DNA from: Myxococcales bacterium
GTDB taxonomy: Bacteria > Myxococcota_A > Polyangia > Polyangiales > Houyiibacteriaceae
Reading direction: 5' to 3'
DNA length: 36,425 nucleotides
Assembly (NCBI GenBank): GCA_020351445.1
Contig: CP070713.1
Location: 845,560 to 881,984 of the forward strand
Within the stretch, counting starts at the first letter, position 1. Each line of letters opens with the position of its first letter. Below are positions 1-36,425 of the stretch, one piece after another. A program made the translations under genes and the position numbers. The notes beneath the pieces are model-generated. The model was not told the DNA's origin, made no database searches, and saw only the letters and a list, made by a program, of their open reading frames with translations.

Positions 1-537
1 GAAGATCCCCGCCGGCACTTCCATGAAGTGAATGAAGATGAAGATGGGGACGAGCGTCACGACGCGGGCGTGCGGGAACAGGGTGATGTATCCAGCCAAG
101 ACACCCGAAATCGCGCCCGAGGCACCGATCATCGGCACCATGCTGTTCGGGTCGACCAAGATCTGCCCCACGACCGCGCCTAGGCCACATAGCGCGTAGA
201 ACAGCACGAACCGCCCTCGACCGAGCACGTCCTCGACGTTGTCGCCAAATACGTGGAGGAAGAGCATATTGCTGCCGAGGTGCAGCAGCCCTCCGTGCAA
301 GAACATGCTCGTGAACGGTGTGACCCAGCTCCCGATCGCACCCCCACCAGCGCGCGTGGCGGCCCAGTTTCCATGGACGATCACGTCGGGAATTACTCCG
401 AAGCGCATCACGAGCGCCTCGGCCCCCGTGCTCCCGAGGCTCAGGCTCCCAACGAAGATCAGCAGGTTGGCGCCGATCAGGGTCCACGTGACGACCGGAG
501 TGCGGCGCGTCTGATTGATGTCGCGGATGGGGATCAC
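1..537 (-). CDS. Rhomboid-family intramembrane serine protease (3' part missing)
   Basis: Reading the minus strand from 537 gives at least 179 residues open to the window edge. The N-terminus VIPIRDINQTRRTPVVTW matches the usual start of bacterial rhomboids (IPxRDxNPTRRTPVVT), which supports the GTG start at 535-537. A first membrane segment (about residues 18-33) is followed by a loop and the motif HGGLLHLGSNML. A later segment carries GASGAISGVLAGY, the GxSG motif holding the nucleophilic serine. The catalytic histidine of a later membrane segment would lie left of position 1, so activity cannot be confirmed. Rhomboids cleave membrane proteins within the bilayer; the substrate is unknown. 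The gene diverges from the helicase gene at 599. Confidence 0.9.
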   Translation of the reverse strand, partial: MIPIRDINQTRRTPVVTWTLIGANLLIFVGSLSLGSTGAEALVMRFGVIPDVIVHGNWAATRAGGGAIGSWVTPFTSMFLHGGLLHLGSNMLFLHVFGDNVEDVLGRGRFVLFYALCGLGAVVGQILVDPNSMVPMIGASGAISGVLAGYITLFPHARVVTLVPIFIFIHFMEVPAGIF

Positions 538-581
538 GATCCGGCTTTCTATAGCGCGTTGCTAGGGCAGCGGCAGTCCCT

Positions 582-595
582 CGTGCTAGAGCACG
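582..595. promoter_or_regulatory. 14-bp perfect palindrome just before the helicase start
   Basis: CGTGCT-AG-AGCACG lies three bases before the ATG at 599, inside the 61-bp gap between the divergent rhomboid and helicase genes. It could be an operator or a small hairpin covering the ribosome binding region. It does not match the LexA boxes I know (CTGT-N8-ACAG or GAAC-N4-GTTC). Function is inferred from position and symmetry only. Confidence 0.35.
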
Positions 596-598
596 CAA

Positions 599-2533
599 AT
601 GGATGCGGGTCACCTGCTTGGACCGACGGGACCGATGGCCCGTGGCGTGTCCGGCTACGAGCATCGTCCTGGCCAGATTCGGATGGCCCGCGCCGTGCAA
701 GACGTGCTCGAGCACGACGGAGCTCTCTTGATCGAGGCGGGAACAGGCACGGGCAAGACCTGGGCCTACCTGATCCCAGCCGCGCTGAGCGGACGCCGCG
801 TTCTGGTCTCCACCGGCACGCGCGCTCTGCAGGACCAGATCATGGAAAAGGACCTGCCAGCCCTAAAACGGCACCTCGGCATCGAGATCGACGCTGCCTG
901 TGTCAAGGGCCTCAGCAACTATCTGTGCCGCCGCCGGTTTGCCGAGCTCTCGAGCAGCGCGGACGCGATGCAACCGCGGTTCGCCCGATCGCTACCGACG
1001 CTTCGCAGCTGGGTCGAAACGACCGACTCTGGCGACCGCGCGACTCTCGCATCGATTGCCGAGGAAGACCCGGTCTGGTCGCGCGTGGTGAGCGGATCGG
1101 ACACCCGAATCGGTGCTCGCTGCGACTACTACGACGATTGTTTCGTGACCCGCGTGCGCCGCCGCGCGGAGGACGCCCAGCTCGTCGTGGTCAACCACCA
1201 TCTGTTCTTCGCCGATCTAGCGCTCCGTGACACCGGTTTTGCTTCGGTGCTGCCCGATTACGACGTCGTCATCTTCGACGAGGCCCATCAGATCGAAGAC
1301 GCCGCCACCCTCTTTTTCGGCTCGCGTCTGTCGACCGCCATGCTCGAACGGCTCACGCGCGATGCCCGGGGCGCGCTTGAGGGTGAACGCAACGACCGAG
1401 AACACGACGCAAGGCTGCTCGATGCGGTGCTTCAGCGGTCCTCCAACTTCTTCGGCGCCCTTGTCGGCGATGCCAACGGCGGCCGCGTCCCGTTGCCGCC
1501 CGAGGCCATCCCAAACGATGCGCTCTTCGCCTTGGACAATGCCTTGGCAGAGCTCGCGGCGGCGTGCCGAAACATTCGGCCGCCCCGGGAGAACGTCCTC
1601 CAGATCGCCAGGCGCGCAGAGCAGCTTCGTGATGCCCTGGGCTCTCTCGAAGCACCGGGCCAAGTGAGCTGGGCCGAGGGGGGCGGGCGCAGCCCTTCGG
1701 TTGGCTCGAGCCCGATCGACGTCGGCCCGCTGCTCCGCGAGCGTCTTCACGAGCGCGTCCCTTGCGTGGTGTTCACCAGCGCAACGCTGACTACGGGCGG
1801 CGATTTCAGCTTCGTCAAGCACCGCCTCGGCATCGAAACCGAGGTGAGCGAAGAGGTCGTCGAATCCCCTTTTCGCTACGAGGAGCAAGCCGCGCTGTAC
1901 GCGCCCACGCATCTGCCCGACCCGCGCGCCTCGGATTTCCCCGACGCTGCGGCCAAAGAGATCCTCGAGCTCATTCGAATGTCGGAGGGGGGTGCGTTCG
2001 TTCTTTCCACCTCGCTTCGCATGATGCGGATGCTCGCGAAGCGCGTAGGCGACGAGCTCGATTACGAGTGGTTTGTGCAAGGGGACGCCCCGAAGCAGAC
2101 CCTGCTCGATCGGTTTCGGGATCAAGGAAACGCGGTGCTGTTTGCAACAGCCAGCTTCTGGGAAGGCGTCGACGTCCCGGGTTCGGCGCTTCGGCTCGTT
2201 GTGATCGACAAGCTCCCCTTCGACGTCCCGACTGACCCCGTCGTGGCTGCGCGCTGCGCGCGCCTCGACCAGGCCGGCGAATCCTCCTTCATGCGATATC
2301 TGGTTCCGGCCGCCGCACTCTCGTTGAAACAGGGCTTCGGGCGATTGATCCGAACCACCCAAGACCGCGGCGTCGTCGCCATCCTCGATTCACGAATTCG
2401 TCGAAAAGGCTACGGCAAAGTCTTTCTTCGAAGCCTGCCGCCGGCACGGGTCTGCGATACCCTCGACGAGGTTCGAGCGCTCTTGATCTCTAAGAGCCCA
2501 AGCCCCAACATGTCCTCGCTGTCTGCGCCGTAA
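599..2533 (+). CDS. DinG/YoaA-type ATP-dependent DNA helicase (XPD-like superfamily 2)
   Basis: The 644-residue protein has the layout of the bacterial DinG/YoaA family, 5'-3' helicases related to XPD that act in DNA repair and on structured DNA. A YEHRPGQ motif (about residues 20-26) precedes Walker A AGTGTGKT (47-54), DEAH lies at 227-230, and VVVNHHLFFADLAL at about 196-209 is typical of the family. C-terminal motifs include FATASFWEGVDVPG and QGFGRLIRT. Cysteines at 110, 175 and 181 match three ligands of the usual iron-sulfur cluster. The CLGxxC cysteine position reads RIGARC, so the fourth ligand appears replaced; Cys101 is nearby but not in the usual place. The ATG at 599 keeps the common N-terminal LLGPTGP. 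The gene is followed within 10 bp by the aldehyde dehydrogenase gene. Confidence 0.9.
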   Translation: MDAGHLLGPTGPMARGVSGYEHRPGQIRMARAVQDVLEHDGALLIEAGTGTGKTWAYLIPAALSGRRVLVSTGTRALQDQIMEKDLPALKRHLGIEIDAACVKGLSNYLCRRRFAELSSSADAMQPRFARSLPTLRSWVETTDSGDRATLASIAEEDPVWSRVVSGSDTRIGARCDYYDDCFVTRVRRRAEDAQLVVVNHHLFFADLALRDTGFASVLPDYDVVIFDEAHQIEDAATLFFGSRLSTAMLERLTRDARGALEGERNDREHDARLLDAVLQRSSNFFGALVGDANGGRVPLPPEAIPNDALFALDNALAELAAACRNIRPPRENVLQIARRAEQLRDALGSLEAPGQVSWAEGGGRSPSVGSSPIDVGPLLRERLHERVPCVVFTSATLTTGGDFSFVKHRLGIETEVSEEVVESPFRYEEQAALYAPTHLPDPRASDFPDAAAKEILELIRMSEGGAFVLSTSLRMMRMLAKRVGDELDYEWFVQGDAPKQTLLDRFRDQGNAVLFATASFWEGVDVPGSALRLVVIDKLPFDVPTDPVVAARCARLDQAGESSFMRYLVPAAALSLKQGFGRLIRTTQDRGVVAILDSRIRRKGYGKVFLRSLPPARVCDTLDEVRALLISKSPSPNMSSLSAP

Positions 2534-2543
2534 AGGAGGCACC

Positions 2544-4298
2544 GTGACTCAAGCCGTCCCCGAAACGCAAGGCTCCGCCGCGATCCCCGAAGCCGAGCAT
2601 CGAATCGAGCCCACCTCCCAGTCGAAGCTCGACGAAGCGCTCGCCATTCTCGAAGACCACAAACAGGAATGGACCGAACTCGACATCGAAGAGCGCATCG
2701 AGCTCCTCGAGCATTTGCGCGATGGAGTCGTCGAGGTTGCTGAGCGTTGGATGCAAGCGGCCATGGAAGCCAAGGGCATGGCCCCGGGTTCAAACGAGGA
2801 GGGCGAGGAGTGGCTCGCCGGCCCCGGGTCCGTCGTCAAGAACATCTCTCTTCTCATCGCATCGCTTCGCGACATCGCAGAATACGGCGTGCCGCAGCTT
2901 CCAAAGGATCCGTACACGCGCCCCGACGGCCAGGTGGTTGCGCCGGTGTTCCCGGCTGACGGCTGGGACGGCCTGCTCTTCATGGGTTTCACCTCTGAGG
3001 TCTGGATGCAGCCGGGGGTCACCCTCGACAGTCTGAGCGAGAACCAGGCCGCCTTTTATAGGGACGAGTCGCCGAAAGGGAGGCTCGCTTTGGTCCTCGG
3101 CGCCGGGAACGTCGCTTCGATCGGGCCGATGGACTCGCTCTACAAGCTCTTCGTGGAGGGTCAGGTCGTCCTCTTGAAGATGAATCCGGTGAATGAATAT
3201 CTCGGTCCGTTCATCGACGAGGCGTTTGCCCCGCTCCGCGAGCGAGGCTTTTTCCGGGTTGTCTACGGAGGCGCAGCCGAAGGCGACTACCTGTGCATGC
3301 ATCGCCTGGTGGAGGAGATCCACATCACCGGCTCCGACAAAACTCACGACGCCATCGTCTACGGGGTCGGTGACGAAGGCGCGCGACGCAAGGCGAACGA
3401 CGAGCCTCGCAACACCAAGCCACTCAGTTGCGAGCTCGGCAACGTGACTCCGATCATCATCGTCCCCGGCCCCTGGTCTCAGAAGGACCTAGACTTCCAG
3501 GGCGTGAATCTCGCCTCTTCGTTGTGCAACAACTCGGGGTTCAACTGCGCTGCGACTCGGGTCATCATTCAGCACGAGGAGTGGGACAAGCGCGAGAGTC
3601 TGCTGGCATCGCTCCAACAAGCGTTTGCGAATGCCGAGGATCGAAAGCCGTACTATCCCGGCGCCGAAGAGCGGCAGAAGAGGTTCGTCGAGCACCATCC
3701 CGACGCGGACCAGTTCGGCTCCAAAGGCCCCGGTCACGTGCCCTGGACGTTGATCCATCACCTGGACCCCAATCAGGCCGACGACATCTGCTTCACCACC
3801 GAATCATGGTGCGGTCAGACCAGCGAGACCGCGCTGTCGGCGACCTCGGTCGTCGAGTACATCGACAAAGCGGTCGAGTTCTGCAACGACTCGATCTGGG
3901 GAACCCTCAGCGTAGGCATCTTCGTGCATCCCAAGTCCATGAAGGACCCGGCCGTCGCCGAGGCTGTCGAGCGGGCGGTCGCCAACCTTCGGTATGGCAG
4001 CGTCGCGGTCAATCATTGGCCCGCGATCAACTATGCTCTGGTCACCCCGACCTGGGGCGCATTCCCTGGACATACCAGCCAGGACATTCGCTCGGGACGC
4101 GGCATCGTGCACAACACGTTCATGTTCGATAGGCCTCAGAAATCGGTGTTGCGCGGGCCGTTTCGCATGTGGCCGAAGCCCCTTTGGTTCATCGACAACA
4201 AGTCGGCGGCCACGGTCGGTCGAAAGATGACCTACTTCAACGCCGACCCGTCGCTGATGAGGCTTCCCGGCATCCTCTGGGCCAGCCTGTTTGGTTAG
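2544..4298 (+). CDS. NAD(P)-dependent aldehyde dehydrogenase superfamily protein, long form
   Basis: The 584-residue protein carries aldehyde dehydrogenase hallmarks: HITGSDKTHDAI (the TGS nucleotide-binding loop), CELGN with the catalytic-base position Glu297, and NNSGFNCAATR with the nucleophile Cys335. The Glu-Cys spacing is normal. Family members usually have about 480-500 residues. Here there is an acidic N-terminal extension, an insert around residues 120-150 and about 50 extra residues at the C-terminus. Substrate cannot be read from sequence. The GTG at 2544 follows a strong Shine-Dalgarno sequence, AAAGGAGG, at 2532-2539, 10 bp after the helicase stop, so the two are probably co-transcribed. 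The stop overlaps the convergent rhodanese gene by 4 bp. Confidence 0.88.
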   Translation: MTQAVPETQGSAAIPEAEHRIEPTSQSKLDEALAILEDHKQEWTELDIEERIELLEHLRDGVVEVAERWMQAAMEAKGMAPGSNEEGEEWLAGPGSVVKNISLLIASLRDIAEYGVPQLPKDPYTRPDGQVVAPVFPADGWDGLLFMGFTSEVWMQPGVTLDSLSENQAAFYRDESPKGRLALVLGAGNVASIGPMDSLYKLFVEGQVVLLKMNPVNEYLGPFIDEAFAPLRERGFFRVVYGGAAEGDYLCMHRLVEEIHITGSDKTHDAIVYGVGDEGARRKANDEPRNTKPLSCELGNVTPIIIVPGPWSQKDLDFQGVNLASSLCNNSGFNCAATRVIIQHEEWDKRESLLASLQQAFANAEDRKPYYPGAEERQKRFVEHHPDADQFGSKGPGHVPWTLIHHLDPNQADDICFTTESWCGQTSETALSATSVVEYIDKAVEFCNDSIWGTLSVGIFVHPKSMKDPAVAEAVERAVANLRYGSVAVNHWPAINYALVTPTWGAFPGHTSQDIRSGRGIVHNTFMFDRPQKSVLRGPFRMWPKPLWFIDNKSAATVGRKMTYFNADPSLMRLPGILWASLFG

Positions 4299-4735
4299 TA
4301 GCCGTCCCTACGCGCGAGGAGAGCCTCGTAAGTTCTGTCGGGATGGGCCTCGACGGCGACCTCGAGACCCGCGCTCTCCCACCCCGGCTCTTGCACTTGA
4401 CCGAAAGGATCGCGTGCCCCGCCGTGCCCGGCGCGCTGGTCGACGACGTCCGCGAACCCGGCCCCCATCAACGCCTCGGCCGCCCGCAGCGAGCGGTTGC
4501 CCGACCGGCACCCGATCACGAGCTTCGTGTCTTTCGGGAAGACTGCGAGGACCACGGACATGAAATCCCCATTGGGACGCATCCCGGACGGCGTCGCGTG
4601 CAGAAGCGGGATGTTGTAGGCGCCTGCTGTGTGGCCCGCGTCGAACTCCGGAATGGAACGCACGTCGAGGTAGACGTAACCGTCCTCTTTGATGAGCGCA
4701 TCGGCCTCCCGCGGCGAAACCCTTTTGACGTCCAT
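4295..4735 (-). CDS. Single-domain rhodanese-like sulfurtransferase
   Basis: The 146-residue protein is one rhodanese domain. YLDVRSIPEFDAGHTAGAYNIP is the usual N-terminal half and GCRSGNRSLRAAEAL is the active-site loop with the persulfide-forming cysteine. Such proteins move sulfane sulfur between thiols. No signal peptide is visible, so it should be cytoplasmic. It is the last gene of a minus-strand group after the ABC ATPase (43-bp gap) and the DegT-type aminotransferase. Why these three belong together is not clear from sequence. Confidence 0.9.
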   Translation of the reverse strand: MDVKRVSPREADALIKEDGYVYLDVRSIPEFDAGHTAGAYNIPLLHATPSGMRPNGDFMSVVLAVFPKDTKLVIGCRSGNRSLRAAEALMGAGFADVVDQRAGHGGARDPFGQVQEPGWESAGLEVAVEAHPDRTYEALLARRDGY

Positions 4736-4778
4736 GGCGTAGATCTAGGGACCCGCGTGGGTGGAGCAAGTGGGTGGC

Positions 4779-5708
4779 TCAGCGGCCTGCATCCTTCAAG
4801 AACAGGTTCTCGAGCGTCTGTCGCTCCGGGATCATCGCATCGAGCTTTGCGCCCGCCGCGGTCGAGATCCGAATGATCTCCTCGACCGCCTTTTGACCCT
4901 CGACCTGCAGGGTCAGGCGCCCGTCTCCATCGTCGAGAATCGACCCGCGCGAGCCGAGCGAATCCTTGAGCGCCCGCGATGCACTGCTCAACCGAATCTC
5001 CACCCGGCGACTCGCCGACTTCAACAGGTCGTGCACCTGTCCCTCGGAAGTGATTTCGCCCTGCTGCATGATCACGACTCGGTCACAAAGGAGCTCGACG
5101 TCGCTCAGGATGTGGCTGGTGAACAAGAGCGTCTTTCCGCGCGCTCGCTGTTCCAGCAAGACGTCGCGCACCTCTTTTCGGCCGATCGGATCGAGCCCGC
5201 TCATCGGCTCGTCGAGCACCAGCAGCTCCGGGTCATGAAGGAGGGCCTGCCCGAGCCCGATCCGTTGCATCATCCCCTTCGAGAACTTCCCAATCGGCCG
5301 ATCCACCGCATCCCGAAGGCCAACCTTGTCGATCATCTCTTCGGAGCGGGCGCGGCGATCGGCTTTCGGGATCGCGACGAGCCGCCCACACAGGTCTAGG
5401 AACTCGAGCGGCTTGAGGTATTGATACACGTAGGGATTTTCGGGCATGTAGCCGATGCGCTTGGCCGCCTCCTGGTCATTCGCTGGGCGCCCGAAGATCC
5501 GGATCTCGCCTTTGGACGGGAAGATCAGCCGTAGGATCGCCTTGATGGTGGTCGTCTTTCCGGCGCCGTTGGGGCCGAGGAGTCCGAAGATCTCGCCCCT
5601 CTTCACGGCGAAGCTGGTCCCTCGGACCGCCTCCACGCGCTTTCGGAAGAAGCCGATGTGAAAGACCTTCCAAAGCCCCTTCACCTCCAACACGATGTCG
5701 TCACCCAT
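4779..5708 (-). CDS. ABC transporter ATP-binding protein (NatA/CcmA type)
   Basis: The 309-residue protein has an N-terminal nucleotide-binding domain with Walker A GPNGAGKT (45-52), a degenerate signature FSKGMMQR, and Walker B LLVLDEPMSGLDP followed by TSHILSDVELLCDRV. An extra C-terminal domain of about 90 residues is typical of drug- and polymer-export ATPases. The open frame runs on to 5888, but that extension lies inside the aminotransferase gene. The ATG at 5708 (MGDDIVLEVKGLWK) overlaps the upstream stop by 8 bp and fits the family. No permease gene is adjacent in the window, so the membrane partner must be elsewhere. It is probably co-translated with the aminotransferase. Confidence 0.9.
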   Translation of the reverse strand: MGDDIVLEVKGLWKVFHIGFFRKRVEAVRGTSFAVKRGEIFGLLGPNGAGKTTTIKAILRLIFPSKGEIRIFGRPANDQEAAKRIGYMPENPYVYQYLKPLEFLDLCGRLVAIPKADRRARSEEMIDKVGLRDAVDRPIGKFSKGMMQRIGLGQALLHDPELLVLDEPMSGLDPIGRKEVRDVLLEQRARGKTLLFTSHILSDVELLCDRVVIMQQGEITSEGQVHDLLKSASRRVEIRLSSASRALKDSLGSRGSILDDGDGRLTLQVEGQKAVEEIIRISTAAGAKLDAMIPERQTLENLFLKDAGR

Positions 5709-6768
5709 CGAGCACCCCACGAAGGCTCCGAACCACCTCGTCGACTTCGGCGTTTCGCATCTGTGGGTAGAGCGGAAGCGCGATGCCTCGCGCCGCAATG
5801 TGTTCGGCGATAGGTAGCGAAGCGTCACTTCCGGCGAAGCTGCCGAGCTTGTGAATTGCAAAAGAAAGCAGCCCGGCTTCGACGCCACGTTCGCGTAATT
5901 TCTCGCGGACGACGTTGCGGTCGTATCCCTGCGGAAGGATCACACCGAACGTTTGATAGTTGGATTCCGCGCCGGCCGGCGTGCTTTGGAGGTCTAGCTT
6001 GCCGCCGAGAGCCTCGCGATAGAGCCCGGCCAGCGCGCGCCTTCGCGCCACGATGTCGTCGAGCCGCTGGAGCTGCGCAAGGCCGAGCGCAGCCGCGATT
6101 TCGGTCATCCGAGAGTTCCCTGCGGCCACGACGAACTCCCCCCGCAGCTGTCCATGATTGCGTAGCATCCTCAGCTTTTCCGCGATGTCGTCGTCATCGG
6201 TCAGGCACATCCCGCCCTCGCCGGTCGTCAGGATCTTCCGCGGATGGAAGCTCAGGCACGACACCCTGCCGAGACTGCCGCATGGCCCATTGGTGAAGCG
6301 GCTACCGAGCGCGCACGCCGCATCTTCGATGATCGGCAATGCCCCGAGTCCGTCCCGGATCTCCTCGGCGCGTGCCGGATTCCCGAACTGGTCGATCACG
6401 ATCGCCGCCCGTGTATCGCCGGTCCTTGCCGCGCGCAACGCTAGCCCGGAGCTGTTCCACTCGTCCTGATCCACGTCGACGAACTGCACCTTCGCTCCCG
6501 CGACTCGAACCGCATGCGCGGGGCTCGGCCAACTCAGCGCCGGGCATAGCACTTCGTCGCCCGTCCCGACTTGCAACGCCCTGAGCGCGAGCTGTAGCGC
6601 CGACGTTCCGCTCGAGACAGCGACGGCATGCTGGCGGCCAACCAGCGCTGCGACCGCTTGCTCGAACCGCTCGACCAGAGGCCCTTGCACCAGTTGTCCG
6701 GATTCGAGAACGGCGGCGACGGCGCGCTGTTCGTCCTCGCCGATCCAAGGTTTTGCCAGGCGAATCAA
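5701..6768 (-). CDS. DegT/DnrJ/EryC1/StrS-family PLP-dependent aminotransferase
   Basis: The 355-residue protein is an aspartate-aminotransferase-fold enzyme of the sugar-aminotransferase family. SSGTSALQLALRAL (52-65) binds the cofactor phosphate, EDAACALGS (148-156) carries Asp149 for the pyridine nitrogen, and FHPRKILTTGEGGM (174-187) holds the Schiff-base Lys178. Relatives aminate keto-sugars for surface polysaccharides or antibiotics; the substrate here is unknown. The start appears to be TTG at 6768, because an in-frame TAA lies four codons upstream and no ATG or GTG fits. It is the first gene of a minus-strand operon with the ABC ATPase and rhodanese genes, which suggests, as inference, modification and export of a glycan. 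Confidence 0.9.
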   Translation of the reverse strand: MIRLAKPWIGEDEQRAVAAVLESGQLVQGPLVERFEQAVAALVGRQHAVAVSSGTSALQLALRALQVGTGDEVLCPALSWPSPAHAVRVAGAKVQFVDVDQDEWNSSGLALRAARTGDTRAAIVIDQFGNPARAEEIRDGLGALPIIEDAACALGSRFTNGPCGSLGRVSCLSFHPRKILTTGEGGMCLTDDDDIAEKLRMLRNHGQLRGEFVVAAGNSRMTEIAAALGLAQLQRLDDIVARRRALAGLYREALGGKLDLQSTPAGAESNYQTFGVILPQGYDRNVVREKLRERGVEAGLLSFAIHKLGSFAGSDASLPIAEHIAARGIALPLYPQMRNAEVDEVVRSLRGVLDG

Positions 6769-6844
6769 AGCGGCATCATCTTACCAGCTCGGCCTTCCAA
6801 ACGACCAGATTGCGGGGCGTCCCCCTCGGGCGCACGCTAAGAGC

Positions 6845-7156
6845 GTGGATCTCGCGCGACAGCTCGATGCCATGGAACGAGCCCTGACGCGCCTCGGGAT
6901 TCGCCTCCTCGAAGAAGAGCTTCCCGACGAAGCCCACATCGACGGAGGCCTCTGCAAGGTCGCGGGCGAGCTCGTAGTCTATGTCTCGGCCACGGCCCCA
7001 CCCTGGCGCCGCGCGGAGGTGTTGCTCAACGCGCTCCGCCGATTGCCCCATCGCGACATGTGGCTCCCGCCCGAGATTCGCCGCCTACTCGAGAGCGATG
7101 ATTTCTGCGACAACCCGTTTCAACTGATACGCTTAAGAGACGAGGAACAACGTTGA
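6845..7156 (+). CDS. Small conserved-looking protein of unknown function upstream of patatin
   Basis: The 103-residue protein starts at GTG 6845 (MDLARQLDAMERALTRLGIR). It has no signal peptide or membrane segment and looks like a small alpha/beta protein with an amphipathic N-terminal helix and the strand GELVVYVSA. I do not recognise a family. Its stop overlaps the TTG start of the patatin gene (TTGA), so the two are translated together and may work together. It diverges from the aminotransferase gene across 76 bp, which must hold both promoters. Confidence 0.75.
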   Translation: MDLARQLDAMERALTRLGIRLLEEELPDEAHIDGGLCKVAGELVVYVSATAPPWRRAEVLLNALRRLPHRDMWLPPEIRRLLESDDFCDNPFQLIRLRDEEQR

Positions 7157-8400
7157 GTGGACTTGGCTTGATACTTTCGGGAGGCGGCGCGCGGGGCGCG
7201 TACGAAGTCGGTGTCCTCGAGTACATCTTCAGCGAGTTCGCCGATGCGCGCGGAAACACACCCAAGGTCGACCTGATCTCGGGCACCAGCGTCGGCGCGG
7301 TCAATGGCGCCTTCGTCGCTTCGGCGATCGGCGACATCCCGAGCGCCGTGAAGCAACTCGTCTCGATCTGGACGGACCTCGAGCTTCCTCAGGTGCTCGG
7401 CTTCGGCCTTCGCCAAGCTGCAGGGCTCTATCGCGTGCTTCTTGGCGGCAGCGGCCAGGCGCGTGGCGTGTTCGATCCCGCACCCCTCTCGGCCCTGGTT
7501 GGCAGGAACGTTCGTTGGCGCCGATTGAGGCAGAACCTCCGCACCGGGACGCTTCGCGCTCTCACTGTGAGCACCACTCATGTGGGCACCGGGCAGCCAG
7601 TGATCTTCGTCGATGCGGCCCCAGGCGTTGGAATTCCCAAGAGTTTGGGACTCCACGCGCTGGTTCGCCGGGCGAGGATCGGCCAGCACCACGTGCTCGC
7701 TTCCGCTGCGATTCCCTTGATCTTCCCGGCTGTCGAGATCGGCGACGAGATCCACTGCGATGGCGGTCTGCGGCTAAACACACCGATGGGGCCTTCGATC
7801 CACCTCGGCATGAACCGGCTCTTGGTCGTGGGGCTTTCGACTCCTCACGCGCCGGACCGGCGCGCCGTGCAGGACGGCAAGTTCCCCGGCGCAACCTACA
7901 TGCTCGGAAAGGTGCTCAACGCGTTCCTTCTCGATCACGTCAATACCGATCTTCTCGAAGTGCAACGCATCAACGACTTCTTGCACGACGGGATCCGCGC
8001 GTACGGTCCAGAGTTCCTCGAGCGAATCAACGAAGCCGCGAAGGCGCGCGGCGCCTTGGCACAGCGCCGCTTGATCAGCTCGCTGGTGCTGCGGCCAACC
8101 ACCGACATCGGCCAAGTCGCGTCGGACTACCTCGCTTCGAACCGCGTGCGATTCGGCAAGAGCCTCGGGCGTGCGTTCATCAGCATGATCGACGTCGGTG
8201 CCGGCGCCGATGCGGATTTGGCGAGTTACCTGTTGTTTGACGGCGGTTTCGCGCAGACCCTCATCGAGATGGGGCGCCGCGACGCCCACGCGCATCGGGC
8301 CGAGATCGAGGCGTTTCTGTTCGAAGACCCCGAGGCCATCCTATCGAGACCACCCACTGTGGAGACGGCACCACATTCGGTTTCCAAGCCGCCGGAATAG
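7153..8400 (+). CDS. Patatin-like phospholipase family protein
   Basis: The 415-residue protein has the patatin catalytic dyad motifs: glycine-rich oxyanion loop SGGGARGAYEVG (9-20), nucleophile elbow GTSVGA with Ser46, and the Asp motif CDGGLRLNTPMG. Patatins hydrolyse acyl chains of phospholipids or neutral lipids. There is no N-terminal signal peptide, so it is cytoplasmic or membrane-associated. The C-terminal part after about residue 235 is not assigned. The start is TTG 7153, overlapping the preceding stop, with GAGGA at 7141-7145 as a plausible ribosome binding site. A role in lipid turnover or in regulating membrane composition is inference. Confidence 0.88.
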   Translation: MSGLGLILSGGGARGAYEVGVLEYIFSEFADARGNTPKVDLISGTSVGAVNGAFVASAIGDIPSAVKQLVSIWTDLELPQVLGFGLRQAAGLYRVLLGGSGQARGVFDPAPLSALVGRNVRWRRLRQNLRTGTLRALTVSTTHVGTGQPVIFVDAAPGVGIPKSLGLHALVRRARIGQHHVLASAAIPLIFPAVEIGDEIHCDGGLRLNTPMGPSIHLGMNRLLVVGLSTPHAPDRRAVQDGKFPGATYMLGKVLNAFLLDHVNTDLLEVQRINDFLHDGIRAYGPEFLERINEAAKARGALAQRRLISSLVLRPTTDIGQVASDYLASNRVRFGKSLGRAFISMIDVGAGADADLASYLLFDGGFAQTLIEMGRRDAHAHRAEIEAFLFEDPEAILSRPPTVETAPHSVSKPPE

Positions 8401-8445
8401 CACGCCCTTCGGAGCGCACCGCGCCTGTGGAAAAAGAGTGGAACC

Positions 8446-8475
8446 CTGACCGAAAGGTCAGTGCCATTGTAATAT
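8446..8475 (+). promoter_or_regulatory. Candidate promoter and operator palindrome of the moxR operon
   Basis: In the 92-bp gap before moxR, CTGACC-GAAA-GGTCAG (8446-8461) is a perfect 6-bp inverted repeat. TAATAT (8470-8475) resembles a sigma-70 -10 box, and CTGACC at 8446-8451 could be its -35 box at 18-bp spacing. The palindrome would then cover the -35 region, as a repressor site would. The short AT-rich stretch after the hairpin makes a weak terminator for the patatin gene the alternative reading. Confidence 0.4.
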
Positions 8476-8492
8476 TTTACCCATAACGGTGG

Positions 8493-9476
8493 GTGTGGTA
8501 CGCTCCAGAAGTGGCTCAACCCGGCGTCGCGCACATCTCGGAAAACGCGACTCAATTGTCTCGGCGCCTCGTCCAAAACGTCGCGCTCGTGGTTCGCGGA
8601 AAAGAGGAAGTCATTGAGTTGGCTGTCGTCTCGCTGTTGGCGCACGGACATCTGCTCCTCGAAGACGTACCCGGCGTCGGCAAGACGACTCTGGCGCGCG
8701 CGTTGGCCGCGTCGGTCGGCGTGTCGTTCCGGCGATTGCAGTGCACTTCGGATTTGATGCCGACCGATGTTCTTGGCGGCAACGTGTTCAACCAGTCGAA
8801 GAGCACATTTGAGTTTCGACCGGGTCCGATCTTCACGCAGGTTCTTTTGGCTGACGAGATCAACCGGACGACACCAAAGACACAAAGCGCACTCCTAGAG
8901 GCCATGGACGAGCGTCAGGTTTCGATCGACGGCGAGACGCACCCCCTCGAGGAGCCGTTCTTCGTGGTCGCGACGCAAAACCCGCAAGAGTTCTATGGCA
9001 CGTATCCTTTGCCCGAATCGCAACTCGATCGCTTTCTCGTGCGACTCAGCATCGGCTACCCGCCGCCCAGTGTAGAGCGCGAGGTGCTCAATCGCCGTGG
9101 CGCCGATCCGGTCCAGCAGCTCGGTGCGGTCATGACGGCAACCGAGCTCCGGCACGTGCAACAGGCTGTCGATTCGGTGCGCGTCGACGACGCAGTCCTC
9201 GACTACCTTCACCGAATCGTCATTGCTACGCGAAACACGCCTCTTCTGTCGATCGGCGTGTCCACCCGAGGTGCGCTCGGTTTCGAACGTGCGGCGCGGG
9301 CGAAAGCTTTGGTCGAGGGCCGCTCGTATGTCCTGCCCGACGACGTCAAAACGCTTGCAGGCCCCGTCTTGGCCCACCGCGTGAAGGTGAGCGGCGCCGT
9401 GGGCGGCGCAGTGGTTCGCGACGACGCACAGCGCGTGATTCGCGAGCTGCTCACCGTCGTGGCTGTTCCCCTCTGA
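8493..9476 (+). CDS. MoxR-family AAA+ ATPase
   Basis: The protein of up to 327 residues has Walker A DVPGVGKTTLA, Walker B LLADEINRTTPKTQSALLEAM with the MoxR-typical arginine and lysine, and ATQNPQEFYGTYPLPESQLDRF as sensor 1 region. MoxR ATPases act as chaperones for metal- or membrane-linked protein assembly, usually next to DUF58 genes, as here. Two GTG starts are possible: 8493 and 8511 (MAQPGVAHISENA). The second leaves a normal leader after the candidate promoter and may be the true one. The DUF58 gene follows after 12 bp. Confidence 0.92.
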   Translation: MWYAPEVAQPGVAHISENATQLSRRLVQNVALVVRGKEEVIELAVVSLLAHGHLLLEDVPGVGKTTLARALAASVGVSFRRLQCTSDLMPTDVLGGNVFNQSKSTFEFRPGPIFTQVLLADEINRTTPKTQSALLEAMDERQVSIDGETHPLEEPFFVVATQNPQEFYGTYPLPESQLDRFLVRLSIGYPPPSVEREVLNRRGADPVQQLGAVMTATELRHVQQAVDSVRVDDAVLDYLHRIVIATRNTPLLSIGVSTRGALGFERAARAKALVEGRSYVLPDDVKTLAGPVLAHRVKVSGAVGGAVVRDDAQRVIRELLTVVAVPL

Positions 9477-9488
9477 TCGGTCCGGTCG

Positions 9489-10484
9489 ATGCGGATCTTT
9501 GGACGAAGGCGGGGCAGGCGAAAGTTTCGACTTACGCGTGAGGGCAGAGCCTTCCTCTTCGTGACGGTGGGTGTTGGGCTCGCGGCGGTGAACACCGCCA
9601 ACAACCTTCTCTACCTACTGCTTGGCCTGTTGCTCAGCCTCTTGTTGGTGAGCGGTGTGCTCAGCGACCTTGCGCTTTGGAAGCTTCAGATCAAACGCAA
9701 GCTCCCAACGCGCATATTCGCCGGGAAGAGCTCGCTCATCGACGTGACCTTGCTCAACGGGAAGCGCTGGCTTTCGAGCGTCTCGGTCGAAACCATCGAT
9801 GAGCTAGACGGAATCGAAACCGAGCCGGCGCGCTTCGTTCGCATTGGGCCCGGCCAGACCGAAGTCAACAGCTATGGCTTCCAGGCGGCGCGCAGAGGTA
9901 TCGTCGAGCTAGGCACCATGCGAGTGCTCACCCGGTATCCGTTTGGCCTCATCGAGAAGGGCTACACGATCTTCCGGCCCGACGAGATCATGGTCTATCC
10001 CCAGTTGCTCGACCACGTGGCGACTCCGCCCATCCAGCCGCTGCCCGGCGACTCCTCGCCGATGCCCCGGACGGGTCGGGGCAGCGAGTTTGCCGGTAGC
10101 GTTCGCTTCTACCGGGAGGGCGACGAGGCCAGGGACATTCATTGGAGACGAACGGCGAGCCGCGGCGACCTCGTCGTCCGCGAGCATGAGCAAGAGTCGA
10201 GCGCTGTGGTAACGCTGAGTGTCGACAACGTGCTCCCCTCTGGCGTTGAGGACGAAGCGGCCTGGCAAGAGCGGTTCGAGCGCTCGATTTCAGAGGTTGC
10301 GACGGTCGCTTCTGCCTACCTCTCGCAGGGTGTTTCCGTGCGGGTTCAGACGGGTGACGGCGCCTCGCCGCTGGTCGCCGGGGGCACTCCGCCCGATCCG
10401 ATCTGGCGCTTCCTGGCACTCCTACAGCCCGTTCGCGCTAAGGCGCCACCCGGCGGCCAGAAGCACAAAAAGCAGGCCGCATGA
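9489..10484 (+). CDS. DUF58 domain-containing membrane protein
   Basis: The 331-residue protein has a basic N-terminus (MRIFGRRRGRRKFRLTREG), two close membrane segments at about residues 24-60, and the DUF58 signature FYREGDEARDIHWRRTASRGDLVVRE (about 207-232). DUF58 proteins resemble von Willebrand factor A domains and pair with MoxR ATPases. The stop overlaps the ATG of the transglutaminase gene (ATGA at 10481-10484). The moxR-DUF58-transglutaminase trio is widespread in bacteria; its molecular job is poorly understood. Confidence 0.92.
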   Translation: MRIFGRRRGRRKFRLTREGRAFLFVTVGVGLAAVNTANNLLYLLLGLLLSLLLVSGVLSDLALWKLQIKRKLPTRIFAGKSSLIDVTLLNGKRWLSSVSVETIDELDGIETEPARFVRIGPGQTEVNSYGFQAARRGIVELGTMRVLTRYPFGLIEKGYTIFRPDEIMVYPQLLDHVATPPIQPLPGDSSPMPRTGRGSEFAGSVRFYREGDEARDIHWRRTASRGDLVVREHEQESSAVVTLSVDNVLPSGVEDEAAWQERFERSISEVATVASAYLSQGVSVRVQTGDGASPLVAGGTPPDPIWRFLALLQPVRAKAPPGGQKHKKQAA

Positions 10485-12643
10485 GATTCGTGTTCGCTCA
10501 CAAGATGGTCGCCTACCTCTTCGCCGGCCTCGGCCTGGTCGCATTGATGCTCGGCACCACCTTCAGTCCCATCGGATCGCTGATCCTCATCGCCGCGTTC
10601 GTCGCGAGTTGGTTCGCGGAGTCACCGCTTCTCGATCGCCCCGGCTACTCTCGGTTCTGGAACATCGCCGCCGTCGTCGTTCTCCTCATTCAAATCGCAC
10701 GCACGATTGGCGGTGAGGCCACGCTGACCGCCGGCGTACAGTACGCTGCCTTTCTTCAAATCTCTCGTCTTTCGCACCGCAAGACGGCCGCGGACTACCA
10801 ACAGATCGCGATTCTCGGCTTCTTGCACCTGATCGCCGGCACCGTGCTCTCCTCTGGGCTCGAGTACGCGGCCGTGTTCTTTGGCTTCGTCATCGTCATG
10901 CCGTGGATGCTCGCGCTCACGCACCTGCGAAAGGAGCTCGAGACGCAGTACGGGGTCGACAGCCCCATGCTTGCCGCCGAGCTCGAAAGCACGACGCTTA
11001 CGACCCCCGCATTTTTCGGCGGTACGACCCTCCTCGCGGTGCCGCTCTTCATCCTGACCGCGGCGATGTTCTTCGCCTTCCCCCGCGTCGGCTTTGGTTT
11101 CTTGTCGAGCTTCGGCGCCCGCACCCAATCGGTGGCCGGCTTCGGCGACGACGTCGAGCTTGGCGGGTTCGGCACGATCCGGGATGACCCCACCGTCGTC
11201 ATGCGCATCAAGCTGAAGAACCGGCCGAATCCCCCGCTGCACTCCATCGGACTACGGCTGCGAGGCACATCGTTCGACCGCTACGGCGAAGGACGCTGGT
11301 CGCGCACCCAGGGTTCCGGCGCGGAAATGAGACGCCTTCAAGACCAGTACATCGTTTTCCGCCCGCCGAAGTCCACGGACCAGGAGTACGAAATCATTCT
11401 CGACCCGATGGAGGAGGCGGTCTTGTTTCTGCCGGAAGGCACCGTGGCGCTGCAGGTGCCGCCCGCGATTCGCTCGGGTCGAAGCCGTTTTCGGCGGATC
11501 GTATACTCGCCGGGGCACGACATCCGCTACCGCGGTCACCTCCAAGCACCTCTCACCTACAAGGCTTTTGCGGCGCGGAAACGCCGCGGGTTTACCGAGC
11601 GCATTCCGAAGCGGCTTCGCGAGCGCTACGTCGAAGTGCCTGAGGGCTACGAGCGCGTCACCGCGTTGGCGCAGGAGGTCGTGCGCGGCCTCTCCCATCC
11701 CCACGCCCAAGCACAACGGGTGGAACGGTACCTCCGCGGAGGGGGCAACTTCCGATACACGCTCGAGCAGCCGGACACCGAGGGCAAAGACCCGCTTCAC
11801 GTCTTCTTGTTCGAAGCCAAGGCAGGGCACTGCGAGTACTTCTCCACCGCGATGGCCATCATGATGCGGTCACTCGGGCTGCCCGCGCGCAACGTCACCG
11901 GCTTCCTCGGCGCCGACTACAACCCGTACGGCGACTACTACGCGGTCCGCAACGGCCATGCGCACAGCTGGGTAGAAGTTCTAATCGACGGCCGCTGGTT
12001 CACCTTCGACCCCACGCCGGCCTCGGGTCAGGTCTTCGCGGCCCCTTCGGGCTTTGCGGTGAAGCTTCGGCAGATCATGGATGCGATGCGTGTGCGCTGG
12101 GCCGAGTACATCGTCGAGTACAACATCCGAGATCAGGCCAAAGCCCTCCAGGGCCTCGCCGCTTGGTACCGATCGCTCCGCGGAAGCCGCGGCCCTGGGC
12201 GCGCAGGCGCGAACAGTGAATCAGGCAACGCACAGGGCTTCGGGCCGATTCCATTCCGCCCCGATTGGCGCTGGTTCGTTGCGATCATGAGCATCTTCGG
12301 CGTCGGCGTCCTGTTTGTTCAATGGAGCCGGAAACGTCGGCGCCAGACCCGCGCAGGCCGGCAACTCGATCCCGACCGAGATCGCGCCGTGCGCCTCTAT
12401 CTATCGCTCGAGAGCAGCCTCCGAAGCACTGGGCACGCGCGCCCCGCCGACGTCACGCCGATCGAGCACGCCGAAGCGCTTGGCCGTTCCGGCTTCGCTG
12501 CGGCAGATGAAGTTCGCGAGGTGACCCACGCGTACCTCGCAGCGCGCTTTGGCGAAGACGGCCTCCCGCCTCAGGACTACCATCGGCTACGACGGGTGAG
12601 CCGCAGCGTTCGAGCGAAAGCAAAGCGGCCGCCTACTGCGTGA
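10481..12643 (+). CDS. TgpA-like membrane transglutaminase (DUF3488 plus transglutaminase core)
   Basis: The 720-residue protein begins with several membrane segments (about residues 10-205, the DUF3488/TgpA region). A periplasmic transglutaminase core follows, with Cys451 in AGHCEYFSTAMA, His495 in HAHSWVEV and Asp510 in TFDPTPASG, all three catalytic positions present. A last membrane segment (about 592-611, DWRWFVAIMSIFGVGVLFVQW) and a cytoplasmic tail with an alpha-helical DUF4129-like part end the protein. TgpA in Pseudomonas aeruginosa is essential and acts at the envelope; the substrate is unknown. It ends 11 bp inside the convergent kinase gene, so the two 3' ends overlap. Confidence 0.92.
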   Translation: MRFVFAHKMVAYLFAGLGLVALMLGTTFSPIGSLILIAAFVASWFAESPLLDRPGYSRFWNIAAVVVLLIQIARTIGGEATLTAGVQYAAFLQISRLSHRKTAADYQQIAILGFLHLIAGTVLSSGLEYAAVFFGFVIVMPWMLALTHLRKELETQYGVDSPMLAAELESTTLTTPAFFGGTTLLAVPLFILTAAMFFAFPRVGFGFLSSFGARTQSVAGFGDDVELGGFGTIRDDPTVVMRIKLKNRPNPPLHSIGLRLRGTSFDRYGEGRWSRTQGSGAEMRRLQDQYIVFRPPKSTDQEYEIILDPMEEAVLFLPEGTVALQVPPAIRSGRSRFRRIVYSPGHDIRYRGHLQAPLTYKAFAARKRRGFTERIPKRLRERYVEVPEGYERVTALAQEVVRGLSHPHAQAQRVERYLRGGGNFRYTLEQPDTEGKDPLHVFLFEAKAGHCEYFSTAMAIMMRSLGLPARNVTGFLGADYNPYGDYYAVRNGHAHSWVEVLIDGRWFTFDPTPASGQVFAAPSGFAVKLRQIMDAMRVRWAEYIVEYNIRDQAKALQGLAAWYRSLRGSRGPGRAGANSESGNAQGFGPIPFRPDWRWFVAIMSIFGVGVLFVQWSRKRRRQTRAGRQLDPDRDRAVRLYLSLESSLRSTGHARPADVTPIEHAEALGRSGFAAADEVREVTHAYLAARFGEDGLPPQDYHRLRRVSRSVRAKAKRPPTA

Positions 12644-14114
12644 GAAACCAGCCTGCTGCAACGCCGGCCGCTGCTAGCACGACGACGCCGAGGATGATGA
12701 GGGCCACCTTCGAACCCCCAGACTTCCGCTCGGGAGGTTTCTCGCTCTTTATTTCCTTCTGTTCCTGCGCCGGCTCACTTTCCGGGTCCGCCAGGATCGA
12801 AATGGGGCTTGCCCCGGGCGGCCGGAACGTCATTACCGGCCGTGAGCCGTCCGGCGCCTGGGAGCGCGAAGGCGGATTCAGCGACGGCCCCATTGGCACG
12901 GCTCCTGGCCGAGGCACCTTGACACTGTCGTCCTTCGACTCGAACCACCCCATCGTTGCGCCGGCCGGCGCGCTGTCGCGTACGTTCTCGATCGCCGTCT
13001 CGACCTCCGCATCTCCGGTAAACCAGTTGCTAGGGTCGACGAAGTCCGATGCATCGAGCGGCCGCGCGCCTTCGTCGGGACTGAGCGCAAACGACGTCGA
13101 CGGGTCGATCGGGACGTTCGCGGTGCTTTCGAGAGACGTGAACCGCGCAAGCTCCTCTTGGATCATCCCGTCGATCATGATCGGCTGCGGCGGCACCGAT
13201 TTCTGGCGATCGAGGGCGGCTTTCACGAGATTCGCGATGTCGTACGAGGTCACCTTCATCTGGTGGTGGAAGAGATAGCTCGCCAGCGCATCGCCGAGCT
13301 CACGCGCGGTTTGAAAGCGCTCGACCGGGTTCTTGGCAAGGGCCCGCTGGACCAGGGCGTCGAATTGCGGGTCGACCTCGGGATGGAGACCGACCAGGGT
13401 CGGGACGTGGGCGTTCGACACGGCCTGGACGGTCTCGTAGTCGGTATCACCGAGGAACAAGCGCCGGCCGGCCAGCATCTCCCAGATGCAGACCCCGAGC
13501 GCGAAGATGTCCGCGCGCTCGTCGACTTCCTGCCCTGTCGCCACCTCCGGCGACAGGTAGCTGAACTTCCCCTTCACCACGCCCGGGTCCGTCCGCTCGA
13601 GCTGCGTCCGCGCCTTGGCCAGCCCGAAGTCGGTGACCTTCACCTCACCTCGTTTGCTGATCAGGATGTTCGGCGGCGACACGTCGCGGTGGACCAGATC
13701 GACCGGGTTCCCGTCCTCGTCGAGAAGCTCGTGCGCGTAGCTCAGTCCACGGCACGCTTCCATCGCAATGTAAATCACGTCTTTGAGCGGAAAGGGATGC
13801 CGCTTGATCCGCAGCGTCTCCATGATCTTCTTGAGGTTCGTCCCGTCGACGAACTCCATGACGATGAAGAAGCTGTTGTCCGACTTCCCAATGTCGAAGA
13901 CGCTGACGATGTTTGCGTGCGTCAACCGCGCGCCGAGCCGCGCCTCGTCGAGAAACATCCCGATGAAATTCGTGTGCGAGGCGAGGTGGGGCAGAACGCG
14001 CTTGATCGCGACGCGTTTCTTGAAGCCTTGGACGCTCGTTGCTTCCCCGAGGAAAACCTCGGCCATCCCCCCGGCTTCAAGTTTTTCGATCAGGTGATAT
14101 CTCTGATCGCTCAT
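12633..14114 (-). CDS. Eukaryote-type Ser/Thr protein kinase with C-terminal membrane anchor
   Basis: The 493-residue protein has a complete N-terminal kinase domain: glycine loop LEAGGMAEV (12-20), Lys38 in VAIKRV, Glu57, catalytic loop HRDVSPPN (142-149, with Ser-Pro where many kinases have Lys-Pro) and DFGLAKA (162-168). A long proline- and acid-rich linker (about 300-465) leads to one membrane segment near the C-terminus ([22 protein letters not shown]) ending three residues later, so no external sensor domain is present. The HRDVSP form is common among myxobacterial kinases. Two FHA-domain proteins encoded in this window are possible phosphothreonine-reading partners (inference). It diverges from rpe. 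Confidence 0.93.
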
Positions 14115-14149
14115 CCCAGCTCGTCAGCCCCTCTCTAAGGCGTCATTCC

Positions 14150-14179
14150 ATTGTCGTTTGCGGGCACTATCGCGGTCAA
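14150..14179 (-). promoter_or_regulatory. Candidate sigma-70-type promoter of the kinase gene
   Basis: On the minus strand TTGACC (14179-14174) and GACAAT (14155-14150) are separated by 18 bp and lie about 35 bp before the kinase ATG at 14114. This is a reasonable -35/-10 pair in the 83-bp gap between the divergent kinase and rpe genes. The call rests on consensus similarity alone. Confidence 0.35.
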
Positions 14180-14197
14180 GGAACGGATGCCATTGAC

Positions 14198-14899
14198 ATG
14201 CTGCCCCTGCGGCGCTTGACTGCTGCCGTGCCCAGATCCCCGAAGCCCCTCAGAATCGCCCCCTCCGTTCTTTCGGCTGATTTTGGCCGCCTTGAGGCTG
14301 AAGTCCAGGCAGTCGACCAGGCGGGCGCCGATTGGATCCACGTCGACGTCATGGACGGCCGATTCGTACCCAACATTACCATTGGCCCGCTCGTCGTGAA
14401 GGCCATCAGGGCTGCCACCAAGCACGTGGTCGACGTCCACCTCATGATCGTCGAGCCGGAAAAATATGTTCAGTCGTTCGCCGAGGCGGGCGCAGACGTG
14501 ATTACCGTGCACGCCGAGGCCTCGACGCACCTGCATCGAACGCTTCAGCAGATCCGCGCCCTCGGAAAGCGCGCGGGTGTGTCGTTCAACCCCCATACCC
14601 CTCCCGATTGCCTACGGTACGTCCTGCCCGACGTCGACCTGATCCTCGTCATGAGCGTCAATCCGGGCTTCGGCGGCCAAAGCTTCATCCCTTCGGCCAA
14701 TGCCAAGCTGGCTCAGATTCGCGACATGATCGACGACGCCGGCCTCGACATCGACCTCGAAGTCGACGGTGGCGTCAAGCCCGGCGTGGCACGGCAGGTC
14801 ATCGAAGCGGGCGCCGACGTGATCGTCGCCGGCAGCGCGGTCTTTCGACACGACGACTACGTAACCGCCATCGAGGCGCTCCGAAAGGACGGCGAGTGA
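14198..14899 (+). CDS. rpe: Ribulose-phosphate 3-epimerase
   Basis: The 233-residue TIM-barrel enzyme interconverts ribulose 5-phosphate and xylulose 5-phosphate in the pentose phosphate pathway. Diagnostic motifs are present in order: [46 protein letters not shown] and LEVDGGV. The open frame reaches back to 14039 but would then run into the kinase gene. ATG 14198 or GTG 14228 ([14 protein letters not shown]) are the likely starts; neither has a strong ribosome binding site. Its stop overlaps the GTG start of the FHA activator gene. Confidence 0.94.
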
Positions 14900-16296
14900 A
14901 CGACGATCCGGCGCTCACGACTGTATTCGTCGATCGTAAAGCGACCAAGCGCAAGCTTCGCAAGAGTCGGCTGGTCGTCGAAGAAGGCCCGCAGAAAGGG
15001 ACCCGGCTCGACATTGCCAGCGAGCGCATGACGATCGGCCGGAGCGTCATTTGCGACCTCGCACTGACCGATTCGAGGGTGAGCGGGACGCATTGCGAGA
15101 TCGTCGCCAAGGAGACGGGTTTCCTGCTCCGTGACCTCGGCTCGGCGAACGGTACTTGGGTCGCCGGCGTGCGCGTACGAGAAGCATGGCTCGAACCGGG
15201 CATGCCCTTGAGGCTCGGAGACACGGTGATCCGCTTCGAACACGGTTCCGGCTCGATCGAAATCGACCTCAGCCGGCGCGAACAGTTCTACGACCTCATC
15301 GGGCACGGCGTGCGAATGCGCGAGATTTTCGCGGTGCTCGAGAAGGTGGCGGCTTCGGACCTCACCGTGCTGATTCACGGCGAGACGGGCACAGGCAAGG
15401 AGCTCGTCGCCCGCGCCATTCACCGAGCATCGAAGCGCGCGCAACGCCCCCTGGTCGTCCAGGACTGCAGCGCGATTCCGGCCAACCTCATCGAGAGCAT
15501 CCTGTTTGGCCACGAGCGCGGCTCGTTCACCGGGGCCGCCGACCGCAAGCGCGGCTGCTTCGAGGTGGCCGACGGCGGGACGTTGTTCTTGGACGAGATC
15601 GGCGAGCTCGACATCAGCCTGCAGCCCAAGCTCTTGCGCGTGCTCGAGACGCACGAAGTCCAGCGCGTTGGCGGCACCCGCATGATTCCGGTCGACGTGC
15701 GGGTCATCGCTGCGACAAACCGCGACCTTCGCCAGATGGTCAACGAAGGCACATTTCGCGAAGACCTCTACTATCGGCTGAGCGTCGTCCAGGTCGACTT
15801 GCCGCCACTTCGCGAGCGGCCAGAGGACATCCCCGGGCTTGCTCATCAGTTCCTCGAAGAGTCTGCAAAGCGAGGCCCGCAAGGGGAGGACGCGCACTTC
15901 ACGATTTCGAACGATGCGATGGTCAAGCTTCAGGCGTATCCGTGGCCGGGTAACGTCCGCGAGCTGAAGAATACAATCGAGCGCGCTGTATCGTTGGCCG
16001 ACGGAACCGAGCTCGGAATGCACGACCTTTTGCCCGCCTCGCAAAAGACGCCGCCGATCGTCTTTCCAGGGGGCACTGCCGAGCAGTTCGTCGACAACGA
16101 CATCCCATTCAAAGACGCCAAGCAACGGATCGTCGACGCGTTCGAGGCGCAGTACCTCAAGGCCGTGCTCGACAAGCACGGCGACAACATCAGCCGAAGC
16201 GCTCGGGCCGCGGGCCTCACCCGCTATCACCTCCGCGAGCTCGCCAAACGCTACGGTTTGCGCGGCGAAACCAACGGCCCAGACGACGAAGATTGA
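14896..16296 (+). CDS. FHA-domain sigma-54-dependent transcriptional activator
   Basis: The 466-residue protein has an N-terminal FHA domain (about 40-115; [21 protein letters not shown]), a sigma-54 AAA+ domain with Walker A GETGTGKE (162-169), loop GSFTGA (209-214), Walker [13 protein letters not shown] (227-238) and [10 protein letters not shown], and a Fis-type helix-turn-helix at about 425-455 ([22 protein letters not shown]). Such FHA-type enhancer-binding proteins are abundant in myxobacteria and respond to Ser/Thr kinase signals. The loop has Ser where the sigma-54-contacting motif usually reads GAFTGA. The start GTG 14896 overlaps the rpe stop (GTGA) and follows GAAAGGAC; the long upstream frame through rpe is a shadow. 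Confidence 0.93.
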
Positions 16297-16323
16297 CCTT
16301 TCTCGCCCCCTTTTGCCTATAGT
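16293..16323 (+). promoter_or_regulatory. Candidate promoter before the L,D-transpeptidase gene
   Basis: TTGACC (16293-16298) and TATAGT (16318-16323) are spaced 19 bp apart, slightly long for sigma-70, and the -10 box ends six bases before the ATG at 16330. If used, transcription would begin at or very near the start codon, giving a leaderless message. Consensus match only. Confidence 0.3.
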
Positions 16324-16329
16324 GAAGGC

Positions 16330-17562
16330 ATGGGTGGGATCGCGTTCATGGTGATCGCAGCGGTGGCTTTTGGTTGGCCGCAGTCGGTCGCAGCCGAGAT
16401 CGCCGTCGGGGATACCGCCGCGCCCGCGCCGTCGTGGGCCAAGTCGATCGAGGTGATCGACGATGGCGCCCCCGTGATGCTCGGGCCCAGCGACGAATCA
16501 CGCCGCCGCGGCACCGTCGGCGCCGGCACGCGGCTCGATTTCACGCGCCGGGTGTTCGGTGAAGGCTGCTCGACCCGTGTCTGGTACGAGACCCGTGACG
16601 AGCTCTTCATTTGCGAGGCGCACGTCTCCCCGTCGCCCGAGCCACCGGGACCTCGCGTTGACGACTGGGCCGGAACCGGTTCTCGCTTGCCGCAGCGGTA
16701 CGCGTTCATCCGCTTTGACGGCACCCGCGCCTACGCACACCCGAGCGATTACTTCCGAAACGACTACGTCGAAGCGTTCGGCAAGAGCTTTGGGATCGTC
16801 GTGACAGGGGAGCAAGTGTACGAGGGCGTCGAGTTCATCCGCACGCGCCGGCACCTTTGGGTCGAGCGCGGCTCGGTGCACTTCGTCCAAGGGAGCCCCT
16901 TTTCGGGTGTGAAGCTCGGTCGGAGCAAGCCGCTCGACATCGCGTGGGTATCGCCAAGGCCCGCCAGGGTGCACGAACGTCCGCAGGGACGCGTCGTGAA
17001 GCGTCTCGATCGCCACACCGTCGTGCATGTCGAGGCAACCAAGGGTGCGTGGACAAAGCTCAGCGGGGGAGGGTGGATCAGAACCGCCGAGCTCGCGCCC
17101 GCCAAACGCGCGGAGCCACCGGAAGGCGTCGGCCCAACCGACCGCTGGATCGACATCGACATCGAAAAACAAGTCCTCGTTGCTTACGAGGGTTCGACCC
17201 CGATGTTCGCGACCTTGGTTTCAACCGGTAGGAATACCAAACAATCCAAAACCCCCCTCGGGGTTTTTCAGATCTGGGTCAAGCTCGACTACACCGACAT
17301 GGATGACATCGAGCGCACGGACATCCCCAAAAACTACTCGATTCAAGACGTCCCCTGGGTTCAGTTCTTCAAAGGCTCTTACGGCTTCCACGCGGCGTTC
17401 TGGCACAACGACTTCGGCCGCCGCCGAAGCCACGGCTGCATCAACCTCTCCCCCAAAGATGCCCGCTACCTCTTCCACTTCACCCAACCGATCCTCCCTC
17501 CAGGCTGGAACGCCATCCTCCCCCTCCCCGAAGACCACCCCACCACCGTCCAAATTCGCTAA
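16330..17562 (+). CDS. Secreted L,D-transpeptidase (YkuD family)
   Basis: The 410-residue protein begins with a signal peptide (hydrophobic stretch to about residue 22, cleavage near SVAAE). The middle has SH3-like repeats, including RPARVHERPQGRVVKRLDRHTVVHV at about 216-240. A C-terminal YkuD domain (about 275-400) carries His354 in FHAAFWH and catalytic Cys370 in SHGCINLS. L,D-transpeptidases form 3-3 peptidoglycan crosslinks or attach proteins to peptidoglycan. The stop codon sits at the base of the repeat hairpin at 17561. The Tad locus starts about 110 bp downstream. Confidence 0.92.
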   Translation: MGGIAFMVIAAVAFGWPQSVAAEIAVGDTAAPAPSWAKSIEVIDDGAPVMLGPSDESRRRGTVGAGTRLDFTRRVFGEGCSTRVWYETRDELFICEAHVSPSPEPPGPRVDDWAGTGSRLPQRYAFIRFDGTRAYAHPSDYFRNDYVEAFGKSFGIVVTGEQVYEGVEFIRTRRHLWVERGSVHFVQGSPFSGVKLGRSKPLDIAWVSPRPARVHERPQGRVVKRLDRHTVVHVEATKGAWTKLSGGGWIRTAELAPAKRAEPPEGVGPTDRWIDIDIEKQVLVAYEGSTPMFATLVSTGRNTKQSKTPLGVFQIWVKLDYTDMDDIERTDIPKNYSIQDVPWVQFFKGSYGFHAAFWHNDFGRRRSHGCINLSPKDARYLFHFTQPILPPGWNAILPLPEDHPTTVQIR

Positions 17563-17595
17563 AAGGGGACAGTCCCCTTTTTCAAAGGGTTAATT
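17561..17595. repeat. REP-like palindrome, copy 1 (hairpin plus GGGTTAA tail)
   Basis: The core GGGGACAGTCCCC is flanked by A4 and T5, giving a 10-bp stem around one central base. It is followed by the tail CAAAGGGTTAATT. It begins inside the stop codon of the L,D-transpeptidase gene. A GC stem followed by five T also has the form of an intrinsic terminator. The same unit occurs at 32132, 32174 and 35406. Confidence 0.8.
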
Positions 17596-17673
17596 CATCG
17601 ACGTCGCTGTGGGGCTCGCAGGTGCCCCGCAAACGAGCACGCAACGTCTGCCGTCCGCGGCCGATGAGGAAGC

Positions 17674-17808
17674 GTGGTGTTCGCGGAGTACACGCTGGTG
17701 ACAGGGGTCGTCGTTCTTGCGGCGGGTCTTGCGCTCTACGGGCTCGGCGTCCCCCTGGTCCAGGCTTACTACCTGACGAAACTCTTCATCCTTTTACCTA
17801 TTCCCTGA
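17674..17808 (+). CDS. Small membrane peptide resembling a leaderless Flp pilin
   Basis: A 43- or 44-residue frame starts at GTG 17674 or GTG 17677 after GAGGA (17666-17670) and ends with TGA at 17806. The peptide reads VVFAEYTLVTGVVVLAAG at its start, has one membrane segment of about 25 residues and ends LTKLFILLPIP. The AEYTLVTG stretch resembles VEYIIVLG of the Flp pilin encoded 16 bp downstream. With the 17674 start, Glu is residue 5 and Tyr residue 6, as in a mature Flp pilin, but there is no leader; an in-frame TGA lies at 17665. The spacing to GAGGA is better for 17677. It could be a pilus cofactor, a minor subunit or a leader peptide. No family is recognised with certainty. Confidence 0.55.
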   Translation: MVFAEYTLVTGVVVLAAGLALYGLGVPLVQAYYLTKLFILLPIP

Positions 17809-17815
17809 AAGGAGG
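17808..17815 (+). promoter_or_regulatory. Strong ribosome binding site of the Flp pilin gene
   Basis: AAAGGAGG lies 8 bases before the ATG at 17824 and is the best Shine-Dalgarno match in the Tad region. It fits high expression of a major pilin and fixes the start codon. Confidence 0.7.
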
Positions 17816-17823
17816 GCACACTC

Positions 17824-18009
17824 ATGAACAACGACGAAGAAAGCCACAGCACGCTCGTGCGCGATGAGCGTGGTCTTACGACCGTGGAGTACATCATCGT
17901 CCTCGGTTTGATTGCAGTCGTCGGGATTGCCGCTTGGCAGCAGTTTGGCGAGACCTTGATCGGCGAGGTCGAGGCAGCCGACGGTTACATCGCGGACGTG
18001 GTGCAGTAG
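17824..18009 (+). CDS. flp: Flp/Tad-type IVb pilin
   Basis: The 61-residue prepilin has a hydrophilic leader ending DERG, then LTTVEYIIVLGLIAVVGIAAW. Cleavage after this Gly would put Glu at +5 and Tyr at +6, the signature of Flp pilins. One hydrophobic helix and a short acidic tail follow. It would be matured by the peptidase encoded next and polymerised by the Tad machine. It is the main filament subunit by position and ribosome binding site strength. Confidence 0.93.
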   Translation: MNNDEESHSTLVRDERGLTTVEYIIVLGLIAVVGIAAWQQFGETLIGEVEAADGYIADVVQ

Positions 18010-18020
18010 CAGGCGGTCCG

Positions 18021-18566
18021 ATGAATGCGGCCGCTACCATCGCTGCTGGACTGGCCCTAGGCCTCGCGACGACGGCGGCGCTTTATGACTGGCGACGAGG
18101 CGAGATCCCAAACTGGCTGACCCTTCCGCCTATCGTATTTGCCCCGTTCGCCTACGGGCTCGCCTTTGGCATCGAGTATGCGCTTCACAGTCTTGCGGCC
18201 ACCTTTGTGAGCGCGCTCGTTCCGTACCTTCTGTTTCATCGCGGCGCGCTGGGTGGCGGCGATGTGAAGATATTTGGGGCCCTCGGGGCCATCAACGGGT
18301 TTGATCTTCTGGCCGGAATCGAGATCCAGCTCGCGGCACTCGCGGTGGCTATGGTTGTCGCCTGCAGTGCGCTGGCGTGGAAGGGTGTGTTACTGAGGAC
18401 CCTCGGCAACGCCCTTGCGCTGCCCTTCAACCCGTTGCTTCCGACTCGGTGGCGGCAGGAGCCATGTGAAGCATTGTCCGATCCGATTCGGATGGGCGGG
18501 GCAATCTTCATCGCGACCGGCATCTTCGCCGCTCCTCATCTCGTGCTTGCGTGGGGGGTGCTGTGA
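18021..18566 (+). CDS. tadV: Prepilin peptidase, TadV/CpaA type
   Basis: The 181-residue multi-pass membrane aspartyl protease has Asp23 in YDWRRGEIPNWLT and Asp81 in GGGDVKIFGALG, the two conserved aspartates of the A24 family. It lacks the methylase domain of PilD, as usual for TadV. It should cleave the leaders of the Flp pilin and the two TadE-like proteins. The ATG at 18021 is chosen because the longer frame (to 17934) lies within flp. The stop overlaps the GTG of the following gene (GTGA). Confidence 0.92.
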   Translation: MNAAATIAAGLALGLATTAALYDWRRGEIPNWLTLPPIVFAPFAYGLAFGIEYALHSLAATFVSALVPYLLFHRGALGGGDVKIFGALGAINGFDLLAGIEIQLAALAVAMVVACSALAWKGVLLRTLGNALALPFNPLLPTRWRQEPCEALSDPIRMGGAIFIATGIFAAPHLVLAWGVL

Positions 18567-19354
18567 CGCCGCCGCAGCCAACCGGCCGTCAGCTGTTCGC
18601 AGATCAGCGCGGCGTCGTCTTTCTGGAGTTCCTTATCGCGTTCGTTCCGATGTGGACGTTCTTCCTGTGTGTGGTTCAACTCGCTTTCATCACGCACGCA
18701 AACCTGATGGTGAAGCACGCAGCGGACTCGGCCGCGCGATCTGCTGTAGTCGTGCTGCCGGACGACCCCAACGAATACGGGGGCGAAGCCGAGATGAGCG
18801 TCGACCGCAATCGCGTGACCGCATCCGATATCTCGAGAGCACTCGGGCATGTGGGATCGGCGCTGCGGAGCAACCCGAGCTCCGACATGTTCGTGTCTGC
18901 GCTCTCCGAGGAAACATTGGTCAATCTCGGGAGGTCGCGGCTAAATACAATTCGACTGGCTGCGCACATTCCCTTGATGCCGCTTGCGCCCATGAACGTT
19001 GGTCGCGACTCCCAATTGAGCATTGCCAAGGCCATCGGCGACAAGCGAAAGCTCCTCAGCGCGCTTTACTACCAACCTTTCGCTCTCGCAGTGACCTTCC
19101 CCGGACTCGAAGAGGGCGTCGTAAGCGGCCCTGAAATCACGGTGCGCGTGACCTATGCCTACCAGTGCACGGTGCCGCTCGCACGCAGAATCCTGTGTGA
19201 GGTCTTTGGCGACCTTGAAGCGAAGGAAGAGCTGAGTGAAGCATTCTTTCCTCTTGCGCAGCGCTTCGTTGGCGGCCGTTTTCGAGCCCTGCACCACGAA
19301 ACGACGCTCATGATTCACGACGCGCCCTACGGATATCGAATGCGGGGTTCGTGA
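18563..19354 (+). CDS. TadE-like pseudopilin (first copy)
   Basis: The 263-residue protein begins MTPPQPTGRQLFADQRG, then VVFLEFLIAFVPMWTFFLC. The Gly with Glu at +5 is a prepilin cleavage motif. A single N-terminal membrane helix and a large extracytoplasmic domain with HAADSAARSAVVVLP are typical of TadE-family minor pilins. The GTG at 18563 overlaps the tadV stop and is preferred to the GTG at 18551. Such proteins are thought to sit at the base or tip of the Flp filament. The stop overlaps the next start. Confidence 0.85.
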   Translation: MTPPQPTGRQLFADQRGVVFLEFLIAFVPMWTFFLCVVQLAFITHANLMVKHAADSAARSAVVVLPDDPNEYGGEAEMSVDRNRVTASDISRALGHVGSALRSNPSSDMFVSALSEETLVNLGRSRLNTIRLAAHIPLMPLAPMNVGRDSQLSIAKAIGDKRKLLSALYYQPFALAVTFPGLEEGVVSGPEITVRVTYAYQCTVPLARRILCEVFGDLEAKEELSEAFFPLAQRFVGGRFRALHHETTLMIHDAPYGYRMRGS

Positions 19355-20559
19355 TGTCTGCCGGACGCCCAAACGTGATCCGAGATACGGGGGGATCCAT
19401 GATGCTGTTCTCCCTCTTCATGGCGCTCTTCCTGATCGGAACCATTTACTACGTCTTGGGCGTGGGCGACGCGGTGATCTACAGGCGCATCATGCAAGAC
19501 AGCGCCGATGCCGGAGCACACGCCGCATCGGTCATGGGTGCGAAAGGAATGAACCTTCATGCCCTGCTCAATGTCGTGATGGCGGTTACTGCGGGGATTC
19601 TCTTGGTCATTCGTAGCGTTGAAGTGCTCCTCGAGATCATTCTCTCCGTTCTCTATGGACTGGCCGCGTCGATCATCTTTGCCCCGAAAGCGGTTCCGCT
19701 CATCGGTGTCCTCACCCCGGTGGAGAGCACTGTCGAGAACGTGGGCGACACGGTGGAGCAATTTGTCCGGGTTGCCCACGACGCTCTGGATGCGGCTCAT
19801 CATGCGATTCAGCACGGCTATCCGTTGTTGGCGCAGGTTCGGGCGGTCGATGCGATGGCGTTCCAAGACGCTTACGACCCACCGGTAGCCGCCGGCTTTG
19901 TCGTGCCGCTACTCGGGCCGCGGCTACCCAACGGCGGGCGAGGTCTACCTATCGAAAAGGACGACGTTGGCACTCTCTGCGATCGGGCTGCGGACGGTCT
20001 GAGCAACAGGCTGAGCAGTGTGAGCTCTAAGGTCCCGAAATGGCTTCTGAGGTTTCTGGGCGGCGTCGTCAGCAGGGCACTACGGCTGGGCAAACGTAGG
20101 ACGTGCGCTGACGGCGTCGTCGAGTCACCTCGACGGGTCATCACGACCCGCACCGATGGGACCCTCGTTTGGTTGGGACACGAGGAGTTTCAATACCGGG
20201 CTTACGGAATTGGCAGGAGCGCCCACGAGAGTCATTGGAGGCACGGCGAGAACGGCATTCGAATGGCCCAAGGCGGCAATAACGACGGTCGTAGCTCCAC
20301 TCGCGATGCCCACGTCGTAGGTCGAATTGGCTTTGCTCAATCGGAATACTATTTCGACGGCGTCGAGCACAACTCCGAGTGGCTCTGGAAGCAAAGGTGG
20401 CGAGCGCGGCTCCGCCGATTCCGAATCTCACGAGGATGGATTCCAAGAGGGATTCTGAGCGCGTGCTCCAGCGCAAGAGGACGTGGCTCGCTCGACAGTC
20501 TGACGGGCCTCTGTGACGTCGCTCGGGATTTCTCAATCAACGCGGTCTCCGCCCATTGA
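19354..20559 (+). CDS. TadG-like pilus assembly protein
   Basis: The protein of about 401 residues has the TadE/TadG N-terminus: RDTGGSMMLFSLFMALFLIG, then QDSADAGAHAASVMGAKGMNLHALLNVV. Unlike its two neighbours it has no Glu at +5 after the Gly, so it is probably not processed, as for TadG proteins. A second hydrophobic stretch lies at about residues 70-105. The rest is extracytoplasmic and not assigned. Starts at GTG 19351 and ATG 19354 are both possible; both overlap the preceding stop. The C-terminal 70 residues are rich in Arg and Trp. Confidence 0.8.
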   Translation: MSAGRPNVIRDTGGSMMLFSLFMALFLIGTIYYVLGVGDAVIYRRIMQDSADAGAHAASVMGAKGMNLHALLNVVMAVTAGILLVIRSVEVLLEIILSVLYGLAASIIFAPKAVPLIGVLTPVESTVENVGDTVEQFVRVAHDALDAAHHAIQHGYPLLAQVRAVDAMAFQDAYDPPVAAGFVVPLLGPRLPNGGRGLPIEKDDVGTLCDRAADGLSNRLSSVSSKVPKWLLRFLGGVVSRALRLGKRRTCADGVVESPRRVITTRTDGTLVWLGHEEFQYRAYGIGRSAHESHWRHGENGIRMAQGGNNDGRSSTRDAHVVGRIGFAQSEYYFDGVEHNSEWLWKQRWRARLRRFRISRGWIPRGILSACSSARGRGSLDSLTGLCDVARDFSINAVSAH

Positions 20560-20566
20560 CGACACG

Positions 20567-21100
20567 ATGTCTGGGTCGTTTTCACAACTGCTGCGAGACA
20601 ACAAAGGCACGGTGCTGGCCGAAGCGCTCATCAGTCTGCCTTTCTTCATCGCGGCACTGGCAGGCGTCGTGGCGCTAAACGGCATGTACACGGCAAAGCT
20701 CGAGGCCAAAGCCCGCGCACGGCGCATGGCTTGGCTACAGGCGGACTCTGGCGACTGCCCCGCTCAAAGTTGTCGCAGCGGAGAGTGCGGACGCATTGAA
20801 GGCGAGATCCGAACGGGCGGGCTCGATGAGTTGCTCGCCGTGCACGATGGCCGCTTCTCTCTTGACTCTCTTCTCGGAGACGTGGGTCGCTTCCTCCTCG
20901 GGAAGGCAACCAATGGGGTCGGTGTGGCAGAGGGGTTCATTCCCGCGTTGGTGAGCTCGGGACGAACCTCCCAACATGGGGTGACGACACTGCTCTGCAA
21001 CACAACCCCGCGGCAGACGGATACTGACGGCAGCGTTCTCGAGCACGCTTGTCGGACCGGTCTACGCACAACGGAGTACGCGAGTGAAGTCTGTAGATAG
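20567..21100 (+). CDS. TadE-like pseudopilin (second copy)
   Basis: The 177-residue protein starts MSGSFSQLLRDNKG, then TVLAEALISLPFFIAALAGVVAL. Cleavage after the Gly gives Glu at +5, so it should be a TadV substrate. The external domain contains several cysteines (GDCPAQSCRSGECG near residue 70 and two or three near the end), suggesting disulfides. ATG 20567 lies 7 bp after the tadG stop; a GTG at 20513 in the same frame would overlap and is less likely. The 3' end overlaps the next gene by 17 bp. Confidence 0.8.
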   Translation: MSGSFSQLLRDNKGTVLAEALISLPFFIAALAGVVALNGMYTAKLEAKARARRMAWLQADSGDCPAQSCRSGECGRIEGEIRTGGLDELLAVHDGRFSLDSLLGDVGRFLLGKATNGVGVAEGFIPALVSSGRTSQHGVTTLLCNTTPRQTDTDGSVLEHACRTGLRTTEYASEVCR

Positions 21101-22067
21101 AAGCGAAGAACTGGGCCCCCGCCCGATTCCTGGAGGGTCGTTCCTAGGCTCGGTCTTGCGCTTGGGGCTCTTTCTGAGCGCTATTGGCGCGGTGACCTTC
21201 GGCCTCCTCCTTCGGTCTGTCCGGGCCGACGTCACAGAGCTCCTCTCGAAGGTTGGTGAACAGATGATGGAGTATCCGGGCGCACCTCAGGAGCCGGTGC
21301 GCCAACTTCAGCTGAACGGGGTCCGCGTCTCCTTTCGAACCCAGACGGTCAATGCCCCCTTTTCCGACGTTCTCGCTCACTATGAAACCGTCTGCGGAAC
21401 CCCAGCCGCTCGGCTGGCCAATCCCCCCACGAACCTATCGAGCGCGCACTCCAACTCTCTATCGATCCCCGAGGCCCTTCGCGCAATGGCCACTCAGGCT
21501 GTGCGAAATCAGAGTGTCGGCCACGTCGCTTGCCTCGACTTCGGCGACGCTCCCCAAGATCTAGGGGCACTCGCAAGCCGTTTCCTCAGCTTCGCCCGGA
21601 CTGGCGACCTACGAGCGGTCGGGAAACTCCGATACGTTCGCGCACGTCGCATCGCAGGCAGCTCCAACGACAAGACGCTCCTTTTCACGATGTGGGCAGA
21701 CTCCCCGATCCATCTCGACCGTATGCTGCCCCACGCGAGCGCGGATGCGGCGGGCCATGACCTGGTTGGGGTACCACGGCCAGCTGGTTCGCAACGCATC
21801 TTATCGGCGTGGGAAGCTCAGCAGCCGACCGGCGTCTTTGTCTACCGCGTCCCAGCAAGCTCGGCTGCAAACCTCGAGTCGTTCTATCGCGATCAGCTTC
21901 CTAGAAGCGGTTGGAGGATCATCGAGCGGAACCCGACGGAAACGATTCAGGTTGACGGCATCCGCATGCTCTCTGCCGAGAAGAACAATCGTCACGTCAC
22001 TGTCCTCGCTCATCCCGGCGAAGGGCTACAAACGCTTCTAACCGTTCTTGCCTCCGGGCCATCGTGA
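21084..22067 (+). CDS. Unknown Tad-locus membrane-anchored protein with two similar halves
   Basis: The 327-residue protein has one membrane segment near the N-terminus (about 22-44, SVLRLGLFLSAIGAVTFGLL) and a long extracytoplasmic part. Two stretches look related: VSFRTQTVNAPFSDVLAHYE (about 79-98) and GVFVYRVPASSAANLESFYR (about 252-271), each a strand followed by a helix with an Fx2V/LxxY/FY pattern, the second leading into SGWRIIE. I do not recognise the family. Its place between the pseudopilin genes and cpaB suggests an envelope part of the Tad machine (inference). The start is GTG 21084, overlapping the upstream stop. Confidence 0.75.
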   Translation: MKSVDRSEELGPRPIPGGSFLGSVLRLGLFLSAIGAVTFGLLLRSVRADVTELLSKVGEQMMEYPGAPQEPVRQLQLNGVRVSFRTQTVNAPFSDVLAHYETVCGTPAARLANPPTNLSSAHSNSLSIPEALRAMATQAVRNQSVGHVACLDFGDAPQDLGALASRFLSFARTGDLRAVGKLRYVRARRIAGSSNDKTLLFTMWADSPIHLDRMLPHASADAAGHDLVGVPRPAGSQRILSAWEAQQPTGVFVYRVPASSAANLESFYRDQLPRSGWRIIERNPTETIQVDGIRMLSAEKNNRHVTVLAHPGEGLQTLLTVLASGPS

Positions 22068-22083
22068 AGTCGGCACCGTGTCC

Positions 22084-22845
22084 ATGAATCGCACAGCCAT
22101 GCTCGCTTCAGTCGCTACCGCCGCCCTCGGGTTCGTTCTTCTCGCCATCTATGTGCGACAGTTTCAACGCGATGCCACGGGAGGCGAGCCCGTCGAGCTT
22201 CTAGCGATGAGACAGGACGTCGCAGCCGGGCTGCCGCTCACCGAGCAAATGCTGGTGTTGCGCACACTTCCCGAAAGTTACATCGAAGACCGCCAGGTCC
22301 TCGCGTCCGACCTTCCGAGGGTTCTTGGTGTCCGCGCGGCGATCAGCCTCGAAGCAAATCAGACTCTGCTGTGGACAGATCTGGCAACCACGCCGCATGA
22401 TCGAAGCTCGTTTTCGAGTCGCATTCCGAAGGGAATGCGGGCAATGAGCGTTGCCGGCGTGGGCCGGCGCGTGCTTGGCGATCTGCTGCGCCCCGGCGAC
22501 CGAGTCGACGTCTTGTTGACCAAGGCGAAACCGGGTTTGGAGGCGAAAGTTGTCACGGTACCGCTTCTGCAGAACACTCTCGTTCTCGCTGTGGGAGACA
22601 GGTTCGGCGCAACAGAGCAAGAAAGCCCCGCAGTCAGATCGAATTTGGTAACGCTCCTCGTCACCCTCGATCAAGCGAGCCTACTTGCCCAAGCTCGACG
22701 CGGCGGAACGCTGAGCCTCGTCTTGCGCAACGAGAATGACCTCGAGATCAATGAAGGTCTTGTCGAAACGGATGACTCCGACGTCCTCGAACAGGAGGAA
22801 CGAGCGCGCCGTCAACATCGCTTGCGAATTGAAAAGGTCGACTAG
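22084..22845 (+). CDS. cpaB: Flp pilus assembly protein CpaB (RcpC, SAF domain)
   Basis: The 253-residue protein has an N-terminal membrane helix (MLASVATAALGFVLLAIYV) and a SAF-like domain (EPVELLAMRQDVAAGLPLTEQML, then IPKGMRAMSVAGVGRRVLGDLLRPGDRVDVLLT). CpaB/RcpC is periplasmic, connects to the secretin and may bind peptidoglycan. The ATG at 22084 fits best; GTG 22078 is also in frame. The secretin gene follows immediately. Confidence 0.88.
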   Translation: MNRTAMLASVATAALGFVLLAIYVRQFQRDATGGEPVELLAMRQDVAAGLPLTEQMLVLRTLPESYIEDRQVLASDLPRVLGVRAAISLEANQTLLWTDLATTPHDRSSFSSRIPKGMRAMSVAGVGRRVLGDLLRPGDRVDVLLTKAKPGLEAKVVTVPLLQNTLVLAVGDRFGATEQESPAVRSNLVTLLVTLDQASLLAQARRGGTLSLVLRNENDLEINEGLVETDDSDVLEQEERARRQHRLRIEKVD

Positions 22846-22846
22846 G

Positions 22847-23998
22847 GTGTGGGGTTTGAAGAAAACGGCCTCTGTGGCGGGAGTCGCAGTCCTCATGACG
22901 GTGATCGAAGCAAACGGCGGAGCGGACATCGAGGAAGCCCGTCCGATCGTTCTGCGAGTCGGCGAGCAGAAGAGCCTATCGGCCAGGGGAATCCGGAGCT
23001 ACTCGGAGGGAGCGTCCGGGGTCGCGGATATTAGAGTCACGCGGGATCAGAGCCGATTCGTCATCGTCGGCAAGAAAGAGGGCACGACTTCGCTCCTTCT
23101 GATCACAAATGACGGCGGACAGCTGCAACACACGATTCGTGTGATCGCTGCAGGCGCCGATAAAGGGTTTGGAGGTCGGGAGAACATCCGCTTGGACCTG
23201 TACTTCGTGCTCATTCAGGACCGATACAGCCACCAGATCGGACTCAACTGGCCAGGGAATATTGGGAGTACGATCACGCCGTCCGAGGCAGCTATCTCGA
23301 TCACCGGCGGGAGTGGGCAAGCCACTCAGAGCGCGTTTCAGATCTTGCCTCAGACGTTCCTGCCGAGCTTCGATCTCGCCCAGGCCAAAGGTTGGGCGAA
23401 GATGTACCGGCAAGCGACACTGGTCACCGCCAACGGCACCGAAGCGGTGTTCTCGTCGGGCGGGGAGTTCAACGTTCAGGTTCAGAACAATCTGACCGTG
23501 AACGTGCAAGCCATCGAGTTCGGTACGAAGGTAAGTGTTCTTCCAAAGTATGACTCAAAGACCGGACGCATGGAGCTCGAAATCGTAGCGGATGTTTCGG
23601 ACTTGGATGCGGAGAAGGGGATTCAAAGGATCCCAGGTCGCATCACATCACACGTCGAGACGCTCGTGAACCTGGAACTAGGCCAGTCGGTTTCGTTGGC
23701 AGGGATTCGCGCCCGAACCGAGAGGCGAACGAAGAACGGCATTCCCGGACTTGCCCTCATCCCTTTCATTGGAGCGCTCTTCGGGACGCAGTCCCGCGAA
23801 ACCGAAGACAACGAGTCCTACATGTTGGTGGTCCCTTCGGTCGTGGAGCCGATCAGTCTGAGCCAACGGGATCGCGTTGAAGAAGCCATACGCGTATATG
23901 AGAGCTTTCATGGTGGGGTTGATTCCCACGCGCTCATGGATCAACCGCGCGTAGGGCGCGACTCGCTGCCCACGGGCGAACGTGAGCGCGTGCAATGA
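22847..23998 (+). CDS. cpaC: Tad secretin CpaC (RcpA)
   Basis: The 383-residue protein begins with a signal peptide (WGLKKTASVAGVAVLMTVIEANGGA). An N-terminal domain has IVLRVGEQKSLSARGIRSYS and VADIRVTRDQSRFVIVGKKEGTTSLLL. The secretin core ends with IPGLALIPFIGALFGTQ and ESYMLVVPSVVEP. These are typical of CpaC/RcpA outer-membrane secretins, which form the exit pore for the Flp filament. GTG 22847 lies one base after the cpaB stop; TTG 22856 (MKKTASVAG) is an alternative. The stop overlaps the ATG of the next gene (ATGA). Confidence 0.9.
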   Translation: MWGLKKTASVAGVAVLMTVIEANGGADIEEARPIVLRVGEQKSLSARGIRSYSEGASGVADIRVTRDQSRFVIVGKKEGTTSLLLITNDGGQLQHTIRVIAAGADKGFGGRENIRLDLYFVLIQDRYSHQIGLNWPGNIGSTITPSEAAISITGGSGQATQSAFQILPQTFLPSFDLAQAKGWAKMYRQATLVTANGTEAVFSSGGEFNVQVQNNLTVNVQAIEFGTKVSVLPKYDSKTGRMELEIVADVSDLDAEKGIQRIPGRITSHVETLVNLELGQSVSLAGIRARTERRTKNGIPGLALIPFIGALFGTQSRETEDNESYMLVVPSVVEPISLSQRDRVEEAIRVYESFHGGVDSHALMDQPRVGRDSLPTGERERVQ

Positions 23999-25575
23999 CA
24001 GCTGGCTTCGCAGTATCCGTGCTCATGCCAGACGGTTCGGAGCACAACATCAATGTTCCGAACACGGGCTCTCTGACAGTAGGCCGTGACCCCACCTGTC
24101 ACATCGTCCTGCCATCGCCCTCGGTCAGCCGAATCCACCTCCGGGTCGAGCGGAGTCCAGACGGAGTGCGGGTCATGGACCAGTCTTCCAACGGCACCAC
24201 CTTTGGTAACGAACCTCTGTCGGCTTTCGGAAGGGAACTGACGTCCGAGGCGCTTCATGTGGGGCCCTATGTCCTCAAGATTGCGCTGCTCGCTGATGCT
24301 GGTTTCGAGAGCGGCGCGTCGGCCGAGTTGAGGCGGCGAATTCACCGGTCGCTTCTCGATCACCTCGACCTCGCTTCTCTCGATGGCAGCGAAATGGATG
24401 CGCCACTCCTGCGGCCACGAGTAGTCAAGGCGCTCGAGCAGATCCTTTCGAGGTTCGAATCCGAGCTCTGCCCCCGGACCGATCGAGCGAAACTCGTTGC
24501 GGAGATGGCCGACGAGGCGCTCGGTCTTGGGCCGCTGCAGGAGCTTCTCGACGACGACGCGGTTTCCGAGATCATGGTCGTTGACCCGAACACGATCTAC
24601 GTCGAAAGGCAGGGCAAGCTCCGCCTGACGCCTTTGCGGTTCACCGATGACGAATCGTGTCGCGCCGCGATCGAACGGATCGTGACTCCGCTAGGGAGGC
24701 GCATCGACGAAAGCACACCACTGGTCGACGCACGATTGAAAGACGGTTCACGCGTCAACGCTATCATCCCGCCACTCGCACTGCGCGGGCCTTGCATCAC
24801 GATTCGCAAGTTTGCGCAACACCCGCTTCACATGGATCAGCTAGTCGCGTTGGGAAGCCTAAGCGATCAGATGGCGAGGTTCTTGAAGCGCTGCGTACGC
24901 GCCAAGAAGAACATAATCATTTCGGGAGGCACCGGTAGCGGTAAGACCACCTTGCTGAACGTTCTGTCTGCTGAAATCCCACCGGAAGAACGGATCGTCA
25001 CGATCGAAGACGCCGCGGAGTTGCGGCTGGAACAACCACACGTCGTCTCGCTCGAATCGAAGCCGCGCAACCTCGAGGGCGCCGGTGGCTACAGCATTCG
25101 CGACCTCGTGAAGAACGCGCTGCGGATGCGCCCAGACAGAATCATCGTCGGAGAGTGCAGAGGTGGGGAGGCGATCGACATGTTGCAGGCGATGAACACT
25201 GGCCACGAGGGTTCCATGACGACGGCTCACGCAAACAGTGCCGGTGAAGCACTCAAGCGTGTCGAGACTCTTTGTATGATGGCGGGCCTAGACCTGTCAC
25301 ATAGAACTGTCCGCGAACAGATCTCCGGAAGCGTTCACATAGTCATTCAGCAGACTCGATTCTCTGACGGGGCTCGTCGCCTGACGTCCGTCACCGAAGT
25401 CGGCCAGTTGGGCGAGGACGGTGAGCTCATCCTCCATGACATTTTCGCCTTCCATCGCACCGGCACGAACTCCTCAGGCGAGGTGTTGGGGCAGCATCGG
25501 ACGACGGGCTACGTGCCAAGCTTCCTCGACGAGTTCATCACGCAGGGGCTGATCGACGGCGGGGAGTACTTGTGA
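23995..25575 (+). CDS. cpaF: Tad motor ATPase CpaF/TadA with N-terminal FHA domain
   Basis: The 526-residue protein fuses an FHA domain (about 25-80: [32 protein letters not shown]) to a CpaF/TadA ATPase. Walker A GGTGSGKT lies at 311-318, then [32 protein letters not shown] and [15 protein letters not shown]. The motor powers Flp assembly, and possibly retraction, at the inner membrane. The FHA domain should bind a phosphothreonine protein, linking the machine to a Ser/Thr kinase such as the one at 12633-14114 (inference). It overlaps cpaC upstream and tadB downstream by 4 bp each. Confidence 0.94.
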
Positions 25576-26432
25576 CGGTTGACTCGTTCTCGCTGTTGTT
25601 CCTCGCTGGCGCACTCCTCGTTGGTGGATGCGCTGCAATCATGTACTTCGGACTCTCGGTCGAGGGAAATCCAGTCGAGCGAATGCTCAAGAACTACGCG
25701 GCTCGCTTGGAGCGGCATTCGGGCTTCCTTCTACTGTCGTTTCGTGGAGCGCAGATCGCGAGAGCCCAAGTCATCGTTTGCCTCGCGGCCGTCGCGCTGT
25801 TCGCCGTCACCCAAAGCCCCGGTGTTGTGCTACTCGGTTCGGTTGCAGCCGTAGCCCCGCCCTTTCTGTTGTGGAAGCGACACGCCGCGCGAGTTGCCCA
25901 ACTCGAACGTCAGCTCGACACCTGGTTGTTGATGTTGGCGGGCGCGTTGAAGGCTACTGCCTCCGTAGGCGAAGCCATCGGCTCGACTGTTTCCTTGGTG
26001 CCAAAGCCGTTCAGTGAAGAGGTCGACCTCTTGGTCAAAGAGATCCGCCTTGGCGCTCCTCTCGACCGCGCCGTGAATGCGATGGCTCACCGAATCAACA
26101 GCACAACGATATCTGGAGCTCTCGCAACGATAGTCGTTGCGAGGCAAACCGGTGGCGACTTGCCCCGGACTCTGGAACAGGCGGCGGCGGCCCTACGAGA
26201 AGCGGCTCGGCTCGAAGGCGTGCTCCGAACCAAGACCGCGGAGGGCCGCGGGCAGGTGCTCGTCCTAGCTTCTGTGCCCTTTGTTCTCTGCGTCATCATT
26301 GCTTGGTTGGATCGCAGCTGGTTCGACCCGATGTTGAACCACCAGGTTGGGAGAGCAATTCTCGCCGTCTGTGCGCTGGTCTGGTGCGGCGCTTCGTTTT
26401 GGGCTCACCACATCGCGAAGGCCGACCTGTGA
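25572..26432 (+). CDS. tadB: Tad inner-membrane platform protein TadB
   Basis: The 286-residue type II secretion F-family protein has an N-terminal helix (SLLFLAGALLVGGCAAIMYFG), a central pair of helices, the T2SSF cytoplasmic domain (LDTWLLMLAGALKATASVGEAI; RQTGGDLPRTLEQAAAALREA) and C-terminal helices. With TadC it forms the platform that the motor turns. The start GTG 25572 overlaps the upstream TGA. Confidence 0.92.
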   Translation: MTVDSFSLLFLAGALLVGGCAAIMYFGLSVEGNPVERMLKNYAARLERHSGFLLLSFRGAQIARAQVIVCLAAVALFAVTQSPGVVLLGSVAAVAPPFLLWKRHAARVAQLERQLDTWLLMLAGALKATASVGEAIGSTVSLVPKPFSEEVDLLVKEIRLGAPLDRAVNAMAHRINSTTISGALATIVVARQTGGDLPRTLEQAAAALREAARLEGVLRTKTAEGRGQVLVLASVPFVLCVIIAWLDRSWFDPMLNHQVGRAILAVCALVWCGASFWAHHIAKADL

Positions 26433-27343
26433 TTGGCCGACTCGAAGCTCTACTCGCGCTAACCTTCTTAATGATCTTGGCCGGTGTCTCCGCACTTGCC
26501 TTCCAACTGGCGGCGATGCCAACGGTCCCGCGGCCAAAGTTGGGCTGCCGCGGGCTCAAGCGCGCAGATGCTTTGCGTAGAGACAGCCTTTTTCGCCTGT
26601 CGGACCCGCTTGTGCGTCTTGTTGCAGCATGGGTCGCCGTTCTGCCGCTCGAGAGCATCCGAAGGCGAGGACGCCGTTTGCTGATTCATGCAGGTGAGTA
26701 CATGGGGCTGTCCGAAGACGAGTTGATTGCTTTGTGTGCGCTTTGTGGCCTGTGTCTTGGGGCTGCCTCGTGGGTCCTCGCTGAGCTCTTGGGACTGCCC
26801 CGGATGTTGGTGGTGGGGGCTCTGTGCCTCGGGGTCACCGCACCATGGTTTCGTGCGGTGGCAGTGGCTCAAGCGCGTGCGAGAAGCATCGATCGTGGGC
26901 TTCCGGGGGCTGTCGAGTTGGCTGCCATGTGCATGAGCGCCGGCCTCGATTTCCCCGGATCTCTTCGGCGGATTGTTAGCAGCGCTGCAGATCCGAGCCA
27001 ACCCGTGATCGAGGAATTTAGCCGAGTGCTCCAGGAGTTGGATCTCGGCCACACTAGAAGGAATGCCATGGAAGGTCTCGCGGCGCGCGTTCCGACCGAT
27101 CAGGTTCGTGAGTTCGTGAACAGCGTCGTTCAAGCCGAAGACAAGGGCAGTCCTCTGGCCAGCGTGTTGACGATACAGGCGCAGACACAGCGGCTGCGAC
27201 GCAGCATTGCAGCGGAGGAGACGGCTTCAGAGGCCGCGCTCATGCTCCTGGGTCCGATGACGCTCATCTTCGTGTGCGTGATCGTCCTCCTTCTTGGCCC
27301 AGTAGTAGTTCGGTTCATGACGGGAGGTCTCGGACCAGCATGA
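26429..27343 (+). CDS. tadC: Tad inner-membrane platform protein TadC
   Basis: The 304-residue F-family protein starts at GTG 26429 (MIGRLEALLALTFLMILAG), overlapping the tadB stop; the frame to 26303 is a shadow in tadB. The domain shows LPGAVELAAMCMSAGLDFPGSLRRI and VQAEDKGSPLASVLTIQAQTQR, and a final helix LMLLGPMTLIFVCVIVLLLGPVVV. These are normal TadC features. The stop overlaps the next ATG. Confidence 0.91.
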   Translation: MIGRLEALLALTFLMILAGVSALAFQLAAMPTVPRPKLGCRGLKRADALRRDSLFRLSDPLVRLVAAWVAVLPLESIRRRGRRLLIHAGEYMGLSEDELIALCALCGLCLGAASWVLAELLGLPRMLVVGALCLGVTAPWFRAVAVAQARARSIDRGLPGAVELAAMCMSAGLDFPGSLRRIVSSAADPSQPVIEEFSRVLQELDLGHTRRNAMEGLAARVPTDQVREFVNSVVQAEDKGSPLASVLTIQAQTQRLRRSIAAEETASEAALMLLGPMTLIFVCVIVLLLGPVVVRFMTGGLGPA

Positions 27344-27891
27344 CCGCTTCCCCGACCATCAGGCGCATGGGCCTCATCACGTTGCTTGCAATACTCGCGC
27401 TTGCGTTGTTTTCGGCGTTGCTTGGCCACCGGGCACCCCGCGGCACGAGCAATCGCCCGGTGGACGACTACCCGGAGCTGTTCGCGGAGGCGACCGCGTG
27501 TCCTCGCCGGAGTCCCGGCCTCGAGAATGCTCGCCGATTGGAAGAGCTAGCGCGTCTGCGTGCAGATCGATACGCATACGATCCACGAGACGGCATCCGC
27601 GCGGTACACCGCTATCAAGAGGCGGAGGCCTGCTATCGAGTCGCCGGTGAAGAGAGTGAGGCGCTTCGAGCGGGTCGCGCAAGCGCGAGACTCGCTGCTC
27701 GCGTGAACACTGACTATGCGGCGGCACGCTTGAATTTGGTCAACGCGCTCGAACAGGAGCGGTGGTCGGTTGCACTCAGCGAGATCCATCGATTGCTCCT
27801 TTTGACGGACCACTACGGGAGACACGAATATGTCGACTGGCTCAAAAGAATCATCGGAAGAGTCGCCGCTCGGGCAAGCACGGCTTCGTAG
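27340..27891 (+). CDS. Unknown membrane-anchored Tad-locus protein
   Basis: The 183-residue protein has one N-terminal membrane helix (MGLITLLAILALALFSALLG, about 10-29) and a helical, Arg/Ala-rich outer part that may form TPR-like hairpins (RYQEAEACYRVAGEESEALRAG). I do not recognise a family. ATG 27340 overlaps the tadC stop, and its 3' end overlaps the TadD-like gene by 62 bp. A periplasmic scaffold role is inference from context. Confidence 0.72.
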   Translation: MTASPTIRRMGLITLLAILALALFSALLGHRAPRGTSNRPVDDYPELFAEATACPRRSPGLENARRLEELARLRADRYAYDPRDGIRAVHRYQEAEACYRVAGEESEALRAGRASARLAARVNTDYAAARLNLVNALEQERWSVALSEIHRLLLLTDHYGRHEYVDWLKRIIGRVAARASTAS

Positions 27892-28522
27892 TCAAGGGCT
27901 CGGCCTTCGGCTCTCGTGCTGCTTCACAATTCTGTTTGGATGTAACTACGCGGCACTTCACCAGGGAACCGACCTCCAAGCTCAACTGGCGTCGATCACC
28001 CCAGAAGACCTGTTTTCGTTGGCGGTTTCCCACGCACGCTCAGGCGACCTTCTTCGCGCGGAGCAGTATTTGAGCGCTGCACGACAGCGGGGTCATGATG
28101 AATCCGAGGTGGTCTATTGGCTGGTGCGTGTCTGTGTCGCCTCTAGTCGCTACCAGTCCGCTTTGGCTCACGCCACCGACTACCTTCGCGATCATCCCTC
28201 GGATTGGTCCCTTCGCCTTGTCGTTGCGACCATCTACGAGGCTCTCGGAGACGTCGCCCGTGCGCAATCGGAGCTCGAGCGCATTGTGACGGCGGAGCCC
28301 AGAAGGCCGTTGCCTCACTATCGGTTGGCGATGCTCTACCGAAAGCAGGCAGCCGGCCAAGAGCAGGCGACGGCACACCTGGAGGAGTACCTCCAGCTCA
28401 CGCCGGACGGGCCTCACGCTGCAGAGGTAAGGTCCGCCCTGAGTGAGGTTACCGAAACCTCAACAGGCCCCCGACTCATTCCATACCCAAGGACCATCGT
28501 TTCGGGGAAAGAGGCACCGTGA
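27830..28522 (+). CDS. tadD: TadD-like TPR lipoprotein
   Basis: The 230-residue protein has a possible lipobox (ILFG before Cys at about residue 38), preceded by a long N-terminal stretch. It then has TPR-type helical repeats (DLFSLAVSHARSGDLLRAEQYL; YQSALAHATDYLRDHPSDW; GDVARAQSELERIVTAEPRRPLPHYRLAMLY). TadD proteins are outer-membrane pilotins or assembly factors for the secretin. ATG 27830 follows CGGGAGAC. The region before the lipobox is longer than usual, so the start could be later, though no other good start is seen. The stop overlaps the next GTG. Confidence 0.8.
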   Translation: MSTGSKESSEESPLGQARLRSQGLGLRLSCCFTILFGCNYAALHQGTDLQAQLASITPEDLFSLAVSHARSGDLLRAEQYLSAARQRGHDESEVVYWLVRVCVASSRYQSALAHATDYLRDHPSDWSLRLVVATIYEALGDVARAQSELERIVTAEPRRPLPHYRLAMLYRKQAAGQEQATAHLEEYLQLTPDGPHAAEVRSALSEVTETSTGPRLIPYPRTIVSGKEAP

Positions 28523-29511
28523 GCATCCCCCGCCGCGTATTCGAGCAGACGGTTGGCTCGCTCTTCGCTCCGGTCATTCCGTTCTTGGAGGGAGACGAGG
28601 TGAGCGAAATCATGATCAACCGCTACGATGAGATATACGTTGAGAGAGACGGGCGACTCTATCTAACAGGGAGTAGGTTTGCATCGGAGCACGACTTGAT
28701 GTCCGCGCTCCGCAACCTTTCCCAATTCGTGGGTCGGGAGCTCAACCCACGGCAGCCGATCTTGGAGGCTCGGCTGCCCGACGGTTCGCGTGTGGAAGCG
28801 ATCATCCCGCCTGCGTCGCCGGCGGGTCCCGTCGTGTGCATCAGGCGCTTTCAGCAAACGCAGTTGACGCTGATTCGGCTCGTCGAGCAGGGGGCGATCT
28901 CGCCTGGCACCGCAGGTCTTCTTCGGGCGGCCATCGCCAGAAAGGACAATGTGATCGTTGCCGGCGGAAGCGGCTCCGGCAAGACATCCCTTCTGAACGC
29001 CCTAGCGTCGCTGGCTCCTGACGAGGAGCGCATCGTAGTTATCGAGGATTCTCAGGAGCTGCAAGTCGGACTCCCCCACGTCGTTCAGCTCGAGGCACAG
29101 CCAGTAGACGGGCGGGGTCGTGGTGGGGTCGCCATTCGCGAGCTTTTCAGAGCGACCCTTCGTATGCGTCCCGATAGAATCGTGATCGGCGAGGTACGCG
29201 GAGGCGAAGCGCTAGATCTGATCCAAGCGATGACATCAGGGCACCGCGGCTGCCTGTCGACTATTCACGCGACGCTCCCTATCGACACATTGAGTCGGTT
29301 GGAGACCATGGCGCTCATGAGTGATGTCGACGTGCCCTTGGATGTGCTCCGGGTACAGATCGCTTCGGCCGTCGACACCGTCGTTCAGGTTGCGCGGCGT
29401 TGTGACGGACGGCGCTACGTAACGCACGTCAGCGAAGTGGTTGGCTATGCGCGAGAGAAGGGCTACCAAATCAGGAATCTATTTGAGCGACTCGGAGGGG
29501 ATGGCGAATGA
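28519..29511 (+). CDS. Second CpaF/TadA-type secretion ATPase, without FHA domain
   Basis: The 330-residue protein is a complete, short CpaF-type ATPase: ISEIMINRYDEIYVERDGRL-like start (read EVSEIMINRYDEIYVERDG at about 27-45), Walker A GGSGSGKT (149-156), EDSQELQV, RMRPDRIVIGEVRGGEALDLIQAM and GCLSTIHATLPIDTL. All catalytic motifs look intact. It lacks the N-terminal domain of the first CpaF. GTG 28519 overlaps the tadD stop. Two CpaF motors in one Tad locus are unusual; it may serve filament retraction or a hetero-hexamer (inference). Confidence 0.9.
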   Translation: MSIPRRVFEQTVGSLFAPVIPFLEGDEVSEIMINRYDEIYVERDGRLYLTGSRFASEHDLMSALRNLSQFVGRELNPRQPILEARLPDGSRVEAIIPPASPAGPVVCIRRFQQTQLTLIRLVEQGAISPGTAGLLRAAIARKDNVIVAGGSGSGKTSLLNALASLAPDEERIVVIEDSQELQVGLPHVVQLEAQPVDGRGRGGVAIRELFRATLRMRPDRIVIGEVRGGEALDLIQAMTSGHRGCLSTIHATLPIDTLSRLETMALMSDVDVPLDVLRVQIASAVDTVVQVARRCDGRRYVTHVSEVVGYAREKGYQIRNLFERLGGDGE

Positions 29512-30086
29512 GCTCGCCTCCAACGATGCTCATCCAAGAACAGGATGACCAAAAGACGCTCGTCGATCCTCGCATCGCACGGTTCAACCCCGACGGTGAC
29601 ATTACCGAGGTCTTCGTCGACCCTAAGACGCGACGAGAGCAAGAGCTGCATACGAGGTCGTCCAAGAGGAAATTCACGGAGGCCGGCGTGGTACTCGCTC
29701 TAATTCTTGGTCTCGGAGCCGTCGCTTATCAGCAACATCGGGTTGCCGATAAAATGCGCGCGACAATCGACGAAATCCAAAGCCGCCGATCCGAGTCGTC
29801 GGTCCGGGCTCCCGTTGGATCTGTGAGTCAGGAATGGACGTCGGCACGCATAGAAACAGGTTCCGCGGTATCGTCCATCGAGTTCGAGGCAGATCAGCGG
29901 GAAGCATTGGAGAATCGGGGAGCAAGCTTGGTCGCATCCAATGACTTCTTGGGTGCGCTCGCCCACTACAAAATGCTCGCGGAGCTCCTTCCGGACGAAG
30001 AGGTGTTTCAAGACATTGTATTCGCGCTAAAAACAAAGCTGAGTTGCGCAGATCCCTTCGATCCGGCGGGGAACGCATGTCCGTGA
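29508..30086 (+). CDS. Unknown single-pass membrane protein of the Tad locus
   Basis: The 192-residue protein has an acidic cytoplasmic N-terminal part of about 58 residues, one membrane helix (AGVVLALILGLGAVAYQQH, about 59-77) and a periplasmic part with a TPR-like helix pair (GASLVASNDFLGALAHYKMLAELLPDEE) and two or three cysteines at the end (LSCADPFDPAGNACP). No family is recognised. ATG 29508 overlaps the ATPase stop. The 3' end overlaps the lipoprotein gene by 10 bp. Confidence 0.72.
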   Translation: MSSPPTMLIQEQDDQKTLVDPRIARFNPDGDITEVFVDPKTRREQELHTRSSKRKFTEAGVVLALILGLGAVAYQQHRVADKMRATIDEIQSRRSESSVRAPVGSVSQEWTSARIETGSAVSSIEFEADQREALENRGASLVASNDFLGALAHYKMLAELLPDEEVFQDIVFALKTKLSCADPFDPAGNACP

Positions 30087-30745
30087 GGGCCCGTTTGATA
30101 GCCGCTATGGGTGGCTTCGTGCTGGCATCATGCAACGGACCGTCCAATACAGCCCTAACATTTCCGATAGCTTTCGCCGTCGAATCCGATCCTGGTGTTC
30201 GACTTGGCGGAGCCCGTGTGTTCGTCGATGGGGACCCGATTGGCGAGACGGATTCGAATGGGTTGTTGCAAGCGAAGGTCTACCGACGGCCCGGCCTCCA
30301 GGTCACGGTCGAACACGACTGCCCGGATGGGCACGAGGCCCCACTGGGGCCCAAGGTGTTCCGGTTGCGGGAGTTCGAAGGTGTTGATCCGTCTGGCCCA
30401 CTCACGATGGAGATCTCGCTGAGATGCCGACCTGAGAAACGGCTCGTCGTATTTGTCGTCCGGGCGAAGAAGGGTCCGTATCTTCCTGTTCTTCTAAATG
30501 GAGAGAGTGTGGCTCGAACAAATGGATCCGGTGTCGCTCATTTCTCCGTCTGGGCGGCACCTGGCACTGATTACCTAGTAGAGCTCGATACGAGGGAACG
30601 ATCACGGATCATCCCACAATCGCCAACGCACCTGTTCACCGTTCCCGATGCCGACGAGATTTTCGTTGTGAACCAGTCTTTTGACCTTGCAAAGCAATCT
30701 CGGCGTCCAGATCATCGGCCCAAGAGAATCACCAAAATTGAATAG
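30077..30745 (+). CDS. Lipoprotein with two tandem PEGA/transthyretin-like domains
   Basis: The 222-residue protein has a lipoprotein signal (MSVRARLIAAMGGFVLASC, cleavage before the Cys). Two similar beta domains follow: GARVFVDGDPIGETDSNGLL with VYRRPGLQVTVEHDC, then LPVLLNGESVARTNGSGVAH with VWAAPGTDYLVELD. The (V/L)xxDGxxxGxTxxxG form recalls PEGA or carboxypeptidase-regulatory-like folds. ATG 30077 overlaps the preceding stop. It ends the Tad gene run and could bind the peptidoglycan or outer membrane side of the machine (inference). Confidence 0.75.
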   Translation: MSVRARLIAAMGGFVLASCNGPSNTALTFPIAFAVESDPGVRLGGARVFVDGDPIGETDSNGLLQAKVYRRPGLQVTVEHDCPDGHEAPLGPKVFRLREFEGVDPSGPLTMEISLRCRPEKRLVVFVVRAKKGPYLPVLLNGESVARTNGSGVAHFSVWAAPGTDYLVELDTRERSRIIPQSPTHLFTVPDADEIFVVNQSFDLAKQSRRPDHRPKRITKIE

Positions 30746-30774
30746 ACACGCCGGCGCGTACTATAACCGTCGGG

Positions 30775-32121
30775 ATGGGTGAGCGGGCGGATGTTGTGGT
30801 CGTGGGGGCCGGATTGTCGGGGCTTTGTGCTGCGCGCAAGCTTCGCGCGCACGGCGTGTCCGTGAACGTGGTCGAGGCCCGCGATCGGGTCGGTGGGCGG
30901 ACTCGCACCGACCAGATCGGACGGGGCACATTTGATGTTGGCGGGCAGTGGATCGGGCCGGGGCAAGAGCGTGTCCATGCGCTTGCTAACGAGCTCGGGA
31001 TCCAGACCTTTCCCACGTATGTCAAAGGCAAGAAGGTGTTGGAAGTCGAGGGGAAGGTGTCGACCTACAAGCGGTCGATTCCTTCGATGTCGGTGCCGAA
31101 CCTGATCCAGATGCAAGGCGCGCTCAGTTATCTGAAGCGCGTGCGGAAACGGATTTCACCTATTGCCCCCATGAACGCGGAGGGTGCGGAGGCGCTCGAT
31201 GGGGAGACGCTCGAGACTTGGCGCGCGCGGTTTGTGAAGTCGAGAAAGATCAATGCGGTGATGGATGCGGCGATTCGAACGATTTTTGGCGCGGAGGCGC
31301 GCGAGCTTTCGGCGCTCTACTTCTTGATGTACCTCAACGCCGGAGGCGGGATGCTGAGCCTTTCGGAGGCGCGCGGTGGAGCCCAGCAGGATCGCTTCGT
31401 CCCAGGCGCGCAGTCGATTTCATTGAGACTAGCAAAGGAGCTCGGGGGCTCGGTGAGGCTGGGATTCCCCGTCCGCAAGCTCGTTCAAGGTGCCGACGGC
31501 GTGGATGCGGTGTCCGACGGAGAGACCGTCGGAGGTCGCTATGCGATCGTTGCCGTTCCGCCGACGCTTGCCGGACGCATCGAATACGAACCCAGCGTTT
31601 CGGTTGGGCGCGACCAAGTCACGCAACGGTTTGCGATGGGCGCCGCGGTGAAGGTGCTCGTCACCTACGAGCGCGCGTTTTGGCGTGACGCAGGGTTTTC
31701 GGGCGAAGTGGTGAGCTCGGACGGACCTCTCAGCATCGTGTACGACAACACGTCGCATGATGGCCGGCAGCCTGCGTTGATCGGCTTCGTCGTTGGAAGC
31801 CAGGCGCGGCAATGGTCGTCGCAACCCTTGTCGGACCGACAACGCCGCGTGGCTGGGGCCCTCGCCCGCTACTTCGGGGAAGAGGCTGGTTCGTTCCAGG
31901 AGTACCGCGAGCTCGACTGGGGCGGGGAGCCGTGGTCGCGGGGTTGCCCGGTGGGCGGATTGCCACCCGGCGTTCTCACGCACTCGTTTGCGCATCTCCG
32001 CAAGCCGGAAGGTCGCATCCACTGGGCGGGCACCGAAGCCGCAACCGAGTGGATCGGCTACATGGAAGGCGCGATCCAATCGGGCGAGCGCGCTGCGAAT
32101 GAAGTCCTCCGCCGCCTCTAG
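30775..32121 (+). CDS. Flavin-containing amine oxidase family protein
   Basis: The 448-residue FAD enzyme has the dinucleotide motif VVGAGLSGLCAARKL with VVEARDRVGGRT, then FDVGGQWIGPGQERV, and near the C-terminus HWAGTEAATEWIGYMEGAIQ, the flavin-binding end of monoamine-oxidase-like proteins. The motif carrying covalent flavin in mammalian enzymes (SGGCY) is not visible. The substrate is unknown; polyamines or monoamines are typical. It lies 29 bp after the last Tad gene, with GTACTATAACC before the ATG as a possible promoter, and is unlikely to belong to the Tad system. Repeat hairpins follow its stop. Confidence 0.9.
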   Translation: MGERADVVVVGAGLSGLCAARKLRAHGVSVNVVEARDRVGGRTRTDQIGRGTFDVGGQWIGPGQERVHALANELGIQTFPTYVKGKKVLEVEGKVSTYKRSIPSMSVPNLIQMQGALSYLKRVRKRISPIAPMNAEGAEALDGETLETWRARFVKSRKINAVMDAAIRTIFGAEARELSALYFLMYLNAGGGMLSLSEARGGAQQDRFVPGAQSISLRLAKELGGSVRLGFPVRKLVQGADGVDAVSDGETVGGRYAIVAVPPTLAGRIEYEPSVSVGRDQVTQRFAMGAAVKVLVTYERAFWRDAGFSGEVVSSDGPLSIVYDNTSHDGRQPALIGFVVGSQARQWSSQPLSDRQRRVAGALARYFGEEAGSFQEYRELDWGGEPWSRGCPVGGLPPGVLTHSFAHLRKPEGRIHWAGTEAATEWIGYMEGAIQSGERAANEVLRRL

Positions 32122-32131
32122 CCGTCGCGCC

Positions 32132-32195
32132 AAAAAGGGGACAGTCCCCTTTTTGTAGGGGTTAACCCTTTCTAAAAGGGGACTGTCCCCTTTTT
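32132..32195. repeat. REP-like palindromes, copies 2 and 3 in inverted pair
   Basis: Two hairpins, GGGGACAGTCCCC (32137-32149) and GGGGACTGTCCCC (32178-32190), each flanked by A and T runs, face each other across AGGGGTTAACCCTT (32157-32170). This central part is itself palindromic. Each hairpin carries a GGGTTAA tail, and the two tails meet at GTTAAC. The pair sits between the convergent amine oxidase and molybdoenzyme genes; the right hairpin overlaps the stop codon of the molybdoenzyme gene. It can act as a bidirectional terminator. Confidence 0.85.
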
Positions 32196-34494
32196 ACGTG
32201 CTGGGAATCAGGCGGACAGTGACGTCTTTGGAGGCGGGGGTGTAGCTGTCTTCGGCGAATTTGTTGAGTGGGACGAGGACGTTGGCTTCCGGGAAGTAGG
32301 TGGCTATGCAGCGGCGGGGGATCGGGTACGCGACTATCGTGAAGCGCGGGGCGATGCGGTGCTCGCCGCCGAAGTCGTTGGTGATGTCGACCAGGGTGCC
32401 TGCGGTCAAGCCCGCCTCGCGCATGTCGTCTTCGTTCATGAATACGACGCGCCGGCCTCCACGGATGCCTCGGTAGCGGTCGTCGTTTCCGTAGACCGTG
32501 GTGTTGTATTGGTCGTGGGTACGCACCGTCATCATGCGGTAGGTGCCGTCGGGCAACGTGAGATCGGGTGCAGGGTTGATGGTGAACGCGGCTTTGCCGC
32601 TCTCGGTGTTGAACTTGCGTTCGCGGGCGCCATTGTGGAGGTGAAAGCCGCCTGGCTCGCGCACCCGGGCGTTGAAGTCTTCGAAGCCGGGGATCGTTTC
32701 GGCGATCAAGTCGCGGATGCGGTCGTAGTTTTCGATCAACCAACACCAGCTTACCGGGGTTTCCGGGCCGAGCACCTGCTCCGCGAGCCACGCTACGATC
32801 GATGCCTCGCTATAGAGCTCGGGGTGCGCCGGCTTGAGATGGCCGTGCGAGGAATGGACGACGCCCATCGAGTTTTCGACGGTGACGAATTGAGGCCCGT
32901 AGGCTTGTTGGTCGACCTCGGAGCGCGCGAGGCAAGGCAAGATGATCGACCACTTCCCGCGAACTAGGTGTCCGCGGTTGAGCTTGGTGCTCACGTGAAC
33001 GATCATGTCGCAGTTCTGCAATGCGCGTGCGGTTCGGTTCGTGTCGGGCGTGGCCTGTAAGAAGTTGCCACCCATCGCGAAGAACAGCTTGGCGCGGCCT
33101 TGGAGCATCGCGTGAATCGCTTCGACGGTGTTGAACCCAGGCTCGCGTGGGGGGTCGAAGCCGAAGACTGCTTGGATTCGATCGAGCAAAGCCTTGGATG
33201 GGCGGTCGTGAATGCCCATCGTTCGGTCGCCTTGGACGTTGCTGTGGCCGCGTACGGGGCAGGTTCCTGCGCCCGGCATGCCGATGCTTCCGCGCATCAG
33301 CAGGAAATTGACGATCTCGCGGACATTGCCGACGCCGTTCTTGTGCTGGGTCAGGCCCATCGCCCAGCATACGATCGTCTTTCGGCTTCGCAGGATGATC
33401 TCGACGGCTTTGTCGAGCTCGGCACTGCTGACCCCAGCGGCGTCGATGAGCGCATCGACGTCTTGCGATCCGAGGTGCGCTCGCAGCTTGGCGAAGCCCT
33501 CCGTGTAGAGTCCGATGAAGTCTTCGTCGAGCACATCGCCGGGGCTCTTGGCTTCCGCCTCGAGCAGCAAGCACATCAGCGCCTTGAGCAACGCGACGTC
33601 GCCGTTGATCTGAACCTGAAGAAACAAATCGGCGATCTGCGTGCCGCCTGTAAGGATCTGGCTGGGGCTCTTTGGATTCACGAAGCACATCAAGCCCGCC
33701 TCTGGAAGCGGGTTGATTGCGATGATCTGCGCCCCGTTCTTCTTGGCCTTTTGCAGCGCGGTCAGCATGCGCGGATGGTTTGTGCCCGGGTTTTGACCCA
33801 TCACGATGATCGTGTCGGCTTCGTGAACGTCGTCGAGCGTGACGGAGCCTTTGCCGATACCCACGGTCTGCCCGAGGCCGACGCCGCTTGATTCGTGGCA
33901 CATATTCGAGCAATCGGGCAGGTTGTTCGTCCCAAACGCGCGCACGAACAACTGATACAGGAACGCAGCCTCGTTGCTGGTGCGGCCGGACGTGTAGAAG
34001 ATCGCCTCGTTCGGAGAATCGAGCGCCTTGAGGGCATTGGCAACGCGCTTGAAAGCTTCGCTCCACTCGATTGGCTCATAGAAGCGAGAGCCTGGGCGAA
34101 GCATGAGCGGCTGCGTGAGCCTACCTTGTAAGCCGAGCCAGTAGTCCGACTTCCTTGCGAGGTCGTCGATGCTGTACTGCTGGAAGAACTTCCAATCGAG
34201 GCGGCGCCGAGTGGTCTCCCACGCCGCCGCCTTTGCGCCGTTCTCGCAGAACTCGGTCAGCGCAGCGCGGTCGTCCGGATCGGGCCATGCGCAGCCGGGG
34301 CAATCGAATCCGTCGGTTTGATTCATCTGACCGAGGATGCGCACGGCCGACTGGAGCGAGTGTCCGTGCTTATGCATATGTGCGAAGGCGGAGCGCACGG
34401 ACGCCAGGCCGGCAGCCCTCTTCATGGGTGGTTCGATTCGGAGGTCGTCGTCGGTTTCGGGTGGCTCGGCGCTACTCGGTGGGCGGCTTGCCAT
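32194..34494 (-). CDS. FdhF/YdeP-type molybdopterin oxidoreductase
   Basis: The 766-residue protein belongs to the molybdopterin bis(guanine dinucleotide) superfamily, YdeP branch. DGFDCPGCAWPDP with Cys65 and Cys68 (and Cys83) forms the N-terminal region; YTSGRTSNEAAFLYQLFVRAFG and NMCHESSGVGLGQTVG follow, with Cys199 in the position of the metal-ligating residue. TIIVMGQNPGTNHPRM and GNFLQATPD are also typical. The C-terminal domain has RTHDQYNTTVYGNDDRYRG. Related enzymes are called formate dehydrogenase-like; in Escherichia coli YdeP is linked to acid resistance. The ATG at 34494 overlaps the fdhD stop (ATGA), better than the TTG at 34497. Confidence 0.92.
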   Translation of the reverse strand: MASRPPSSAEPPETDDDLRIEPPMKRAAGLASVRSAFAHMHKHGHSLQSAVRILGQMNQTDGFDCPGCAWPDPDDRAALTEFCENGAKAAAWETTRRRLDWKFFQQYSIDDLARKSDYWLGLQGRLTQPLMLRPGSRFYEPIEWSEAFKRVANALKALDSPNEAIFYTSGRTSNEAAFLYQLFVRAFGTNNLPDCSNMCHESSGVGLGQTVGIGKGSVTLDDVHEADTIIVMGQNPGTNHPRMLTALQKAKKNGAQIIAINPLPEAGLMCFVNPKSPSQILTGGTQIADLFLQVQINGDVALLKALMCLLLEAEAKSPGDVLDEDFIGLYTEGFAKLRAHLGSQDVDALIDAAGVSSAELDKAVEIILRSRKTIVCWAMGLTQHKNGVGNVREIVNFLLMRGSIGMPGAGTCPVRGHSNVQGDRTMGIHDRPSKALLDRIQAVFGFDPPREPGFNTVEAIHAMLQGRAKLFFAMGGNFLQATPDTNRTARALQNCDMIVHVSTKLNRGHLVRGKWSIILPCLARSEVDQQAYGPQFVTVENSMGVVHSSHGHLKPAHPELYSEASIVAWLAEQVLGPETPVSWCWLIENYDRIRDLIAETIPGFEDFNARVREPGGFHLHNGARERKFNTESGKAAFTINPAPDLTLPDGTYRMMTVRTHDQYNTTVYGNDDRYRGIRGGRRVVFMNEDDMREAGLTAGTLVDITNDFGGEHRIAPRFTIVAYPIPRRCIATYFPEANVLVPLNKFAEDSYTPASKDVTVRLIPST

Positions 34495-35372
34495 CAACCG
34501 GCCCCAACCTGGGCAAACGCAGGCTCGTTGGCTTCGAGGGCGATGCGCTCGCCATTCGAATAGACGTTGAAGCCGCTTTCTCGTGCGAAGCCCACCAATG
34601 TGAGGTCGAAGCGCCGGGCGGTTTCAACGGCCAAGCTCGATGCGGCTCCAATCGCAACCATCATCGGGAAGCCCACACGAACGGTTTTCTGAACGAGCTC
34701 GAAGCTCGCGCGGCTACTGACCACGACGAAACAATTGGCAGAGGCGTGGGTGGCGTCTCGGATCCAAGCGCCGACCAGCTTGTCAAGCGCGTTGTGGCGC
34801 CCGACGTCCTCGCGGTGCCGCAAGAGCTCTCCGTCGTCGTCAAACAGTGCTGCGCCATGCGTGCCGCCGGTGTGCCGGAACCACGCCTGCGACCCTTCCA
34901 ATAAAGCAAGCGCGCGTCGAACCACCATCGGGCGAAACGCATCTGCCGCGACAGGAATCTGTGTGCAGCCGTCTTTTGACAACGACTCGACCGTGCGCTC
35001 TCCACAGACGCCACATGCGCTAGTCACCGTGAGGTTTCGCTCGAGCAGTCGCGACGGCACGACCACGTGCTCGCGTAACACCGCCCGCACTACGTTGTCG
35101 GGCGTCTCCGATCGAGCGCAATGCCGGACGCTGATCAACTCGTCCGTTCCAGCGATGACGCCTTCCGCGTAGAGAAAGCCAGTCACCAGATCGCGATCGT
35201 GGCCCGGCGTCCGCATCGTCATCGCCAACGGAGTCTCCGCGCGTGCATGCCCTTCGCCGTGCTCGACAATGATCTGCAGCGGTTCTTCGACCGCAACCAG
35301 GTCACTGGTTTGCTCCCGGCGCAGGCGCTCGATGCGTTCTACGTTGGTGGAAGCAACCGGGGTGCGGGTCAT
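34494..35372 (-). CDS. fdhD: Formate dehydrogenase accessory sulfurtransferase FdhD
   Basis: The 292-residue protein carries the FdhD motifs TSACGVCGE (Cys120 and Cys123), HTGGTHGAALF and REDVGRHNALDKLVG. FdhD passes sulfur from the cysteine desulfurase to the molybdenum cofactor of formate dehydrogenases. Its overlap with the adjacent molybdoenzyme gene strongly suggests that enzyme is the client. The N-terminus is read from ATG 35372. Confidence 0.94.
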   Translation of the reverse strand: MTRTPVASTNVERIERLRREQTSDLVAVEEPLQIIVEHGEGHARAETPLAMTMRTPGHDRDLVTGFLYAEGVIAGTDELISVRHCARSETPDNVVRAVLREHVVVPSRLLERNLTVTSACGVCGERTVESLSKDGCTQIPVAADAFRPMVVRRALALLEGSQAWFRHTGGTHGAALFDDDGELLRHREDVGRHNALDKLVGAWIRDATHASANCFVVVSSRASFELVQKTVRVGFPMMVAIGAASSLAVETARRFDLTLVGFARESGFNVYSNGERIALEANEPAFAQVGAG

Positions 35373-35394
35373 GACCCGGCAAGCCTACTGCGCA

Positions 35395-35439
35395 TTAACC
35401 CTTCTAAAAAGGGGACTGTCCCCTTTTTGAAAGGGTTAA
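35395..35439. repeat. REP-like palindrome, copy 4 (hairpin with tails on both sides)
   Basis: GGGGACTGTCCCC (35411-35423) with A5/T5 flanks is bounded by TTAACCCTTCT on the left and GAAAGGGTTAA on the right, so the whole 45-bp element is nearly palindromic. It lies just downstream of the minus-strand sterol reductase stop at 35448 and before the fdhD start. As at the other sites it follows the 3' end of a gene and has terminator form. Confidence 0.85.
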
Positions 35440-35447
35440 TTGGGGGG

Positions 35448-36425
35448 CTAATAGATTCCGGGGATGATTCGGTAGGGGACTTTTTCGCAGTAGCGGGTCC
35501 AGTCGGCGCCGTATTTTTTGGAGCAGAAGTTGTGGTCTCTTCGTTCGCGGTGGATGAGGAGGATGGCGAAGTAGATCGGGTAGAAGTAGGGGAGGATCGA
35601 CTCGAAGAGGCAGGGGAGGGACCAGGAGAGGGCCATCAAGATGTCTCCGACGTAGTTGAAGTGACGGGACCAACCCCAGAAGCCGGAGAGCAAGAGCTTG
35701 CCCCCTTGCTCGGTCTGCAGGTACTCGACCTTCTTGCCCCAAATCTTCGCGTGCTCGGGGTCTTTGCGGAACTTGTGCTTCTGCAGATTGACCGCGCGGA
35801 AGATGTAGAGGCCCAGCATGTTGATGCCGACGATGAGGACCGCCCCCCACCACGGCAACGAGTGCACGTGGTCGATGAGGTAGTGCGCCTGCAGTGAATA
35901 CGTCATGGGCACCCACACCAAGTCACCGAACGCAAGCATGTAACCGAAGTTCTCGTGCTTGATGTCCATCGTGGTGAGGATGGCCTCTTCATTCCAAAAG
36001 TAGTCGACGATGTAGAACATCTGGAAGAGCCAAACCAGGATCATCGAGGTGGAGACGAAGCCATATTTCTCGTATTGCACGTACGCAAACGAGGTGTTCA
36101 GCAACACCCACAGAATCAGTCCCGGCCGCGCTTCGCAGAAGATCTTGAGGTCGAGCCCATCCCGACCGGGCGGCACGCGTGGGTTGTGGCCGGTCCCCAT
36201 CCAGAAGTCGTGGATGAACTTGCCGCTCAGGTGACGCGCCTGCCCGTGCTGCTTGCCATACCAGTAGAGGTAGATGCTGAAGATAAAAACGAAGATCGTC
36301 ATCACGCTGATCAGCGCGCCAAACTCGTCGTAAAGCTCGCGAATCGAAAACACACCAGACCAATGCAGAATCGCGACCGCGATGAATGTCACGACGAGAG
36401 AGAACAAGCCATTCATTCGGTAGGG
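35448..36425 (-). CDS. Sterol reductase, ERG24/DHCR7/TM7SF2 family (5' part missing)
   Basis: At least 325 residues of a multi-pass membrane protein. The C-terminus has the family signature: LLLSGFWGWSRHFNYVGD, LMALSWSLPC, LPYFYPIYFAILLIHRERRD and YCEKVPYRIIPGIY. These parts bind NADPH and sterol in Delta-14 and Delta-7 sterol reductases. ALSWSLPC is closer to C-14 reductases (ERG24, TM7SF2) than to DHCR7. The first ATG is at 36416, but the frame stays open to the edge and reads PYRMNGLFSL, matching the inner PYRxNG motif of the family, so the gene most likely continues beyond 36425. Bacterial homologues exist, for example in methanotrophs. Confidence 0.9.
   Translation of the reverse strand, partial: PYRMNGLFSLVVTFIAVAILHWSGVFSIRELYDEFGALISVMTIFVFIFSIYLYWYGKQHGQARHLSGKFIHDFWMGTGHNPRVPPGRDGLDLKIFCEARPGLILWVLLNTSFAYVQYEKYGFVSTSMILVWLFQMFYIVDYFWNEEAILTTMDIKHENFGYMLAFGDLVWVPMTYSLQAHYLIDHVHSLPWWGAVLIVGINMLGLYIFRAVNLQKHKFRKDPEHAKIWGKKVEYLQTEQGGKLLLSGFWGWSRHFNYVGDILMALSWSLPCLFESILPYFYPIYFAILLIHRERRDHNFCSKKYGADWTRYCEKVPYRIIPGIY

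Follow-up and report, generated by a model that had tools for sequence, protein, structure and literature searches.

Processing by a prepilin peptidase is treated as a defining property of type IV pilins (PMC10191384, PMC12075869). In the Flp/Tad (type IVc) systems, the major pilins, such as Flp1, Caulobacter PilA and Myxococcus KilP, are helices of about 44-45 residues when mature and carry Glu5 and Tyr6; in the Caulobacter Tad pilin, with a mature length of 45 residues, these two residues form the core hydrogen-bond network (PMC11067988). Tad loci also encode minor pilins, among them the TadE/TadF pseudopilins and, in the Kil pilus of Myxococcus (Myxococcota), KilK and KilO, small all-helical Flp-like proteins that accompany the major Flp and act as tip adapters needed to prime the pilus (PMC12075869). 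KilK and KilO carry leaders with a cleavage motif, and no report of a natural leaderless pilin was found in the literature covered by one library.

Here, we describe a Tad locus in a 36,425-nucleotide stretch of a Myxococcales bacterium genome (the window), in which a peptide resembling a mature Flp pilin is encoded without a leader directly upstream of flp. In GTDB terms, the genus, of class Polyangia, is probably SG8-38, because its named members, all of them metagenome assemblies, include Myxococcales bacterium SG8_38. The features of the locus are as follows.

16330-17562: YkuD-domain gene
17561-17581, no strand assigned: palindrome AAAAGGGG-ACAGT-CCCCTTTT, behind the YkuD-domain gene
17639-17645, forward strand: -35-like box ACGCAAC, at -35 to -29 from the start codon
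17661-17667, forward strand: -10-like box CCGATGA, at -13 to -7, including the stop TGA 17665-17667
17674-17808, forward strand: candidate leaderless Flp-like pilin gene, 44 codons plus TGA, its start codon being mature residue +1
17810-17815, forward strand: Shine-Dalgarno sequence AGGAGG of flp
17824-18009, forward strand: flp, major Tad prepilin, aligned with a normal leader MNNDEESHSTLVRDERG before LTTVEY
18021-18566, forward strand: tadV, prepilin peptidase, apparently intact (Pfam Peptidase_A24, E 3e-15)
18551-19354, forward strand: TadE-like pseudopilin (Pfam TadE, E 2.4e-5)

The reading frame extends from GTG 17674 to TGA 17806-17808 (product VVFAEYTLVTGVVVLAAGLALYGLGVPLVQAYYLTKLFILLPIP) between the YkuD-domain gene and flp, which begins 15 nt after it at 17824. 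Its genomic context is that of a Tad system, with flp, tadV, tadE, rcpC, a secretin gene, an FHA-containing tadA, tadB, tadC and a TPR gene. The flp product matches Pfam Flp_Fap at E 8.5e-6, below the gathering cut-off of that model; TadV contains the motifs D.R..IPN and GGGDVK, and the leader of the TadE-like protein ends in ADQRG before VVFLEF. Further along the locus, after the TPR protein, lies a second type II/IV secretion ATPase gene (28519-29511). The TadA ATPase is fused to an FHA domain and stands near a sigma-54 activator with an FHA domain and a Ser/Thr kinase encoded on the opposite strand (23995-25572, 14332-16296, 12633-14114), an arrangement in which phospho-control of the pilus is possible. 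The palindrome, which the first-pass annotation had called a repeat, is possibly a terminator or a REP-type repeat; the terminator scan scored no intrinsic terminator at 17561, the T run lying inside the stem, and a similar palindrome occupies the same place behind the YkuD gene in G008. Elsewhere, contig C146 of G024 (L027) carries two tadV-like matches about 0.5 kb apart.

The same 44-residue frame was found by tblastn in 13 more genomes of the genus, at 74-95% identity, and is thus present in all 14 congeneric genomes in which the locus is intact. Every copy has exactly 44 codons, ends in TGA and is followed by flp-tadV. Over the 91 pairs that these genomes form, mean dN was 0.106 and mean dS 0.786, and most differences, largely synonymous, fall at third codon positions. 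The ORF is a real gene under purifying selection, far beyond chance, and this selection rules out a spurious ORF. The genus genomes without the gene either have no tadV match (G009, G016 and G018) or have only a partial one at a contig end (G002 and G012). An ORF of 43-44 residues upstream of flp had been reported in the first-pass annotation and is present as described; the same frame precedes flp-tadV throughout the related loci, dN and dS differ as given above, and a missing or broken frame in close relatives was looked for and not encountered.

Codon 1, which corresponds to mature residue +1, is GTG in ten and ATG in four of the 14 genomes, and codon 2 is GTG, GTC or GTT. Translation therefore starts at 17674 rather than at GTG 17677, a start rejected because G003, G010 and G014 have GTC or GTT there. 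The resulting N terminus is M1-V2-F3-A4-E5-Y6, so that the earlier placement of Glu and Tyr at residues 5 and 6, made on the supposition of a start at 17674, holds with a start codon conserved in 14 of 14 genomes. A leader in another frame, MRKRG from ATG 17664, was also rejected, this ATG belonging to the CCGATGA box and being gone in the genomes that read CCGATAA.

None of the 14 genomes contains a class III signal (a hydrophilic leader ending in Gly or Ala) before the gene. In the window, an in-frame TGA (17665-17667) stands three codons 5' of GTG 17674, and an immediate in-frame stop, TGA or TAA, occurs in ten of the 13 genomes with upstream sequence. It is missing in three congeners, of which G001 and G011 have no NTG start at least five codons upstream of the peptide start, and G006 has an upstream NTG followed by nothing leader-like. 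The first-pass annotation had argued that the stop excludes a leader: the leaderless state stands, and the stop as a universal bar does not. Six genomes still have a glycine codon directly before the start, which may be a remnant or a matter of base composition. In G001 (L041), no stop interrupts the 24 codons upstream of the start; this stretch, which overlaps the promoter-like boxes, translates as ...SPADDRGVSVVFAEY and is possibly a relic of the lost leader.

A peptide search followed by a profile search identified homologues in many genera of Polyangia, and no match outside this class at E 0.001 in a phylum-wide sample. To establish leader state, we examined the sequence surrounding 116 homologous loci from outside the genus: the codon at -1 specifies Gly in 113 and Ala in two, and the one remaining locus is the leaderless G042 (L059). 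The leaders end in ...LLEDTSG, ...LHDDESG, ...LRDTRG and similar sequences. Leadered homologues (for example, L056, L057, L061 and L118) have the same 44-residue mature core as the peptide and, like its gene, usually lie just upstream of flp-tadV; they differ in their leaders, mostly of about 7 to 30 residues and ending in Gly, occasionally Ala. In alignments, leadered and leaderless members form a gapless mature block of 44 columns with E5, Y6, G25, P27, P42 and P44 invariant, and members end in P-x-P and usually sit beside flp-tadV. Loci L046-L121 and L167-L206 show this C-terminal tail as P-[IFVL]-P, often with G-x-P in mid-helix. This Flp-like family of Polyangia, of which a genome has one to three members at E 0.001, is uncatalogued and has no Pfam model; the peptide itself has no significant Pfam or NCBIfam match, and the warning that annotation easily misses such genes was justified.

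Because homologues elsewhere in Polyangia carry leaders, the genus peptide lost its leader secondarily; it did not arise independently as a micropeptide. At the level of sequence, the loss itself is demonstrated, as are the reality of the gene, the selection on it, its homology to leadered pilins and the conservation of the boxes. In the TadV tree, the genus sequences group as a single clade (support 100/100), and one loss at the base of the genus is therefore enough. Moreover, since leadered L057 reads ...S-G-V-V-F-V-E-Y with GTG at +1, the simplest history is one in which the valine codon at +1 was turned into the start codon. G042, in which the order is flp, leaderless gene, tadV, begins ATG-TCC-TTC-GAG-TAC (MSFEY...), with no alternative start and a stop codon ten codons upstream; this is an independent leader loss in another family, seen in one assembly. 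L192 (G041) likewise has no upstream start, but lies at a contig end with a partial match only.

The Flp-like N terminus in mature register, as the first reading had it, is recovered by profile comparison: hhalign places residue 1 of the family profile on mature +1 of the major Flp (92%, E 5e-7). Among solved structures, the only match, a weak one, is Caulobacter PilA (PDB 8u1k; residues 4-33 on 4-33, E 0.91), and AlphaFold2 predicts a single helix over residues 2-40 (mean pLDDT 94). The peptide has in common with the Flp/Tad major pilins its helix length, Glu5-Tyr6, the register and the tad locus; unlike them, it has no leader and no TadV site and goes unrecognised by Pfam Flp_Fap, which matches none of 28 mature family members at E<=1 and two of six leadered members weakly (E 0.015-0.044). 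Neither the P-x-P tail nor G25-x-P27 characterises the major Flp in our alignment. The mature end of the window's TadE, VVFLEF, resembles VVFAEY of the peptide, but TadE is far longer and leadered, and the peptide has no TadE match. KilK and KilO, likened by description, are likely its functional parallel, differing in the leader and cleavage motif that the peptide lacks. Without a class III leader, the peptide falls outside the classical prepilins, and it likely works like a Tad pilin.

The in-frame stop of the window, noted in the first reading, turns out to belong to a -10-like box that had gone unseen, and in ten of 13 genomes the stop is part of this box. Position-by-position conservation revealed two conserved islands upstream of the start in otherwise weakly conserved DNA. 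They form the pair ACGCAAC-N15-CCGATRA, which ends 6 nt before the peptide start in 13 of 13 genomes: CAAC is identical in all 13 at a fixed distance, CCGA occurs in all 13 and CCGATRA in most, and the sequence upstream of the -35-like box is unconserved. Leave-one-out scores of the 13 sites ranged from 17.9 to 35.9, compared with 14.5 for the best of 580 shuffles. The order and spacing of the boxes are those of a bacterial promoter, making this a putative promoter by motif alone. The AAC of the -35-like box presumably recalls ECF-type sigma factors, and a scan found no sigma-70 promoter. Given promoter-like boxes at these distances, transcription probably begins at the start codon or no more than one nucleotide away from it, so that no leader could be translated from the mRNA. 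Agreeing with such a start, no Shine-Dalgarno match of four or more nucleotides precedes the peptide in nine of 13 genomes; a Shine-Dalgarno-like motif precedes flp in all 14.

In G291 (score 26.5), G213 (25.4) and G230 (17.3), leadered homologues have similar boxes 7 nt ahead of their start, the placement in the latter two implying unusually long leaders of 69 and 47 codons, and weaker cases occur in G169 and G178. The leaderless-mRNA arrangement may therefore predate the loss of the leader from the protein. Across the genome, the motif has 12 exact sites, four of which, including this locus, have an NTG 6-7 nt downstream; these are too few to support a claim of a genome-wide regulon. The other three (L127, L130 and L131) precede open frames of 78 codons at L127 and 256 at L131, and a short one at L130. 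The form CGCAAC-N15-CCGATNA lies 6-7 nt before start codons in the window (17639-17667) and at L118, L092, L170, L090 and L120, a placement suggesting that these bacteria have a class of leaderless transcripts.

In our view, the gene probably encodes a minor pilin of the Flp type (Tad, type IVc) that is made in its mature form and joins the filament without TadV cleavage. In the ancestor of genus SG8-38, a second Flp-like pilin, which other Polyangia still make with a leader, would have lost this leader when the mature +1 codon (Val GTG, or ATG) was taken over as the start codon, exactly at the former cleavage point. The promoter would now cover the former leader-coding DNA, and with an mRNA starting at or within one nucleotide of the start codon, no leader would be translated. 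The peptide, a single hydrophobic helix that keeps Glu5-Tyr6 in pilin register, would go into the inner membrane and join the Tad filament with no need for TadV, on which Flp and TadE would still depend. Its most likely place there is near the tip, as an adapter or initiator present in low copy number. A place near the tip as a minor Tad pilin is probable because leaderless members keep Glu5 and Tyr6 of the Caulobacter core, and the peptide could plausibly serve as an initiator from the outset, before TadV has cut Flp; initiator was one of the three roles, beside cap and inhibitor, that the first reading had put forward. We infer the transcription start, membrane orientation, N-terminal state, incorporation and tip role of the peptide. 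Against an N-in orientation, there are no N-terminal positive charges, the only basic residue being K36 near the C terminus; with the positive charges of the leader gone, the N-in orientation that pilins need is therefore not assured. Met1 of the peptide may be kept, or it may be removed by methionine aminopeptidase, which can trim Met-Val ends; removal would put Glu at position 4, where G042 has it before any trimming. As to the broader claim, we lean slightly towards a natural type IV subunit that bypasses the prepilin peptidase, translated in mature form from an mRNA starting at +1, with the leader loss fixed throughout the genus and repeated at least once elsewhere.

The missing charges could also be read differently, since a peptide deprived of the residues that set pilin orientation might no longer be a filament subunit and might instead act on Flp assembly from within the membrane, as a regulator, chaperone or inhibitor that occupies, for instance, the TadB/TadC platform or TadV. 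Its gene is the first of the operon and adjoins the supposed target, and by the accepted rule minor pilins work only when processed (PMC12075869). However, leaderless members keep E5, Y6, G25, P27, P42 and P44 of the leadered pattern and match its mature length exactly, which is what unchanged assembly contacts would predict, and we regard a regulator as unlikely, while giving it some weight. Still made leaders, arising by an upstream non-NTG start, stop readthrough or frameshift, are very improbable: the open frame of G001 is leader-like, though two codons out of register, but ten of the 13 genomes with upstream sequence have the in-frame stop and the region is occupied by two promoter-like boxes at fixed spacing.

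Selection at the amino-acid level and the homology to leadered pilins likewise speak against a regulatory upstream ORF whose translation, rather than product, controls flp; the short ORF, ending 15 nt before flp and probably with a leaderless start, has the appearance of one, and we rate this slightly lower again. The absent leader might finally mark a decaying pseudogene of a second flp, an idea contradicted by purifying selection, intact frames in 14 of 14 genomes and fixed length, and scarcely credible.

If a conserved subunit without a leader is a real pilin, then processing can be bypassed. This would separate the jobs of the leader, namely targeting and orientation on the one hand and holding assembly back until cleavage on the other. 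Polyangia, in which related bacteria make one protein with or without a leader, offer a natural experiment in which the very need of pilins for processing can be tested, and the finding also defines an uncatalogued family of small pilins that annotation misses.
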